This document shows, piece by piece, positions 1-64,000 of a stretch of DNA of 64,000 nucleotides (its first letter is position 1; every line of letters begins with the position of its first letter). The notes beneath the pieces were generated by a model that saw nothing but the letters and a program-made list of their open reading frames with translations, did no database searches and had not been told where the DNA came from. This DNA comes from Janthinobacterium sp. J1-1 (GTDB lineage: Bacteria > Pseudomonadota > Gammaproteobacteria > Burkholderiales > Burkholderiaceae_D), in contig NZ_CP132339.1 in assembly GCF_030944405.1 (NCBI RefSeq), forward strand, positions 5,022,001 to 5,086,000. Reading direction: 5' to 3'. The translations under genes were made by a program, and so were the position numbers.

Positions 1-2
1 TG

Positions 3-1097
3 GCCTTGCGCGCGGAAATGCGCCGGCGCGGCGCCTACGAGACGCAGCCGCAACCCAAGCTGGACAATCTGCTCGACCTGGTGGCGCTGGGCACCGTGGC
101 CGATGTGGTGCGCCTCGACACCAACAACCGCATCCTGGTGGCGCAGGGCCTCAAGCGCATGCGCAAGGGCAATATGCACACGGGCGTGGCTGCCCTGTTC
201 CGCGTGGCCGGCCGCGAAGCGCGCAGCGCCACGCCATTCGACCTGGGTTTTGCGCTGGGGCCGCGCCTGAATGCGGCCGGGCGCCTGCAGGACATGTCGC
301 TCGGCATCGAATGCCTGATCACCGACGACGAAGGCCGCGCCTGGGCGCTGGCCCAGCAATTGAACGACATCAACCTGAAACGGCGCGAGATCGAGGCGGA
401 AATGCAGGATACGGCCCTGCTGCACCTCGATCATTTCGAGCCGGCCAACAGCAGCACCATCAGCGTGTTCGACGAGTCCTGGCATCAGGGCGTGATCGGC
501 ATCGTGGCCTCGCGCCTGAAGGAAAAATTCTACCGCCCGACGATTACCTTCGCACCGGGCGCCGACGGCTGGATCAAGGGTTCCGGACGGTCGATCCCCG
601 GTTTTCATTTGCGCGACGCGCTCGACCTGGTCTCGAAACGCGCCCCCAGCCTGATCGACAAGTTCGGCGGCCACGCGATGGCGGCCGGCCTCACCATCCG
701 CGCCGACGCCTTTGACGCCTTTTCGCAGGCATTCGAAGCGGTGGGACAAGCCTGGCTGAGCCAGCAGCAGCTGGAAAGAGTGGTGGAAACGGACGGCCCG
801 CTGGAAGACGCCTACTACACCACCGCCTTTATCGAGCTGATGGACGGCCAGGTATGGGGCCAGGGCTTTGCGCCGCCCGTGTTCTGCGATGAATTCCGCG
901 TCGTCAGCCAGCGTATTCTGAAGGAACGCCACCTGAAACTGCTGCTGGAAAAGAACGGCGTGCGCTTCGATGCGATCTGGTTCGGGCATACGGATGCGCT
1001 CGGTGAACGCACGCGGGTGGCGTTCCGGCTCGACGCGAATGAATACAATGGCACGACCAAGGTGCAACTGATGGTGGAGCATGCGGAGCCGGCGTGA
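3..1097 (+). CDS. recJ: RecJ single-stranded-DNA exonuclease, C-terminal part
   Basis: This is the 3' part of recJ, open at the left edge of the window. RecJ degrades single-stranded DNA 5' to 3' in recombination and mismatch or base-excision repair. The visible part starts near the end of the DHH phosphoesterase domain (ALGTVADVVRL) and contains the DHHA1 domain with its signature GGHAMAAG around visible residue 225. A C-terminal OB-like region follows. About 364 residues are visible of a usual 560-580, so roughly the first third, including the DHH metal motif, lies outside the window. No downstream partner is coupled to it; 269 bases separate it from the next gene. Family assignment is firm. 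Confidence 0.93.
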   Translation, partial: ALRAEMRRRGAYETQPQPKLDNLLDLVALGTVADVVRLDTNNRILVAQGLKRMRKGNMHTGVAALFRVAGREARSATPFDLGFALGPRLNAAGRLQDMSLGIECLITDDEGRAWALAQQLNDINLKRREIEAEMQDTALLHLDHFEPANSSTISVFDESWHQGVIGIVASRLKEKFYRPTITFAPGADGWIKGSGRSIPGFHLRDALDLVSKRAPSLIDKFGGHAMAAGLTIRADAFDAFSQAFEAVGQAWLSQQQLERVVETDGPLEDAYYTTAFIELMDGQVWGQGFAPPVFCDEFRVVSQRILKERHLKLLLEKNGVRFDAIWFGHTDALGERTRVAFRLDANEYNGTTKVQLMVEHAEPA

Positions 1098-1333
1098 TAG
1101 CCGCAGATTATTGCCGCATCTCAATCCCTGTTTCGATAGCCAACATTTCCCCTGAGTAAAGGTGTATCAATCAAGTAAGTCGCGGCCAGCAAGATTCATG
1201 GCAGGCACCATCGTTGTGAAGGCGAAGTCGGTGGCGGCTCGGGAGGTTCCCATAGCCAGCCCCATGCCCTGACCGCCCCAATTGCAGCAGCACGCCGCAC
1301 ACCATTGCCACGCGCCCTGTTAATTTTCCAAAA

Positions 1334-1353
1334 ATGGAGTAATATTAATCCAT
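1334..1353. promoter_or_regulatory. Near-perfect 20-nt palindrome before the antitoxin gene
   Basis: The segment reads ATGGA-G-TAATATTA-A-TCCAT, a 20-nt inverted repeat with one mismatched pair. It ends 13 nt before the antitoxin ATG and just upstream of its ribosome binding site (AAGGAG). The centre contains a TAATAT that could serve as a -10 element. Xre-type antitoxins of this kind commonly repress their own operon, so an operator is the natural reading; binding itself is inferred. Confidence 0.55.
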
Positions 1354-1366
1354 ATAAGGAGCGATC

Positions 1367-1804
1367 ATGAATCTTGCCTATGCTTATCCGAAGAGCCGCT
1401 TTGAACCGGCTGTCCTTGTCGACCTGAACGCCAGGGCCGAGCGCGAGCGCTTGTCGCAGGCGGCGCTGAAAGGGTTTTTCAAGCTGGCCACCGCCTGGAA
1501 ACTGCGCGACGACGATGCACGCGAATTGCTGGGCGGTTTGTCGAGCAGCGCCTGGTACGAGTGGAAAAAGAATCCGGACCGGGTGCTGGAAGTGGATCGC
1601 ATCACGCGCATTTCCTATCTGCTCGGTATCTACAAGGCGCTACATATTCTTTACGGCGACCAGCTTGCCGATGAATGGGTCAACCTGCCGAACAAGAACG
1701 CCATCTTTGGCGGGCGCACGCCCCTGTCCCAGATGCTGGCCGGTGGCCTGCTGGCGATGCAGACGGTCAGGAAGCTGCTCGACGCGCGGCGCGGCGGGTT
1801 GTAA
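1367..1804 (+). CDS. Xre/MbcA/ParS-type antitoxin (DUF2384)
   Basis: A 145-residue antitoxin of the RES-Xre class. The N-terminal two thirds are helical with a degenerate Xre-like helix-turn-helix (about residues 25-85, including SSSAWYEWKKNP). The C-terminal third is the toxin-binding MbcA/ParS domain, with the typical segment WVNLPNKNAIFGGRTPLSQM. The start is fixed by a good ribosome binding site (AAGGAG) and lies directly after a 20-nt palindrome. The toxin gene follows 2 nt after its stop codon, so the two are cotranscribed and probably translationally coupled. Expected role: neutralise the RES toxin and repress the operon. Confidence 0.88.
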   Translation: MNLAYAYPKSRFEPAVLVDLNARAERERLSQAALKGFFKLATAWKLRDDDARELLGGLSSSAWYEWKKNPDRVLEVDRITRISYLLGIYKALHILYGDQLADEWVNLPNKNAIFGGRTPLSQMLAGGLLAMQTVRKLLDARRGGL

Positions 1805-1806
1805 GC

Positions 1807-2505
1807 GTGACGCGCCTGCTGCCTGACGGCCTGCCGCCGCGCTCGGCGCTTCGGCAGATCGATACCTGCCGCCTGATCCCCTCGCGCTTTGCCGACATGG
1901 AAGACTCCGTGCTGGCGCCGCTGGCCGACAACGACGACCACCTGGCCCAGCTGTTCGAACTCGACAACGCCACCAATGCGCGCCTCATCGCCGAGTACGG
2001 TGGCACGCCAGGAATTGGCGTGGACGAGCTGGTTTTTGGCGTACCCCATTTCCGCATCATCAACGCCGCCTACACCTATGCGCGGCCGGAAGGGGCGCGT
2101 TTCAACGATGGCGAACGAGGCGCGTGGTATTGCGCCTTTGACATGGAAACGGCGCTGGCCGAGATCATCTTCCACAAGACGGTGGAGTACCAGGAGATCG
2201 ATTACTTCACCGACAGCGTCAGCTACCAGTCGCTGCTGGCGGACTTTTCCGCCACCTTTCACGACCTGCGCGGCCAGCCCCGTTTCGAGGCTTGCCTGGA
2301 CCCGGTCAGCTATATCGCCTCGCAGGAACTGGCGGCCACCCTGCTCGACGCGGGATCGATGGGCGTGATCTTTCCCAGCACGCGGCGCGCCGAGGGCACC
2401 AACCTGGCCTGCTTTCGCCCCGCCCTGGTGGGCAATGTTCGCAAAGGCGCGGCCTATCGGTTAACATGGCGGGGTACGCCCGTGCCAAATGTCGAAACGC
2501 TTTAA
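1807..2505 (+). CDS. RES-domain toxin (NAD+-degrading family)
   Basis: A 232-residue RES-domain protein, starting at a GTG 2 nt after the antitoxin stop. Characterised family members (MbcT, the Pseudomonas/Photorhabdus RES toxins) deplete cellular NAD+. The RES core is visible: RPEGARFNDGERGAWYC followed by METALAEIIFH, then the closing motif GTNLACFRP near the C terminus. Those segments supply the conserved Arg, Tyr and Glu residues of the family. Length and gene order (antitoxin first) are typical. No frameshift or missing motif is seen, so it is probably functional. Upstream in-frame starts exist but overlap the antitoxin and lack a ribosome binding site. Confidence 0.88.
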   Translation: MTRLLPDGLPPRSALRQIDTCRLIPSRFADMEDSVLAPLADNDDHLAQLFELDNATNARLIAEYGGTPGIGVDELVFGVPHFRIINAAYTYARPEGARFNDGERGAWYCAFDMETALAEIIFHKTVEYQEIDYFTDSVSYQSLLADFSATFHDLRGQPRFEACLDPVSYIASQELAATLLDAGSMGVIFPSTRRAEGTNLACFRPALVGNVRKGAAYRLTWRGTPVPNVETL

Positions 2506-2533
2506 GTAACCCCCAATAAATTCTTGTGATTTC

Positions 2534-2632
2534 TGACTTCCATAACCGGCGCTCTGCTGTGTTGCCAACTGCTAGCAGTGCTCGCACTGCGTCGCAGTTG
2601 GCGCCTTGCATAGCATCCGGTTCTGTTCGTCA
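2534..2632. repeat. Long hairpin element downstream of the toxin gene
   Basis: A 99-nt structured segment begins 29 nt after the toxin stop. Its centre is a perfect stem GCAGTGC/GCACTGC (2575-2590). Around that is GCCAACTGC (2564-2572) against GCAGTTGGC (2594-2602). The outer arms, 2534-2549 and 2617-2632, pair at 12 of 16 positions, ending in AACCGG/CCGGTT. There is no T-run, so it is not a classical terminator. The design resembles the two hairpin repeats at 19.7 and 42.6 kb, but the core sequence is different. Confidence 0.55.
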
Positions 2633-2701
2633 TAACTTCACAATAATTTCCTGACGATTACTTAGCGGCCAGGCATCTTCCCTATCAAACAGATTATTCG
2701 C

Positions 2702-3022
2702 ATGCAAACCAACCCTGAAAAAGACACCGACCTGCGCCTCAAAGTGAACAGCGAAACGGCCCGCCTGCCCTGGCGCGAGCTGGAAAAGCATTTCGCGCAA
2801 GGCAATGTGGTGTGGATCGCCAATGAGCTCGACCTGGTCGAGGTCGCCGTGCGCATCTCGCACGACGACAAATCGACCATCACGCAATGGATGGCCGATG
2901 GCCAGCTGGCCAAGGTATCGGACCAGCAGGCGCTGGACTGGCAGGCGGCCGATGCCTCGCTGTGGGCGGTGGTGGTCAGCCCGTTTATCCTGGTGCAGCA
3001 GGACAAGCCCACCAAGCACTGA
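2702..3022 (+). CDS. DUF2288 family protein
   Basis: A 106-residue soluble protein matching my recollection of the DUF2288 family: an ET-A--PW-ELEKHFA start (residues 18-31), the central LDLVEVA-----DD, and a C-terminal A-LWAVVVSPFILVQ. The family is widespread in proteobacteria and has no established function. There is no clear ribosome binding site, but the N-terminal family motif fits this ATG. It runs convergently into the TonB receptor gene with 6 nt between the stop codons. Its start codon region (2697-2712) is repeated exactly at the start of the gene at 5316. Confidence 0.75.
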   Translation: MQTNPEKDTDLRLKVNSETARLPWRELEKHFAQGNVVWIANELDLVEVAVRISHDDKSTITQWMADGQLAKVSDQQALDWQAADASLWAVVVSPFILVQQDKPTKH

Positions 3023-3028
3023 CCTGCG

Positions 3029-5158
3029 CTACAAGCTGTGCTCCAGCATCAGCCGCAGCGATGAGCTACCCGGCGTGGCGGTCATGCTGTCGCGGCGACC
3101 TTCCTCATCGGCATACGACAAGCCCTGCGTTTGCCGCTGATGCAGCAGATTGGCCAGCGACAGCCGTAGGCGCGTCTTGCCATCGGGCTGCCACAGGGCG
3201 TAGGCGTCCAAGGTGCGGCGCACACCGGTGTAACTGCCGGCCTGCGCATCCTGCCGCGCCCAGCCACCCGTTTGCAGATGCACATTGCCGCCCACGCTCG
3301 CCAGGGCCGACAGGCGGTAGTCCACTCCCAGGTTCAGGGTGGCCGGCACCTGGCTGGCCAGGCGGTTGCCCGGTCCCGGCACCGCCTCGACCGTCGACCA
3401 GTTGCGCGCGGCATTGGCGCGAAGGTCGATCTCGGGCGCGCCGATAAACCAGGTACGCAAGGGAAACTTCAGGTCCATCTCGATGCCGCGCACCTGCGCC
3501 ACGCCGTTGTTGAAGGGGCTGGTGATCCATACACCATCCTGTAAATACAGATACTGCACAGTGACGTCGCCGATACGCCGCGCGAACGCCGACATGCTGG
3601 CCACGCCGCTCTTGCCAAAATAATGTTCATAGGCCACGTCGAGCCCCCACGCCAGTTCCGGGCGCAAGGCGGGGTTGCCCTGGAAATCCGGATTGGTGGC
3701 GCTGTTGGCATTGTTGACGGTATAGCGGCGCGGCACCAGGCTGCGCGTGGTGGGCGCCTTGTAGCTGCGCGCCAGCGCCAGGCGCAACTGGTCGCGCGCG
3801 GTGCCGGGCAGCTTCCACAGCAGCTGCGCCACCGGACTCCAGACGCTGGAGCGCGTTTGTACTTCGCGCAAGGTGCGCCCTGCGGTGGCGGTGCGCAGCC
3901 CTTCCCAGCGCACGCCCGCATACATTTGTACCTGCGTCGTCATCTCCCACTCATCCTGCGCAAACACGGCCAGCCGAGCCACGTCGGCCGTATAGTCCTC
4001 GTCGAGCGCATACGGTGGCGTGCTATCAAAGAAGGTGTCGCGCTGGCGGCGTGCTTCGCTGCGGCGGATCGCGCTGCCATCCCAGCCCACGCTCAAGGCA
4101 TGGCCTGCCGCCAGGCGTGCCAGGTATTTGCCGGTGCTCGTCACGCTGTCATCGATGGCGTCGGACACCACGGCGCGCAGCAGCAGCGGCGCATTATCAC
4201 CGCCATTGCCGTGAAAGGCGTAGTCCGTGTCGCGCCGGTTGTGGTTCACGCCCAGCTTGGTCGTCAGCTTGCCGGCCGCGCCGAACGCATGCACCCAGCT
4301 GATATCGCTGCGCGCCGAAAAAATGCGCGCCTGCGACGTGATGCGGTTGCGTGGATAGTCGCTTCCTGGCCCCTGCGTTACGGTTTCAAACGAGGCGCCG
4401 TCGAAACCGGTGCGATACCAGTCCAGCAAACTCAGCCAGGTAAGCGTGTCGCCATTATCCAGCGTCCAGTTCAGGCGCGGCGTGAGGCTGGCCTTGTTGA
4501 CGAAAGAGGCATTGCGCGACTGCATGCGGCGCAAGGCCAGCACTTCGCCCTGTGGACCAACCGCGCGCTCGGTCGTCAAGGGTGAGGTATCGTCCGCCGT
4601 GCGGTCCAGCGCGCTAGTGACCGCATACGCAAACCCGGGCGACTTGTCGGCCAGGCGCAGCGAGGCGGACGGGTTCCAGCGATCATCGACCCGGCCGGTG
4701 CCCAGCTTCCACTCGCGCTCGGTGCGGCTGGCGCCCTTGCGCAATACCAGATTGATGCTGCCGGCCACCGCCTGCATGCTGTATTCGGCCGTCGCGCTGC
4801 GCATGATCTCGATGCGCTCGATCATCTCGGGCGCCATAGCCTCGATGGAAAAGCCGGGTGGCGCCGGGTCGCCATTGATCAGGATCTGCGTATAGCCGGC
4901 GCCCAAGCCCCGCATGCGCACTTCATTGCCGACGACCGATACGCCCGGCTGGCGTTTCAGGACAGCGGCGAGATTGTTGTCGCCATACTGGCCGATATCA
5001 TCGCGGCCGATAATGATTTTGGCCGCCGTATCGGCTTCGCGCTGCGCCGTGCCGCTGGCGGCGGACACTTCCACTTTTTGCAGCGCGTTATCGTCGGCGC
5101 AAGCCATGCCGGAGAGCAGCAATAACGCTAGGGGGCAATACCTGAAGTTGCTGCGCAT
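3029..5158 (-). CDS. TonB-dependent outer-membrane receptor
   Basis: A 709-residue TonB-dependent receptor. A signal peptide (first about 21 residues, ending ...SGMACA-DD) is followed by the plug domain: the VEVSAASGTAQREADTA stretch acts as TonB box and linker, then the DDIGQYGDNNLAAVLKRQPGV plug motif and the IERIEIMRSATAEY segment. The rest is a 22-strand beta-barrel ending in the aromatic-poor LRLMLEHSL. Substrate cannot be told from sequence; TonB receptors import siderophores, haem, vitamin B12 or oligosaccharides. No transport or regulatory gene is adjacent, and I saw no convincing Fur box in the 157 bases upstream. The closest annotation would be a FepA/CirA-like receptor. Confidence 0.88.
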   Translation of the reverse strand: MRSNFRYCPLALLLLSGMACADDNALQKVEVSAASGTAQREADTAAKIIIGRDDIGQYGDNNLAAVLKRQPGVSVVGNEVRMRGLGAGYTQILINGDPAPPGFSIEAMAPEMIERIEIMRSATAEYSMQAVAGSINLVLRKGASRTEREWKLGTGRVDDRWNPSASLRLADKSPGFAYAVTSALDRTADDTSPLTTERAVGPQGEVLALRRMQSRNASFVNKASLTPRLNWTLDNGDTLTWLSLLDWYRTGFDGASFETVTQGPGSDYPRNRITSQARIFSARSDISWVHAFGAAGKLTTKLGVNHNRRDTDYAFHGNGGDNAPLLLRAVVSDAIDDSVTSTGKYLARLAAGHALSVGWDGSAIRRSEARRQRDTFFDSTPPYALDEDYTADVARLAVFAQDEWEMTTQVQMYAGVRWEGLRTATAGRTLREVQTRSSVWSPVAQLLWKLPGTARDQLRLALARSYKAPTTRSLVPRRYTVNNANSATNPDFQGNPALRPELAWGLDVAYEHYFGKSGVASMSAFARRIGDVTVQYLYLQDGVWITSPFNNGVAQVRGIEMDLKFPLRTWFIGAPEIDLRANAARNWSTVEAVPGPGNRLASQVPATLNLGVDYRLSALASVGGNVHLQTGGWARQDAQAGSYTGVRRTLDAYALWQPDGKTRLRLSLANLLHQRQTQGLSYADEEGRRDSMTATPGSSSLRLMLEHSL

Positions 5159-5203
5159 AAGGCCTGTTCTACACGACGTGAGGGAGCGCGCAGTGTAGAG
5201 GAT

Positions 5204-5232
5204 TTGACAAGACTAAGCCAGCTTGTTATTCG
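5204..5232 (+). promoter_or_regulatory. Possible promoter for the 5316 gene
   Basis: A perfect TTGACA (5204-5209) lies 16-17 nt before a weak TTATTC/TATTCG -10 in the otherwise empty gap between the divergent TonB receptor and the 5316 gene. The -35 is good, the -10 poor, so this is tentative. Confidence 0.3.
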
Positions 5233-5315
5233 AGCTTGCTGGCGGACAGTGTATTCAAAATGTGTGGCCTATCGGCTAACATGGCAGACACTCACTGATA
5301 AGCAACTGATTTCGC

Positions 5316-5990
5316 ATGCAAACCAAACCGGATATTCCAACTCTACAACTGCGCACGCTGATCGACGCGGCCGCCCTCGAACGCATGGCGCCCGAGCTGG
5401 AAGAGGTGTTCCTCGCCAGGCTGCTGGCGAACCGGGTGCGCGGCGGCGTCGAGCAACGGCTGCAGGCCAGCGAGCGGCAGATGCACGAGGCGTTTGCGCG
5501 GTCGCCCAGGCTGCACGCCTTGACCGTATGGGCCAGCGGGCTTGGCCTGTTGATCGCACTGGCCTTTGCAGCGCGTGGCGGCCTGGTTCTGCGCGGCCAT
5601 CGGCTCGATATCATTTTTCTGGGGTTCTTCGGCGTGATTCTGGCCCTGCTGGTGCTGCTGCCGCGCGTGATCGTCTGGCAACGGCAGCCGTGGGAAAAAC
5701 TATGGCGAGCGATCGCGCGGCGCATCGTCAACAAACAGCTGAAAAGCGCGCGGGCGCTGGCGCCGTTCGAAGCGCAATACGATTTTGACGGCAGGCAGGT
5801 CACCTATACGCGCATCACCAGGGCGTCCAGCATGGTCAGATGGACCCGCATCCTGGCGGAACCAGGAATTTTCGGCAACGGTTACACCCTGTTCCTTGAT
5901 CCCGCCCCTTCGCTGAAGTGCGTGCTGCTGTTGCACGCACCCGATGCGCGCCTTGAGCAACTGTTCGCTCAGTGCCCGCCGCCCAGGTAG
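5316..5990 (+). CDS. Hypothetical protein with two membrane segments
   Basis: A 224-residue protein that I do not recognise. A helical N-terminal region (residues 1-65) is followed by two transmembrane helices: about residues 68-87 (LTVWASGLGLLIALAFAA) and 97-117 (LDIIFLGFFGVILALLVLLP). The C-terminal half is soluble and resembles the YcxB-like C-terminal layout (a membrane hairpin followed by a small beta-rich domain), but this is only a resemblance. There is no obvious ribosome binding site. The 3' end overlaps the end of the convergent livF gene by 22 nt. Neighbours give no functional hint. Confidence 0.6.
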   Translation: MQTKPDIPTLQLRTLIDAAALERMAPELEEVFLARLLANRVRGGVEQRLQASERQMHEAFARSPRLHALTVWASGLGLLIALAFAARGGLVLRGHRLDIIFLGFFGVILALLVLLPRVIVWQRQPWEKLWRAIARRIVNKQLKSARALAPFEAQYDFDGRQVTYTRITRASSMVRWTRILAEPGIFGNGYTLFLDPAPSLKCVLLLHAPDARLEQLFAQCPPPR

Positions 5991-6691
5991 GCCGCAATCA
6001 CCTTCGGATCGGTTTTGAGGCTCTCGGCCGGTCCGTGCACGGAAATGCTGCCGTTTTCCAGCACATAGCCATAATCGGCCACGTTCAGGGCGGCGGCGGC
6101 AAACTGCTCCACCAGCAGCATGGTCACGCCCTCGCCTTTCAGGCGCGTGATGATGCGGAATACTTCCTCGACCAGGATGGGCGCCAGGCCCATCGACGGT
6201 TCGTCCAGCAAGATCACTTCCGGGTTCAGCATCACGGCGCGCGCCATCGCCAGCATCTGTTGCTCGCCGCCGGACAGGGTGCCGGCCAGCTGGTGCTGGC
6301 GTTCCTTCAGGCGCGGAAACAGTTCCAGCGCTTTTTCCAGGTCGCGCTTGATATCGCCCTTCGGCCGCGCCCGCGTAAAGCGGGGAAACGCGCCCAGCAG
6401 CAGGTTGTCGGTGACCGACATCGAGGCGAACACGCGCCGCCCTTCCGGCGAATGGGCCAGGCCGGCGCGGGCGATCTTGTGCGAATCGAGGCCCGTCACG
6501 TCCTTGCCGCCCAGGGTGACGCTGCCCGACTTGGGTTTGATCATGCCGGAAATGGCGCGCATGGTGGTGGTCTTGCCGGCGCCGTTCGAGCCGATCAGGG
6601 TCACCAGCTTGCCCTTCGGCACCTCCAGCGAAATGCCGTGCAGGACTTCGACTTTGCCGTAGGCGGCGTGCAGGTTATTGATGGTCAGCAT
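5969..6691 (-). CDS. livF: Branched-chain amino acid ABC transporter, ATPase LivF
   Basis: A 240-residue ABC ATPase, the second nucleotide-binding subunit of a HAAT-family importer for leucine, isoleucine and valine (or a related amino acid or amide). Visible motifs: Walker A GSNGAGKTT (residues 34-42), the signature LSGGEQQMLAMARA, Walker B VILLDEPSMGL, and the switch His-region VTMLLVEQ. It is the last gene of the operon: binding protein, livH, livM-livG fusion, livF. It starts 10 nt after the fusion gene's stop. Substrate specificity cannot be read from the ATPase. Confidence 0.93.
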   Translation of the reverse strand: MLTINNLHAAYGKVEVLHGISLEVPKGKLVTLIGSNGAGKTTTMRAISGMIKPKSGSVTLGGKDVTGLDSHKIARAGLAHSPEGRRVFASMSVTDNLLLGAFPRFTRARPKGDIKRDLEKALELFPRLKERQHQLAGTLSGGEQQMLAMARAVMLNPEVILLDEPSMGLAPILVEEVFRIITRLKGEGVTMLLVEQFAAAALNVADYGYVLENGSISVHGPAESLKTDPKVIAAYLGGGH

Positions 6692-6701
6692 GGTGTTCCT
6701 C

Positions 6702-8642
6702 TCAGTGCGCCACAGGCGCCAGGGTTTCGTCGCTGCCGCCCAGGTAGGCTTCGATCACTTTCGGATCGCTCTGCACCGCGCTCGGGATGCCTTCGGCAAT
6801 CTTCTGGCCGAAGTCCAGCACGGTCACCACGTCGGACAAGGCCATCACCACGTCCATATGGTGCTCGATCAGGATAATGGTGATGCCGTGCTCGCGGATC
6901 TTGCGGATAATCGCCATCAGCTCCTTGATATCGGGCGCGGTGAGTCCGGCGGCCGGCTCGTCGAGCAGCAGCAGGCGCGGATTGAGGCCCAGCGCGCGGC
7001 CGATTTCCAGCAGCCGTTGCTTGCCGTACGGCAGGTTGCGCGCCTCCTCGTTGGCCAGGTCCGCCAGGCCAACGAATTCCAGGATGCTGGCCGCCCGCGC
7101 GCGCGCCGCCTTTTCCTCACGCCTGTAGCGCGGCGTCTGCAGCATCACGTCCAGCACGTTCGACTGGAAAGTATTGTGCAGGCCCACCAGCACGTTTTCG
7201 GTGGCCGTCATTTCGCCGAACAACTGCACATTCTGGAAGGTGCGCGCCACGCCGCCCAGGGCGATTTCGGAAGGCGTGCGCCCGGAAATCACGGCGCCGG
7301 CGAATTCCACCTTGCCGGCGGTCGGCTTGTAGATGCCGGTCAGCACATTCATCATGGTGCTCTTGCCCGAGCCGTTGGGACCGATCAGGCCGTGGACAGA
7401 ACCCTGCGTGACGTTCAGGTCGACCTGGTTCAGTGCTTTCAGGCCGCCGAACTGCATCAGCGCCTGGTCAACCCGCAGCAAGGTGGCGCCCTGCTGTCCA
7501 CCCTGGGCATGGTCGAACGGCGCCACGCCACTGGCAGCCACCGCTTGCACATGGCGCCGGCCCTTGCCGACAAAGCTCATCAAAAAGCCGACGATGCCGT
7601 CCTGCAGGTAATACACGACGAACAGGGTCATCAGGCCGAAGATGGTCAGCCGCCAGTCGACCATATTGTCGAGCTTGTAGGAAAACGCGGCCAGGCCGAT
7701 GGTGGCGATCACCGGCACGATCACGCCGCGCACGGTGGTGCGCTTCCTGGCCAGCATGAAGATGGATCCGATCACACCCAGCACGGCGGCGGCCACCGCA
7801 ATCTTGCGGAAGAGCTCAATATCGGACAGCAGGCTGGGCAGCATCACGACGATCAGCGCGCCGATCAGCGAACCGGAGCGCGTCTTGCGCCCGCCCATGA
7901 TCACGGCCAGCAGGAACAGAATGGTCAGCTCGAAGTTGTAGGTATTGGGCGAGATATATTCTTCCGAATACGCATACAGACTGCCGGCCAGGCCGGCGAA
8001 ACCGGCGCTGATCACGAAGGCATACACCTTGTAGCGGTAGACCGACACGCCCATGCAGTCGGAGGCGATCGGGCTGTCGCGCAGCGCCTCGAAGGCGCGC
8101 CCCAGGTTCGATTTCAGGATGCGGTGCACGACGATCAGCGAGATCACCATCAGCGCCGCCACCATATAGTAGTACTCGACCTCGGACAGTTTATGGCCGA
8201 ACATCGACGGCTTGTGGATCTTGATGCCCATCGGGCCTTCCGTCAGGAAGCTCATTTCATTGATCAGGATTTGCACGATGGTGCCGAAGGCCAGAGTCAC
8301 CATCGCCAGGTAGGGCCCGGTCACGCGCAGGGCCGGCAGGGCCAGGATGGCGCCGAACACGGCCGCACCCACGATGCTGGCGGGCATGGCCAGCCAGAAC
8401 GGCAGGCCCAGCTTGAACACCAGCACGCCGGTGGCGTACGAGCCGATGCCGAACAGGCCGGCGTGGCCCAGCGACACCTGGCCCGTGTAGCCGACCACGA
8501 TATCGAGGCCGAACAGCAGAATGGCGTAGATCAATATGGTTTCGGCCAGGTGGATATAGTAGGGATTCGGGATAACGACCGGGAACAGCGCGAGCACGGC
8601 CAATCCCGCCGCGCACAGCGCCAGCTTGGTGAGTTTGTTCAT
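6702..8642 (-). CDS. LivM permease fused to LivG ATPase
   Basis: A 646-residue fusion of a branched-chain amino acid permease and its ATPase. Residues 1 to about 360 are LivM: N-terminal helices, then the conserved GYTGQVSLGHAGLFGIGSYA and the EAA-like ...ALRDSPIASDCMGV region. Residues about 390-646 are LivG: Walker A GPNGSGKSTM, signature NLPYGKQRLLEIGRALG, Walker B LLLLDEPAAGL, and IILIEHHMDVVM. The LivG signature has YGKQ in place of SGGQ, which is usual for LivG. The true start is the ATG of MNKLTKLALCAAG, 7 nt after the livH stop; an upstream in-frame start would lie inside livH. The joining region (about 360-390, LMSFVGKGRRHVQAVAASG) is unusually short of structure. Confidence 0.9.
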   Translation of the reverse strand: MNKLTKLALCAAGLAVLALFPVVIPNPYYIHLAETILIYAILLFGLDIVVGYTGQVSLGHAGLFGIGSYATGVLVFKLGLPFWLAMPASIVGAAVFGAILALPALRVTGPYLAMVTLAFGTIVQILINEMSFLTEGPMGIKIHKPSMFGHKLSEVEYYYMVAALMVISLIVVHRILKSNLGRAFEALRDSPIASDCMGVSVYRYKVYAFVISAGFAGLAGSLYAYSEEYISPNTYNFELTILFLLAVIMGGRKTRSGSLIGALIVVMLPSLLSDIELFRKIAVAAAVLGVIGSIFMLARKRTTVRGVIVPVIATIGLAAFSYKLDNMVDWRLTIFGLMTLFVVYYLQDGIVGFLMSFVGKGRRHVQAVAASGVAPFDHAQGGQQGATLLRVDQALMQFGGLKALNQVDLNVTQGSVHGLIGPNGSGKSTMMNVLTGIYKPTAGKVEFAGAVISGRTPSEIALGGVARTFQNVQLFGEMTATENVLVGLHNTFQSNVLDVMLQTPRYRREEKAARARAASILEFVGLADLANEEARNLPYGKQRLLEIGRALGLNPRLLLLDEPAAGLTAPDIKELMAIIRKIREHGITIILIEHHMDVVMALSDVVTVLDFGQKIAEGIPSAVQSDPKVIEAYLGGSDETLAPVAH

Positions 8643-8649
8643 GGTTCCC

Positions 8650-9540
8650 TCAGACTTTCTTGATCGCGGCTTTGCCGAACAGGCCGGACGGCTTGATGGC
8701 CAGTACCAGCAGCAGCAACAGCAGGCCCGGCACTTCCTTGTAGCCGGTGGAGATGTAATAACCGGTGGTGGTCTCGGCAATGCCCAGGATCAGGCCGCCG
8801 ACGATGGCGCCCACGCCCGAGGTCAGGCCGCCGATAATCGCCACCGCAAACGCCTTCAGGCCCAGCGAGGCGCCCATGGTGGCGCCGGTCAGGGTCAGGG
8901 GCGCGACCAGCACGCCGGCAAACGCGGCCGTGGCGGACGACAGCGCATACGAAAACGTGATCACCATGCCGGTGTTGATGCCCATCAGCCCGGCCGCGTC
9001 GCGGTCGTTGGCGGTGGCGACCACGGCCTTGCCGTAGATCGACTTGCGGTTGAACAGCTCGACCGCCAGCATGATGGCCAGCGCGCCGATGATCACGGCC
9101 ACCTGCATCTGCTGCACATTGGCGCCAAATAGCTGGAACGGCGCGGAACTGAGTGGCGAGGGAAACATCAGGTCATCCTTGCCCCAGATGTTTTCCGCCA
9201 CATTCTTGAAGATGATGGCCAGCGCGATGGTCGACATGATCCAGCCGAATTCGGACTTGATCTTGATCGCGGGGCGCACGCCGATCCACTCGACGAACAC
9301 GCCCTGCAGCGCGCCGAAGGCGATCACGATGGGGATCATCAGCAGGTAACTCATGTAGGGGCCGCCGTGGATGCTGCCCACCAGGGACAGGCCGACGAGC
9401 GCGCCCAGCATCAGGGATTCGCCCTGGCCGAAATTGAGCGTGCCGGAAGTGGCAAAGGTGAGTTGGTAGCCAAAGGCGATGACGGCGTAAATCATGCCCA
9501 GTGCTACGCCGCTGAAGACTAGCTGCAGGAAGATTTCCAT
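8650..9540 (-). CDS. livH: Branched-chain amino acid ABC transporter permease LivH
   Basis: A 296-residue inner-membrane permease with eight or so hydrophobic helices. It contains the LivH hallmark GLSLVGSIHGG-less variant of the N-terminal GYQLTFATSGTLNFGQGE segment (residues 25-43). The late cytoplasmic loop, DRDAAGLMGINTGMVITFSYAL, is the EAA-like coupling motif. It forms the transmembrane channel together with the LivM part of the next gene. It ends 7 nt before that gene. A possible terminator-like hairpin separates it from the upstream binding-protein gene. Confidence 0.92.
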   Translation of the reverse strand: MEIFLQLVFSGVALGMIYAVIAFGYQLTFATSGTLNFGQGESLMLGALVGLSLVGSIHGGPYMSYLLMIPIVIAFGALQGVFVEWIGVRPAIKIKSEFGWIMSTIALAIIFKNVAENIWGKDDLMFPSPLSSAPFQLFGANVQQMQVAVIIGALAIMLAVELFNRKSIYGKAVVATANDRDAAGLMGINTGMVITFSYALSSATAAFAGVLVAPLTLTGATMGASLGLKAFAVAIIGGLTSGVGAIVGGLILGIAETTTGYYISTGYKEVPGLLLLLLVLAIKPSGLFGKAAIKKV

Positions 9541-9586
9541 GGTATTCCCCGTGTGGCGGCAGGGAGCTCACTGCCGACGGACGATA

Positions 9587-9636
9587 AAAGAATGGCCAGG
9601 CTTGAGTCACTCGGGAGAGTTACTCAGGGCTGGCCA
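9587..9636 (-). terminator. Hairpin between binding-protein gene and livH
   Basis: Read on the minus strand, TGGCCAG (9630-9636 side) pairs with CTGGCCA (9593-9599 side) across an inner CTGAGT/ACTCAAG stem, and the hairpin is followed by TTCTTTT. It lies after the binding-protein stop and before livH. A leaky terminator here would give the usual excess of binding protein over permease. Confidence 0.45.
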
Positions 9637-9660
9637 CAGGGCAAGTCAAGCGCGGCGTGC

Positions 9661-10818
9661 TTATTTCGCCTGCACCACCTTGCCATCCTTGACTTCGCCA
9701 AACACGGTCAGGTCGGCGGTGATCGCCTCATGGTCGGTCTTGCTGAACGGTTTATCGTAGGTGGTGACGGCGCCTTCCACTTTTTCCGTCAGGTTTTCCA
9801 GCGCGGCGCGCACTTTCGGGCCGTCCGTGCCGCCGGCCTGCTTGAAGGCGGCGGCCAGCAGGTAGATGGAATCGTAGCCTTGCGCCGCCGACACGGCCGA
9901 CGGCATGCGGCCGCCCGACGGTTTGTAGGTGGCCACATAGGCGTCGATAAAGGCCTTGCGCTTGGGCGTGCTGGCATCCTGGATAAAGGTTTGTGGCATG
10001 CGCGTGCCGTTGCCGTTCTTGCCGGCGTTATCGATGAAGTTGCCCATGGCCAAGGTCCAGCTGCCGATCAGCGGCACTTTCCAGCCCAGTTTTTCCATGC
10101 CGTTGGCGATCTGCGCCAGTTCAGGGCCGATGCCGTAGGTCAGCACCACTTCCGCGCCCGCCTGTTTCGCCTTCAGCAATTGGGCCGTCATGTCGACGTC
10201 CTTGATATTGTATTTCTCGACCACCACCGCTTTCAGGCCTTTTTTATCGAGCGCTTTTTCCAGGTCTTCGCGGCCCAGCTGGCCGTAGTTGGTGGAGTCG
10301 GCCAGGATTGCCACTTTCTTGAAGTTGCGGCGCGTGACGGCTTCCTCGACGATCATGTGCGACTGGATCTGGTCGTTGGCGGCGTTGCGGAAGATATAAT
10401 TTTCAGGCTGGTCGGCAAACTGCTTGGTGACGATGGAGCCGGTGGCCACATTGTTCATCACGGGGATCTTGGCTTCCTGGTAGAAGCGCTGCGAGGCCAG
10501 CGCCACGCCCGTGTTGATGTAACCGACGGTGGCGGCGACTTTTTCCTTGTTGATCAGTTCCTGGGCGATCTGCACGCCGCGTTCGTTCTTCGCTTCGTCG
10601 TCGCGCTCGATCAACAGCAGCGAGCGGCCCAGCACGCCGCCCTTGGCATTGATTTCCGCCACGGCCAGCTTGACGCCGTCGCGCATCGACACGCCCATCG
10701 GCGCGGAACCGCCGGTAAACGGACCGGACACGCCGATCTTGATGGGGTCGGCTGCCACGGCCGCTTGCGAGAAACCCAATACCAAACTTGCCACGAGCAA
10801 TTTCTGTTTGAACTTCAT
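9661..10818 (-). CDS. Branched-chain amino acid ABC transporter substrate-binding protein
   Basis: A 385-residue periplasmic binding protein of the LivJ/LivK (Peripla_BP_6) family. A signal peptide covers residues 1-22 (KLLVASLVLGFSQAAVAA), and the mature protein begins DPIKIGVSGPFTGG, typical of the family. Other hallmarks are the VAATVGYINTGVALA and FRNAANDQIQSHM segments of the Venus-flytrap lobes. The start is set by AGGAG eight nt upstream; the longer in-frame reading would spoil the signal peptide. It is the first gene of the liv operon. The ligand (Leu/Ile/Val versus urea, amide or other) is not determinable here. Confidence 0.92.
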   Translation of the reverse strand: MKFKQKLLVASLVLGFSQAAVAADPIKIGVSGPFTGGSAPMGVSMRDGVKLAVAEINAKGGVLGRSLLLIERDDEAKNERGVQIAQELINKEKVAATVGYINTGVALASQRFYQEAKIPVMNNVATGSIVTKQFADQPENYIFRNAANDQIQSHMIVEEAVTRRNFKKVAILADSTNYGQLGREDLEKALDKKGLKAVVVEKYNIKDVDMTAQLLKAKQAGAEVVLTYGIGPELAQIANGMEKLGWKVPLIGSWTLAMGNFIDNAGKNGNGTRMPQTFIQDASTPKRKAFIDAYVATYKPSGGRMPSAVSAAQGYDSIYLLAAAFKQAGGTDGPKVRAALENLTEKVEGAVTTYDKPFSKTDHEAITADLTVFGEVKDGKVVQAK

Positions 10819-11130
10819 TTTGTCATCTCCTCTGATACAACGTTTTTGAGCCACTTATTTTTATAGTCGTACGCTGGATAACCGCCCCATCGATAAATCA
10901 TTGTAGGGTAGTAATGTGGCACCAGCAACAACTACATATGACGCGTCGCAACATATCAAAAACAACATATTTCGCCGTTGGCTGTCAGTATTCTGTAAGG
11001 AATCTATGGCGCAAACCAGGCGGACCGGAGCTCTCGAAACGATCTGATCTGGCGCAAAGTCACGCCATGCGGCCATGCTAAGGTCAGCCATGCCAGCGCC
11101 CGTGCGCGGGCTTGTCCACCTGGAGGCCGT
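10819..11130. other. Intergenic region between liv operon and lipoprotein gene
   Basis: A 312-base divergent gap, clearly more AT-rich than its surroundings from about 10850 to 11000. It holds the liv promoter candidate described separately and the leader of the binding-protein gene. Towards the right it holds a GGAGG ribosome binding site for the 11131 gene. I see no RNA gene or long inverted repeat in it. Confidence 0.5.
10900..10928 (-). promoter_or_regulatory. Probable promoter of the liv operon
   Basis: On the minus strand TTGCTG (-35, 10928-10923) is separated by 17 nt from TACAAT (-10, 10905-10900), about 80 nt before the binding-protein ATG. The -10 matches consensus at five of six positions and spacing is ideal; the -35 matches three of six. 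Confidence 0.42.
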
Positions 11131-12039
11131 ATGCAATCCCCTTCATTTTCAACGTCACGCCCCGCGTCGGCCGGCCTGCTGGCGGCCTTGCTGCTGAGCG
11201 GCTGCGCCAGCAATCTCGCGCCGGTGCGCAGCGTCGGCGAGCAGACGCAAAAACTGTCCGCCGCGGCCCACCCCATGCTGGCCGGCGCCGCCGACAGCTG
11301 CATGGCCAAGGCCATGCGCCAGCAACTGATCATGGCAACCCGTTTCGACGCGCAAGGCAGCGAACTGGCGGCGCGCCAGCGCTGTATCCTGGAAGAGGAA
11401 ATGAGTCCGCGCCTGCTGGCGCTGAACGAGGTACTGATCGCCTATGGCAAGGTACTGGTCGACACTGCCGACGGCAAAGTGTCATCGTACCAGGAACAAT
11501 TCAAGGGCCTGGGCGATGCGCTGGGTGGACTGGAACAGCCGGGCGCAGGCGCGCCTGTGCTGGACGCGGGGCAGCTGTCGGTGGTAATGAAACTGGCGCA
11601 ATACCTGAGTACGCTGGCAACCCGGCGCATGCAAAAAGCCAACCTGCGCGAGCTGCTGGCGCACCAGCAAGCCGTCGACATCACCAGCAACGCGCTCAAG
11701 AATTACGCGCTCAATATCCACCTGCCCAATCTGCGCGAGGAGGCGCGCGAAGTGGACCAGTTGCGCGGCGCCGTCGGGGCCATGTCAGGCGCGGAACCGT
11801 TGGCGGCCAACTATGTCGGCACCCATCTGTACCAGGAGCGCAAGCTGCTGGCGCAGCGGCAGGCGGCCGCCACCGCCTATGCGCAGGCGATCGACGCCAT
11901 GCAGCAAAGCCTGGCCGGCCTGGCCACCCACCTCGACCATCCGCAGGATGCGCAATGGCAGGCGCAGGTCGACGCGTTTGCGCAGCGCGTCGCGGTGATG
12001 GAACGCGAGGCCGCCCTGCCCTCGCCCGCGCGCTGGTAA
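11131..12039 (+). CDS. Putative lipoprotein of unknown function
   Basis: A 302-residue protein with a lipoprotein signal: a hydrophobic stretch ending in LLLSGC (Cys at about residue 26), so it should be acylated and anchored to a membrane on the periplasmic side. The mature part is almost wholly alpha-helical and rich in Ala, Gln, Leu and Glu, with heptad-like stretches around residues 170-215 and 240-285. That suggests a helical bundle or coiled coil. I recognise no family. The ribosome binding site GGAGG lies 6 nt upstream. The next gene follows after 16 nt with its own ribosome binding site, so the pair is probably an operon. Confidence 0.6.
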   Translation: MQSPSFSTSRPASAGLLAALLLSGCASNLAPVRSVGEQTQKLSAAAHPMLAGAADSCMAKAMRQQLIMATRFDAQGSELAARQRCILEEEMSPRLLALNEVLIAYGKVLVDTADGKVSSYQEQFKGLGDALGGLEQPGAGAPVLDAGQLSVVMKLAQYLSTLATRRMQKANLRELLAHQQAVDITSNALKNYALNIHLPNLREEAREVDQLRGAVGAMSGAEPLAANYVGTHLYQERKLLAQRQAAATAYAQAIDAMQQSLAGLATHLDHPQDAQWQAQVDAFAQRVAVMEREAALPSPARW

Positions 12040-12055
12040 CTGACAGGAGAACCCC

Positions 12056-12472
12056 ATGGCCACGCCCCTAGCCTTGACGAAAGAAGAAACCTATATGATC
12101 GCCGACAGCCTGGCCCAGGCCTCGAGCCTGGTGCTGGACTTGCGCATCCGCCAGCGCGCCACCTTGTCGCAGGAAGAACAGCAACTACTGGAAAAACATG
12201 AAAATCACCTGGACATGCTGGTCTCGCTGTTTCGCGCCTACGGCATTTATCTGATCACCGAGGATGCCCGGCAAGCCAGCGGCGAGCTGATGCAGGCGAT
12301 CGACAAGGGCAAGGCCAGGCTCAAGCGCATTACCGACATCAAGGCCGGCATCGAGACGGCGGCCAGGCTGGTCGACCTGGGTGCCGCCATCCTGTCGCGC
12401 GATCCCGTGGCGCTGGTGGAAGCGGCCGCCAGTCTGCGCAGCAAGCCGAAGAAAGACGACGCGCCAGCCTGA
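12056..12472 (+). CDS. Hypothetical helical protein
   Basis: A 138-residue, mostly helical soluble protein with no signal peptide and no recognised domain. The centre (residues 45-80, LEKHENHLDMLVSLFRAYGIYLITEDA) and a Lys-rich segment (KGKARLKRITDIKAGI) are its most distinctive parts. The Ala-rich C terminus ends in a lysine cluster (SKPKKDD). It follows the lipoprotein gene by 16 nt with an AGGAG site, so the two are likely cotranscribed. Its stop is adjacent to the end of the convergent Sel1 gene, with no gap. Confidence 0.55.
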   Translation: MATPLALTKEETYMIADSLAQASSLVLDLRIRQRATLSQEEQQLLEKHENHLDMLVSLFRAYGIYLITEDARQASGELMQAIDKGKARLKRITDIKAGIETAARLVDLGAAILSRDPVALVEAAASLRSKPKKDDAPA

Positions 12473-12991
12473 TTAAGGCTCCGGCTGGCGGTGCCCCATC
12501 GCGTGTTCCGCCATCTTGAAGTACAAGGCGGCCTGCTTCTGGTCGCGCGCATGGCCCATCGTTCCCTCCTGCAAGGCGATGGCCTTTTGCATCAAGGCCT
12601 CCGGGTATTCCAGCGCGCAGGCAGCGTCGAGCCAGTGGCGCGCCTGGTCCATATCACTGCTGGCCAGCATGTTTGCCGCGATAAACATGGCCGGCGCCAC
12701 CTGCCGCCGCGCCGCCAGCTCCAGCCAGCGCAAGGCGGCAACGCTGTCCGGTTCGCCGCCCATGCCGTTCTTGCGCATCAGCCCCAGATAGTAGGCGGCC
12801 ACACCGCTGCCCTCGCCAGCCGCCTGTTCGAACAGCAGCCGTGCCTGCGCTGCGCCCGCCTCGCCCGAACGCATCAGCACTTTCGCCTGCGCCACCGTTT
12901 CGGTGATGCTGTCCGGCGCTTGCGCACCGCATGCGCCGGACAGCGTCACCGCGGCAAATATCACCGAGGCAAGCGATGCCTTGAACCTCAC
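12473..12991 (-). CDS. Sel1-like repeat protein, exported
   Basis: A 172-residue protein with an N-terminal signal peptide (residues 1-23) and tandem Sel1/TPR-like helical repeats. The repeats are recognisable from AAGEGSGVAAYYLGLMRKNGMGG, AALRWLELAARRQ-APAMFIAANML and AALYFKMAEHAMG. Such proteins usually act as interaction scaffolds in the periplasm. The start ATG overlaps the stop of the upstream cyclic nucleotidase gene by 4 nt (ATGA), which predicts translational coupling. The coupling ties its job to the nucleotidase or its secretion, but no function is established. Confidence 0.7.
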   Translation of the reverse strand: MRFKASLASVIFAAVTLSGACGAQAPDSITETVAQAKVLMRSGEAGAAQARLLFEQAAGEGSGVAAYYLGLMRKNGMGGEPDSVAALRWLELAARRQVAPAMFIAANMLASSDMDQARHWLDAACALEYPEALMQKAIALQEGTMGHARDQKQAALYFKMAEHAMGHRQPEP

Positions 12992-15000
12992 TTCGACAGA
13001 TCGAGCTGGTACAACGCAAAGCCCTTGCCCGCGCCATCATCTGCTTTCAACAAGGTCACATTGTCGATGCCGGCCGCTTGCGCCAGCTCCAGCACCTTGG
13101 GCGCCGTATGGAACACCACCGGGCCCCTGGTGGCGGCCTTGGCAAAGCGCCAGCTGCGCGCCGCGCCGTTTTTCGCGCGCGTCAGCTGCTTTTCCTGCGT
13201 GATATAGGCGATCAGCAATTCGCGGTTGTTGTCGGGCGAAGCGAGCACCGTCTTGCTGCCGTCCAGGCCGGGAAAATTGCCGCCGCCGCTGGCGCGGTAG
13301 TTATTGGTGGCGATCAAGAATTCCTGTTGCAGGTCCACCGGTTTGCCTTGGTAAGTCAAGCGCTTGATGCGCTGGCCGGGCGTCTGCGTCACGTCGATCT
13401 CGTAGCTGATATCTTTGCTCGTGATGGTATCGAAGTTGTAGCTGGGATGGGCTGTATTGATCAGCTCCTGCGGCCCCATCTTGTTGGGGTCGATGGTATT
13501 GAAACGCTGGGCCGAATGTTCCAGCCAGGCCTTCAGTTCCGCGCCCGTCATCTTGACGCCGTACAGGGCGTTCGGATACAGGTACAGGTCAGCCGCGTTA
13601 TTGAGCGCCACATTGCCGGCCTTCACATCGGTAAAATCGGAGACGCCGGCCGAGCCGCTCTTGAACGGCGACGACATCGACAGCACCGGCAAGTTCGCGT
13701 ATTGCGGCAGATTGGCTTTGACATAGGCGGCCAGATAGCTTGTTTGCGCCTGGTTGACCACTTCGATGGCGCTGATATCGCCCACGTCGGCGAAATAGGT
13801 CGACATGCGGAAGTCGGTCGAGCCGACCGGCGTCTGCACATAGGCGATGGTGGCCGCGTGTTCGACGGCGACCAGTTTGGCGATCGCCGGATCGGCCTGG
13901 ACATAACTCTTGTCGGCGTTCTGGATGCCGCGCGCCTCGACCGTCGTTTGGGTTTTGTCGATCACCCACTGCTTGCCATCGTGCCGCAGGCGCAGGCCGA
14001 TCACGCCCAGGTGCTTGCCCCACAGATTGGCCATCACGGTCGGCACGCCATTGACCAGGCCACGGGCCTTGTCAACGCCAGGCAGATTGAATTGCGGCAC
14101 GGTGCTGCTGGCGTTCGGGAACAGCTGGTGCGAGTGGCCGATCAGCATGGCGTCCACGCCCGGTACCTGCGACAGATAATAATTGCCGTTTTCCATAGTC
14201 GGCGAGTAGGGGCTGTTGTCCAGGCCGCCGTGCGAAATGGCCACCACCAACTCGGCGCCCTTGGCGCGCATTTCCGGGATGAATTTTTCCGCCGTTTCGC
14301 GCACGCCCTGGGTATATACGCGCCCTTCCAGCCAGCGCTTGTCCCACGACATGATGGTCGGCGGCGCAAAGCTGATGATGCCCACTTTCACCGTGCTGGT
14401 AATCAGCTTGCCATCGGCGCCCATCGCCGTGATTTTCTTGTCGATAATGTGAAATGGCGCGAACAACGGCTTGCCGCTTTTCACGCTGTAGACATTGGCC
14501 AGCACTTGCGGAAACTGCGGCCCCGCGCAGCGCGGCTTGGCCGCATCGACGCTGTCGACGTCGAACTGGTTGCCCGTCACCTGGCTCAGGAAGGCCAGGC
14601 CGTAATTGAATTCATGGTTGCCGATGCCGCCGCCATCGACCTTCAGCAAATTCATGGCCTTGTAAATGGCCAGGGTCTGGTCGCAGGCCAACGGCTTTAC
14701 CAGCGCCTGGTAGTCGGCCAGCGCCGTGCCCTGGATGGTGTCGCCGTTGTCAAGCAGCAGGTTGTTCGGAAACTCGCTGCGCGCCTGCGCGATCAGGGCC
14801 GCCGTGCGTTCCAGGCCGATCGACGGCTCATCCTGCAGCTTGTAATAGTCATAACTGAGCACGTTGGCGTGCAAATCCGTCGTTTCCAGCAGGGCCAGGG
14901 TGGCGGTGCTGCCGACCGGGGTGGAGGCCGGCAAGGTGCCGCAGGCAGCCAGCAGGACGGGAGCGATCGGGAGTATGATCAGGCGCAAGGCAGTCGACAT
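12988..15000 (-). CDS. cpdB: Bifunctional 2',3'-cyclic-nucleotide 2'-phosphodiesterase / 3'-nucleotidase
   Basis: A 670-residue exported enzyme that opens 2',3'-cyclic nucleotides and removes 3' phosphate from nucleotides, letting the cell use extracellular RNA breakdown products. The N terminus has a lipobox-like LLAAC (Cys about residue 20), so it may be a lipoprotein rather than freely periplasmic as in E. coli. The metallophosphatase domain shows ETTDLHAN (metal Asp and His), DNGDTIQG, GNHEFNYG and later GHSHQLFPN. The C-terminal 5'-nucleotidase domain ends with the substrate-binding NNYRASGGGNFPG and a YITQEKQLTR segment. Length is typical. It overlaps the downstream Sel1 gene. Confidence 0.9.
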   Translation of the reverse strand: MSTALRLIILPIAPVLLAACGTLPASTPVGSTATLALLETTDLHANVLSYDYYKLQDEPSIGLERTAALIAQARSEFPNNLLLDNGDTIQGTALADYQALVKPLACDQTLAIYKAMNLLKVDGGGIGNHEFNYGLAFLSQVTGNQFDVDSVDAAKPRCAGPQFPQVLANVYSVKSGKPLFAPFHIIDKKITAMGADGKLITSTVKVGIISFAPPTIMSWDKRWLEGRVYTQGVRETAEKFIPEMRAKGAELVVAISHGGLDNSPYSPTMENGNYYLSQVPGVDAMLIGHSHQLFPNASSTVPQFNLPGVDKARGLVNGVPTVMANLWGKHLGVIGLRLRHDGKQWVIDKTQTTVEARGIQNADKSYVQADPAIAKLVAVEHAATIAYVQTPVGSTDFRMSTYFADVGDISAIEVVNQAQTSYLAAYVKANLPQYANLPVLSMSSPFKSGSAGVSDFTDVKAGNVALNNAADLYLYPNALYGVKMTGAELKAWLEHSAQRFNTIDPNKMGPQELINTAHPSYNFDTITSKDISYEIDVTQTPGQRIKRLTYQGKPVDLQQEFLIATNNYRASGGGNFPGLDGSKTVLASPDNNRELLIAYITQEKQLTRAKNGAARSWRFAKAATRGPVVFHTAPKVLELAQAAGIDNVTLLKADDGAGKGFALYQLDLSK

Positions 15001-15103
15001 GGGCAGGGTCAGAATAAGTAAAACTGGCCATCATACGCGCCGCTCCCCTGGCACGCAATCGATGCGCCCAAGCATGGCGAACCGGCGCGCCGCAGGAAGG
15101 CAG

Positions 15104-16054
15104 ATGGTGGATCTCTATCGGAAGTTCATCGATACGGCACTCGTCAAGGCCATCAGCGGCAATCCGGCGCTGGCCTTCCTGGTGCTGGGCAGCTTGCTGT
15201 TCTTTGCCAGCACGCGCGAACTCGTCATCTTCAATGTCGATATCGCCCCCTATCTGACCGATCTGGGCCGCACCATCGTGATTGCCGGCGTGTTTTCCGT
15301 GATTCTCAAGTCGGTGCAGTTTTCGGCCGTGTTTCGCGACATTATCATGGCCGCCATTTACAACCCGGCCCATATCGATGATGAACCCTTGCTGCTGAAA
15401 AACTGGCGGCTGATTACCGACGCGATTTTCTCCAGGTGGCTGCCAGCGCACTACCCGCGGCCGACCAGCTTGCTGAACAGCCGCTATATCGACAGCAAGG
15501 CGGACTACCACTTTACCGACTTCCAGATCCAGTACGACATCGATGTCCAGGCCGATGGCAAGGGCAGCGTGAGCAATACCTTGAAAGCCGACATCTTGCT
15601 TGCCCCCAAGCGCAAACAGCCGGTATTTGTGCAGACCATCGAAGGTGATGGCCCCACCAAACTGCTGTGGCTGCGCATCAATGACAAGACCTTCGAAACC
15701 TATGATTTCCAGGTCCTGCCGAATGATACCCGTACCAGGAAACTAACCCTGGACCTCGCCGAGCACATCAATCCGCATACCGGCAGCGCGCGCCTGGAAC
15801 GCGCCTTCAAGACCGAGCAGAACGTGCACAGCGAACCGTTCATCAACGCCACGCTCACGCGTTTCATCAATGGCGCGGTGATCAAGACGCGCATCAGCAA
15901 GGGGTATCATATCCGCTTTATCAATGACAGCATCGAAATGGCCAATGACGATCCGGTGGCCGATACCGACGGCTATCTGCGCTGGGTGCTGGCGGTACCG
16001 GGCAAATTGCTTTTGCCCGGACAGGGGTATACACTGGTGATCGTCAAGGAATAA
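15104..16054 (+). CDS. Hypothetical membrane protein
   Basis: A 316-residue protein of unknown function. Two transmembrane helices occupy about residues 20-36 (PALAFLVLGSLLFFAS) and 47-64 (LGRTIVIAGVFSVILKSV). The remaining 250 residues form a soluble, beta-rich domain (DADILLAP-like strand repeats, DLAEHINPHTGSARLERAF). The start at 15104 is preferred because it has AGGAAGG upstream; the open frame continues further 5' but would overlap the divergent cpdB gene. I cannot assign a family. It is divergent from cpdB across about 100 bases, without operon partners. Confidence 0.6.
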   Translation: MVDLYRKFIDTALVKAISGNPALAFLVLGSLLFFASTRELVIFNVDIAPYLTDLGRTIVIAGVFSVILKSVQFSAVFRDIIMAAIYNPAHIDDEPLLLKNWRLITDAIFSRWLPAHYPRPTSLLNSRYIDSKADYHFTDFQIQYDIDVQADGKGSVSNTLKADILLAPKRKQPVFVQTIEGDGPTKLLWLRINDKTFETYDFQVLPNDTRTRKLTLDLAEHINPHTGSARLERAFKTEQNVHSEPFINATLTRFINGAVIKTRISKGYHIRFINDSIEMANDDPVADTDGYLRWVLAVPGKLLLPGQGYTLVIVKE

Positions 16055-16370
16055 ATCTCAAGGAGCTTGTCATGAAACTGGCGACCAAAGAAACCATCTG
16101 AACCTGGCACAGGATGCCCGCCAACATGGCAAGGCGGTTCTGTCGCATCAGCTTGATTGCCCCGGTGCTACGCGCATCGGGCAAAACGCGGCCCGCATGT
16201 CTTGCAGGCGGGCGCCGCGCCTCTCCGTGCCCCCTCCGTGTACCGATCCCATCGCCAGTATCGGCATTATCACCCACCATTAATTCTTGCGCGCCGCAGT
16301 GCGACGGCCGGCTTGTGTCCGCTCTAGCGTATAATGTGAGGTTTGATTACACTACTAAAAGACCAAAATC
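16055..16370. other. Intergenic region before prfB
   Basis: A 316-base gap with no normal gene. It contains the nine-codon mini-ORF at its left end and a GCCCGC/GCGGGC hairpin (16191-16213). On the right there is a consensus TATAAT (16330-16335) about 35 nt before the prfB ATG, which is the best -10 candidate for prfB, although I see no good -35. The rest looks like unremarkable GC-rich spacer. Confidence 0.45.
16072..16101 (+). other. Nine-codon mini-ORF with strong ribosome binding site
   Basis: An ATG preceded by AAGGAG at ideal spacing opens a nine-residue frame (MKLATKETI) that ends in TGA. It lies 17 nt after the stop of the 15104 gene. It could be a tiny leader peptide or the severed start of a lost gene. 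There is no visible continuation with protein-like character. Confidence 0.3.
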
Positions 16371-17475
16371 ATGGAAGCCGAACGCATCAATATCATCTCC
16401 GCCCTGCTCTCCGACCTGACGGTCCGCGAAGCCGAACTTCGGAGGTATCTTTGACTTCACTGTCAAGTCGGAGAAACTAGAGCAAGTCAACGAAGAACTG
16501 GAAGACCCCACCGTCTGGAACGATCCCAAGCGCGCCCAGGATCTTGGTAAAGAGAAGAAGGCGCTGGAAGCCATCGTCTTTACTTTGACCCGCGCCGACG
16601 CAGACCTCAGCGATACCAAAGACCTGTTCGCCATGGCGCGCGAAGAAGGCGACGACGAGACGCTCGAAGCGATCGAAGGCGACGTGCAGGACATCCTCAA
16701 GGTCATCGAAAGCATGGAGTTCCGCCGGATGTTCAACAATCCGATGGACCCGAACAACTGCTTCATCGACATCCAGGCCGGCGCCGGCGGCACCGAAGCC
16801 CAGGACTGGGCCTCGATGCTGCTGCGCCAGTACCTGCGCTATTGCGAACGCAAGGGCTTCAAGGTTGAAATCCTGGAGCAATCCGACGGCGAGGTCGCCG
16901 GCATCAAGACCGCCACCCTGAAGGTCGAGGGCGATCACGCCTATGGCTTCCTGCGCACGGAAACCGGCGTGCACCGCCTGGTGCGCAAGTCGCCGTTCGA
17001 CTCGGCCAATGGCCGCCATACCTCGTTCACGTCGCTGTTCGTGTATCCGGAAGTCGATGATTCGATCGAGATCGATGTCAACCCGGCCGATATCCGCGTC
17101 GACACCTACCGCGCATCGGGCGCTGGTGGTCAGCACATCAATAAAACCGACTCCGCCGTCCGCATGACGCACGCGCCGACCGGCATCGTGGTGCAGTGCC
17201 AGAACGACCGTTCGCAGCACCGCAACCGCGCCGAAGCGATGGAAATGCTGAAAGCCAAGCTGTACGAACACGAACTGCGCAAGCGCATGAGCGAACAGCA
17301 GAAGCTGGAAGACTCGAAGACCGACGTGGGCTGGGGCCACCAGATCCGCTCCTACGTGCTGGACCAGTCCCGCATCAAGGACTTGCGCACCGGTTTCGAG
17401 ACGGGCAACACCAAGGGCGTGCTCGATGGCGACATCGACGAGTTCATTTCCGCTTCCCTGAAACAAGGCGTTTAA
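16371..17475 (+). CDS. prfB: Peptide chain release factor 2, with programmed +1 frameshift
   Basis: RF2 recognises UGA and UAA stop codons and triggers release of the finished protein. Codons 1-27 run from the ATG at 16371 to CTT, then TGA (16452-16454) interrupts the frame. A +1 slip at CTT-TGA-C continues from GAC at 16453 to give a 367-residue protein (E. coli 365). An internal ribosome-binding-like GGAGG sits three nt upstream of CTT, exactly as in the known autoregulatory site. The anticodon-like SPF (about 207-209) and the catalytic GGQ (about 252-254) are both intact. Low RF2 favours frameshifting and so more RF2. The HAD phosphatase gene begins 2 nt after its stop. Confidence 0.95.
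16441..16455 (+). promoter_or_regulatory. RF2 programmed frameshift site
   Basis: The bases GGAGGTATCTTTGAC contain the Shine-Dalgarno-like GGAGG, the slippery CTT codon and the in-frame TGA followed by C. This is the classical RF2 autoregulatory recoding signal; frame before and after it encode contiguous RF2 sequence. Confidence 0.93.
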
Positions 17476-17477
17476 GA

Positions 17478-18158
17478 ATGACTGCTTCTCAGCGTGCTCT
17501 GATCTTTGACATGGATGGCACCATCGTCGACAACATGGCTTTTCACACCAAGTCGTGGCTGGAATTTTTCCAGCGCCGCGGCCAGGTGATCGACCCGGAT
17601 GCGTTTTTCCTGGCCACGGCAGGACGGCAAGGCCATGAAATCATGCGCAGCTACCTGGGCGAAGATGTCGACCATGTCAGCCTGAACGCCGAGAAGGAAG
17701 CACTGTACCGCGAGCTGTACGCGCCACACCTGGCCACCGTGCCGGGTTTCGACGCGCTGATCGCCAAGGCCGCCGCCGCTGGCGTCAAGCTGGTGGTGGG
17801 CACCGCCGCGCCGAACGAGAACATCGCCTTCACGCTCGATGGCCTGGACCTGCGCAGCAAGTTCGACGCCATCGTCGGCGCCGCCGATGTTGCGCGCGGC
17901 AAGCCGAACCCGGACGTGTTCCTGGCCGGCGCGGCAAAAGTGAACGTACTGCCGGAAAACTGCATCGTCTTCGAAGACGCGCCGCTGGGCGTGGAAGCGG
18001 CGCGCCGCGCCGGCATGCGCGCGGTGGTGCTGACCACCACCCTGCCCGCCTCGGCATTTGCCGAATTCGACAATGTGATCCGCATCGCCGCCGATTTTTC
18101 CCAACTCGATCTCGACGCATTGTTCGCCAGCACGCCTGCCATGGCAACCCCCATTTAA
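17478..18158 (+). CDS. HAD-superfamily phosphatase (beta-phosphoglucomutase-like)
   Basis: A 226-residue HAD hydrolase, subfamily IA. Motif I is FDMDGTIVD (nucleophile Asp near residue 10), motif II is VVGTAAP, motif III is the Lys of [11 protein letters not shown], and motif IV is [13 protein letters not shown]. The helical cap between motifs I and II (residues 17-85) is of the phosphoglycolate/beta-phosphoglucomutase type, so the substrate is probably a small sugar phosphate or similar. Exact substrate is unknown. It starts 2 nt after prfB and ends 22 nt before lysS, so it sits inside a prfB-lysS transcription unit. Cotranscription of prfB and lysS is common in proteobacteria; this insertion between them is less so. 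Confidence 0.85.
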
Positions 18159-18180
18159 TCAACAAGAACAGACCACAATC

Positions 18181-19710
<1,530 letters not shown>

Positions 19711-19714
19711 TGAT

Positions 19715-19834
19715 GAACACCTGAAAAATCTACTGCGCGTCGCGATTTGCGGCCTGCGATGCTCACTGTGCTATAGCACAGCTGCGCTTCTTAGCCGCAA
19801 CTCCCATCCGCTCGCTACGATTTTTCAGGCGTTC
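19715..19834. repeat. 120-nt hairpin repeat, copy 1
   Basis: An 88-nt core (19731-19818) is flanked by 16-nt inverted arms, 19715-19730 (GAACACCTGAAAAATC) and 19819-19834, which pair at 15 of 16 positions. The core centre is the perfect palindrome CTGTGCTATAGCACAG. A second copy at 42544-42663 has a core about 86% identical (76 of 88) but unrelated arms. The element starts 5 nt after lysS. It carries no coding capacity. It would fold as one long imperfect hairpin in DNA or RNA. Confidence 0.75.
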
Positions 19835-19847
19835 GATACTTCACTGC

Positions 19848-19886
19848 AAAAAAGCCGCCTGATCTTGCGATCAGGCGGCTTTTTTT
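19848..19886. terminator. Bidirectional rho-independent terminator, lysS / ppnN
   Basis: A 17-bp stem AAAAAAGCCGCCTGATC closes over the loop TTGC and ends in a run of seven T. The A-run on the other side makes it work in both directions. It serves the convergent lysS and ppnN genes. Confidence 0.9.
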
Positions 19887-19916
19887 ACCCCAACAGCCAT
19901 ATCAGGATCATCGGGT

Positions 19917-21287
19917 TTATTGAATCACGGTATAGCACGGCACATACGCCGTGCCCGCCAGCTTCATGCGGTGCTGCGCCACGAACGAGGCCAGCAGCGA
20001 GTCCATCGGGCCCATGATGTCCTTGTCGCCGTGGATCTCGAAGTTGCCATGTTTTTCGATGGAGCGGATGCCGTCGTCCTTGACGTTGCCGGCCACCACG
20101 CCCGAGAACGCGCGGCGCAGCTGGGCGGCCAGCAAGTGCGTGGCCTGGTTCTTGTGCAGGCTCAGGTTGCGCATGTTTTCATGGGTCGGATGGAACGGCT
20201 TCTGGAACTCGTGATCGATTCTCAAGAGCCAATTGAAATAATAGGCGTCGCTGTGCGCCTTGCGGAATTCGCGCACCTGCTTGATGCCTTCGAGCATTTC
20301 GCGCGCCACCAGTTCCGGGTCGTCGATAATGATCTTGTAGCGCTGCTGCGCTTCCGGGCCCAGCGTGTCATGGATGAACTGGTTGATCTGCACAAAATAT
20401 TCGCGCGAGGTTTCCGGCCCCGTGAAAATCAGCGGGAAAGGAATCTCGGCGTTTTCCGGGTGCAGCAAGATGCCCAGGATATACAGGATTTCTTCGGCCG
20501 TGCCGGCGCCGCCCGGGAACACGACGATGCCATGGCCGGCGCGCACGAACGCTTCCAGGCGCTTTTCGATGTCCGGCATGATCACCAGGTCGTTGACGAT
20601 GGGGTTCGGCGATTCGGCGGCGATGATGCCCGGCTCGGTGATGCCCAAGTAGCGGCCGTTGTGCAGGCGCTGCTTGGCGTGGCCGATGGTGGCGCCCTTC
20701 ATCGGACCCTTCATGGCGCCCGGACCGCAGCCGGTGCAGATATCGAGGCCGCGCAGGCCCAGCTGGTAGCCCACTTCCTTCGAATAATTGTATTCGGCGC
20801 GGTTGATCGAATGGCCGCCCCAGCACACCACCAGGTTCGGGTTGAGCTGGGTCTGCAGCACATTGGCGTTGCGCAGGATGTGGAACACGGCGTCGGTCAC
20901 GCCTTCCGTGCTGTGCAGGTCGAATTTCGGATTGCCCGTCACTTCATCGCTGACGAAGATAATGTCGCGCAACACGGCAAACAGATGCTCGTGGATGCCC
21001 TTGATCATCTTGCCGTCGACAAAGGCGATCACCGGCGCGCCCTTGATGTCGAGCTTGATGCCGCGCTCGCGCTGGATGATGGAAATCTCGAACGATTCAT
21101 AGCGTTCCAGCAAGGCGCGGCCATCGTCGATGGTGCTGCCGCAGTTCAGTACCGCCAGCGCGCAGCGGCGGAAGGTGTTGTACAGGCCGCCCTGGCTGGT
21201 GTCGAGCAGTTTGTTGACTTCGGTCTTGGAGAGCACGTCCAGGCGGCCTTCCGGTGAAACCAGAGCATCGATAACGTCGTGTTCCAT
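19917..21287 (-). CDS. ppnN: PpnN-type nucleotide 5'-monophosphate nucleosidase (LOG family)
   Basis: A 456-residue protein of the PpnN/YgdH family, which cleaves purine and pyrimidine nucleoside monophosphates to base and ribose 5-phosphate and is stimulated by (p)ppGpp in E. coli. The central Rossmann-like LOG domain shows VVCWGGHSINR, the GCGPGAMKGPMKGA phosphate-binding loop and the signature FPGGAGTAEEILYILG. N- and C-terminal extensions typical of PpnN, rather than of short LOG proteins, are present, and length matches the E. coli enzyme (454). The ATG of MEHDVIDALVSPEGRL is chosen because upstream sequence is not protein-like. Function by family is firm; regulation is inferred from the family. 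Confidence 0.88.
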   Translation of the reverse strand: MEHDVIDALVSPEGRLDVLSKTEVNKLLDTSQGGLYNTFRRCALAVLNCGSTIDDGRALLERYESFEISIIQRERGIKLDIKGAPVIAFVDGKMIKGIHEHLFAVLRDIIFVSDEVTGNPKFDLHSTEGVTDAVFHILRNANVLQTQLNPNLVVCWGGHSINRAEYNYSKEVGYQLGLRGLDICTGCGPGAMKGPMKGATIGHAKQRLHNGRYLGITEPGIIAAESPNPIVNDLVIMPDIEKRLEAFVRAGHGIVVFPGGAGTAEEILYILGILLHPENAEIPFPLIFTGPETSREYFVQINQFIHDTLGPEAQQRYKIIIDDPELVAREMLEGIKQVREFRKAHSDAYYFNWLLRIDHEFQKPFHPTHENMRNLSLHKNQATHLLAAQLRRAFSGVVAGNVKDDGIRSIEKHGNFEIHGDKDIMGPMDSLLASFVAQHRMKLAGTAYVPCYTVIQ

Positions 21288-21598
21288 AATGCGAAAAATC
21301 CCTTTAAAAATCGATCCTCGGATGTGTTGCAGCCTCAATATACGACAAGTCAGCCCGCTTGTGCTGCACCTTGAAAAAAACGCCGGCGTGCTTGCTTGTC
21401 CGCAAACCGGTTTGACCAATATGAAACAGTCATTCTTGCTAATGCAAATCGAAACCTTCGCTCAGCGCAATTTGTAGATTAGAATGCGTGCCTATTGGAA
21501 TTCCCGTGCGGCTGCTACTTCACAAGAGTGTGGTGCGCATGCCGTCTTCCATATGGTTGTTTTATCGATTGACTATAATAATTTTCAGGAGGAACCGC
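21288..21598. other. Divergent intergenic region ppnN / POT transporter
   Basis: A 311-base AT-richer gap. It contains leader sequence of ppnN on the minus strand and, on the plus strand, two candidate -10 elements: TAGAAT at 21480-21485 and TATAAT at 21574-21579. The second is only 8 nt from the AGGAGG ribosome binding site, so a very short leader would result; I therefore favour the first. No inverted repeat or small RNA was evident. Confidence 0.4.
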
Positions 21599-23104
21599 AT
21601 GAGCGGTGCGACTACGCCCAACAAGGAAGCCGTAATTCCCGAGTTCAAGCAGATCATGGGCCATCCTAGCCCACTGTGGATGTTGTTCATGACTGAATTC
21701 TGGGAGCGCTTCGCGTTCTACGGAGTTCGCTGGGCGCTGGTCCTGTATATCGTTGCCCAGTTCCATGGTGGCGATGCGTCGGGACAGGCTGCGGCCAACC
21801 TTACCTATGGTTCCTTCCTCGCGCTGGTGTATGCCGGCGCCCTGTTCGGCGGCTATATCGCCGACCGCGTGATCGGCTACCAGCGTTCCATCCTGCTGGG
21901 CGCCGTGTTCATGGCCGCCGGCCTGTTCTGCATCGCCGTGCCGAACCAGGATGTCTTCAACCTGGGCCTGGCCACCATGATTGTCGGTAACGGCATGTTC
22001 AAGCCGAACATCTCGACCATGGTCGGCAAGCTGTACACGACCGCCGATCCGCGCCGCGACAGTGGCTTCACGATCTTCTACATGGGCATCAACATGGGCG
22101 CCATGGTCGCTCCCGTGTTCACGCAATGGCTGGCCGAATCGATCTTTGGCACCGGCGGCATGCCGTCGTACAAGGTGGTGTTCATGGCAGCCGGCGTCGG
22201 CATGCTGATCAGCCTGGTTTGGTTCTATATCGGCCGCAACGCACTCAAGGGCATCGGCGCGCCGGAAGCGCAAGCGGCCAACCCGATGCGCGTGGTATAC
22301 GTGGCGCTCGGTTGCCTGTGCGTGATACCCGTGATGTACTTCCTGCTGACCGTTGGCGCCGCCAACCTGCAGATCGTGCTGACCGTGCTGTTTGTTGGCC
22401 TGGCCATCATGCTGATGGTCGAAGGCATCCGCAACGGCAAGGTCGCGCGTGACAAGACCATCGCCATGCTGGTGATTTTCGCCTTCAACATCCTGTTCTG
22501 GATGTTCTTCGAACAGGCTGGCAGCTCGTTTACCTTCTTGGCCGAGAACATCGTCAACCGCGACCTGGGCTTCTGGATCTTCCCGACCGCCTACTTCCAG
22601 AGCGTCAATTCGGTGGCCATCATCGTCTTCGCACCGATCATCGCCGCCGTCTGGGTGTTCCTGGCGCGCCACAACGTCAACCCCTCGATCCCGCGCAAGT
22701 TCGGCCTGGGTTTGCTGGGCAATGCAATCGCCTTCGGCCTGCTGATCTTCGCACTGTCGAGCCTGGTTGGCGCCGACAACAAGATCCCGTTCTGGACCCT
22801 GTTCATGGTCTACGTGATCCAGTCGATCGGCGAGCTGTGCCTGTCGCCGATCGGCCTGTCGATGGTCACCAAGCTGGCCCCGGTACGCCTGGTCGGCATG
22901 GGCATGGGCGGCTGGTTCCTGTCGACCGGCATCGGCAACAACCTGTCGGGCATCTTCGCCAGCCACGTCAGCGGCGATAGCGGCATGACCGCCAATTCGG
23001 CACTGGCCGGCTACACCTTCGGCTTCTGGTCCCTGCTGGGCGCCGGCGTGCTGCTGTTCCTGATCGCACCGCTGATCAACAAACTGATGCACGGCGTGAA
23101 ATAA
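21599..23104 (+). CDS. POT-family proton-dependent oligopeptide transporter
   Basis: A 501-residue inner-membrane proton symporter for di- and tripeptides (major facilitator fold). The E-x-x-E-R motif of the first helix is visible as TEFWERFAFYGVRWALVLYI (residues about 30-50), and the PTR2 signature FTIFYMGINMGAMVAP follows at about 155-170. About fourteen hydrophobic helices cover the rest, as in bacterial DtpA-like members. The start ATG has a strong AGGAGG eight nt upstream; the frame is open further 5' but without protein character. It is monocistronic and closed by a terminator. Confidence 0.92.
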   Translation: MSGATTPNKEAVIPEFKQIMGHPSPLWMLFMTEFWERFAFYGVRWALVLYIVAQFHGGDASGQAAANLTYGSFLALVYAGALFGGYIADRVIGYQRSILLGAVFMAAGLFCIAVPNQDVFNLGLATMIVGNGMFKPNISTMVGKLYTTADPRRDSGFTIFYMGINMGAMVAPVFTQWLAESIFGTGGMPSYKVVFMAAGVGMLISLVWFYIGRNALKGIGAPEAQAANPMRVVYVALGCLCVIPVMYFLLTVGAANLQIVLTVLFVGLAIMLMVEGIRNGKVARDKTIAMLVIFAFNILFWMFFEQAGSSFTFLAENIVNRDLGFWIFPTAYFQSVNSVAIIVFAPIIAAVWVFLARHNVNPSIPRKFGLGLLGNAIAFGLLIFALSSLVGADNKIPFWTLFMVYVIQSIGELCLSPIGLSMVTKLAPVRLVGMGMGGWFLSTGIGNNLSGIFASHVSGDSGMTANSALAGYTFGFWSLLGAGVLLFLIAPLINKLMHGVK

Positions 23105-23124
23105 TCACGCAACGCCTCAACCGG

Positions 23125-23152
23125 ACGGCGGCCTGCGGGCCGCCGTTTTTTA
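23125..23152 (+). terminator. Terminator after the POT transporter
   Basis: The stem ACGGCGGCC pairs with GGCCGCCGT over the loop TGCG and is followed by TTTTTTATT. It is a classical rho-independent terminator about 20 nt after the stop. Confidence 0.88.
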
Positions 23153-23206
23153 TTGCCGGGTACAATACCCGCTCCCGGCCCCGTCCAACAAACACCATCG
23201 AAACCT

Positions 23207-23884
23207 ATGTCCAGCATCTCCACCACCTCCCCTCTTTCCGACGACGAATACACCGAACTCGATACCCTGCTGGCCAGGCCAGAACTTGCAGGACGCGCGA
23301 TGGACGTGTCGATGCTGGAGGGTTTCATCACCGCCGTGGCCCTCAGCCCGAACCAGCTTGCCAGCACCGTCTGGCTGCCGTGGATCTGGGACCATACCGG
23401 CGGCAACACCGCCTCCGCGCTGGATGACGCGGCCACCGCGCGCGCCGAAGCGCTGGCGCAGCGCCACTTCGAGTACATGGTCGAATGGCTGGCAAAAGAC
23501 CCCGACAGTTTCGAGCCGATCTATGAATGCGGCCCCGAATGGAGCGTGCCCGGCTGGTGCGCCGGCTTCCTGCTCGGCACGGCGCTGGACAAGGCGCAAT
23601 GGGCGTCGCTGGCCGTCAGCCACCCGGACTACCTGGCGCCCTTCAGGCACCTGGCCGTGGCCGCCGAGTTGGACGATGAAGCGGCCGAAGCGGCAATGGA
23701 TGGCGTGACTCCTTCGGTGATCGCCATCAATGCAGCCTGGGCCCGCCAGCGCCATTTGAAAAGCCAGGCCCACAGCCAGGCCGGCAGCACGGTCTTGCGC
23801 GACGTGCCGAAGACGGGCCGCAACGACCCTTGCCACTGCGGCAGCGGCAAGAAATACAAGAAGTGCTGCGCCGACGGCGCGTGA
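23207..23884 (+). CDS. YecA/UPF0149 family protein with SEC-C zinc motif
   Basis: A 225-residue protein made of an N-terminal all-helical UPF0149/YgfB-YecA domain (about residues 10-175, including [18 protein letters not shown] and LPWIW) and a C-terminal SEC-C zinc-binding motif ([16 protein letters not shown]). The SEC-C motif is the same metal hook found at the C terminus of SecA, where it binds SecB and ribosomes, so a role near translation or secretion is plausible but unproven. The three Cys-x-Cys and final Cys-Cys ligands are intact. Start chosen at the ATG of [15 protein letters not shown]; upstream frame is open but lacks a ribosome binding site. Confidence 0.85.
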
Positions 23885-24034
23885 GGCGTGTAAAGGCCCA
23901 AGCCAGAGGGACAACTAAAATGTTCCATGCGCGCCTTTTGTGACAATGTGTGAGTATTTATACTTTGCAACTGTGTATAGTAAAAAGATTGTTGAAATGC
24001 AACAATAATCATTTTTTATTACGACAGGAATCCC

Positions 24035-24394
24035 ATGGAAGAGCGCACTTTTTTTGAACAAGGCGATGTCAAGGTCACCAATGCCCGCTTCATCAGCAAA
24101 GGCCAGACCTACGCGATGCGCAACGTTACCTCGGTCAAGCCGTTCGAGCAGAAACCGCCACGCGCACTGGGCGTGATCGTTGCCTTGATCGGTTTGGGCA
24201 TCATGTTTGCCAGTCCTTTCTTCGGCCTGCTGGTGGTGGCGGCCGGCCTGGCTGTCCTGTTCCTGATGAAACCGATCTACCATGTGCTGCTGGCCACTTC
24301 CTCGGGCGAAACGCGGGCCCTCAAGACCAAGGACCGCAACTACGTCAACCAGGTGATCCAGGCGATCAACGACGCCATGGTGCACCGCGCCTGA
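24035..24394 (+). CDS. DUF6232-like membrane protein
   Basis: A 119-residue protein. A beta-rich N-terminal segment (FFEQGDVKVTNARFISKGQTYAMRNVTSV) matches my recollection of DUF6232. It is followed by two transmembrane helices (about residues 44-62 and 65-82) and a short C-terminal ALKTKDRNYVNQVIQAINDA helix. The function of the family is unknown. The gene lies behind an AT-rich 150-base leader (from about 23937) unlike its GC-rich surroundings, which probably carries its promoter, though I could not fix -35/-10 elements with good spacing. Confidence 0.65.
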   Translation: MEERTFFEQGDVKVTNARFISKGQTYAMRNVTSVKPFEQKPPRALGVIVALIGLGIMFASPFFGLLVVAAGLAVLFLMKPIYHVLLATSSGETRALKTKDRNYVNQVIQAINDAMVHRA

Positions 24395-24415
24395 ACACCG
24401 GCGTGAGCGTGACCG

Positions 24416-24472
24416 CTACAACGCCGCCGCTGTTGTAGAATCGGGGAACGCTCCATGTGGAGCGTTCCCCGA
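24416..24472. promoter_or_regulatory. Two tandem hairpins before the 24507 gene
   Basis: The first hairpin is CTACAAC/GTTGTAG (24416-24438). It is followed 2 nt later by a perfect 14-bp stem, TCGGGGAACGCTCC against its complement over the loop ATGT (24441-24472). No T-run follows on either strand. Position is between the DUF6232 stop and the TTG start of the next gene, 34 nt downstream. It may be a terminator relying on Rho, a protective mRNA structure or a protein-binding site. Confidence 0.6.
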
Positions 24473-24506
24473 GCCACTTTCAGGCGCTGCCGCCCTCCGT
24501 CGACCA

Positions 24507-26198
24507 TTGCGCACTCTACTCTCTTCCCTGCTGCGCTTTCTCGGCCGCCACCTGCTCCAGTTCCTGTTGTTCGTCGCCCTGCTCGCCACCGGCCACGTGC
24601 TGCTGGAACAGGCGCGCCAGCTCAAGGCCGACCAGGTCCGGCTCGACACCATGCGTGGCGCCGAACGCCAGACTGGCGCGGCAAGGCAAACGCTGGTCCT
24701 GGCTGGGCAGGCGCGCATCAACGGCCTGCGCCGTGCCTCGGACGACGCCATCCTGGCCCGCCTGGCCCGGATCGACCTCGACCTGCGGCAAGCGCCCCCT
24801 TCTTTTTCCTTCGGACTGGCGCTGTCCGATACTGCCGGGCTGGGCAATGCCATTGCCGGGCAGGCGGAACGCCGCATCGAGATCGAACTGCTGAAACAGG
24901 AACGCGCTTACCTGCAAACGCTGCGCGCCGCGCTGGGCGCGGAAAACGCACGCCAGGCTTTGGGGCGCCTGCATCGCGAACACCACCGCGCGTATCGGCA
25001 ACTGATGGATAACCTGGCACGGCAGGAGCGGCTGCGGCAGGCCCATCCATTGCGGGTCCATCTGCCGGGCAGCGCAGAGCAGGCGGCGATGGCCGCCCTG
25101 CAGACGGACGAAACAGGCTTGCGGGCCGCCAATCTCGACGCCTACCGGCGCCACGCGGCACAACAGGCACGCGTGCTGGCGCTACCGGCCGGCACCACCC
25201 CCGGCCCCTTCCAGCCCGACCAGCAAGGTCTCGACGCCGCGCTGCAGGACCTGGCAGGCGAAATCGCCCGCCTCGATGGCAAGCTGCGCAACAATATATG
25301 GCGCGCTGCGCGTCAATTACTGTCCGACTACGGCCCCACGGCTTCCCTGCTGGTGCTGTCCGCCATCCTGACACCGCTCGCCATCAAGGCCTTTTTTTAC
25401 TTTGTACTGGCGCCACTGGCGTCGCGCCTGAAACCGCTGGCCATCGCGCCCGGGCTGCGTCCCGGCGCAGCCAGCGTGCCTCCGCCGCCAGCCGGCCAGC
25501 CGCGCATCTCCGGCGTCTCGCTGGCCTTGCCCCTGCATCCCGGCGACACCATGGTGATTCACCCCGCTTATCTACAATCGTCGCCGATCGGCACGCGCAA
25601 GCGCACGCAGTGGCTGCTGGACTGGTCCTATCCCTTCACCAGCCTGGCCGCCGGCATGGCGGCGCTGACCCGCATCACCAGCACGCAACCGGCGTCGGTG
25701 ACGCTGTCGGCCAGCGACGACCCCTTGATGGAAGTGGCGGTGCTGACCCTGCCCGAAGGCGCGGCGCTGGTGCTGCAACCGCGCGCTCTGGTGGGCCTGG
25801 TCTATCATGGCGCCCGGCAGCCCGCCATCAGCAGCCACTGGCGCCTGGCCAGCCTGCATGCCTGGCTGACCTTGCATTTGCGTTTTATCGTCTTTCGCGG
25901 CCCCGTCACCCTGATCGTGCGCGGCACGCGCGGCGTGCGCGTGGAGCCGGCCGGCCAGGGCCGCAACATCAGCCAGGCCGCCACCCTGGGCTTTTCCACC
26001 GGCGTACTGTATTCGACCACGCGCAGCGAAACCTTCATCCCCTACCTGCGCGGCCAGCAGGCACTGCTGAACGACCGCTTCGATGGCGACGGCATCTACC
26101 TGTACGAAGAAACCCCGCGCCACGGCAAGCAGCCGGGCAAGGTGGGCAGCTGGTTCGAGGGGTTCACGGATGCGATTTTAAAAGTATTCGGGATCTGA
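24507..26198 (+). CDS. Large membrane-anchored protein of unknown function
   Basis: A 563-residue protein that I cannot place in a family. An N-terminal transmembrane helix (about residues 13-31, LGRHLLQFLLFVALLATG) is followed by a long periplasmic-side helical region (residues 32-265, Gln/Ala/Arg/Leu rich, coiled-coil-like). A second transmembrane helix (about 275-300, YGPTASLLVLSAILTPLAIKAFFYF) follows. Residues 335-555 form a beta-rich domain whose layout, including VTLSASDDPLMEVAVLTLPEGAALVLQPRAL in pieces, recalls the AIM24-type beta-sandwich; that comparison is tentative. The start is a TTG without a strong ribosome binding site, behind tandem hairpins. A bidirectional terminator follows. 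Confidence 0.6.
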   Translation: MRTLLSSLLRFLGRHLLQFLLFVALLATGHVLLEQARQLKADQVRLDTMRGAERQTGAARQTLVLAGQARINGLRRASDDAILARLARIDLDLRQAPPSFSFGLALSDTAGLGNAIAGQAERRIEIELLKQERAYLQTLRAALGAENARQALGRLHREHHRAYRQLMDNLARQERLRQAHPLRVHLPGSAEQAAMAALQTDETGLRAANLDAYRRHAAQQARVLALPAGTTPGPFQPDQQGLDAALQDLAGEIARLDGKLRNNIWRAARQLLSDYGPTASLLVLSAILTPLAIKAFFYFVLAPLASRLKPLAIAPGLRPGAASVPPPPAGQPRISGVSLALPLHPGDTMVIHPAYLQSSPIGTRKRTQWLLDWSYPFTSLAAGMAALTRITSTQPASVTLSASDDPLMEVAVLTLPEGAALVLQPRALVGLVYHGARQPAISSHWRLASLHAWLTLHLRFIVFRGPVTLIVRGTRGVRVEPAGQGRNISQAATLGFSTGVLYSTTRSETFIPYLRGQQALLNDRFDGDGIYLYEETPRHGKQPGKVGSWFEGFTDAILKVFGI

Positions 26199-26229
26199 AT
26201 ACCGCTGTCCGGTTTTGAGCGGGATGAAA

Positions 26230-26266
26230 AAAACCGCCCGTATCAAACAATGATGCGGACGGTTTT
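26230..26266. terminator. Bidirectional terminator, 24507 gene / OPT transporter
   Basis: The arms AAAACCGCCCGTATC and GATGCGGACGGTTTT pair with one mismatch and one wobble over the loop AAACAAT. A-run and T-run on the two sides suit the convergent genes. Confidence 0.78.
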
Positions 26267-26296
26267 CGTGACAGCAGCAATGATTCAATTAACCCA

Positions 26297-28561
26297 TCAA
26301 TCCTGCACGCCCTTCTTCTTCTCGCGCGCCACCACATACAGCAACACGATCATCACCGCATACGGCAGCAGCGACAGCGCGTCCGAACTGCTACCCGCGT
26401 AGAACGGGTTGCCATGCTCGGCCCAGTCGGCCATCATCTGGTCGAAATGCGTCAGCACGCCAGCGGTAATGGCGATAATGATACCGGCCAGGGCGCCGCC
26501 GGCGATATAGCCGGAAGCGAGCAGCACGCCCGAGCTGCGGTCGCCGGCCAGCTGGCGCTCTTCCTCGTTCAGCTTCGCGTTGTGTTCCAGCTTGTTGTTG
26601 CGGCGGTCGGCCAGCCAGCGGATCACGCCGCCGACCATGATCGGCAGGGTCGACGACAGCGGCAGGTAGACGCCGACCGAGAACGCCAGCGAGGCGATGC
26701 CGGCCATCTCCAGCACCACGGCGATCATCACGCCGAACAGCACCAGGGTCCAGGGCAGCTGCTGGTCGAGGATGCCCTTGATAATGTAGGACATCAGCAC
26801 GGCCTTCGGCGCATCGTATTTCTTCACTTCCGAACCGTCCGGGCGCTTGTTGTAGGCGCCGTTGATGCCCGGGTCGACCAGGTAGGCCAACTGGCCGTCG
26901 TCCGTGACGAAGTACTTGCCGGCCGGGCCGCCGACGGTATCGGTCTTCTGCCAGACTTTATAGGTGTTGTGGTCGGTTTCCGCTTGCGGGCCATGCAGCT
27001 CGCCCGTCACCGTCAGTTTGGAGGCATCGACCGTGAGGCCGGGCGCCACCTGCGCGGCTGGCACGTAGACGGTGCTGGCCTCGTTCAGTTTCAGCAGGAT
27101 CGGGCCCAGGATCAATGCCGACGACAGGGCGCCTGCCAGGATCGCGTACTGCTGCAGGCGCGGCGTGGCACCGATCAGGTAGCCGGTCTTCAGGTCCTGC
27201 GAGGTGGTGCCGGCGTTGCTGGCGGCGATACAGACGATGGCACCGACCGACAAGGCGGTGACGTAATAGCGGCCACCCGTCCAGCCCATCAGCAAAAAGA
27301 TCAAACAGGTAAACAGCAAGGTGGCCACCGCCATGCCCGAGATCGGATTCGACGAGGAACCGATCTCGCCGGTCAGGCGCGACGACACGGTGGCGAACAG
27401 AAAGCCGAATACCAGGATCAGCAGCGCACCGAGCAAATTCATGTGCAGCGGGGTGGCGAAGGTGATCACGGCGATAATCGCCAGGCAGCCGATCATCACC
27501 CATTTCAGGGGAATATCCTGCTCGGTGCGCAAGGTCGCATTGGCCTTGCTGCCCTTGCCGATGCCGGCCAGGCCGGCCGACAGGCTGCGCCAGATCATCG
27601 GCATGGCGCGCACCAGCGAAATCAGGCCGCCGGCGGCGACGGCGCCGGCGCCGATATACAGCACATAGGCGCTGCGGATATCGTCGGCGCCCATCGCGCT
27701 GATCAATTTGGTACCGGGCGACAGCACGGTGGTGAGGTTATCGCCGAAAAATTTGATCATCGGGATCAAGAGCAGATACGACAGCACGCCGCCGGCCGCC
27801 ATGGTGGCGGCGATGCGCGGGCCGATGATGTAGCCGACGCCCAGCAGTTCGGGCGAAATCTCGGCGCCGATCGAGCCGGCCTTCAGCGGTGCGCCGAATT
27901 CCACGCCCGGCGTATCCTTCCAGCCCTTGAACGAGATATTGAACACTTTATACAAGAGGCCGACGGCGAAGCCGCCGAAGATGATCTTGGCGCGGCGCTT
28001 GGCGTCCTTTGCGGCGGCCGAATCGGACGCTATGCTTTCGCCGGCGGCGATGCGCGATTCATCGGTGGCGGCCGCTTTCAGCACTTCGGCGCAGGCCGTG
28101 CCTTCGGGGAATTTGAGTTCCTTGTGCTGGTCGACGATCATGGTGCGGCGCATCGGGATCATCATCAGGATGCCCAGCAAGCCACCCAAAATACCCACCA
28201 GCATCACGCGCGAGATTTCCAGGTCGAAGCCCAGGATCAGGATCGCCGGCATGGTCACGCCCAGGCCGAAGGCCAGCGATTCGCCGGCCGAACCGGCCGT
28301 CTGCGTGATGCTGTTTTCCAGGATCGACGAATCCTTGCCACCCACCTTCTTGGCCAGGCCGAACAGGGTGATCGCGATCACGGCGACGGGTATCGAGGCG
28401 CTGACGGTCAAGCCCACCTTGAGCACCAGGTACAGCGACGACGCACCAAATACCATGCCCAGGATGACGCCCATCAGCAGCGCGCGGAAGGTCATCTCGG
28501 GGAGCTGCGCGTCGGCCGGAATATACGGTTTGACCGTGCCCGGGTTTGCATCTTTCGCCAT
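26297..28561 (-). CDS. OPT-family oligopeptide transporter
   Basis: A 754-residue polytopic inner-membrane transporter of the OPT superfamily (bacterial peptide branch). Fourteen to sixteen hydrophobic helices are visible. Family landmarks are the N-terminal LPEMTFRALLMGVILGMVFGASSLYL, the conserved KFPEGTACAEVLKA (about residues 150-165) and the NAGTTSQDLKTGYLIGATPRLQQ segment (about 455-475). A periplasmic insert of roughly 110 residues (about 500-600, rich in Asp, Lys, Val) is present, as in other proteobacterial members. Substrates of bacterial OPTs are peptides or metal chelates; the specific one is unknown. It is divergent from the PBP1A gene. Confidence 0.9.
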   Translation of the reverse strand: MAKDANPGTVKPYIPADAQLPEMTFRALLMGVILGMVFGASSLYLVLKVGLTVSASIPVAVIAITLFGLAKKVGGKDSSILENSITQTAGSAGESLAFGLGVTMPAILILGFDLEISRVMLVGILGGLLGILMMIPMRRTMIVDQHKELKFPEGTACAEVLKAAATDESRIAAGESIASDSAAAKDAKRRAKIIFGGFAVGLLYKVFNISFKGWKDTPGVEFGAPLKAGSIGAEISPELLGVGYIIGPRIAATMAAGGVLSYLLLIPMIKFFGDNLTTVLSPGTKLISAMGADDIRSAYVLYIGAGAVAAGGLISLVRAMPMIWRSLSAGLAGIGKGSKANATLRTEQDIPLKWVMIGCLAIIAVITFATPLHMNLLGALLILVFGFLFATVSSRLTGEIGSSSNPISGMAVATLLFTCLIFLLMGWTGGRYYVTALSVGAIVCIAASNAGTTSQDLKTGYLIGATPRLQQYAILAGALSSALILGPILLKLNEASTVYVPAAQVAPGLTVDASKLTVTGELHGPQAETDHNTYKVWQKTDTVGGPAGKYFVTDDGQLAYLVDPGINGAYNKRPDGSEVKKYDAPKAVLMSYIIKGILDQQLPWTLVLFGVMIAVVLEMAGIASLAFSVGVYLPLSSTLPIMVGGVIRWLADRRNNKLEHNAKLNEEERQLAGDRSSGVLLASGYIAGGALAGIIIAITAGVLTHFDQMMADWAEHGNPFYAGSSSDALSLLPYAVMIVLLYVVAREKKKGVQD

Positions 28562-28589
28562 AGGTTCCTCGTTATCTATAAACCAAAAC

Positions 28590-28611
28590 AGCCCGGATTG
28601 GCGCCCGGGCT
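28590..28611 (-). promoter_or_regulatory. Hairpin in the OPT leader
   Basis: AGCCCGG and CCGGGCT pair over an 8-nt loop 29 nt upstream of the OPT start. On the minus strand the stem is followed by GTTTTGG, so a weak attenuator is possible. Its role is unknown. Confidence 0.35.
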
Positions 28612-28698
28612 ATTTTCTTGAAGCCGTGACTATCGCACAGCCGCGTTTCCCTGAAAAGGTTTTTTGCGTCGGCAGCCCGGCGCAAAGCCGCCGCTGTC

Positions 28699-28712
28699 AT
28701 GGTCTATAATCG
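28699..28712 (+). promoter_or_regulatory. -10 region of the PBP1A gene
   Basis: ATGGTCTATAATCG contains a consensus TATAAT (28705-28710) about 40 nt before the gene. The same 14 bases occur upstream of mfd (42710-42723). No convincing -35 is seen at the right distance. Confidence 0.4.
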
Positions 28713-28748
28713 CTGCCACCGTGCCCTGCACGCTCATGCGAGACTGAC

Positions 28749-31076
28749 TTGACTGCTAACCGATCCGGCTTCCCCTGGCCATCCCGACGCGCCGTGGTGC
28801 GCGGCCTGCTCCTCACCGGCTGCGCCGCCCTGGCTTGCGCCATCGGGCTGGCCGTCTACCTGTTCCTGTATGTGAAACCGCGCCTGCCCGCGCTGGACGT
28901 GATTACCGACTACCAGCCGAAAATACCGCTGCGCGTCTACACGGCCGACAATGTGCTGATCGGCGAATTCGGCGAGGAACACCGCGACTTCGTGCCGATC
29001 GCGCAAGTGCCGGAAATGATGAAAAAAGCCTTGATGGCCATCGAGGACAGCCGCTTCTACGAACACAACGGCATCGACTTCGTGCGCGTCGGCGGCGCCG
29101 TGATGTCCAACCTGCGCCACGGCTTCGGCCACGGCGGCGGCTCGACGCTCACCATGCAGGTGGCGCGCAACTTCTTCCTCACGCGCGACAAGGTCGCCTC
29201 GCGCAAGCTCAATGAAATCATGCTGGCCCTGAAGATCGAGGCGGCGCTGTCGAAGGACCAGATCCTCGAGCTGTACATGAACCAGGTCTACCTGGGCCAG
29301 CGTTCGTTCGGCTTCGGCAGCGCGGCGCAGACTTATTTCGGCAAACCGCTGGGCGAACTGTCGATCGCCGAAATGGCCATGCTGGCCGGTTTGCCGCAAA
29401 ACCCGTCGCGCCATAACCCGATCAGCAACCCGAAGCGGGCGCACGCGCGCCAGCAACTGGTGTTGAAGCGCATGCGCGACCTCGATTACATCAGCGACGG
29501 CCAGTACCGGCAAGCGCTGGCGCAGCCGCTGCGCTACAACACGCGCGGCAGCCAGGGCTTCGACACGCACGCCGAATACGTGGCCGAACTGGCGCGCCAG
29601 GCGGTGTTCGCGCAGTACAAGGAAGACAGCTACACCAAGGGCATCAGCGTCTACACCACCATCCTGAAAGCCGACCAGGATGCGGCCTATGCGTCCACCC
29701 GCCGCAACGTGATCGCCTACGACCAGCGCCACGGCTACCGCGGCCCGGAGACCTTTATCGAGCTGCCGCCGGAGCAGGAATTGCGCGACGACGCCATCGA
29801 CGCGGCGCTGCAGAAACGCCCCGACAGCGACGGCCTGATCGCCGCCGTCGTGACCGATGTCGGGAATGGCAAGGTGACGGTCGACACCGGCGACGGCGAA
29901 GCAAAAGTCATCAGCGGCGCCGGCCTGCGCTTTGCCGCCCCTGCCCTGTCCGCCAAGGCGGCGGCCGGCATCAAGCTGCGCCCGGGCGCCGTGATCAGGG
30001 TCAGCAAGGATGCGAAAGACAACTGGGCCATCACCCAAGTGCCGCTGGTGGCCGCCGCTTTCGTCTCGCTCGACGCCGACACCGGCGCCTACCATGCCAT
30101 GGTGGGCGGCTTCGACTACAACCTGCAAAAGTTCAATCACGTCACGCAGGCGTGGCGCCAGCCCGGTTCGGCCATGAAGCCCTTCGTCTATTCGGCGGCG
30201 CTGGAAAAAGGCTTTTCGCCGGCCACCCTGATCAATGACGTGCCCCTGGAACTGCCGGCCGGCGGCAAGATCTGGTCGCCGCAGAATGACGACTTCAAGT
30301 TCGACGGCCCGATCACCATGCGCTATGCGCTGGCGCAGTCGAAGAACGTGGCCTCGGTGCGCATCCTGCGCGCGCTGGGCGTGTCGTACACCCACGACTT
30401 CATGGAAAAATTCGGTTTCGATCCGGCGCGCCAGCCGAACAATCTGACCATGGCGCTCGGTACCGGTTCGGTCACGCCGGTACAGATGGCTGGCGCCTAT
30501 GCGCTGTTCGCCAACGGCGGCCACCAGGTCGAACCGTATCTGATCGACCGCATCGTCGACGCCAAGGGCGTGGTGCTGATGCAGACCAAGCCGCCGGCGC
30601 CTGGCGACGACAAGACCCTGGCGCTCGATCCGCGCAATGCCTTCGTGATGGACAGCATGCTGCGCGAAGTGGCCCGCTCGGGCACGGGCGCGGGCGCCAC
30701 CCGCAAACTGGGGCGCAGCGATATCGCCGGCAAGACCGGCACCACCAGCGACGCCGTTGACGGCTGGTTCGCCGGCTACAGCGGCGGCATCGTGGCGGTG
30801 GCGTGGATGGGCTACGACGAACCGAAGTCGCTGGGCGGCCGCGAATTCGGCGCCACCCTGGCCATGCCGATCTGGATCGACTACATGCAGACGGCCCTGG
30901 CCAGCCGGCCGCAAATCACGCGCGCCGTGCCGGCCGGCCTGAGCCAGATCGATGGCGAATGGATGTATGACGAATTCATCGACATGAACGCCGTCAGGAC
31001 GCTGGACATGGACACCGAAACGCCAACCGATCCGGCGGCGGTGCCGGATGCGCTGCCGGTGGAAACGACGCAATAA
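28749..31076 (+). CDS. mrcA: Penicillin-binding protein 1A (bifunctional)
   Basis: A 775-residue class A PBP that polymerises and crosslinks peptidoglycan. One N-terminal transmembrane helix (about residues 20-43) anchors it in the inner membrane. The glycosyltransferase domain has the catalytic Glu in AIEDSRFYEHNG (E99) and the GGGSTLTMQVARN and QNPSRHNP motifs. The transpeptidase domain has SAMK (Ser474), SKN (531-533) and KTGT (from 662). An OB-like insert of about 80 residues lies between (300-420). The start is a TTG; the ATG alternatives downstream would delete part of the cytoplasmic tail. A bidirectional terminator follows. Confidence 0.95.
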   Translation: MTANRSGFPWPSRRAVVRGLLLTGCAALACAIGLAVYLFLYVKPRLPALDVITDYQPKIPLRVYTADNVLIGEFGEEHRDFVPIAQVPEMMKKALMAIEDSRFYEHNGIDFVRVGGAVMSNLRHGFGHGGGSTLTMQVARNFFLTRDKVASRKLNEIMLALKIEAALSKDQILELYMNQVYLGQRSFGFGSAAQTYFGKPLGELSIAEMAMLAGLPQNPSRHNPISNPKRAHARQQLVLKRMRDLDYISDGQYRQALAQPLRYNTRGSQGFDTHAEYVAELARQAVFAQYKEDSYTKGISVYTTILKADQDAAYASTRRNVIAYDQRHGYRGPETFIELPPEQELRDDAIDAALQKRPDSDGLIAAVVTDVGNGKVTVDTGDGEAKVISGAGLRFAAPALSAKAAAGIKLRPGAVIRVSKDAKDNWAITQVPLVAAAFVSLDADTGAYHAMVGGFDYNLQKFNHVTQAWRQPGSAMKPFVYSAALEKGFSPATLINDVPLELPAGGKIWSPQNDDFKFDGPITMRYALAQSKNVASVRILRALGVSYTHDFMEKFGFDPARQPNNLTMALGTGSVTPVQMAGAYALFANGGHQVEPYLIDRIVDAKGVVLMQTKPPAPGDDKTLALDPRNAFVMDSMLREVARSGTGAGATRKLGRSDIAGKTGTTSDAVDGWFAGYSGGIVAVAWMGYDEPKSLGGREFGATLAMPIWIDYMQTALASRPQITRAVPAGLSQIDGEWMYDEFIDMNAVRTLDMDTETPTDPAAVPDALPVETTQ

Positions 31077-31079
31077 ATA

Positions 31080-31107
31080 AAAAGGCCGGGATCGCTCCCG
31101 GCCTTTT
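31080..31107. terminator. Bidirectional terminator, mrcA / TetR gene
   Basis: AAAAGGCCGGGA pairs perfectly with TCCCGGCCTTTT over the loop TCGC. It lies between the convergent PBP1A and TetR genes, with A and T runs on either side. Confidence 0.88.
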
Positions 31108-31123
31108 CAATGGCGCGCGCCGA

Positions 31124-31816
31124 TTACGCCGCCACGCTCAGATATCCGCGCACCGTGCGCACCGTGCTGTCGGCAAAATCATCGACGCTGACCTTGGCCG
31201 CGCGGTACTTCCAGCGTTTGACATACCAGTCCTGGAACAGCGCCAGGCAGTGCGAGGCGAGCAAGGTCGCATCGCCCTGCGGCCGCGGGCTGATTTCAAG
31301 AATGGTATTGGCCAGCAAGGTCTGCACGTACAATTCGGACTGCTTGGCCATGCTGCGCTGCTCGACCTGCAGCACGCGCGAATCCATGTAGACAAAATAA
31401 AACCAGGGCTGCAGGATTTCGGACAGGTAGATCGACGAGCGTATCATCGCCTCTAACCGGTCCAGCGGCAACTTGACGTCGACGAACAGCTGCGGCAAGG
31501 CTTGCGTGGCGTGGCGCACCACGTCTTCGATCATTTCGGCCAGTTGATCCTTGCCGGTGATATAGCCATACAGGCCGCCCATCGACAGCCCCGTCTCGCG
31601 GCACAGGTCGCGCAAGCTCATGGCGCGAAAGCCCACGTCGTTGGCCAGCCTGAAGGTGGCGCCAAAGATGCGTTCCAGGTTTTCCAGCGCGGGCTTGCGG
31701 CGCTTGACGCCGATGCGGCCCGCATGGTGGTCGAGGATGTATTCCCAGATATTGACGCCATTCAAAGGCGTCATCTGCTGGAACTGTTCAAAGTTGAAAT
31801 GGGTCGACAAGTGCAT
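31124..31816 (-). CDS. TetR-family transcriptional regulator
   Basis: A 230-residue regulator. The helix-turn-helix domain is at about residues 40-95, with the characteristic LERIFGATFRLANDVGF--MSLRDLC and GLSMGGLYGYITGKDQLAEMI segments. An unusual 35-residue segment precedes it (MTPLNGVNIWEYILDHHAGRIG region). The C-terminal helical half is the ligand-binding and dimer domain. The frame stays open for 99 more codons upstream, but that part looks non-coding, so I chose the ATG of MHLSTHFNFEQF. It is divergent from the lipase operon, and a perfect 19-nt palindrome lies between them, which suggests control of itself and the lipase. The ligand is unknown; a fatty-acid derivative would fit the neighbour. 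Confidence 0.83.
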   Translation of the reverse strand: MHLSTHFNFEQFQQMTPLNGVNIWEYILDHHAGRIGVKRRKPALENLERIFGATFRLANDVGFRAMSLRDLCRETGLSMGGLYGYITGKDQLAEMIEDVVRHATQALPQLFVDVKLPLDRLEAMIRSSIYLSEILQPWFYFVYMDSRVLQVEQRSMAKQSELYVQTLLANTILEISPRPQGDATLLASHCLALFQDWYVKRWKYRAAKVSVDDFADSTVRTVRGYLSVAA

Positions 31817-32133
31817 TCCCAAAAGACAGTGTAAAAACGGCGCCGCCTGGTACTGCAACCATGGCGGGTGCGCAAAGCGGCCCTGATTATAGCGCAGCAA
31901 AATCGCCCTTGGCCGTTTCAATCCGGCCACGCCGATGAATCGCAACATCCCGGCAACAACCGTGCTCGTCATATTGCACTGCAATATGGAATTGACAAGC
32001 TCTTCAGCCACGGCGGTGCTACATTTCAAAAACCGAGCGCTCGCTATATTAGCTGTAACACAGATTGCGGCGGATGGCGGCGCCGGTACCGCTACAGCAT
32101 CGACATTTCCCATTAAAAAATAACGGAGACAAA
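31817..32133. other. Divergent regulatory region TetR / lipase
   Basis: A 317-base gap that holds the 19-nt palindrome and the adjacent TTGACA. The left half (31817-31930) reads as open frame on the minus strand but lacks protein character. The right end (32105-32133) carries AT-rich leader and a CGGAG ribosome binding site 7 nt before the lipase ATG. No -10 could be set with certainty (TACATT at 32020 is 22 nt from the TTGACA). Confidence 0.45.
31970..31988. promoter_or_regulatory. Perfect 19-nt palindrome, likely TetR operator
   Basis: CATATTGCA-C-TGCAATATG is a perfect 9-1-9 inverted repeat lying between the TetR gene and the lipase operon. A consensus -35 (TTGACA, 31992-31997) starts 4 nt to its right, so a bound dimer would block transcription towards the lipase. 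Binding is inferred from position and symmetry. Confidence 0.55.
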
Positions 32134-33051
32134 ATGAAGACTCGCTTCTGGCAATTGCTGTCCACCCTCGTCCTGGCCTGCTGCATCGGCCTGCCTGCCA
32201 CCGCCGGCGCCGCCGGCTATACGCAAACCAAATATCCCATCGTGCTGGTGCATGGCCTGTTCGGCTTCGACAAGCTGGGCCCTGTCGAGTACTTTTACGG
32301 CATTCCCGCCGCCCTGCGCAGCGGCGGCGCCAATGTCTACCTGACCACCGTCTCGGCGGCCAACAGCACCGAAGTGCGCGGCGAGCAACTGCTGTCGCAG
32401 GTGCGGCAAATCCTGGCCGCCACCGGCGCAGCCAAGGTCAACCTGATCGGCCACAGCCACGGCGGCCCCACGGCGCGCTATGTGGCCTCCGTGCGGCCCG
32501 ACCTGGTGGCCTCGGTGACCAGCGTGGCGGGCGTCAACAAGGGCTCGAAGGTGGCCGATATCCTGGCCGGCACGATACCCAATACCAGCGGCGCGCTGGG
32601 CACCGCCCTCGCCTCGCTGATCGGCATTATCTCCGGCAACCAGGGCGTGCCGCAAAACGCCGGCGCGGCGCTGGCCTCGCTGTCGAGCGCCGGTTCGCTG
32701 GCCTTCAACAGCCGCCATCCGCAGGGCGTGCCGACAACCGCCTGCGGCGAAGGCGCCTACCAGGAACGGGGCGTCCACTATTTTTCGTGGAGCGGCGCCC
32801 AGCCCTACACCAATGCGCTCGACGTGGGCGACCCGGCGCTGGCCGCCATCAGCCTGGCCTTTGGCGGCGCGAAAAACGATGGCCTGGTCAGCAGCTGCTC
32901 CAGCCACCTGGGCAAGGTAATCCGCGACGACTACGCCATGAACCACCTCGATGAAGTCAACCAGTTCATCGGCATCGTCAACCTGTTCGAAACGTCGCCG
33001 GTCACCGTGTTCCGCCAGCAGGCCAACCGCCTGCAGGGCCTGGGCCTGTAA
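32134..33051 (+). CDS. Secreted triacylglycerol lipase, family I
   Basis: A 305-residue extracellular lipase that hydrolyses triglycerides. A signal peptide (about residues 1-26, ending TAGAA) sends it to the periplasm. The mature enzyme starts with YTQTKYPIVLVHGLFGFD, carrying the oxyanion-hole HGL motif. The nucleophile elbow is GHSHGG with Ser108; family I lipases of Burkholderia and Pseudomonas have the same motif. The acidic residue and His of the triad fall in the DGLVSSCSSHLG-NHLDEVNQ region, where the calcium-binding Asp residues also lie. Two cysteines (C208 region and SSC) could form the conserved disulphide. The foldase gene follows 10 nt later. Confidence 0.92.
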   Translation: MKTRFWQLLSTLVLACCIGLPATAGAAGYTQTKYPIVLVHGLFGFDKLGPVEYFYGIPAALRSGGANVYLTTVSAANSTEVRGEQLLSQVRQILAATGAAKVNLIGHSHGGPTARYVASVRPDLVASVTSVAGVNKGSKVADILAGTIPNTSGALGTALASLIGIISGNQGVPQNAGAALASLSSAGSLAFNSRHPQGVPTTACGEGAYQERGVHYFSWSGAQPYTNALDVGDPALAAISLAFGGAKNDGLVSSCSSHLGKVIRDDYAMNHLDEVNQFIGIVNLFETSPVTVFRQQANRLQGLGL

Positions 33052-33061
33052 GGGAGAGGCC

Positions 33062-33970
33062 ATGCGTACGCACACGACCCTGATCGCGGCCGGCGCACTG
33101 GCCGCCCTGGCGCTGTACTGGTCGCTGGCGCCCGGTGAGGCGCCGGCGCCGCCACCGCAAAAGGAAGACCCCGACCTGTTCGCGTTCGTGCGCTCGATGG
33201 AAGGCACGCGGCCCGACGGCAATCTCGTGGCCGCCGGCGAGACGCTGGTGGTCGATGCGGAACTGGGCCACCTGTTCGACTATTACCTGGCGGGCCTGGG
33301 CGAAAAGCCGCTGGCCGCGATCCGCAGCCAGATCGAGCTGGAACTGGAGCGGCGCCTGGCGCCGGCGCCGGCGCGCGAAGCGAAGCGCCTGCTGGGGGCG
33401 TATCTGGCCTACAAGCAGGCGCTGGCCGGCATCGAGCAAGCCCTGGCGCCGTCTGGCGATGCGCTGCAGGCGGCGCAAGCGCGGCTGCAGGCCATGCGCG
33501 CGCTGCGCCCCACCTACTTCACGGCGCAGGAAAGCGCCGGCCTGTTCGGCCTGGACGACGCGCGCGATGACGACGCCGTGGCGCGCATGGCGGTACTGGC
33601 CGATGGCACATTGGGCGAAGAGGACCGGCGGCGCAAGCTGGCCGCGCTTGATGCGGCCCTGTCGCCGGCCCAGCGTTTTGAGCGCGACGCGCCGCTGCAG
33701 GTCAGCGCGCTCGACGACGCGGTGCGCGCCCTGCGCGCGCAGGGCGGTGGCGACAACGAAGTCTACCGCCTGCGAGCGGCCACCTTCACGCCCGAGGCGG
33801 CGGCGCGGCTGGCCGAACTGGACCGCGAAGAATCGCACTGGCAGCAGCGCATCATCGCCTGGCGCGCGCAAAAGGCGACGCTGGGCGCCGGCGATGCGGC
33901 GACCCTGCAGCAATTGACCAATACGCTATTTTCGCCGGACGAGCAACGCCGCCTCGGGGCCTATGAGTAG
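33062..33970 (+). CDS. Lipase-specific foldase (Lif/LipB-type chaperone)
   Basis: A 302-residue steric chaperone needed to fold the lipase before type II secretion. An N-terminal membrane anchor (about residues 7-23) is followed by a Pro/Ala-rich linker and a long helical domain that would embrace the lipase. The family motif RxLFDYxLSxxGE appears as LGHLFDYYLAGLGE (about residues 68-81); the usual leading Arg is replaced by Gly. The rest is Ala/Arg/Leu-rich helix, typical for foldases of this length. It starts 10 nt after the lipase stop with AGGGAGAGG as ribosome binding site, so the two form one operon. Confidence 0.87.
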   Translation: MRTHTTLIAAGALAALALYWSLAPGEAPAPPPQKEDPDLFAFVRSMEGTRPDGNLVAAGETLVVDAELGHLFDYYLAGLGEKPLAAIRSQIELELERRLAPAPAREAKRLLGAYLAYKQALAGIEQALAPSGDALQAAQARLQAMRALRPTYFTAQESAGLFGLDDARDDDAVARMAVLADGTLGEEDRRRKLAALDAALSPAQRFERDAPLQVSALDDAVRALRAQGGGDNEVYRLRAATFTPEAAARLAELDREESHWQQRIIAWRAQKATLGAGDAATLQQLTNTLFSPDEQRRLGAYE

Positions 33971-33978
33971 TCGAGCGT

Positions 33979-36741
33979 TCATGCCAGCGCCGCCAGCAAG
34001 GCCGTCGCCGTCATCACGTCAGCGCTGGCGTGGCCCTGCGTGTAGCGGCCATGCACCGGCAGCAGCAGCGCGCGTGCTTCGCCGCTTCGCCCCTGCGCGC
34101 GCATGACGGCCGCCAGGCTGGTGGCGCAGCGCAGCTCCCAGCCCAGCGCGCGCTGCGTGCCGGCCAGCCGCAAAGCCTCGTCCAGCAGCCGGCGCACCAG
34201 TTCCAGGCCTTCCGCGTCGCCGGCGCGCAGGCCCTGCCAGCGGCGCAGCGCGGCGCGGCGCAGCACTTCGGGCGCGCTCCATGGCGCCTCGCCGGCGCGT
34301 GCGCGCCGCAGCGCTTCGCCGCTGGCCGCCGCGTCGAACAAGGTGGCCATCACATCGGCCTGCAGCGGCCAGGCCGAGGCCGCGCCTGACTGGCCGCCGC
34401 CGTCAAGCGCCGCCTGGTAGCTGCCGCCCCAGCCATGCCAATACAGCAAGCCGTGACGCGCCGCGTGCTCGCACAGCACGCAGGTCCAGGTGCGCGCCAG
34501 CGCGTGCTGGCCGCACCACAGGGCGACGGGGATGGCGCTGAAGGCCAGCGCCACGCACAGCGACACGCCGTTGTGGGCAAAGCCCAGTTCGACCGCCTCG
34601 CGGGCAATCTCCAGCGCATCGTCAGGGCGGCCCATCAGCCACAGGCAGCGCGCCAGGTTGCCGCGCAGGCAGACCTGGTGATCGGCCAGCAAGGCGTTGT
34701 TCAGGCTGCGCTGGCCGGCGCCATCGGGGTGATCGAGCACCAGGCGCGACAGCACCGCCGCCTCCGCATGCCGACCCTGCAAGTGTTCGCCGGCCGCCAG
34801 CATGCGCGCGCGCACCAGCTGCATGGCGGTATCGCCGTCGCGCTCGCACAGCGCCGCAAACTGCGCCGCGCAGGCGTCGGCGGCACGAAAGTCCGCCAGC
34901 GCCATCTGCGCGATCCACAGGCCGCACAGGGCTTCGGCGCACCCGCCAGATTCGCCCGCCGCCGGCGCCAGCCTGCTGGCGCGCTGGAATTGCGCCAGCA
35001 TGGCGCCGCTCACGCCTTCGGTATGCAGCAGCAGATGGCCGAGCGACACGCGCAGCCGCAGCTCGCTGCCCGCGTCGTCGACGCCCTGAGCGGCCATGCG
35101 CGCCAGCGCATGCTCGACCCGCAAGCGGTATTCATCCATCAGCGACAGCTGGTAAAACAGGGTATGCGTGGCCAGGGTCAGCGCCACGCCCAGCGCCAGG
35201 TCGCCGTGCGCGCCGAAGGCCCAGTCGATGGCGGCGCGCATGTCGTCCACATGCCGCCGGTACGAGGCGCTCCAGCTGGCGGCCGGCAGGCGTTCCCAGT
35301 CGGCCGCGATGCAGCGTGCCAATGCGAGGCAATGCAGTGCGTGGCGGCGAAACACGGCCGCCTGTTCGCCGGCCAGCGCCAGGTGCGCGCAAGCATAGGC
35401 GCGCGTGGTTTCCAGCAGCCGGTAATACACGCGCTCGCAGCAGGTCTCGACGCTGACCAGCGACTTCGACGCCAGGTCGGCCACCGTGTCATACACGTCG
35501 CGGCCGGCCACGGCGATGGCCGATTCGAGCCGGAAGCGGTTCTTGAACACGCTCAGCGCCTGCAGCACGCTGCGCTCTTCCGCGTCGAGCAGGCCATAGC
35601 TCCAGTCCAGCGTGGCGCGCAGGGTCTGGTGGCGCAGCGGCGCGTTGCGCGGACCGCGCACCAGCAGGCGAAAACGGTCATCGAGCTGGCGCCGCAAGCC
35701 GTGCAGGCCGAAATGGCCGATGCGCCCGGCCGCCAGTTCCAGCGCCAGCGGAATGCCGTCGAGACGGCGGCAGATCTCGGCCACCACCGGCAGGTCGGCG
35801 TCGGCCAGCACGAAGCTGGCGTCGACGGCGGCGCAGCGTTCGGCGAACAGCTGCACCGCCGCGTAATGGCGCAGCGCCGCATCGGGCGCCGCATCGAGCG
35901 GCGGCAATTCCAGCACGGGCAGGCGCAACAACTGCTCGCACGAGATGCGCAGCGGTTCGCGGCTGGTGGCCAGCACCTGCAGTGCCGGCGCGCCCTTGAG
36001 CAGCATGTCGGCCAGGGCGGCGGCGGCGGCGATCACATGTTCGCAATTGTCAAACACGATCAGCATCTGGCGCTGGCGCAGATAGGCCAGCAAGGCCGGC
36101 ATCGGGTCATGCGCCGGTACCGCCACGCCCAGCGCCGTGGCCAGCGCCAGCGGCGCCAGCTGGCCCTCGGCCACCGGCGCCAGGTCGACAAAGCAGACGC
36201 CATCGGCATGGCGGCGCAGCACGCGCATGGCCAGCGCCACGGCCACGGTGGTCTTGCCGATGCCGCCCGGGCCGACGATGCTCAGCAGGCGCACCTGCAG
36301 CAGCTGGCCGGCCATCGCCTGCACGATGTCGCCGCGCCCCATCATGCGCGTCAGCAGCACCGGCAGGTTATGGCGCACCTCGGCGACGGCCGTGCCGGCG
36401 GCGGCGGCCTCGCCCGCGCGCGCCACCGGTGCCAGGAAGCCGTAGCCGCGGCCGGCCACGGTGGTGATATAGCGCTGGCCGTCGCGCCCGTCGCCCAGCA
36501 CCTTGCGCAGCGCCGCCAGGTGCACGCGCAAGGTGGCATCGTCGACCACCGCATTGGGCCAGACGAGGGCCAGCAATTCATGCTTGTCGACGATGTCGCC
36601 GGCGCGCTCCAGCAAGGCCAGCAACAAGTCCATGGCGCGGCTCCCCAGCCTTACCGCACGTTCGCCTTCCAGCAGCCGGCGTTCGAGCGGCAATAGGCGA
36701 AACGGGCCGAAGACATAGGCCGGGACAGAGCTGTTCATCAT
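33979..36741 (-). CDS. Winged-helix / NB-ARC-type ATPase transcriptional regulator
   Basis: A 920-residue regulator. Residues 8-105 are an OmpR/PhoB-type winged helix (VFGPFRLLPLERRLLEGE to YITTVAGRGYGFLAPV). Residues about 135-400 are an AfsR/MalT-like signalling ATPase with Walker A GPGGIGKTT, Walker B LIVFDNCEHV and a sensor-like LATSREPLRI. The C-terminal half is a helical, TPR-like array. Such proteins sense a ligand with the C-terminal part and use the ATP state to control DNA binding. The target is unknown. It lies convergent with the lipase operon (9 nt between stop codons), so regulation of the lipase is possible but not shown. Confidence 0.82.
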   Translation of the reverse strand: MMNSSVPAYVFGPFRLLPLERRLLEGERAVRLGSRAMDLLLALLERAGDIVDKHELLALVWPNAVVDDATLRVHLAALRKVLGDGRDGQRYITTVAGRGYGFLAPVARAGEAAAAGTAVAEVRHNLPVLLTRMMGRGDIVQAMAGQLLQVRLLSIVGPGGIGKTTVAVALAMRVLRRHADGVCFVDLAPVAEGQLAPLALATALGVAVPAHDPMPALLAYLRQRQMLIVFDNCEHVIAAAAALADMLLKGAPALQVLATSREPLRISCEQLLRLPVLELPPLDAAPDAALRHYAAVQLFAERCAAVDASFVLADADLPVVAEICRRLDGIPLALELAAGRIGHFGLHGLRRQLDDRFRLLVRGPRNAPLRHQTLRATLDWSYGLLDAEERSVLQALSVFKNRFRLESAIAVAGRDVYDTVADLASKSLVSVETCCERVYYRLLETTRAYACAHLALAGEQAAVFRRHALHCLALARCIAADWERLPAASWSASYRRHVDDMRAAIDWAFGAHGDLALGVALTLATHTLFYQLSLMDEYRLRVEHALARMAAQGVDDAGSELRLRVSLGHLLLHTEGVSGAMLAQFQRASRLAPAAGESGGCAEALCGLWIAQMALADFRAADACAAQFAALCERDGDTAMQLVRARMLAAGEHLQGRHAEAAVLSRLVLDHPDGAGQRSLNNALLADHQVCLRGNLARCLWLMGRPDDALEIAREAVELGFAHNGVSLCVALAFSAIPVALWCGQHALARTWTCVLCEHAARHGLLYWHGWGGSYQAALDGGGQSGAASAWPLQADVMATLFDAAASGEALRRARAGEAPWSAPEVLRRAALRRWQGLRAGDAEGLELVRRLLDEALRLAGTQRALGWELRCATSLAAVMRAQGRSGEARALLLPVHGRYTQGHASADVMTATALLAALA

Positions 36742-36836
36742 GGTGCTTGGTGGAGAATGGTCTCAGGACATGCGGTGTGCCAGGCATTTTACGGAAATTC
36801 TGCGCGCCGCCGGCATGGCGCCATGTATGACCGCTG

Positions 36837-37613
36837 TTACATATGGCAATCAGGCGAAGCGCGCGCGGCGTCCAGCAAGTCCCGCACCTGCGCCTCCGGC
36901 GCGGGCCGGTGCAGATAGTAGCCCTGCACCTGCCGGCAGCCCAGGCTGCGCAGCATGGCCAGCTGCACGCCATCTTCGACGCCTTCGGCCAGCACCTGCA
37001 GGTCCAGGCTGCGCGCCAGCGCGATGGTCGAGGCGACGATGATGGCGTCCTTGCCATCGCTGCCGATGTCGGTAATGAAACAGCGGTCGATCTTGACCGT
37101 GTCAACCGGCAGCATCTTGAGGTGATGCAGGCCCGCATAGCCGGTGCCATAGTCATCGAGCGCAATGCGCACTCCCAGCGCGCGCAGTTGCGACAGCACC
37201 GCGCACGCTTGCGCCGTGTCGTCGATCTGGCCGCTTTCCGTCACTTCCAGTTCCAGCAAGGTGGCCGGCACATCATGCTGGCGCAAACAGCGCTGCACGG
37301 TGGCCAGCAGGCGCGGATCGCTCAGCTGCTGCACCGACAGATTGACCGCCACCGGCACCAGCGCCAGCCCGGCGGCGCGCCACTGCGCCAGTTGCCGACA
37401 GGCGGTGGCGATGCCCCAGTTGCCCAGCTCGACGACGGTGCCGCGCCGCTCGGCCAGGGCGATGAACTCCTGCGGAAACGTCAGGCCGCGCCCGGGCTGC
37501 TGCCAGCGCAGCAGCGCTTCCAGGCCCACCAGGCGCAATTGCGCCGTATCGAACTTGCCCTGGTAGTGAAAGCAGAATTCATTATTGCGCAGGGCGCTGG
37601 CCAGGCCAGCCAC
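36837..37613 (-). CDS. EAL-domain c-di-GMP phosphodiesterase
   Basis: A 258-residue protein consisting almost only of an EAL domain, which hydrolyses cyclic di-GMP to pGpG. Catalytic and metal motifs are present: GLEALLRW (EAL itself), NLSVQQL, LELEVTES, ALDDYGTGYAGL, VKIDRCFI and LAEGVED. No sensor or GGDEF domain is attached. It starts at a GTG that overlaps the stop of the upstream chemoreceptor gene by one base (TAGTG on the minus strand), so translation is coupled to the chemoreceptor. This pairing suggests that the receptor's signal or its complex also controls local c-di-GMP. Confidence 0.88.
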   Translation of the reverse strand: MAGLASALRNNEFCFHYQGKFDTAQLRLVGLEALLRWQQPGRGLTFPQEFIALAERRGTVVELGNWGIATACRQLAQWRAAGLALVPVAVNLSVQQLSDPRLLATVQRCLRQHDVPATLLELEVTESGQIDDTAQACAVLSQLRALGVRIALDDYGTGYAGLHHLKMLPVDTVKIDRCFITDIGSDGKDAIIVASTIALARSLDLQVLAEGVEDGVQLAMLRSLGCRQVQGYYLHRPAPEAQVRDLLDAARASPDCHM

Positions 37614-39217
37614 TAGGCGGACAGCCGCAGCACGGACTGCGCGCCGGACTGCCGTGCGGGCGGCAGGCGGGCAGGCTCCTGGTGCAGGCGAAAGACGCTG
37701 ACCACCTGCTGCAGCCGCGCCGCCTCGCTTTCGAGCGACTGCGAAGCGGCCGCCGCCTCTTCCACCAGCGCGGCATTCTGCTGCGTCACCTGGTCCATCT
37801 GCACCACCGCCTCGCTGATCTGGCCGATGCCGGTGCCCTGCTCGGCGCTGGCGGTGGTGATGTCGCCGACCATGCGGCTGACCCGTTCCACCGCCCGCAC
37901 CACGTCCTGCATGGTGGCGCCGGCCCGCGTGACGAGCGCCGAACCGGTTGACACCTGCTCGCTGGAGGTGGCGATCAGGGCGCGGATATCGCGCGCGGCC
38001 GACGCGCTGCGCTGCGCCAGGTTGCGCACCTCCGTCGCCACCACGGCAAAGCCGCGTCCCTGCTCGCCGGCGCGCGCCGCTTCCACCGCCGCATTCAGGG
38101 CCAGGATATTGGTCTGGAAGGCCAGCATGTCGATCACGCCGATGATGTCGGCGATCTGCGCCGAGGAACTGCTGATCGCCTCCATCGTGTCGATCACCTG
38201 CCCGACCGCCTCGCCGCCGCGGTTGGCGATCTGCGCCGCTTCCAGTGCCAGGGTGCTGGCCTCGCGCGCATTGTCGACATTCTGCTGCACCGTGGAGCTC
38301 AGTTCCTCCATCGCCGACGCCGTCTGTTCCAGCGAACTGGCCTGCTCCTCGGTGCGGGCCGACAAGTCCACATTGCCGGCCGCGATCTGGGTCGAGGCGG
38401 TGGCGATGGTATCGGTACCGCTGCGCACCTGCCGCACGATATCCTGCAGGTTGCCATTCATGATAGCCAGCGCGTCGAGCAGCCTGCCGGTTTCATCGGT
38501 GGCATGGCGGCCGAAGGTGGAGCTGAGGTCGCCGGCGGCCACCGTCTGCGCCACGCCCAGCGCATGCTGCAAGGGACGCACGATGCTGCGCGTGACCAGC
38601 CAGGCCGTGATGATGGAAAACACGATGGCCGCCGCGCTCAGCGCCAGCACCATGGCGCGCGCCGCCAGGTATTCCTCGCGCACGCGCTCCCCCGCTTCCA
38701 CCATCAGCTGGTGCTGGTGGTTGATCAGCGTTTCCAGCGCGGCCATGTAGCGCAGCTGGTCGGCGCGCACGGTTTGCAGCAGCAGGGCCGACGCTTCGTC
38801 GCGCGCGCCGTCGTGCAGCAGCGCCAGCACCTTGTCGCGGCCCGCATTGAAGACGCCGCGCGCCTCTTTTACAGCCAGCATCATTTCCTTGCCTTTGACG
38901 GAATCGACCATCTTGTCCAGCTCGCCCAGCTTCCGCTCGGTCGTGGCGCTGGCCCTGGCGATGGTATCGCGCTCCTGCGCCACCTGGTCCAGCTCGTACA
39001 TCAGGAACAGATTGCGCGACGAACGCGCGATCACGTTGACCTGCTTGATGATGTCATTGGCCAGCACGGTTTTCGGATACTCGCTGTCGACCACGCCGCG
39101 CATGCGCTCGTCCAGCGAGGACAGGCGCAGCAAGCCCAGCGCGGCGGTGGCCAGCAACAGCACGGTCAGCACCGCGAACGACCAGCGCAAGCGCGTTCCG
39201 ATATTCATATTCGCCAT
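37613..39217 (-). CDS. Methyl-accepting chemotaxis protein
   Basis: A 534-residue chemoreceptor (Tsr/Tar class). An N-terminal helix (about residues 10-30, RLRWSFAVLTVLLLATAALG) and a second one (about 190-212) bracket a periplasmic four-helix-bundle sensor (4HB_MCP type). A HAMP domain follows (ITAWLVTRSIVRPLQHALGVAQTVAAGD). The cytoplasmic signalling hairpin contains the conserved tip [20 protein letters not shown] and [16 protein letters not shown], with [17 protein letters not shown] methylation-helix segments. There is no C-terminal pentapeptide for CheR. A second in-frame ATG 37 bases upstream is possible. The EAL gene overlaps its stop. Confidence 0.92.
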   Translation of the reverse strand: MANMNIGTRLRWSFAVLTVLLLATAALGLLRLSSLDERMRGVVDSEYPKTVLANDIIKQVNVIARSSRNLFLMYELDQVAQERDTIARASATTERKLGELDKMVDSVKGKEMMLAVKEARGVFNAGRDKVLALLHDGARDEASALLLQTVRADQLRYMAALETLINHQHQLMVEAGERVREEYLAARAMVLALSAAAIVFSIITAWLVTRSIVRPLQHALGVAQTVAAGDLSSTFGRHATDETGRLLDALAIMNGNLQDIVRQVRSGTDTIATASTQIAAGNVDLSARTEEQASSLEQTASAMEELSSTVQQNVDNAREASTLALEAAQIANRGGEAVGQVIDTMEAISSSSAQIADIIGVIDMLAFQTNILALNAAVEAARAGEQGRGFAVVATEVRNLAQRSASAARDIRALIATSSEQVSTGSALVTRAGATMQDVVRAVERVSRMVGDITTASAEQGTGIGQISEAVVQMDQVTQQNAALVEEAAAASQSLESEAARLQQVVSVFRLHQEPARLPPARQSGAQSVLRLSA

Positions 39218-39567
39218 ATTTTTCGCATTCTTCAAGGTGAGGCTGATCGCCATGGCTGCCGCCGCCCGCCGTGCGGGACGACAGGACGAAACAGGCTGCA
39301 GGGTCGGCCGGGAGTGGGCAAAGGCAGGAGCGAAGATGGCATGCGCCGTCATCCGCGCCAGGGCGCATGATGCTACGGCGGCCAGTGTGAGTTATCCGAC
39401 AAGCAATGTCGCGTTAATTTTTGCAAAATTTTGCTTAGATAACAAAACATTCATTTTAATAACACTGTTTTCCTGGCAAGGGCCGGCATCGCCGGCTTGG
39501 CGTGCGGCCATGCAAAACGGCCGCACAAGGCGGCCGTCCGGTTCGACAACAGGGCGATGTCGGCCGC
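39218..39567. other. Gap between the two chemoreceptor genes
   Basis: A 350-base gap. Its right end holds the terminator of the upstream chemoreceptor (39514-39537). The middle (39410-39475) is very AT-rich. On the minus strand TTAACGCG, 10 nt, TCGGATAA (39417-39392) loosely resembles a flagellar sigma-28 promoter (consensus TAAAGTTT / GCCGATAA); this fits a chemoreceptor but is weak. The left part reads as possible upstream extension of the first chemoreceptor. Confidence 0.35.
39510..39537 (-). terminator. Terminator after the second chemoreceptor gene
   Basis: On the minus strand ACGGCCGC and GCGGCCGT pair over a 5-nt loop and are followed by TTTTGC. It lies 31 nt after the stop of the 39568 gene. 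Confidence 0.7.
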
Positions 39568-41280
39568 TTAAAACTCTTCCCACTCGTCGTGCGACGGCGC
39601 GGCCTTGCGCGCGGCGGGCGCCGCTTTCAAGGCCGGACGCGCAGGGACAGCGGCGGCAGCGGCACGCACCACGGCGCGCACCGGCGCAGCCTGCACGCCA
39701 TCGAGCCTGAACACGCTGACCACCTGCGACAAGGTGCCCGCCTGTTCCTGCAGCGAGGCGGCCGCCGCCGCGGCTTCTTCCACCAGCGCCGCGTTCTGCT
39801 GGGTCACCTGGTCCATCTGGCCGATGGCCTGGTTGATCTGGTCGATGCCCGAGCTTTGCTCCTGCGTGGCCAGGCTGATCTCGGCCATGATATCGGTCAC
39901 GCGCTGCACGCTCGAGACGATGTCGGCCATGGTGCCGCCCGCCTCCGCCACCAGCTTGCTGCCGGCGTCCACCGCCACCACCGAGTCGCCGATCAGGGTC
40001 TTGATTTCCTTGGCGGCAGCCGCGCTGCGCTGCGCCAGGTTGCGCACCTCGGTGGCGACCACCGCAAAGCCGCGCCCCTGCTCGCCGGCGCGCGCCGCTT
40101 CCACGGCCGCATTCAGGGCCAGGATATTGGTCTGGAAGGCGATGCCGTCGATCACGCTGATGATGTCGACGATCTTGCGCGAGGCATCGTTGATGGCGTC
40201 CATGGTGCGCACCACTTCCCCCACCACGACGCCGCCCTTGACCGCCACGCCGGAGGCGGTGCGCGCCAGCGCATTGGCCTGCTGGGCGTTGTCGGCGTTC
40301 TGGCGCACGGTCGACGTCAGTTCTTCCATCGACGACGCGGTTTCCTCCAGCGAGCTGGCTTGCTCTTCCGTGCGCGAGGAGAGGTCCAGGTTGCCGCTGG
40401 CGATCTGGGTCGAGGCCGTGGCGATGGTTTCCGTGCCGCCGCGCACCTGGCCGACGATGGACACCAGGCTGGCGTTCATGTCGTGCAGGGCCTGCAGCAG
40501 CTGGCCTGTTTCTTCGGTGGTGGTGGCGACGATGCGGCTGGTCAGGTCGCCGGAGGCCACCGTCTGCGCCACCTTCACGGCCTCGATGATGGGCCGCGTG
40601 ATGGCGCGCGTGATGAAGGCGGCGCAGGCGATGCCGGCCACCGCGGCCAGCAAGCCGAGGATCACCATCAGGCTTTCCGAGCGCACCACCGCGGCGCCGC
40701 CAGCCCTGACGCTGGCGTCGGCGATCTGGTTATTGAGCGCGATAATCTGGTTCAGCGAGGCTTCGGCCTTGCCGAACAGGCCGCGCGAGTCCAGATACTG
40801 TTTGTAGAAGTCGACAAACAGGTCTTTCTGCTTTTGCTCATCGGCGTTTTTCGCCAGCGCGTCGAGCACGCTGCCGACCTTGTCGTCGCTGCTTTTCCAG
40901 GCCGCCCATTCGCCCTGGAAGCGCTGCCACAGCACGGCCTCCTCGGGCGTCTGCGGCAGCGGCTCGTACAGCTTGCGGCCGGTTTCGATACTGGCCCAGG
41001 CCCTGGCCCGCAACTGCTGCGCTTCGCGGAACTTGTCCTGCGCCTGGTAATTCGTTTCATAGATGGCGGCGCTCAGGGTACCGGCCGCCACCGCCGTCTG
41101 GCCTTCGCTCATTTGCAGCAGGCCCTGGATCGACGGCAGGCGCACCACGCCGATTTCATTGACGGAATTGCCCACAGTGGCGATGCCGGCATAGCCGCTG
41201 ATGCCGACGACGATCAGCGCCGCCATCATGACGGCCACCAGAACCGCCAGTTTCCATTTGATCAGTAGATTCTTGAACAT
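39568..41280 (-). CDS. Methyl-accepting chemotaxis protein with CheR-binding pentapeptide
   Basis: A 570-residue chemoreceptor. Transmembrane helices at about 12-32 ([20 protein letters not shown]) and 190-212 frame a periplasmic helical sensor domain (4HB type). The HAMP domain ([23 protein letters not shown]) and signalling hairpin ([36 protein letters not shown]) follow. The C terminus ends in a flexible Ala/Pro/Arg linker and EWEEF, a typical W-x-x-F pentapeptide that tethers CheR and CheB. It can therefore supply methylation enzymes in trans to the neighbouring receptor, which lacks one. Start chosen at the ATG after AGGGGT; the frame is open upstream but non-coding in character. Confidence 0.92.
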
Positions 41281-41619
41281 GTTATTACCCCTAATTGAGA
41301 CCGATACAAGCCAGGCAAGTTCGTGCTGGCGGGTTCGGATGGAACGGCTGGCGCTTGCAGAACGCTTGCGGGGATGGGGCAAACACGTCGTGACATTTGG
41401 CGAGATTTATATGTCGCCAGCATAGAGGAAAAGTCGCGCCCTGGCAGTGTCATACCTGATACAAATTAACTTTTAATCGTTGCCTGTGGCGTATCAGAAA
41501 CAGCTGTGCCCTCGAATGGTGCAGAAATAAAATTCTGTAAATATTTTCCCGGAAAGGGATGGCTGGTCGCGCAATTGATATTCGTCTAAGATGGCCGACA
41601 AGACCACAGCGGAACCACC
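41281..41619. other. Divergent gap chemoreceptor / 5'-nucleotidase
   Basis: A 339-base gap, AT-rich in its centre. It contains the inverted pair CTGATAC (41456-41462) and GTATCAG (41491-41497) separated by 28 nt, a possible operator or hairpin base. On the minus strand it holds the leader of the chemoreceptor. I see no small RNA. Promoters could not be fixed. Confidence 0.35.
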
Positions 41620-42552
41620 ATGGCTTATCTTATCGAACAAAAACTGGTGATCGGCGTCGCTTCGAGCGCACTGTTCGACCTGTCCGAATCGCACCAGGTG
41701 TACCTGGACAGCGGCCCCGAGGAATACCGCAAGTACCAGGAAACCCACCTGGACACGGTGCTGGGCCGCGGCGTGGCCTTCCCCTTCATCCGGCGCTTTT
41801 TGAACATCAACAAGCACCATCCGCACGAGGCGCCGGTGGAAGTGGTGCTGTTTTCGCGCAATTCGCCGGAAACGGGCCTGCGCGTGATGCATTCGATTGC
41901 CCATTATGGCCTCGATATTTCGCGCGCCGCCTTCATGACCGGCAAGTCGCCCTACCCCTACCTGCCGGCGTTCAACGCCTCGCTGTTCCTGAGTGCGAAT
42001 GAAGACGATGTGCGCGGTGCGCTGGCCTGCAATTTTCCCGCCGGCCTGGTGCTGCCGTCACGCACCGAGGACGACGAGGCCGACGACGAGCTGCGCGTCG
42101 CCTTCGACTTCGACGGCGTGATCGCCGACGACGAGGCGGAAACCGTCTTCAAGCGCAATAACGACGTCGACGAATTCCACGCCCATGAAACCCTGAACGT
42201 GGGCACGCCGCACCGCCCTGGCCCGCTGGCCGCCTTGTTCCAGAAACTGGCCACCATGCAGCGGCTGGAAGAGCGCGCGCAAAAACGCGACCCCGCCTAT
42301 AAAAAAATCCTGCGCATCGCCATCATCACCGCGCGCAACGCGCCCTCGCACGAACGGGTGGTCACCACCCTGAAAAGCTGGGGCGTGGCGGCCGACGAGA
42401 CCTTCTTCCTGGGCGGCATGGACAAATCGCGCGTGCTGGCCGTGTTCAGGCCGCATATCTTTTTCGATGACCAGCTCAGTCATCTGAAGTCAAGCGGCGG
42501 CACGATACCGATGGTGCATGTTCCGTTCGGCATCGCCAATGTGCGCGCATGA
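41620..42552 (+). CDS. 5'-nucleotidase (PF06189 type)
   Basis: A 310-residue cytosolic nucleotidase of the family that includes animal cN-I, predicted to dephosphorylate nucleoside monophosphates. The HAD-like core shows RVAFDFDGVIADDEAE (nucleophile DFD, residues about 160-175), IAIITARNAPSHERV (motif II) and the C-terminal FFDDQLSHL. The N-terminal VIGVASSALFDL and GVAFPFIRRFLNIN segments are characteristic of the family. Length fits. Its last two codons and stop are part of the left arm of a hairpin repeat (42544-42663), so the 3' end of the gene is built from repeat sequence. Confidence 0.87.
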   Translation: MAYLIEQKLVIGVASSALFDLSESHQVYLDSGPEEYRKYQETHLDTVLGRGVAFPFIRRFLNINKHHPHEAPVEVVLFSRNSPETGLRVMHSIAHYGLDISRAAFMTGKSPYPYLPAFNASLFLSANEDDVRGALACNFPAGLVLPSRTEDDEADDELRVAFDFDGVIADDEAETVFKRNNDVDEFHAHETLNVGTPHRPGPLAALFQKLATMQRLEERAQKRDPAYKKILRIAIITARNAPSHERVVTTLKSWGVAADETFFLGGMDKSRVLAVFRPHIFFDDQLSHLKSSGGTIPMVHVPFGIANVRA

Positions 42553-42663
42553 TCAAACCTACTGCGCGTCGCGCTTTGCGGCCTGCGATGCTCACCGTGC
42601 TCAAGCACGGCTGCGCTTCTCGGCCACAAATCACTGCCGCTCGCTACGGTTTTATCATGCGCG
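42544..42663. repeat. 120-nt hairpin repeat, copy 2
   Basis: The 88-nt core (42560-42647) matches copy 1 at 76 of 88 positions. Its central palindrome is CCGTGCTCAAGCACGG, in which the second and fifteenth bases have changed together relative to copy 1, preserving the pair. The arms 42544-42559 (CGCGCATGATCAAACC) and 42648-42663 pair at 15 of 16 positions and differ wholly from the arms of copy 1. The left arm includes the last codons and stop of the 5'-nucleotidase gene. Confidence 0.75.
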
Positions 42664-42709
42664 ACTATATGCGTTCTGAAGAGAGGCACTGACGTGCCAA
42701 TATGGGGGG

Positions 42710-42723
42710 ATGGTCTATAATCG
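42710..42723 (+). promoter_or_regulatory. -10 region of mfd
   Basis: The same 14 bases as before mrcA, with TATAAT at 42716-42721, about 87 nt upstream of the mfd ATG. No good -35 lies at the proper distance. Confidence 0.4.
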
Positions 42724-42807
42724 TGCCTGCTGGCGCCGTCATGAAGGGCGCCGCGCGCAATACAGTCTTTCCTGTCAACTGCCTCTGTCACCAGTGTCAT
42801 CGCCTGC

Positions 42808-45800
42808 ATGTCCTTAGCCCTGAAAAAATCGCTCCCCAAGCCCGGCAACCGCTACGCGCTGCCCGCCCTGTATGGTTCATCCGACGCCTATGCGCTGGCA
42901 CTGGCCGCTTTGGAATTGAAGTCGCGCGGCCAGATGCTGGCCGTGGTGGTGGCACAGGCCAGCGACGGCCAGCGCCTGCTCGATGAAATACCGTGGTTCG
43001 GCGGCAAGGAACTGCGCTGCCATCTGCTGCCGGACTGGGAAACCCTGCCCTACGACGCGTTTTCGCCGCACCAGGACCTGGTCTCCGAGCGCCTGGCCAC
43101 GCTGCACGAAATCCGCAGCCGCCAGTGCGACGTGCTGATCGTGCCGGCCACCACCGCGCTGGTGCGCCTGGCGCCGCCCTCGTTCCTGGCGGCCTACACC
43201 TTCTTTTTCAAGAAGGGTGAAATCCTCGATGAAGCGCGCCTGAAGTCGCAGCTGACCCTGGCCGGCTACAGCCATGTGTCGCAGGTGATGTCGCCCGGCG
43301 AATACTCGGTGCGCGGCGGCCTGCTCGACCTGTTCCCGATGGGCTCAGCCCTGCCCTACCGGCTCGACCTGTTCGGCGACACCATCGAAACCATCCGCAC
43401 CTTTGACGCCGACACCCAGCGTTCACTCTACCCCGTGCACGAAGTGCGTTTGCTGCCGGGCCGCGAATTTCCGATGGACGAAGCGGCGCGCACCACCTTC
43501 CGCAGCCGCTGGCGCGAACAGTTCGAAGGCGATCCATCGCGCTCGGTGGTCTACAAGGACATCAGCAGCGGCATCGCCTCGGCCGGCATCGAATACTACC
43601 TGCCGCTGTTTTTCGAGGAGACGGCGACCCTGTTCGACTACCTGCCGCCGGACGCCTCGCTGGCCCTGGTGGGCGAGATCGACGCGGCCATCGGCCGCTT
43701 CTGGACCGACACGCAGTCGCGCTACCGCTTCCTGAAGGCGGACCGCGAGCGCCCGATCCTGCCACCCGAGTCGCTCTTCCTCGGCGACGAGCAGTTCTTC
43801 GCGCTGGCCAAGCCGAATGCGCGCCTGGCCATTACCAAGTCGAACGATGCGCTGGCGTCCGAACTGTCGGCGCCCTTGCCCAACATCGCCGTGAACCGCC
43901 GCGCCGACGACCCGCTGGCGAACTTGCGCAGCTTTTTGCTGCAGCCGGGCCGCAGGGTGATGGTCTGCGCCGAATCGAACGGCCGGCGCGAAACGCTGCA
44001 GCAGTACTTTGCCGAATACGACCTTCACCTCACGCCGGTGGAAGGCAGCGACGGCTTCCTGCAGTCCGACGCGAAACTGATGCTGGGCGTGGCGCCGCTG
44101 CATGCGGGCTTCGAGCTGTACACGGACGAAGGCAACCTGGCGTTCATCACCGAGACCGAGCTGTATGCGGGCTCGGGGCGCCGCGTCGGCAAGAAGAAAC
44201 AGGAAGGCGTGACCCAGGTCGAATCGATGGTGCGCGACCTGTCGGAGCTGAAGATCGGCGACCCGGTGGTCCACATCAACCACGGCATCGGCCGCTACAT
44301 GGGCCTGACCAGCATGGACCTGGGCGAAGGCGAGACGGAGTTTTTGCATCTCGAATACGCGAAAGACACCAAGCTGTATGTACCCGTGTCGCAGCTGCAC
44401 GTGATCTCGCGCTATTCGGGCGCCTCCCCCGAAGACGCACCGCTGCATTCGCTCGGTTCGGGCCAGTGGGAAAAAGCCAAGAAACGCGCGGCCGACCAGG
44501 TGCGCGACACGGCCGCCGAGCTGCTCAACCTGTATGCGCGCCGCGCGCTGCGCCAGGGCCATGCCTTCGAGTATTCCTCGCACGACTACGAGCGCTTTGC
44601 CGACAGCTTCGGCTTCGATGAGACACCGGACCAGGCCGAGGCCATCCACAACGTCATCAAGGACATGACCTCGGGCAAACCGATGGACCGCCTGGTATGC
44701 GGCGACGTCGGCTTCGGCAAGACCGAAGTGGCGCTGCGCGCGGCCTTTATCGCCGTCATGGGCGGCAAGCAGGTGGCCATCCTGGCGCCCACCACCCTGC
44801 TGGCCGAACAGCACGCGCAGACCTTTGCCGACCGCTTCGCCGACTGGCCGGTGCGCATTGCGGAATTGTCGCGTTTCAGGAGCGGCAAGGAGATCACGCA
44901 GGCGTTCAAGGGCATGGCCGACGGCACGCTGGACATCATTATCGGCACCCACAAGCTGCTGTCCGACGACGTGAAATTTACGCGCCTTGGCCTGGTCATC
45001 ATCGACGAGGAACACCGGTTCGGCGTGCGCCAGAAAGAAGCATTGAAAGCCTTGCGCGCGGAAGTCGATGTGCTGACCCTGACGGCCACGCCGATTCCGC
45101 GCACCCTGGGCATGGCGCTGGAAGGCCTGCGCGACTTTTCGATCATCGCCACGGCGCCGCAAAAGCGCCTGGCCATCAAGACATTCGTGCGCAGCGAAGG
45201 CGAAGCGATCATCCGCGAAGCCTGCCTGCGCGAGCTGAAACGGGGCGGCCAGATCTACTTCCTGCACAACGAGGTGGAGACCATCCAGAATCGCCTGGCG
45301 ATGCTGACCGAGCTGCTGCCCGAGGCGCGCATCGCCGTGGCACACGGCCAGATGCACGAGCGCGACCTGGAAAAAGTGATGCGCGACTTCGTCGCCCAGC
45401 GCTTCAATATTTTGCTGTGCACCACCATCATCGAGACCGGCATCGACGTGCCGACGGCGAACACCATCATCATGCACCGCGCCGACAAGTTCGGCCTGGC
45501 GCAGCTGCACCAGTTGCGCGGCCGCGTGGGCCGTTCGCACCACCAGGCCTATGCCTATCTGCTGGTGCACGATGTGCAGGGCCTGACCAAGCTGGCGCAG
45601 CGCCGGCTGGACGCGATCCAGCAGATGGAAGAGCTGGGCAGCGGTTTTTATCTCGCCATGCACGACCTGGAAATCCGCGGCGCCGGCGAAGTGCTGGGCG
45701 AGAGCCAGTCCGGCGAAATGACGGAGATCGGCTTCCAGCTGTATTCGGACATGCTCAACGAGGCCGTGCGTTCGCTGAAAGCCGGCAAGGAACCCGACCT

Positions 45801-46251
45801 GGCCGCGCCGCTGGCCTCGACCACCGAGATCAACCTGCACGTGCCGGCGCTGCTGCCGGCGGACTTCTGCGGCGACGTGCACGAACGCCTGTCGATCTAC
45901 AAGCGGCTGGCCAACTGCGCCACGCAGGACAAGATCGACGATATCCAGGAGGAGCTGATCGACCGTTTCGGCAAGCTGCCCGACCCGGTGAAAGCGCTGA
46001 TCGAGACGCACCGCCTGCGCATCGCGGCGAAAACCGTGGGCATCGTCAAGATCGACGTGCATGGCGAAGCGGCCACCCTGCAATTCATGGCACAGCCGCC
46101 GATCGACCCGATGCGCATCATCGAACTGATACAGAAGAACCGCCATATCAAGCTGCACGGCCAGGACAAGCTGAAGATCAGCGCCGCCATGCCGGACCTG
46201 GCGGCGCGCGTGACGCAAATCAAGACCACCATCAAGCAATTGACCGTTTAG
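42808..46251 (+). CDS. mfd: Transcription-repair coupling factor
   Basis: A 1147-residue ATPase that pushes stalled RNA polymerase off damaged DNA and recruits UvrA. The N-terminal UvrB-like domains start LPALYGSSDAYALALAAL. The CarD-like RNA-polymerase interaction domain is at about 475-545 (DLSELKIGDPVVHINHGIGRYMGL). The SF2 translocase has Walker A GDVGFGKTE (about 632-640), DEEH (733-736), LTATPIPRTL and GRVGRS motifs. The C-terminal TRCF domain (about 995-1100) is followed by a normal end. Full length, no disruption. The gene is alone with its promoter to the left; serB follows after 19 nt, so the two may be cotranscribed. Confidence 0.95.
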   Translation: MSLALKKSLPKPGNRYALPALYGSSDAYALALAALELKSRGQMLAVVVAQASDGQRLLDEIPWFGGKELRCHLLPDWETLPYDAFSPHQDLVSERLATLHEIRSRQCDVLIVPATTALVRLAPPSFLAAYTFFFKKGEILDEARLKSQLTLAGYSHVSQVMSPGEYSVRGGLLDLFPMGSALPYRLDLFGDTIETIRTFDADTQRSLYPVHEVRLLPGREFPMDEAARTTFRSRWREQFEGDPSRSVVYKDISSGIASAGIEYYLPLFFEETATLFDYLPPDASLALVGEIDAAIGRFWTDTQSRYRFLKADRERPILPPESLFLGDEQFFALAKPNARLAITKSNDALASELSAPLPNIAVNRRADDPLANLRSFLLQPGRRVMVCAESNGRRETLQQYFAEYDLHLTPVEGSDGFLQSDAKLMLGVAPLHAGFELYTDEGNLAFITETELYAGSGRRVGKKKQEGVTQVESMVRDLSELKIGDPVVHINHGIGRYMGLTSMDLGEGETEFLHLEYAKDTKLYVPVSQLHVISRYSGASPEDAPLHSLGSGQWEKAKKRAADQVRDTAAELLNLYARRALRQGHAFEYSSHDYERFADSFGFDETPDQAEAIHNVIKDMTSGKPMDRLVCGDVGFGKTEVALRAAFIAVMGGKQVAILAPTTLLAEQHAQTFADRFADWPVRIAELSRFRSGKEITQAFKGMADGTLDIIIGTHKLLSDDVKFTRLGLVIIDEEHRFGVRQKEALKALRAEVDVLTLTATPIPRTLGMALEGLRDFSIIATAPQKRLAIKTFVRSEGEAIIREACLRELKRGGQIYFLHNEVETIQNRLAMLTELLPEARIAVAHGQMHERDLEKVMRDFVAQRFNILLCTTIIETGIDVPTANTIIMHRADKFGLAQLHQLRGRVGRSHHQAYAYLLVHDVQGLTKLAQRRLDAIQQMEELGSGFYLAMHDLEIRGAGEVLGESQSGEMTEIGFQLYSDMLNEAVRSLKAGKEPDLAAPLASTTEINLHVPALLPADFCGDVHERLSIYKRLANCATQDKIDDIQEELIDRFGKLPDPVKALIETHRLRIAAKTVGIVKIDVHGEAATLQFMAQPPIDPMRIIELIQKNRHIKLHGQDKLKISAAMPDLAARVTQIKTTIKQLTV

Positions 46252-46270
46252 ACTTTTACCGCAGGCTACC

Positions 46271-47137
46271 ATGACCAATACCTCTTCCATGACCATGAAT
46301 CTGATACTGCAGGGCGTCGACGGCGACCCGGCGCGCCTCGAGCGCATCGCCGCGCTGGCCGCGCCGACCGGTATCACGCGCCTGGGACCGCATGCGCTGC
46401 GCTGCGAAAAAATCAGCTACTCCAAGGCGTTGCTGCCGACCATCGAGGTGGCGGCGCAGGCGGCGCAGCTGGACGCCACCTACCTCATGGGCCGGCGCAC
46501 GCTGAGCGAATTCAAGCTCGTCGCAATGGACATGGATTCGACCGTGATCACCATCGAGTGCATCGATGAAATCGCCGACATGCAGGGCCTCAAACCGCAG
46601 GTGGCGGCGATCACCGAAGCGGCCATGCGCGGCGAACTCGATTTCGCGGCCAGCCTGACCCAGCGCGTGGCGCTGCTCGAAGGCCTGGACGCCTCCGCCC
46701 TGCAGCGCGTCTACGACGAACGCCTGAAACTGTCGCCGGGCGCCGAAAAAATGCTGGCGGCCGTGAAAGCGGCCGGCCTGAAAACCTTGCTGGTGTCGGG
46801 CGGCTTCACCTTCTTCACCGAACGCCTGAAGGAACGCCTGGGCCTGGACTATACGCACGCGAATGAACTGGAAATCGTCGACGGCAAGCTGACCGGCAAG
46901 GTCATCGGCGGCATCGTCGATGCGGAAGAAAAACAGCGCACCGTCGAACGGGTCTGCAAGGAACTGGGCATCTCGCCGGCGCAGGCCATCGTCATGGGCG
47001 ACGGCGCCAACGACCTGAAAATGATGGGCATCGCCGGCCTGTCGGTGGCCTTCCGCGCCAAGCCCGTGGTGCGGGCCCAGGCCGACGTGGCGCTCAATTT
47101 CGTCGGCCTGGACGGCATCCTGAACGTGCTGTCCTGA
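46271..47137 (+). CDS. serB: Phosphoserine phosphatase
   Basis: A 288-residue HAD phosphatase that makes serine from phosphoserine in the last step of serine biosynthesis. Motif I is AMDMDSTVITIECIDEIAD (nucleophile Asp near 86), motif II LLVSGGFTFF, and motif IV MGDGANDLKMMGIAGLSVAF. A short ACT-like N-terminal domain (about 70 residues) precedes the catalytic part, as in proteobacterial SerB. The ribosome binding site is weak but the ATG is the only sensible start. It follows mfd by 19 nt and ends 9 nt before the convergent channel gene. Confidence 0.93.
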   Translation: MTNTSSMTMNLILQGVDGDPARLERIAALAAPTGITRLGPHALRCEKISYSKALLPTIEVAAQAAQLDATYLMGRRTLSEFKLVAMDMDSTVITIECIDEIADMQGLKPQVAAITEAAMRGELDFAASLTQRVALLEGLDASALQRVYDERLKLSPGAEKMLAAVKAAGLKTLLVSGGFTFFTERLKERLGLDYTHANELEIVDGKLTGKVIGGIVDAEEKQRTVERVCKELGISPAQAIVMGDGANDLKMMGIAGLSVAFRAKPVVRAQADVALNFVGLDGILNVLS

Positions 47138-47146
47138 TGCCGGGAA

Positions 47147-48604
47147 TCAGCCGCGCCCGAGCCTGAAAAACTCGCGGATGCGGTCCAGCATGCCCGGCGT
47201 TTCCGGCACGCCCGCAGGCGTGCCGGCCGGCCGCTGCAAGGCATCGTCGTTGATGCCGCGGCGGGCCTCGATCAATGCGGCAATTTGCCCGGCCAGCGCG
47301 GGATTGCACTGGAAGATGCCGGCCATGGTATGTTTGGCAACCTCGAATGTCACGCTCGCTTCTCGGGCGCGCACATGGGCCGAACGCGGCTCGCCGGTAA
47401 ACAGCGACATCTCGCCCACGCAGTCGCCCGGCCACAGGCGCGCCACCTCAAGCGGGCCATGCGGCCCATCGATGACGACGTCAAGACTGCCTTCCAGTAC
47501 CACGAACATGCTGTCGCCAGGGTCGCCCGCTGTCAGCAGCGCCTGGCCTGCGGCAAGGCGCGCCGTGACGGTATCGGCCGCAATCACGGCCAGCTCCGCC
47601 GGCGACAGCGCCGACAGGTAGCGCGCGCTGCCCAGCACGCCCATGCGCACCGCGGGCTGGTCCAAATGATGCTGGGCGGGGCCGCCATGGCGGCTCCACT
47701 CCACGTGCTCGCTGCGCGTGAGCGCAATGCCGGCCGCCTTCAGGAACTGCGCGCCATAGTGCAGCGCCATGTGGCTGTAGCTGCCTGGCGACCTGGCGCC
47801 CACTTCGACGAAATACACCATGCGGTAAGCGGCCACGCCGTCCTTCAGCGACGCCACCTGCACATACGGCGGCGGCTGCGCGGCCAGCACGCCATCGTGC
47901 ACGGCGCGCTCCAGGGCGTTGCCCAGGATCGCCAGCACCCGCGCGGTATCGTGTTCGGCGCCCAGCTCCAGCACGCAATCGTATTTGGACAAGGCATTGG
48001 GGCGAGAACGGTTGGTCACCATCACGCCGGCGAATTCGCCGTTCGGTATCAGCACGATATTGTCGGCGCGGTCGGCCAGCACCACGGTGCGCCAGGCGAA
48101 ATCGAGCACCTTGCCCGACATGTCGCGGCCACGATATTGCAGGTCGACCCAGTCGCCGACATTGATCGACGCGTCCAGGTGCAGCGCGATGCCGGAAAAC
48201 ACGTCGGCCACCAGGCCACGCAGGCCGAAACCCAGAATCAGGCCGATCACGCCCGAAGCGCCCAGCATGGCCGCCATCGAGACCCCGAACACCTGGTTCA
48301 GCACACCGCAAAAAAGCAGCCCATAGATCAGGAAGGTGACGATCTGCAGCGCCAGGCGCGGGATCCGCGTCGCTGGTCCCGCGCCTGAACGGCGCGCGGC
48401 CAACGCCCACATCAGCTGATCGGTGAGCATCGCCAGCGCAATCAGTTGCAGCAGCGGAATGCCGTGACCAACGAGCAGGCCAGCCGCCTCGCGCCCCGGC
48501 GCGCTCCAGCCGAACGGCGCGCCCAGTAATTCATTCGACACCAGCACCAGCAACACGCTGGCCACGACCAGCAATCCGCTCCTTGCCCAATACCTGTCCA
48601 CCAT
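47147..48604 (-). CDS. MscS-type mechanosensitive channel with cyclic-nucleotide-binding domain
   Basis: A 485-residue inner-membrane protein. Three to four transmembrane helices fill the first 150 residues, followed by the MscS pore helix and beta domain (MAAMLGASGVIGLILGFGLRGLVADVFSG, GDWVDLQYRGRDMSGKVLDF and the NGEFAGVMVTNRSRP segment). The last 145 residues are a CAP-type cyclic nucleotide-binding domain (LSPAELAVIAA, GDPGDSMFVVLEGSL, WPGDCVGEMSLFTGEPRSAHVRA, the latter close to the GE--L-----R-A phosphate-binding cassette). This fusion couples membrane tension or ion flow to cAMP or cGMP. The start at MVDRYWARSG has CGGAG upstream. Confidence 0.87.
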   Translation of the reverse strand: MVDRYWARSGLLVVASVLLVLVSNELLGAPFGWSAPGREAAGLLVGHGIPLLQLIALAMLTDQLMWALAARRSGAGPATRIPRLALQIVTFLIYGLLFCGVLNQVFGVSMAAMLGASGVIGLILGFGLRGLVADVFSGIALHLDASINVGDWVDLQYRGRDMSGKVLDFAWRTVVLADRADNIVLIPNGEFAGVMVTNRSRPNALSKYDCVLELGAEHDTARVLAILGNALERAVHDGVLAAQPPPYVQVASLKDGVAAYRMVYFVEVGARSPGSYSHMALHYGAQFLKAAGIALTRSEHVEWSRHGGPAQHHLDQPAVRMGVLGSARYLSALSPAELAVIAADTVTARLAAGQALLTAGDPGDSMFVVLEGSLDVVIDGPHGPLEVARLWPGDCVGEMSLFTGEPRSAHVRAREASVTFEVAKHTMAGIFQCNPALAGQIAALIEARRGINDDALQRPAGTPAGVPETPGMLDRIREFFRLGRG

Positions 48605-48778
48605 GATGCTCCGTCGTTGACAACCGCAGGCACGAATTTGCCTATCATCCATCGTAACAGCCGATCATGACGCCCTCATGACAGTGCGGTAGCAGGCCGC
48701 GCGCGCCCGAATTATTATATTCTTGCTATATTGCAAAATACCAAATCAGCCAGCCAGACCACCGTGAAAGACGCCCCC

Positions 48779-49507
48779 ATGCCGCCATCGCTCCCGCCCG
48801 ATATCGAACGCCATCTGCAGTTGTTTGTCGCCGCCGCACAAAACGCCTTCGGTTCCGATCTCGCCGCCGTGGTGCTGTTCGGTTCGGCCGCCGACGGCCA
48901 GCTGCGCGCCACTTCCGATGTCAACCTGCTGCTCCTGCTCAAGCACTTCGCGCCTGCATCGGCCGATGCCCTGCGCGCGCCGCTGCGCATGGCGCATGCC
49001 GCCATCGACCTGCAGGTGATGTTCCTGCTCGAGAGCGAACTGGCCGACGCCGCCGACGCGTTTGCCGTCAAGTTCAGCGATATCGTCGCGCGTCACAGGG
49101 TGCTGCTGGGTAGCGATCCGTTCGCCAGCCTGCACACCAGCCGCGAGGCCGTGCTGCGGCGCTTGCGCCAGGTGCTGCTGAACCAGCAGCTGCGCATGCG
49201 CGAACGGTATCTACTGGTCAGCCTGCATGAAGAGCAACTGGCCGCCGCCATTGCCGATGCGGCCGGCCCCCTGCGCTCGGCCGCCGCCTCGCTGGCGCAG
49301 CTGGACGGCCACCCGCCGCTACCCGGCAAGCAGGCGCTCGAAGCATTTGTCGATACCTTGCAGGACCCGGCCCTGCACACCGCCTTGCAGACCATGTCGG
49401 CGGCACGGGAAACGGCGCGCCTGGCGCCGGGTCTGGCCCTGCCGGCGTTCACCGGCCTGATGACGATTACCGAACGTTTGCGCGACCATGCGGAGCAGCT
49501 GCGGTGA
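48779..49507 (+). CDS. Nucleotidyltransferase-like protein, altered catalytic motif
   Basis: A 242-residue protein whose N-terminal part has the nucleotidyltransferase (pol beta-type) motif VVLFGSAADGQLRATSDVNLLLLL. Classical enzymes have G-S-x8-10-D-x-D; here the position of the second catalytic Asp is Asn (SDVNL), so catalysis may be lost or changed. The C-terminal 130 residues are helical, HEPN- or DUF-like. It is the first gene of a compact operon: its stop overlaps the GTG of the TIGR04222-type gene (GTGA). Upstream in-frame GTG and TTG starts exist; the ATG is chosen for its AAAG-rich spacing. Its role in the downstream MNIO system is unknown. Confidence 0.65.
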   Translation: MPPSLPPDIERHLQLFVAAAQNAFGSDLAAVVLFGSAADGQLRATSDVNLLLLLKHFAPASADALRAPLRMAHAAIDLQVMFLLESELADAADAFAVKFSDIVARHRVLLGSDPFASLHTSREAVLRRLRQVLLNQQLRMRERYLLVSLHEEQLAAAIADAAGPLRSAAASLAQLDGHPPLPGKQALEAFVDTLQDPALHTALQTMSAARETARLAPGLALPAFTGLMTITERLRDHAEQLR

Positions 49508-50421
49508 CCGGCGCCAATCCCTTTTACTGGACCGGGCCATGGTTCCTGGCCGCCTACCTGGCCTTCGGCCTTGTCGTGTACTACGGCGTGCGCGAACTGC
49601 TGCTGCGCCAGGAGCTGCGCAATCCGCATGCGCAGCTGACCCTGGCCGACGACCCGTACCGCATCGCCTTTTTGCGCGGCGGCGCGCTCGAAGCGGTCAA
49701 AATCGCCGCCATCGTGCTGGTCGACCGCGGCCTGCTGCGCGCCGATGGGCCGCTGCTGGAAACCACCAGCGCCGACAGCCTGCGCTTTGCCGGCCATGAC
49801 ATCGAACGCGACGTGCTGCGGCTGTACCTGGGCCGTCAGGGCCACAGCAAGGAACTGGCGGTGCAGGCCGACGCTTTCCCGTCCTGCCAGGCTTATTTGC
49901 AATCGTTGACGCAGCAGGAGCTGCTGGTCGGCGCGCCGCTGCTGCGCCGACGCGAACGGGTCACCTGGGTCGCGCATTATGTGCTGCTGACGGTGGCCCT
50001 GGTCAAGGCCATCATCGCGGTCAGCACCGGGCATTACAACCTGCTGTTCCTGGCGATCATGACGGCCGTATTTCTGCTGAAGCTGCGCGGCCTGCGCACC
50101 CGCAACACCAGCTTCGCGGCGCAGCGGCTGCTGTCCGACCTGCGCATGCTGTTCAGCCGCCTGAACATGCGCTCGTCACGCCTGCAGGCCGGCAACGGCA
50201 GCGCGGACATGGCGCTGCTGGCCGCCATTTTCGGCATCGGCGCGCTGCCGCTGTCCGTCTATGCGTATGTGGCCGAGCTGTACCCGCTACCGCGCCAGAC
50301 GTACAGCGGCGATTCGTCGTCCGGCAGCTCGGGCGACTCTTCGTCCGGTGGTGACAGCGGGGGTTCGTCCTGCGGCAGCGGCTGCGGTGGTTGCGGCGGT
50401 GGTGGCGGCTGTGGCAGCTGA
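49504..50421 (+). CDS. TIGR04222-type membrane protein with Gly/Cys-rich tail
   Basis: A 305-residue membrane protein. Hydrophobic helices lie at about 10-28, 158-177, 182-196 and 238-260. The first soluble part (PYRIAFLRGGALEAVKIAAIVLVDRGLLR) is the segment I associate with the TIGR04222 domain. After the last helix comes a 40-residue low-complexity tail of Gly, Ser, Asp and Cys: repeats of SGDSSSG, then GSSCGSGCGGCGGGGGCGS with four cysteines. The tail resembles a substrate region for the adjacent DUF692/MNIO enzyme. It begins at a GTG inside the previous stop, and the MNIO gene starts inside its tail-coding DNA. Membrane location implies modification at the membrane or after insertion. Confidence 0.75.
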   Translation: MTGANPFYWTGPWFLAAYLAFGLVVYYGVRELLLRQELRNPHAQLTLADDPYRIAFLRGGALEAVKIAAIVLVDRGLLRADGPLLETTSADSLRFAGHDIERDVLRLYLGRQGHSKELAVQADAFPSCQAYLQSLTQQELLVGAPLLRRRERVTWVAHYVLLTVALVKAIIAVSTGHYNLLFLAIMTAVFLLKLRGLRTRNTSFAAQRLLSDLRMLFSRLNMRSSRLQAGNGSADMALLAAIFGIGALPLSVYAYVAELYPLPRQTYSGDSSSGSSGDSSSGGDSGGSSCGSGCGGCGGGGGCGS

Positions 50422-51250
50422 CCGCGTCGGGCTTGGCTGGCGCGGCGAACTGGCGGCGGGCATCCTGTCCAACCTGGCACAGATCGATGTGCTGGAAGTG
50501 ATCGCCGACGATTATTACCGCGCCTCGCGCGCCGGCATGGATGCCCTGTGCAGCCTGGCGCGCCAGGTGCCAGTCAGCCTGCATGGAGTCGGCATGGGAC
50601 TGGCGTCGACCATCCCGGCCGAGCCGCGCCGGCTGCACGCGATGGCGCGCCTGATGCAAACCGTGCAGGCAGAATCGTGGTCAGAACACCTGAGTTTCGT
50701 GCGCGCTGGCGGGATCGAGATCGGCCACCTGGCCGCGCCGCCGCGCACGCCAGCCAGCGCGACCGGCGCCGTGGCCAATATCGCGCTGGCCAGCCGCATC
50801 GTCGGCAGCGCGCCGCTGATGGAAAATATCGCCACCCTGGTCGAACCGCCGGCCAGCACCCTGGACGAAGCCGAATGGCTGGCGCAGATCATCGAGGGTG
50901 CGCAAGTGCCGCTGCTGCTCGACCTGCACAATCTGTATGCGAACGCCGTCAATGGCGGCCAGGACCCGCAAGCACTGCTGCTGCGCTTGCCGCTGGCCAC
51001 GGTGGGCGCCGTGCACCTCAGCGGCGGCCACTGGATAGACGAACCGGGCGGCACGGGCCGTCGCCTGCTGGACGACCATCTGCACGACGTGCCGGCCGAA
51101 GTGTTTGAGTTACTGACGCTGCTGGCGCGCCATGCACCGCAGCCGCTGACGGTCATCCTTGAGCGCGACGGCAATTATCCGTCGTTCGAGCACGTGCTTG
51201 AGCAGCTGGCACTGGCGCGCGCCGCCTTGCGCGCAGGCAGAGCGGCATGA
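50411..51250 (+). CDS. DUF692 family multinuclear non-heme iron oxygenase (MNIO)
   Basis: A 279-residue DUF692 enzyme, TIM-barrel fold. Known members (MbnB, TglH, bufferin enzymes) bind two or three iron ions and oxidise Cys-containing peptides. Visible motifs in order: VGLGWRGELAAGI near the start, VIADDYY, VSLHGVGMGLAS (metal His), ESWSEHLSFV (metal His), APLMENIATL (metal Glu), LLDLHNLYANAVNGG, VGAVHLSGGHW, DDHLHDVP and ILERDGNYPSF. Conserved ligands appear complete. The start is GTG at 50411 (or 50402), inside the Cys-rich codons of the preceding gene; ATG starts are absent nearby. The 85-residue gene overlaps its stop by 4 nt. Confidence 0.85.
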   Translation: MAADRVGLGWRGELAAGILSNLAQIDVLEVIADDYYRASRAGMDALCSLARQVPVSLHGVGMGLASTIPAEPRRLHAMARLMQTVQAESWSEHLSFVRAGGIEIGHLAAPPRTPASATGAVANIALASRIVGSAPLMENIATLVEPPASTLDEAEWLAQIIEGAQVPLLLDLHNLYANAVNGGQDPQALLLRLPLATVGAVHLSGGHWIDEPGGTGRRLLDDHLHDVPAEVFELLTLLARHAPQPLTVILERDGNYPSFEHVLEQLALARAALRAGRAA

Positions 51251-51504
51251 GTTCGCCGGCGCTGGAAGCCTACCTGGCGAAACTGTACACGGACGACGCG
51301 CTGCGCCAGGCGTTCCTGGACGCCCCGCAGACGCAGTCCGTGCTGCATGGTTTGTCGCCGCAGGAAGCCGAGGCGATGGCGGCGATCGACCGCATCGGGC
51401 TGCAGATGGCGGCCGCCAGTTTTCAGCACAAGCGCGCCGCGCATGGCGCACACGCCAAGCAACAGCAAGGCTGGTGGCGCCGGCTGCTGGAACGCTGGCG
51501 CTGA
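51247..51504 (+). CDS. Small helical partner protein of the MNIO operon
   Basis: An 85-residue, mostly alpha-helical protein starting ATGA-overlapped with the MNIO gene. The segment LEAYLAKLYTDDALRQAFLDAP plus GLSPQEAEAMAAIDRIGLQMAAASFQHKR resembles the short N-terminal modules seen next to DUF692 enzymes and a Nif11/LigA-like helical domain; this is a resemblance only. The C terminus is basic and aromatic (GWWRRLLERWR), possibly membrane-interacting. A plausible role is substrate recognition or enzyme partner, in place of the DUF2063-type partner found in bufferin operons. No homology can be proven here. Confidence 0.6.
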   Translation: MSSPALEAYLAKLYTDDALRQAFLDAPQTQSVLHGLSPQEAEAMAAIDRIGLQMAAASFQHKRAAHGAHAKQQQGWWRRLLERWR

Positions 51505-51515
51505 GCTGACCTCGA

Positions 51516-53396
51516 CTACAACTGCCACATGCGCAGCGGCAGCAGCCCCCACCAGGCCAGCACCAGCAGCAATTGCAGCGCCGCCAGCAAAGGTATCCAG
51601 TCCAGTTTTTCCACCGTGCCGGTGCCGCGCGTGCGCCAGCAGCGGGCCAGGCCAAAGGCGATGGCCAGCGGCAGCGCGCCCGTCGCGATGGCGGCCAGCA
51701 CGCTGGCAACCGTCACGTCGCCGAGGCGCATGAACGACTGCCACCAGAAGAACGGCAGCGGCAGCAACAGCGCCAGCAAGGACAGGAGCGGCGCGAACAA
51801 ATGGTCGCGCCGGCCCAGCTTGCGGCCGGCGGCGCGCCACAGGCCCACCAGCAGCACGTACAGCAAGCCGATCACGCCCAGCGCCAGGCTGCCCCACAGC
51901 ACCAGCATGCGCAACATCGACGCGCGTTCATAGCTGTGCAGGCCATCGCTGAGCACATGGCGGCCATCGGCCTGCAGCAGCACATGCGAGGGCGCGCTGC
52001 GGTCGCTGGCGCGAAACAGGAAGCCGCCGACCGGTTCGAGTTCCTTCGGTTCGCCCTGGAACGGGATCAGGAACAGCGAATCGCCATCCCATTTCACGCG
52101 CACGAAACCGAATACCGCGTCGAGCCAGGCCATGCTGGCCATCGGGCTCGGCGCCGGCACATACACGCCCTGCCAGTTTTCCACCGTCGGCGCCGGCGTG
52201 CCGTGCGCGGCCGGCGGGCGCAGCGGCAGCTCCAGGTCGCGCATCAGCAGGCGGTTGAAGCGCTCATAGTCGGCGCTTTCGGCATCGGTATTGAAGCCGA
52301 TGAAGAACGCGCTTTTCTGCTCGGGATAAATGCACAGCATGGCGCGAAAACCGGCGGTGGTGCCGGGGTGGCATTCACCGACCACATTGTGGCGGTCGCG
52401 CACGGCCAGTACCAGGCCATGGCCGGTATCGAGCCCCGCTTGCGAGGCCTCGGTACCGTTTGGCCGCGACAGCATCTGCATCAGGGCCGGTGCGATGAAT
52501 GGCGCCCCCTGCGCGCCGCCGTCGCCCAGCAGGAATTGCGCCAGCTTGCCCATGTCGTGCGCGGTGGTGGTCAGCTGGCCGGCCGGGCGCAAGTACATTG
52601 GCGTGGCCGCATGCGTGACGCCGTGCTCGAAGTGGCCCATGGCCAGGCGATCGTCCGCGCCAGGCTTCGCGCCGCTTTGCGTGACGAAGGCAAAGGTGCT
52701 GTCCTGCATGCCCAACGGCGCCAGCACCTGGGCATCCAGGTAGCGCTCATAGGGCTGGCCGGTGATTTTTTCGATCACCATGCCGAGGATGCCATAGCCC
52801 ATGTTCGAATACGCATAGCGGCTGCCCGGACGGTCGCGCACGCGCAACAGATTGCCGCTGCCCTGGAAGGCTTGCGCCAGCGGCGTATCGGCCGCGGCAT
52901 TGCTGCTGAAGGCCTGCCAGAAACGCACATTGTCCAGCCCCGAAGTATGGTCGAGCAAATGGCGGATGCGCACCGGATCGCTGCCCTGCCAGGGATTCTT
53001 GAGCTTGAGTTCGGGCAGCACCTGTGCCAGCGGCGTATCGAGCGCCAGCCTGTTTTCCGTCACCAGGCGCAGCACGCCCAGCGCCACGCCGACCTTGGCC
53101 ACCGAGCCCACTTGCACTTTGCTGTCGGCCTGCATGGCGGCCTTGCTGGCGGCATTTTTGAGGCCAGCGGCACCGGTGCTGATCGCGCCATCGTCGCGCA
53201 CCTCGCTCCACACGGCGCCGGCCAGCCCTTCTTCCTGCAGGCTGGCACCGATATCGCCGGCCAGGGCATCACCTGCGGCATGGGCCGAATGCGCCACGGC
53301 GCACAGCAGCAGCGCCTGGCAAGCGCGGCGCAGATAGCGCCCCAGGGTGCTCGAATTGTTTATATATTGCACTGATCGCACTCTCTTTCTTTGCAT
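51516..53396 (-). CDS. Serine hydrolase (class C beta-lactamase fold) with membrane domain
   Basis: A 626-residue protein. After a signal peptide (about residues 20-41) comes a serine beta-lactamase/esterase domain with nucleophile motif GSVAKVG (Ser98), the YSN motif in YAYSNMGYG, and the third motif HPGTTAG in place of KTG, as in class C-type esterases (LpqH/EstB family). Residues about 410-480 are a beta-rich extra domain, followed by four transmembrane helices (490-510, 537-560, 565-590, 605-622). It starts with AGGGAGG. Substrate (peptide, ester or D-amino acid) is unknown. It lies convergent with the MNIO operon, 11 nt apart. Confidence 0.8.
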   Translation of the reverse strand: MQRKRVRSVQYINNSSTLGRYLRRACQALLLCAVAHSAHAAGDALAGDIGASLQEEGLAGAVWSEVRDDGAISTGAAGLKNAASKAAMQADSKVQVGSVAKVGVALGVLRLVTENRLALDTPLAQVLPELKLKNPWQGSDPVRIRHLLDHTSGLDNVRFWQAFSSNAAADTPLAQAFQGSGNLLRVRDRPGSRYAYSNMGYGILGMVIEKITGQPYERYLDAQVLAPLGMQDSTFAFVTQSGAKPGADDRLAMGHFEHGVTHAATPMYLRPAGQLTTTAHDMGKLAQFLLGDGGAQGAPFIAPALMQMLSRPNGTEASQAGLDTGHGLVLAVRDRHNVVGECHPGTTAGFRAMLCIYPEQKSAFFIGFNTDAESADYERFNRLLMRDLELPLRPPAAHGTPAPTVENWQGVYVPAPSPMASMAWLDAVFGFVRVKWDGDSLFLIPFQGEPKELEPVGGFLFRASDRSAPSHVLLQADGRHVLSDGLHSYERASMLRMLVLWGSLALGVIGLLYVLLVGLWRAAGRKLGRRDHLFAPLLSLLALLLPLPFFWWQSFMRLGDVTVASVLAAIATGALPLAIAFGLARCWRTRGTGTVEKLDWIPLLAALQLLLVLAWWGLLPLRMWQL

Positions 53397-53457
53397 GGCG
53401 TACCTCCCTGGTCACTAGCTTGCTACAATCAAAACCTTTGCAAGCGAGGGAGCACAC

Positions 53458-53817
53458 ATGTCACAACAACTTATTCTGGATAACAATGTCCAACAAGCCA
53501 AGACCCTGGCCTGGTGGTTGTACCTGGTGCATGGCGCCAGCTTCGTGTTTTCGCTGGGCGCCTTGTCCTTCATTCCGCTGATCGTCAATTACCTGAAACA
53601 GGGCGAGTCGGCCGGCACTTTTGTACACAGCCATCACAGCTGGCAGATCCGCTCGTTCTGGTGGTACGTGTTCTGGGTCGTGGTCGGCGCCATCATGTGG
53701 GTCACCCTGATCGGCATCCCGGTGGCCCTGCTTGTGTGGGGCCTGGCCTGGCTGTGGAAGGCCTACCGGCTGGTGCGCGGCTTTATCGACCTGAACAACA
53801 ATAATCCGATGCCGTAA
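53458..53817 (+). CDS. Small membrane protein (DUF4870-like)
   Basis: A 119-residue protein with three transmembrane helices (about residues 16-44, 68-88, 89-105). The layout and the HHSWQIRSFWW segment fit the DUF4870/TMEM-like family of small membrane proteins of unknown function. A TACAAT (53425-53430) before it may be its -10, with GAGGGAG as ribosome binding site. It stands alone, divergent from the serine hydrolase gene across 61 bases. A hairpin follows it. Confidence 0.68.
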   Translation: MSQQLILDNNVQQAKTLAWWLYLVHGASFVFSLGALSFIPLIVNYLKQGESAGTFVHSHHSWQIRSFWWYVFWVVVGAIMWVTLIGIPVALLVWGLAWLWKAYRLVRGFIDLNNNNPMP

Positions 53818-53825
53818 TCGTTTGC

Positions 53826-53849
53826 GCGGCAGGCCAGCCGGCCTGCCGC
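53826..53849. terminator. Hairpin between convergent genes 53458 and 53863
   Basis: GCGGCAGGCC pairs perfectly with GGCCTGCCGC over AGCC. No T-run is present, so intrinsic termination is uncertain, but the position between two stop codons fits. Confidence 0.55.
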
Positions 53850-53862
53850 CGTCCATCGCCAC

Positions 53863-55029
53863 CTACATCGCCGCGAACGCCTGTTCGATATCGGCAATCA
53901 GATCCTGCGGCGCTTCCAGTCCCACATTGAATCGTACCAACTGCCCAGCCGCTTGCCAGCCCTTGCGCATGGCGGCCATGCGATACGGCATCACGAGGCT
54001 GTTGGCACCACCCCAGCTGTAGCCGATCTTGAACAATTTCAAGGCGTCGACAAAGCGGTCGGTCTGCTGTTCCGTATAGCTGGCGTCGAACAGCACGGAA
54101 AACAAGCCACCCGCGCCCGTAAAGTCGCGTTGCCAGATGGCGTGGCCAGGGCAATCCTCGACAGCCGGGTGCAGCACGGTGGCAATTTCGCGGCGATCCT
54201 TGAGCCAGCCGGCCACCTTGCGCGCGCCCGCATCGTGCGCATCGAAACGCAGCTTCATGGTGGGCAGGCCGCGCAGCACCAGGTAGGCGTCGTCCGCCCC
54301 CACGCCCATGCCAAGGCGCATGTGGGCCAGCGCCAGCCGGTCGTGCAGGACCCGGTCGCGCGTGATCAAGGCGCCCATCAGCACGTCCGAGCCGCCGGAC
54401 TGGTATTTGGTCAGCGCCTGCATGACGATGTCGGCGCCGAGGTCAAAACCACGCAAGGCCAGGCCGGCCGACCAGGTATTGTCCAGCGCCACCAGCACGC
54501 CGCGCGCATGGGCGGCGGCGCAAATGGCCGGCAAGTCCGGCACTTCCATGGTCACGGAACCGGGCGCTTCGGTCCAGATCAGTTTGGTATTCGGCTGTAT
54601 CAGGCCGGCAATCCCGGCACCGACCAGCGGATCGTAATAGCGCGTGCTGATGCCAAAATCCTGCGACAGCCAGCGCCCCAGTTCACTATTCGGGTAATAC
54701 ACGTTTTCCGGCAGCAGCACGTCGTCGCCGCTTTTCAGCAGGGCAAAGTCGGCCATGGCGATCGCCGCCAGGCCCGACGGCGCCAGCAGGCAAAAATTGC
54801 CACCTTCGATGTCGGCCAGCCGCGCTTCCAGCGTAAAAGTGGTGGGCGTGCCGTGCAAGCCATAGGTATAGGCGTTCTTGTCCTTCCAGTTGCCCGAACG
54901 CATGGCCGCCACATCCTTGAACAGCACGGTGGACGCATGGTGGATGGCGTTGGGAAAGGCGGCAAAGCCTGGCGGCGCCTGGTAGTCGCTGTGGATCAGC
55001 GCGGTCTGCACGGATTTTTTTGTCGTCAT
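53863..55029 (-). CDS. metC: Cystathionine beta-lyase (PLP-dependent)
   Basis: A 388-residue Cys/Met-metabolism PLP enzyme. Cystathionine beta-lyase makes homocysteine in methionine synthesis. The PLP site shows the phosphate-contacting segment APSGLAAIAMA, the ring Asp in VALDNTWSAGLAL and the Schiff-base Lys in ALTKYQSGGSDVLMG (K208). The pattern YGLHGTPTTFTLEARLA and the C-terminal FKIGYSWGGANSLV favour the beta-lyase (MetC) branch over gamma-synthase; the WGG segment is typical. Still, sister enzymes differ little. A terminator 13 nt upstream of the ATG separates it from rimO. Confidence 0.87.
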   Translation of the reverse strand: MTTKKSVQTALIHSDYQAPPGFAAFPNAIHHASTVLFKDVAAMRSGNWKDKNAYTYGLHGTPTTFTLEARLADIEGGNFCLLAPSGLAAIAMADFALLKSGDDVLLPENVYYPNSELGRWLSQDFGISTRYYDPLVGAGIAGLIQPNTKLIWTEAPGSVTMEVPDLPAICAAAHARGVLVALDNTWSAGLALRGFDLGADIVMQALTKYQSGGSDVLMGALITRDRVLHDRLALAHMRLGMGVGADDAYLVLRGLPTMKLRFDAHDAGARKVAGWLKDRREIATVLHPAVEDCPGHAIWQRDFTGAGGLFSVLFDASYTEQQTDRFVDALKLFKIGYSWGGANSLVMPYRMAAMRKGWQAAGQLVRFNVGLEAPQDLIADIEQAFAAM

Positions 55030-55041
55030 GGCATGGGCAAT

Positions 55042-55077
55042 AAAAAAAGGCGGCCCCGCACATTGCGAGTCCGCCTT
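55042..55077 (-). terminator. Terminator between rimO and metC
   Basis: On the minus strand AAGGCGG and CCGCCTT pair, with an inner CGCA/TGCG stem, followed by TTTTTTT. It ends the rimO transcript 13 bases before the metC ATG, so metC presumably has its own promoter or read-through. Confidence 0.8.
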
Positions 55078-55125
55078 GATTGTAAGGGCTAGCGCCCTTG
55101 CCTGCCGTACTGTTGTTACACCTGC

Positions 55126-56538
55126 TTACTCGGCCGCACCCCAGAGGTCGTGTGCATCGGCAGAAGTAATTTTGACATCAACGAACTGACCCACCGCCAG
55201 CTTGCGGTGCGGCTCATACGGCGGCTTGACATACACCACGCCATCGATTTCCGGCGCATCGGCGCTGGAACGGCCCACACCGCCGGTGCGGGTGACTTCG
55301 TCGATCAGCACGCGTACGGTCTTGCCGACCTTGGCTTGCAGGCGTTTTTTCGAGATTTCTTCCTGCAACAGCATCACGCGGCCACGGCGCTCTTCGCGCA
55401 GCTCTTCCGGCACAGGATTGGCGATGGCGTTGGCGGTCGCGCCTTCCACCGGCGAATAGGCGAAGCAGCCCAGGCGATCGATCTGCGCCTCCTTCAGGAA
55501 GTCCAGCAGGTATTCGAATTCCGCGTCCGTTTCGCCAGGGAAACCGGCGATAAAGGTCGAGCGGATGGTCAGGTCCGGGTTGATGGCGCGCCAAGCCTGG
55601 ATGCGGTCCAGGTTTTTCTCGCCGCTGGCCGGGCGCTTCATGCGCTTGAGCACATCGGGATGCGCGTGCTGCATCGGAATGTCGAGGTAAGGCAGGATAT
55701 GGCCGCCGCTCATCATCGGAATGATCTGGTCCACATGCGGGTATGGATAGACATAGTGCAGGCGCACCCAGGCGCCGTAGGACTTGGCCAGCTCGCCCAG
55801 CGCTTCGGTCAGCTGCGTCATATGGGTTTTCACGGGACGGCCGTTCCAGAAACCGGAGCGGAATTTCACGTCCACGCCATAGGCCGAGGTATCTTGCGAA
55901 ATCACCAGCAATTCCTTGACGCCGGACTTGAACAGGTTTTCCGCTTCGATCATCAGCTCGCCGATCGGACGCGACACCAGGTCGCCGCGCATCGATGGAA
56001 TGATGCAGAAGCTGCAACGGTGATTGCAGCCTTCGGAAATTTTCAGGTAGGCATAGTGCTTGGGCGTCAGCTTGACGCCTTGCGGCGGCACGAGGTCGAG
56101 GAAAGGCGCGTGCGGCTTTGGCAGGTGCAAGTGCACCGAATCCATCACTTCGGCCAGCGCGTGCGGGCCCGTCACGGACAACACTTTCGGGTGCACCTTC
56201 ATGATGATGTCGTCGCCGGCAGCATCTTTCTTGGCGCCCAGGCAACCGGTGACGATCACTTTGCCGTTTTCGGCCAGCGCTTCGCCGATGGCGTCGAGCG
56301 ACTCTTGCACGGCGGCATCGATAAAACCGCAGGTATTGACGATCACCAGATCGGCGCCCGCATAGGATTTCGCCGTTTCGTAGCCTTCGGCGCGCAGTTG
56401 GGTCAGGATTTGTTCGGAATCGACCAGCGCTTTCGGGCAGCCGAGCGAGACAAAGCCCACTTTCGGCGCCGCACCTGGCATGGCCAGCATGGCCTCTGGC
56501 TTGGCGGAAGGAACAGGAATACGGTGAATTTCAGACAT
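55126..56538 (-). CDS. rimO: Ribosomal protein S12 methylthiotransferase
   Basis: A 470-residue radical SAM enzyme that adds a methylthio group to Asp89 of ribosomal protein S12. The N-terminal UPF0004 domain shows [16 protein letters not shown] and its cluster cysteines (CGF, CLGAKK). The radical SAM core has [14 protein letters not shown] (CxxxCxxC). The C-terminal TRAM domain (from about 400) ends [12 protein letters not shown]. The SGM signature and TADDR-like loop separate RimO from MiaB. It is monocistronic, with a terminator after its stop. Confidence 0.93.
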
Positions 56539-56653
56539 AGTTGGCAGCTGGGAAATGGTGAGGCGAATCGGCTATTGTACCCCGAGCCGCCCCTTGCCTG
56601 CACAACTATGCTGCGAATACAACTACAAGGCGGCACAAACCGCCCTGGCCAGC

Positions 56654-57220
56654 CTATTTCTTGTCGGTCGGCGGCACCACCGGCGGCACGAACGGGAAGT
56701 TGCCGAACAGGCTTTTGCTCTGGTTTTGCATTTGCTCCTGCATCTGCACGAACAGGCTCTTGCTCTGGTCGATATAGTTATTCATCATGCCTTGCATCAT
56801 GGGGCCCTGCACGTTCATGAACTGGGTCCACATTTCAGGGCTGAACGGCTTGCCTTCGAAGCTGCCGGCCGAGGTGCCTGTGAACTTGTGCTGGATATCG
56901 GTGAACGCTTGCACGTTCTTTTCCAGGTAGGAACCCATCATGCCCTGCATGGCGTGGCCATAGTAGCGGATGATTTGCGACAGCACGCCGCTCGAGAACA
57001 TCGGCACGCCACTGGCCTCTTCTTCCAAGATGATCTGCAGCAGGATGCTGCGCGTCAGGTCTTCGCTGGATTTGGCATCGACCACCGTGAATTCTTCATT
57101 GTCCAGCACCAGCTGCTTGACGTCCGTCAGCGTGATGTAGGAACTGGTTTGGGTGTCGTACAGCCGGCGGTTAGGGTATTTTTTAATCAGGCGGTCTATA
57201 CTTTTTTTTGCACTGCTCAT
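56654..57220 (-). CDS. phaR: Polyhydroxyalkanoate synthesis regulator PhaR
   Basis: A 188-residue regulator that represses phasin genes and binds PHA granules. The N-terminal DNA-binding domain is seen in LIKKYPNRRLYDTQTSSYITLTDVKQLV, the hallmark of PhaR, followed by the granule-associated domain (LLQIILEEEASGVPMFSSGVLSQIIR). The C-terminal half is Met/Gln-rich helix with coiled-coil tendency, ending in a Pro-rich tail. The chosen ATG is the best start; a GTG 12 nt upstream is possible. It lies downstream of phaC with a terminator between them. Confidence 0.93.
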   Translation of the reverse strand: MSSAKKSIDRLIKKYPNRRLYDTQTSSYITLTDVKQLVLDNEEFTVVDAKSSEDLTRSILLQIILEEEASGVPMFSSGVLSQIIRYYGHAMQGMMGSYLEKNVQAFTDIQHKFTGTSAGSFEGKPFSPEMWTQFMNVQGPMMQGMMNNYIDQSKSLFVQMQEQMQNQSKSLFGNFPFVPPVVPPTDKK

Positions 57221-57263
57221 CAGAAGTTCCACTTATTGCGCCGCAACGCATACTGAGTTGATC

Positions 57264-57293
57264 CGAAAAAAAAGCGAACGCGAGGTTCGCTTT
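57264..57293 (-). terminator. Strong terminator between phaC and phaR
   Basis: On the minus strand AAAGCGAAC pairs with GTTCGCTTT over a 5-nt loop and is followed by a run of eight T. It lies 151 nt downstream of the phaC stop and 44 nt upstream of the phaR start, so phaR depends on a separate promoter. Confidence 0.85.
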
Positions 57294-57399
57294 CGCACCT
57301 GCCTACTTTTTGCATTATAGAGTGGAAAACGGCGACATTGCACATTCGGGCCGAAGTTTCCGGGTTTTATTGCAACGCAACTAAAAGTAGGTTCTTGAC

Positions 57400-57423
57400 A
57401 AGGCCGGCGTCCATCCCGGCCTT
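57400..57423 (-). terminator. Hairpin just after the phaC stop
   Basis: AAGGCCGG pairs with CCGGCCTT over 8 nt. It starts 21 nt after the phaC stop and lacks a T-run, so it is a weaker first terminator or a 3' mRNA protection hairpin. Confidence 0.5.
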
Positions 57424-57443
57424 ACAGCCCCCGTGGCAGCCGC

Positions 57444-59186
57444 TCAGTCCGCCCTGACTTTCACGTAGCGGCCCGGCGCCGACTCGATCGACGGATAGCG
57501 CTTGTTGCCGGGCTTGGCGGGCGCTTTCACGTCCGCGCCGCCATGCTGAGCCAGGAAGGCGGCCCATTCCGGCCACCAGCTGCCCGCGTGTTCGGTCGCG
57601 CCGTCCATCCATTGCTCGGCGCTCAGGACCTTGGCCTTGGCGCGCGCCGAGGTCGGCTGGTCATTGCTCCAGTAGCTGCGTTTTTTCTTCGAGGCCGGAT
57701 TGATCACGCCGGCGATATGGCCCGAGGCGCCCAGGATAAAGCGGTTGGCCTTCGGTTTTTTCGGGTTCAGCAGCGCCGTGCTGGCGTAAGCCGCGCCCCA
57801 GGGCACGATATGGTCTTCGCGCGAACCGTAGATGAAGGCCGGCGCGTCAATGCTGGAGAGGTCGACCTTTTCACCGGCTACCGTCAGCTTGCCCGGCACC
57901 TTCAGGCTGTTTTCCAGGTAGGTATTGCGCAAGTACCAGCAGAACATGGGGCCGGGCAAGCTGGTGCCGTCGCCATTCCAGTACAGCAAGTCAAACGCCG
58001 GTGGCTCCTTGCCTTTCAGATAGTTCGATTGCACGTAGTTCCATACCAGGTCGTTCGGACGCAGGCTGGAAAAGGTGCTGCCCAGGTCGCGTCCCGACAT
58101 CAGCCCGCCCTTGGCCAGGGTCTGCTCGCGCAGCGCCACCTGCGGCTCGTCGATGAACACTTCCAGCGCGCCCGTGTCGCAGAAATCGAGGAAGGTCGTC
58201 AGCAGGGTCAGGCTGGCGGCCGGATCCTGCCCGCGCGCCTTCAGCACAGCCAGCGCGGTCGAGACGATGGTGCCGCCCACGCAAAAACCGAACATGTTCA
58301 GCTTTTCCTGGCCCGAGATATCCTGCGTGACCCCGATCGCCTCGATCACGCCCTGCTCCACGTAATCGTCCCAGGTGACGTGCTGCATGCTCATGTCGGC
58401 ATTGCGCCACGACATCAAAAACACGGTATTGCCCTGCTCCACGGCATAGCGCACCAGCGAATTTTCAGGCTGCAAGTCAAGGATATAGAATTTATTGATG
58501 CATGGCGGCACCATCAGCAGCGGGCGCTGGTGTACTGTGGCGGTCGTCGGCGTGTACTGGATCAGCTGGAACAAGTCGTTTTCAAACACCACCGTGCCGG
58601 GGGTGGTGGCCACGTTGCGGCCCACCTCGAACGCCTTTTCGTCGGACTGCGAAATACGGCCCTTCTGCATGTCGGCCAGCATGTTCGTCAAGCCCTTGGC
58701 CAGGCTTTCGCCCTTGGTTTCGATCAGGGTTTGCTGCGCGTCCGGGTTGGTGGCCAGGAAATTGGCCGGCGACATGGCGTCGACGATCTGCTGCACCGCG
58801 AAGCGCAGCTTCTGTTTCTGGTGCGGCGTCGCGTCCACCGCTTCGGCCATCGAGGTCAGGAATTCGCCATTGAGCAGGTAGGCGGCGGCATTGAAGGCCG
58901 ACAGCGGGCTGGCGTGCCAGGCCGGCGCGGCAAAACGGCGGTCCTTCACTTCGGGTACCTTGCCAGCCATAAAGTCGGTCCACAAGCCCGTCAATTTGGC
59001 CATATAGGCGTTTTTCAGTTGCTCGATCACTTCCGGCTTGATGCTGGCGCCCGCATCCTGCAAAATGCCGGCAAGCGGATTGCTTGCCGGCTGCGGCACC
59101 ATGTTGAACCACGTCTTCCAATGGTTCGGGTCGCTGATCTGCGCCATCCACTCCTTGGTCATTGCTTGAGGATCGGGCATATTCAT
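57444..59186 (-). CDS. phaC: Class I polyhydroxyalkanoate synthase
   Basis: A 580-residue enzyme that polymerises hydroxyacyl-CoA into PHA (polyhydroxybutyrate) granules. It has the alpha/beta-hydrolase fold with the lipase-like box FGFCVGGT, whose Cys302 is the nucleophile. The Asp and His of the triad appear in GSREDHIVPWGAAYAS and GASGHIAGVINP. The N-terminal 200 residues (MTKEWMAQISDPNHWKTW) belong to the PhaC_N domain. Length and motifs fit class I synthases. The ATG before NMPDPQAM is chosen; a TTG 18 nt upstream is possible. No phaA or phaB is in the window; phaR follows. Confidence 0.95.
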   Translation of the reverse strand: MNMPDPQAMTKEWMAQISDPNHWKTWFNMVPQPASNPLAGILQDAGASIKPEVIEQLKNAYMAKLTGLWTDFMAGKVPEVKDRRFAAPAWHASPLSAFNAAAYLLNGEFLTSMAEAVDATPHQKQKLRFAVQQIVDAMSPANFLATNPDAQQTLIETKGESLAKGLTNMLADMQKGRISQSDEKAFEVGRNVATTPGTVVFENDLFQLIQYTPTTATVHQRPLLMVPPCINKFYILDLQPENSLVRYAVEQGNTVFLMSWRNADMSMQHVTWDDYVEQGVIEAIGVTQDISGQEKLNMFGFCVGGTIVSTALAVLKARGQDPAASLTLLTTFLDFCDTGALEVFIDEPQVALREQTLAKGGLMSGRDLGSTFSSLRPNDLVWNYVQSNYLKGKEPPAFDLLYWNGDGTSLPGPMFCWYLRNTYLENSLKVPGKLTVAGEKVDLSSIDAPAFIYGSREDHIVPWGAAYASTALLNPKKPKANRFILGASGHIAGVINPASKKKRSYWSNDQPTSARAKAKVLSAEQWMDGATEHAGSWWPEWAAFLAQHGGADVKAPAKPGNKRYPSIESAPGRYVKVRAD

Positions 59187-59266
59187 ATGGTTAAGTCCAT
59201 TCAAGAATTTAAAAAGTCGTCGCTACCTGGGCCCTGCATGCAAACTTTTACGGATAATCTTTACTG

Positions 59267-59476
59267 ATGATGCTGATGACCGCCATCGCCTGGATCTACG
59301 TCGTCGGCCTGATGGCGCTGACGGAACCGTCGGTCGTCGCCGGCCTGATGACGTTTTTGCTGTACTGCGTGGTGCCGCTGTCGATCCTATTCTATCTGAC
59401 GGGTTCGCGGCGGCGCAAACGCAAGGCACAGCGACTGGCAGAGACAGACGATAAAACAAAAACGGCAGACACATAA
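59267..59476 (+). CDS. Small membrane protein
   Basis: A 69-residue protein with two hydrophobic segments (about residues 4-18 and 24-44, VAGLMTFLLYCVVPLSILFYLTG) and a basic/acidic tail rich in Arg, Lys, Asp and Thr. There is no family I can name. The tail end and stop lie in the terminator of the convergent pgeF gene. It is divergent from phaC across 80 bases. Its coding nature is supported by the clean hydrophobic pattern and basic tail. Confidence 0.55.
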   Translation: MMLMTAIAWIYVVGLMALTEPSVVAGLMTFLLYCVVPLSILFYLTGSRRRKRKAQRLAETDDKTKTADT

Positions 59477-59486
59477 GTGTCTGCCG
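59453..59486 (-). terminator. Terminator after pgeF
   Basis: CGGCAGACAC pairs perfectly with GTGTCTGCCG over ATAA. On the minus strand it is followed by TTTTTGTTTT. The loop contains the stop codon of the convergent 69-residue gene. Confidence 0.82.
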
Positions 59487-59502
59487 CTCTGGTGCGTCAA
59501 GC

Positions 59503-60285
59503 TTATTTGCGCCAGATCAAACTGGCCTGCCGTCCCGTGACGCCGTCGCGCCGGTACGAGTAAAACCGCGCGGCATCGCTGACGGTGCAATATTCGCCGC
59601 CCGCCACCTGCGTCACGCCCTCGCGCGCCAGCATCAAACGCCCCAGCGCGTAGAGATCGGCCAGGTATTTGTCCGGCTTGCCGGCGATCGCCTTGAACGC
59701 GTTTTGCAAGGCTTGCCGTTCCGCCGCATTCACGGCGCCATCGAGGAACGTTTGCAGCACATCCTGCCCCACTTCAAATTGCCGTGGACCGATGGCGGGC
59801 CCCAGCCAGGCCAGGATCTCGGTCGCGCCCCGCTCGCGCATGGTTTGCACCGTGCGCTGCAACACGCCGTTCGCCAGGCCGCGCCAGCCCGCATGGGCGG
59901 CGGCCACCACCTGGCCGTCGTTTGAACTGAACAGCACCGGCAGGCAATCGGCCGTCATCACCAGGCAGACCACGCCAGGCTCGGAAGCCACGCTGGCGTC
60001 GGCGTCCGGCACCCTCCCGGCCAGGCTGGCGGCATCCGCCACCGCCACACCATGCACCTGGTTCAGCCAGGCAGGCTGCGCCGGCAGCATTGACGCCAGC
60101 CGTGCCCGGTTCTGCGCCACGTGCGCGGCATCGTCGGCCACATGCACGCCCAGGTTCAGGCCGCCACCACCCTGCCCGTCATCATATGGCGCCAGGCTGA
60201 CGCCGCGCGCGCGCGTGGTCGACAAGGCGCCCACGTTGGCGGGCAGGCCGGGCCAGTGCGGAACGATGGCGGGCAAGGCAGCCAT
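59503..60285 (-). CDS. pgeF: Laccase-domain purine nucleoside enzyme / peptidoglycan editing factor PgeF
   Basis: A 260-residue YfiH/multicopper-like protein. The family is now credited with peptidoglycan editing (preventing mis-incorporated residues) and with purine nucleoside phosphorylase/adenosine deaminase activity. Metal-ligand motifs are present: NQVHG (His), TADCLPVLF (Cys) and AAHAGWRGLANGV (His). C-terminal TYSYRR-like FYSYRRDG follows. The start overlaps the rluD stop by one base (TGATG), so it is translationally coupled to rluD. The upstream open frame overlapping rluD lacks protein character. Confidence 0.9.
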   Translation of the reverse strand: MAALPAIVPHWPGLPANVGALSTTRARGVSLAPYDDGQGGGGLNLGVHVADDAAHVAQNRARLASMLPAQPAWLNQVHGVAVADAASLAGRVPDADASVASEPGVVCLVMTADCLPVLFSSNDGQVVAAAHAGWRGLANGVLQRTVQTMRERGATEILAWLGPAIGPRQFEVGQDVLQTFLDGAVNAAERQALQNAFKAIAGKPDKYLADLYALGRLMLAREGVTQVAGGEYCTVSDAARFYSYRRDGVTGRQASLIWRK

Positions 60286-61334
60286 CAGACCTGTTCCGGC
60301 TCGGGTATGCCGGCCGTGGCCAGCAGCTCGGCAAAGTCGTCGGCCACCGGCACGATCCACTCGCACGGCTTGCCGCTGCCCGGATGCACCAGGCCCAGGC
60401 GGCGCGCCTGCAGCGCCTGGCGCGGGAAGACCGACACCAGGTGCTGCTTGCCGTAGACGGCGTCGCCGACCAGCGCAAAGCCCAGGTGCTGCATGTGCAC
60501 GCGGATCTGGTGGGTGCGGCCCGTTTCCAGACGGCACTGCATCAGGCTGACAGGACGGCGGTCCAGCTCACCGGTGTTCAGCAGCTCGTAGTGGGTGATC
60601 GCCGGCTTGGCCGTGAAATTTTCGGACACGGCCATCTTCACGCGGTCGCGCGGGTGGCGCGCGATTGAGGCGTCGATGGTGCCGGCCGGTTTCGGCGTGC
60701 CCCACACCAGCGCAAAATATTCGCGCTTGACGGTGCGCGCCTGCAACTGGCGCACCAGGTCGGTCTGCGAGGCCAGCGTTTTGCCGACCACCATCAGGCC
60801 GCTGGTATCCTTGTCCAGGCGGTGCACGATGCCGGCGCGCGGCACGCCGGCCAGTTGCGGGCAATGGTGCAGCAGGCCGTTGAGCAAGGTGCCCGACCAG
60901 TTGCCTGGTCCCGGATGCACCACCAGTCCGGCCGGTTTGTTGATGACGATGATATGCTCGTCTTCGTGCACGATGTTCAATTCCATCGCTTCAGGCTTAA
61001 AAGCCTCGTCTTCCGGCGCGCTTTGCGGCAGAATGACGATCTTTTCATCGCCATAGGCGGTCATATTGCGCTTGGCAACTTTTCCATCGACGGTGACGAA
61101 TCCAGCCTCCACCCACAGCTGCAAGCGGCTGCGCGAGTACTGCGGCACCAGCTTGGAAATGACTTTGTCGAGGCGTTGGCCACAGGCGTCCGGCGTCAGT
61201 TCCAGTTCGATCGGGGCCATGTCGTCGATGATCTCGTCGGCGGCAAAATCACCGTCGAAGACGTCTTCGGCGTCATGTTCAGAAAGGGAGTCAAACACGG
61301 GGTCAGCCAAATTAGGCTTCGGAGTTAATATCAC
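60285..61334 (-). CDS. rluD: 23S rRNA pseudouridine synthase RluD
   Basis: A 349-residue enzyme making pseudouridines 1911, 1915 and 1917 in helix 69 of 23S rRNA. An N-terminal S4 RNA-binding domain (RLDKVISKLVPQYSRSRLQLWVEAG, about residues 53-80) precedes the catalytic domain with HRLDKDTSGLMVVG (catalytic Asp) and the GRTHQIRVH motif. The first 45 acidic residues are longer than in E. coli. It is divergent from bamD, as in many proteobacteria, and coupled to pgeF. A TATAAT (61350-61355) in the 65-base gap may serve bamD. Confidence 0.94.
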   Translation of the reverse strand: MILTPKPNLADPVFDSLSEHDAEDVFDGDFAADEIIDDMAPIELELTPDACGQRLDKVISKLVPQYSRSRLQLWVEAGFVTVDGKVAKRNMTAYGDEKIVILPQSAPEDEAFKPEAMELNIVHEDEHIIVINKPAGLVVHPGPGNWSGTLLNGLLHHCPQLAGVPRAGIVHRLDKDTSGLMVVGKTLASQTDLVRQLQARTVKREYFALVWGTPKPAGTIDASIARHPRDRVKMAVSENFTAKPAITHYELLNTGELDRRPVSLMQCRLETGRTHQIRVHMQHLGFALVGDAVYGKQHLVSVFPRQALQARRLGLVHPGSGKPCEWIVPVADDFAELLATAGIPEPEQV

Positions 61335-61399
61335 AGCATTCCCATCGGCTATAATCAGCCTATTGTAAAATCTTGGTTAAAACCTTCTTGCAAAACGTC

Positions 61400-62203
61400 A
61401 TGCAAAAAAAATTATCGTTGGTAGTCGCTTCAGTCGTTCTGCTCGGCATGTCCGCTTGCAGCTTGTTGCCGGAAAAAGTGGATGAGACCAAAAACTGGTC
61501 TGTTACGAAATTATACTCGGAGGCGCGTGAAGAAATGTCCGGTCAGCACTATGAGGCTGCAATCGGACTGTTCCAGAAGCTGGAGGCTAACTACCCTTTC
61601 GGCAACTACGCTCTGCAAGCGCAGATGGAGATCGCTTACGCGTATTATAAGTCGGGAGACCAGGCGCAGGCACTGGCCGCTGTCGAACGCTTCATCAAGT
61701 TGCATCCTAACCACGCCAATGTGGATTATATGTACTACTTGCGGGGCCTGATCAGCTTTAATGACCAGATCGGTTTCCTGAACTTCCTGTACGAGCAGGA
61801 TCCGACCGAACGCGATCCGAAAGCCACGCGCGAAGCGTTTGCGGCCTTCAAGCAGCTGGTCGACAAGTTCCCGAACAGCCAGTACACGCCCGATTCGCTG
61901 GCGCGCATGAACTACCTGATCGACGCCATGGCCAAGTACGAAGTCCATGTGGCGCGCTATTACTACCGCCGCGGCGCCTACCTGGCAGCGGCAAATCGCG
62001 CGCAAACCACCGTCAGCGACTTTGCCGCCTCGCCGGCGATCGAAGAAGCGCTGTTCATCATGTACCGCTCGTACGACAAGCTGGGCCTGACCGACCTGCG
62101 CGACGACACCCTGCGCGTGCTGACCAAGAACTACCCGACCACCGCCTTCCTCAGCCCTGAAGGGGTGAACAAGGAACGCAAGTGGTGGAAGTTCTGGCAG
62201 TAA
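61400..62203 (+). CDS. bamD: Outer-membrane assembly lipoprotein BamD
   Basis: A 267-residue lipoprotein of the BAM complex, which inserts beta-barrels into the outer membrane. The lipobox ends at Cys in LGMSACSLL (about residue 20). The mature part has TPR repeats: YSEAREEMSGQHYEAAIGLFQKLE, ALQAQMEIAYAYYKSGDQAQALAAVERFI and the later RYYYRRGAYLAAANRAQ. The ATG of MQKKLSLVVASVV gives a perfect signal peptide; the frame is open 27 bases further. It ends KWWKFWQ and is followed by a strong terminator. Confidence 0.94.
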   Translation: MQKKLSLVVASVVLLGMSACSLLPEKVDETKNWSVTKLYSEAREEMSGQHYEAAIGLFQKLEANYPFGNYALQAQMEIAYAYYKSGDQAQALAAVERFIKLHPNHANVDYMYYLRGLISFNDQIGFLNFLYEQDPTERDPKATREAFAAFKQLVDKFPNSQYTPDSLARMNYLIDAMAKYEVHVARYYYRRGAYLAAANRAQTTVSDFAASPAIEEALFIMYRSYDKLGLTDLRDDTLRVLTKNYPTTAFLSPEGVNKERKWWKFWQ

Positions 62204-62211
62204 GCAGCATC

Positions 62212-62240
62212 AAAAAAACCGGGCTCGCCCGGTTTTTTTT
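62212..62240. terminator. Bidirectional terminator, bamD / yaaA
   Basis: AAAAAAACCGGGC pairs with GCCCGGTTTTTTT over TC. Convergent bamD and yaaA end on either side. Confidence 0.92.
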
Positions 62241-62241
62241 C

Positions 62242-63012
62242 TTACTCGGCAACTTTGCGCCGGAACACCCAGCTGCTGTCGTTGGACGCCTCCGGCACAT
62301 AGGCATAGCCATCGACATCGAACTGCTTCAGTTGCTCGGGATCACGGATCTGATGCACGGCCGCGTAGCGCGCCAGCATGCCGCGCGCGCGCTTGGCGTA
62401 GAACGAGATGATTTTATACTTGCCGTTCTTCCAGTCCTCGAACACGGGCGCGATCACCGGCACCGTGAGCTGGCGCGGCCTGACCGATTTGAAGTATTCT
62501 TCCGACGCCAGGTTGACCAGCACCCTGGCTTTATTCTCGCTGGCGGTGCGGTTCAGGGCGTCGGTGATGGTGTCGCCCCAGAACGCGTACAGGTCCTTGC
62601 CGCGCACGGTCGACAGGCGCGTGCCCATTTCCAGCCGGTGCGGGTGAATCAGGTCCAGCGGACGCAGCAGGCCGTACAGGCCCGACAGAATGCGCACCTG
62701 CGACTGGGCATAGTCGAGCTGCGCAGGCTGCAGGGTGCGCGCCTCGAAACCGGCGTAGACGTCGCCATTGAAGGCCATGATGGCCTGGCGCGCTTCGGTC
62801 AGTTCTGGCGTCCACGAGGCGTAGCGCGCCACGTTGAGGCTGGACAAGGCGTCGGAAATGCCCATCAGGCTGCCCACCTCACTGGGCGAAAACTGGCGCA
62901 TGCGCTCGATCAGCTGCGCGGAATGGTCGAGAAAATCGGGGGTGCTGTGCAACGAGGTGGTTGGCGGCGTCTCCAGGTCGAGACTCTTGGCGGGCGAAAG
63001 CACGATCAACAT
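62242..63012 (-). CDS. yaaA: YaaA family protein (DUF328, peroxide stress)
   Basis: A 256-residue YaaA protein. In E. coli YaaA lowers free iron and limits DNA damage during hydrogen peroxide stress. Family signatures are the N-terminal [46 protein letters not shown] and the late [21 protein letters not shown] segment (here [11 protein letters not shown]). Length matches. The ATG of MLIVLSPAK is the start; the longer frame is not coding. Neighbours are functionally unrelated. Confidence 0.93.
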
Positions 63013-63041
63013 AATGTTCACTACAAAATAGAATTGCCGAC

Positions 63042-63479
63042 ATGATACCTGCTCCACAAAAACTCGTCCTCGACACCAATGTCTGCCTGGACCTGTTCGT
63101 CTTCAACGATCCACGCTGGGCCGGCTTGCTGGCCGCCATGGAAAGCGGCGCGGTGCAAGCCATCACGCGCGAAGATTGCCGCGCCGAATACCTGGTGGTC
63201 CTGCACTACAAGCACCTGCCGCTCGATGAAGCCAGCCGCGCGGTGGCCGCCGCCCGTTTCGACGCCCTGATCACGGTGGTGGCGCCAGCGGTGTCCGGCG
63301 TGCGCCTGCCGGTCTGCACCGACAAGGATGACCAGAAATTCCTGGAACTGGCGCGCGACGCCAGCGCGGATGTCTTGATCACCAAGGACAAGGCGCTGCT
63401 GAAACTGGCGCGCAAGACGGCCAGGGCCGGCATGTTCAAGATCATGGTGCCGGAAGGCTGGCATGCTGCGCTAGAATAA
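63042..63479 (+). CDS. Orphan PIN-domain protein (putative toxin, COG1569 type)
   Basis: A 145-residue PIN-domain protein, a predicted metal-dependent RNase. The four acidic active-site positions can be seen in [34 protein letters not shown] and [12 protein letters not shown]. It belongs to the group annotated as putative toxin component of a toxin-antitoxin system. No antitoxin-sized gene precedes or follows it: upstream is yaaA on the other strand, downstream an aminotransferase 25 nt later. It may therefore be a solitary RNase rather than an active toxin. Confidence 0.8.
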
Positions 63480-63504
63480 GCAACGTTTCCACTTCCGCAC
63501 AACC

Positions 63505-64000
63505 ATGAATCCATCTTCGCATCCCATCCTGACCCCGGTCCTGCAAACCCGCCTGCCCGCTGTCGGCACGACCGTATTTACCCGCATGTCGGCCCTGGCG
63601 GCCCAGCACGGCGCCGTCAACCTGGGCCAGGGCTTTCCCGACTTCGCCTGCGAACCGGCACTGGTCGAGGCCGTCAGCGAGGCTATGCGCGCCGGCCACA
63701 ACCAGTACCCGCCGATGACGGGCGCGGCGCCCTTGCGCGAGGCGATTGCCGCCAAGATCGCCAGCCTGTACGGCCATGAATACGACGCCGCCACCGAGAT
63801 CACGGTCACGGCCGGCGCCACCCAGGCGCTGACCACGGCCATTCTGTGCTGCGTGCACCCGGGCGACGAAGTCATCGTCATCGAACCGGCCTACGATAGT
63901 TACCTGCCGGCCATCGCGCTGGCCGGCGGCATACCGGTACTGGTCGCCATGGAAGTGGACGAGCGCGGCTACAGCGTGCCGTGGGACAAGCTGGCGGCGG
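63505..64000 (+). CDS. Methionine-type aminotransferase, 5' part
   Basis: The first 165 residues of a fold-type I PLP aminotransferase, cut by the window edge. The N-terminal RMSALAAQHGAVNLGQGFPDF and NQYPPMTGAAPLREAIAAKI with ITVTAGATQALTTAILCCVHPGDEVIVIEPAYDSYLPA are typical of the YbdL/methionine aminotransferase and kynurenine aminotransferase group. The PLP lysine lies beyond the window. It starts 25 nt after the PIN gene and could share its transcript. Confidence 0.85.
   Translation, partial: MNPSSHPILTPVLQTRLPAVGTTVFTRMSALAAQHGAVNLGQGFPDFACEPALVEAVSEAMRAGHNQYPPMTGAAPLREAIAAKIASLYGHEYDAATEITVTAGATQALTTAILCCVHPGDEVIVIEPAYDSYLPAIALAGGIPVLVAMEVDERGYSVPWDKLAA

Follow-up and report, generated by a model that had tools for sequence, protein, structure and literature searches.

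A Janthinobacterium operon pairing an MNIO with a Gly/Ser/Cys-tailed TIGR04222 membrane protein, and the tail as a candidate target of possibly exchangeable maturases

Peptide-modifying enzymes are mostly viewed as makers of small released products. A four-gene operon of Janthinobacterium sp. J1-1 raises the question of what such an enzyme acts on when its gene is joined to that of an integral membrane protein. The operon lies at 48779-51504 on the forward strand of the window, which is the whole stretch of 64,000 nucleotides that was analysed (assembly GCF_030944405.1, contig NZ_CP132339.1, positions 5,022,001 to 5,086,000), and it is compact and single in the genome. ORF calls bear out the four genes overlapping by 4, 11, and 4 nt that the initial annotation described, the 11-nt overlap holding only if the MNIO starts at the GTG at 50411 (Table 1). 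The central proposal of that annotation, that the tail of the membrane protein is the MNIO substrate, was already published in 2025 for TIGR04222-MNIO clusters in general (PMC12452194, Antoine et al. 2025). The passages of that paper on these clusters count more than 3,500 TIGR04222 proteins, often paired with MNIOs, and describe tails that are predicted to be periplasmic and are likely substrates; the clusters are without a DUF2063 partner, PME-type 2 proteins are found in at least 10% of them, and many have no MNIO. Most of the family is assigned there to Actinomycetota. The core idea is therefore known; the new elements here are the comparisons that suggest exchangeable maturases and the character of the partner protein.

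Table 1. Features of the operon region (window positions)
Feature	Position	Strand	Description	Basis
Palindrome TTGC-TATATT-GCAA	48723..48736	+	Upstream of the operon; possible promoter/operator	
NTase-like protein	48779..49507	+	242 aa	Weak Polbeta match, 22.1 bits (cut-off 26.9)
TIGR04222 membrane protein	49504..50421	+	305 aa; four predicted TM segments	NCBIfam, hydropathy, charge
Gly/Ser/Cys tail	50278..50418	+	Residues 259-305; candidate substrate	Composition
MNIO (DUF692)	50411..51250	+	279 aa	PF05114, 202.5 bits (cut-off 25)
p85	51247..51504	+	85 aa; LigA-like domain (1-47) and one long helix (49-84)	

All 13 relatives obtained from one genome-contig scan, every one a Janthinobacterium, have the genes in the order NTase, TIGR04222, MNIO, p85, as do more distant genera, so that the gene-order conservation proposed as a check by the initial annotation was found both within the genus and beyond it. 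Codon position 3 is the most variable in all four genes in every comparison with 4 of the 13 loci. Judging from this pattern and from the order in 13/13 loci, conservation of the operon exceeds chance. Among 145 Oxalobacteraceae genomes, some of which are likely identical to some of the 13 relatives, TIGR04222 is matched in 12 and exceeds the cut-off in 11, and p85 occurs in exactly these 11. The NTase family (E<=1e-10) is likewise found in 11/145, namely 10 of the 11 operon genomes and G009, whose contig ends inside the NTase gene; the eleventh operon genome, G044, has a contig whose start lies just ahead of its TIGR04222 gene. Outside Janthinobacterium, identity over the aligned pieces is 27-35% for the membrane protein and 55-66% for the MNIO. 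Of the 12 Janthinobacterium loci aligned (the alignment left out L009 and L015), 11 have the upstream palindrome without any change and L016 lacks it. An exact match occurs once in the whole 6.95 Mb genome, and the palindrome may be an operator with a single target, lying over the -10 box.

The first gene, to which the initial annotation assigned no role, encodes an NTase-like protein that also weakly matches ANT families. In 13/13 aligned NTase-like proteins, SDVN stands in place of SDxD and aligns to SDID of 7uy4. The second catalytic Asp is thus lost, and with the catalytic D-x-D/E pair absent, the candidate role of active NTase was rejected; the protein is probably not an active nucleotidyltransferase. 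This bears on the reading of the operon as a defence or toxin-antitoxin module with the NTase-like protein as its active part. Weak NCBIfam matches to the MntA antitoxin and HalB models speak for such a module, but they fall far below cut-off, the catalytic Asp is missing in every aligned member, and Janthinobacterium has the operon as a regular part of its genomes, which together make this reading highly improbable. A dedicated accessory role would fit the NTase-like protein better.

The second gene encodes the TIGR04222 membrane protein (63.6 bits against a cut-off of 43, residues 19-249). Its last 47 residues contain 17 Gly, 14 Ser, and 4 Cys (C290, C294, C297, and C303, with codons at 50371, 50383, 50392, and 50410), as the initial annotation had noticed in describing a protein that ends in four Cys among Gly/Ser; C128 is the sole Cys outside the tail. 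The C294-G-G-C297 core is near-invariant, being kept in at least 90% of 20 aligned TIGR04222 proteins, and it is also present in genomes where no MNIO was found at all. Hydropathy, with TM limits set by hand, gives four membrane segments, and Lys/Arg are concentrated in the loops 32-152 (16 residues) and 194-235 (8 residues), with 0 at the N-terminus and 1 in the tail. By the positive-inside rule, the tail is predicted to lie outside the cytoplasm, which agrees with published models. A cytoplasmic enzyme would therefore have to modify the tail before export.

The third gene encodes the MNIO. Alignment with other MNIOs shows conservation of the HGV, EN, D-x-x-N, H, D-x-H, and E-x-D columns, whose residues we take to be metal ligands, and the metal-ligand motifs named in the initial annotation are among what is conserved. 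The enzyme scores 168.8 bits against the BufB equivalog NF050167 (cut-off 310); this score and the missing DUF2063 rule out a bufferin-type operon. Two further MNIOs, 30-31% identical to the operon MNIO, are encoded in the same genome at L119 (C1:4590500-4596500) and L120 (C1:6312500-6318500). One is preceded by a 100-aa Cys-containing ORF that is bufferin-like by eye, and the other by a 693-aa ORF.

In a plasmid collection, the top two MNIO matches among the 30 listed of 340 records came from Tsukamurella (38.7%) and Nonomuraea (36.9%), with Rhizobium (34.0%) and Streptomyces (34.5%) next. In the three actinobacterial records that were opened (H1, H2, and H4; two of them unannotated and read by translation), a profile-confirmed TIGR04222 gene adjoins the MNIO and a small gene follows the MNIO. 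A search of the plasmid collection with a TIGR04222 protein gave no match. The Tsukamurella and Nonomuraea TIGR04222 proteins have Cys-rich tail ends. The annotated Tsukamurella protein (L089:3034-4965) has two TIGR04222 stretches parted by an Arg-rich stretch, which looks like the first tail read out of frame. At the Streptomyces locus L091, an MNIO and partner are present and the TIGR04222 protein, encoded after the partner gene, has no Cys tail, which counts against the tail as substrate. In six Streptomyces-type proteins, the partner is fused to the MNIO. The name of the partner domain is SCO6045-like C-terminal domain, after SCO6045 of Streptomyces coelicolor. In the data on that gene in PMC4991794, SCO6045 is 3.0-fold up with peroxide in the wild type, and the hsr mutant is without any upregulated gene.

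The fourth gene encodes p85, the small helical protein that the initial annotation proposed as the partner of the MNIO. Its predicted structure (AlphaFold2, mean pLDDT 88.4) matches the SonA / OphMA clasp domain in the structure alignment (VIA-align, rows 1-39), and the model resembles a LigA-like borosin docking domain followed by a long helix. By profile, p85 matches SonA only at E = 0.15 or worse. Pfam LigA is matched at E<=1 by 15 of 21 p85 relatives (best 5.3e-5), the p85 of the window giving no match. No DUF2063 signature was found for p85 at E<=1 or in the 11 families matched by the 21 relatives, and TglI and NGO1945 are not among the profile or structure matches listed. An alignment of 21 members marks D48, L52, K62, R63, and a Trp/Arg end. 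A D-x3-L-x9-KR segment is common to p85 and the actinobacterial partners and beats 200/200 column shuffles; the link between the two as a whole is weak (hhalign probability 6.4%). The position of the gene and the published idea support p85 as the partner that had been proposed, a role that would correspond to docking.

A different role for p85 is that of the substrate itself: a RiPP precursor with residues 1-47 as a LigA-like leader and 48-85 as a non-Cys core, as SonA is for SonM, with the TIGR04222 protein as anchor or exporter. SonA, which p85 matches in fold, is a RiPP precursor, p85 weakly matches NHLP-type models below cut-off (Os1348 NHLP clan NF038399, 20.4 bits, domain cut-off 40), and MNIOs can act on non-Cys residues according to the passages on them in PMC12452194. 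Against this, residues 48-63 are among the most conserved, whereas the end varies and one relative stops at residue 67; the p85 of the window has no Cys; and the Streptomyces protein in the p85 position is fused to the enzyme. A precursor role for p85 is thus improbable, and the tail is retained as the preferred candidate.

The dependence of the tail cysteines on an MNIO was surveyed in 33 distinct genomes with TIGR04222 above cut-off, combined from the Oxalobacteraceae, Burkholderiales, and Pseudomonadota samples. The locus contains an MNIO in 14 genomes, 8 of them Janthinobacterium-type and the other 6 not; 5 have a radical SAM enzyme there, 11 a WHxH-motif domain, and 3 no recognised enzyme (L085, L086, and L087, the contig of L086 ending 101 bases past the gene). 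Neither an MNIO nor this radical SAM enzyme is present at 14/33 loci, which counts against the proposed model. Two of the 14 MNIO genomes, both drafts, have a damaged MNIO gene next to a remaining p85 and TIGR04222: in L070 it is broken across two frames and in L072 it has an internal deletion, which may reflect either assembly error or decay. Cys occurs in the last 60 residues at 15 of the 19 loci without MNIO; of the other four, L085 and L087 have none, and L071 and L084 are cut by the contig end. A PF05114 search of 20 genomes found no MNIO anywhere in 8, and in 6 of these 8 the visible tail has Cys. On these sequences, cysteines in the tail are independent of the presence of an MNIO and are ruled out as proof of an MNIO substrate. 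The tail proposed by the initial annotation stands as the most likely substrate; its argument from the cysteines is not supported. A figure of 0.011 for Cys-less tails among partner-less loci was post hoc, came from 24 loci set by hand, and was given no weight. The WHxH domain, which is conserved and has an additional HH motif, is fused N-terminally or encoded just upstream in L064-L067, L071, and L076-L081. In the members that were scanned, it has no Pfam match above cut-off; it may act as a third maturase or have nothing to do with maturation.

A further reading is that the MNIO and p85 act on a target encoded elsewhere, the TIGR04222 protein serving only as a platform in the membrane whose low-complexity tail stays unmodified. 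Cys tails without an MNIO fit it, as does the Streptomyces locus L091, and in the part of PMC12452194 that treats these proteins, C-proximal Cys is missing in more than a quarter of them. On the other side are the tight translational coupling of the tail gene and the MNIO gene and the occurrence of two unrelated classes of peptide-modifying enzymes at the same protein. A target elsewhere is accordingly judged unlikely, with a weight that is not negligible.

The second enzyme class is a radical SAM/SPASM family. Its gene is directly 3' of the tail gene in L082 and L083; L069 (genome G225) contains an enzyme from this family that shares 42-43% identity with the two, and its gene converges on the tail gene, the two ends abutting. 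The nearest NCBIfam models for all three are SbtM and the ACGX-system enzyme, all below cut-off, and enzymes of this type presumably act at Cys-Gly motifs. At E<=1e-40, the family is found in 4 of 398 Pseudomonadota genomes, all among the 14 with TIGR04222 above cut-off; the chance of this 4/4 overlap is ~1e-6 with kinship ignored, but two of these genomes belong to one genus. The family is found in 1 of 349 Burkholderiales genomes (a sample sharing some genomes with the former), which is G225, one of 10 TIGR04222-positive genomes. As only a handful of candidates in each genome are scored by the search, a missing match is no absolute sign of absence. The PF05114 search found no MNIO in any of the five radical SAM genomes. 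In G581, the first codons of the radical SAM contig spell GCGGGGD and end in a stop directly ahead of the enzyme gene, which means that the tail gene was adjacent; in G619, the contig starts too close to the radical SAM gene to tell its neighbour. A PqqE-type radical SAM gene about 1.2 kb from the L085 gene exceeds the PqqE cut-off and was not counted. The apparent replacement of the MNIO by a radical SAM enzyme in some relatives points to the tail as the target.

G225 keeps the NTase gene and a Cys-tailed TIGR04222 gene; MNIO and p85 are absent at the locus, and PF05114 was found nowhere in its genome. In a tree of 31 TIGR04222 proteins, L069 falls inside the betaproteobacterial MNIO group, in a clade with L070 and L068 (support 0.98), the L068-L069 pairing itself having a support of only 0.41. 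Actinobacterial MNIO-linked proteins fall elsewhere in this tree, so the MNIO pairing is not limited to one clade. In ten-taxon trees, L068 and L069 are sisters with supports of 99 (NTase), 62 (TIGR04222), and 97 (both), and a tree with L069 outside was rejected (AU p = 0.027, with L072 as an outgroup chosen from the 31-protein tree). These results suggest, as the simplest account, that G225 underwent a maturase swap in which MNIO and p85 were lost and a radical SAM gene was gained. The pairing of this enzyme with TIGR04222 is not mentioned in the main-text passages of PMC12452194 and may be in its supplements.

On balance, the operon appears somewhat more apt to make a membrane protein with a modified tail, through MNIO catalysis and p85 docking, than to do anything else. 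The TIGR04222 protein would sit in the inner membrane, and the cytoplasmic MNIO would oxidise at least one tail Cys before the Gly/Ser/Cys tail crosses to the periplasm. p85 would act as a docking partner, a detached form of the LigA-like domain with which borosins dock peptide to enzyme, and its basic Trp-rich helix may contact the MNIO or the membrane. The product could be a thiooxazole as in bufferins, which is a guess by analogy. A broader reading is more tentative, at a little under an even chance: TIGR04222 proteins may serve as a platform, with a membrane-borne Gly/Cys tail on which unrelated maturases can stand in for one another, namely an MNIO with a detached LigA-like docking protein, a radical SAM/SPASM enzyme, and possibly the WHxH domain. 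If true, enzymes would here tailor an integral membrane protein that stays in place, and the exchange of one enzyme for another could be seen within a single clade. If two unrelated enzyme classes tailor the tail, the target can be tested by comparing both.

Several known systems share parts of this arrangement. The TIGR04222-MNIO clusters, as described in the passages on them in PMC12452194, have the same Gly/Ser/Cys-tailed membrane protein beside an MNIO and no DUF2063 partner, whereas the operon here adds an NTase-like gene dedicated to it and, as partner, a LigA-like protein of 85 residues, neither of which those passages name. Bufferin operons (BufA-BufB-BufC) also combine an MNIO with a partner acting on cysteines, but the bufferin precursors are small and secreted, and their partner is a DUF2063 protein; the MNIO of the operon here scores far below the BufB cut-off. 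Borosins (SonA-SonM and OphMA) share the small LigA-like helical domain, which in them docks the peptide to the enzyme. That domain is joined to the core or to the enzyme, a methyltransferase, whereas p85 is encoded on its own, and the enzyme next to it is an iron oxidase. For the radical SAM members, SbtM (TIGR04082) and ACGX (TIGR04340) are the nearest models, with scores below the equivalog cut-offs, and a membrane tail as their target is suggested only by gene position.
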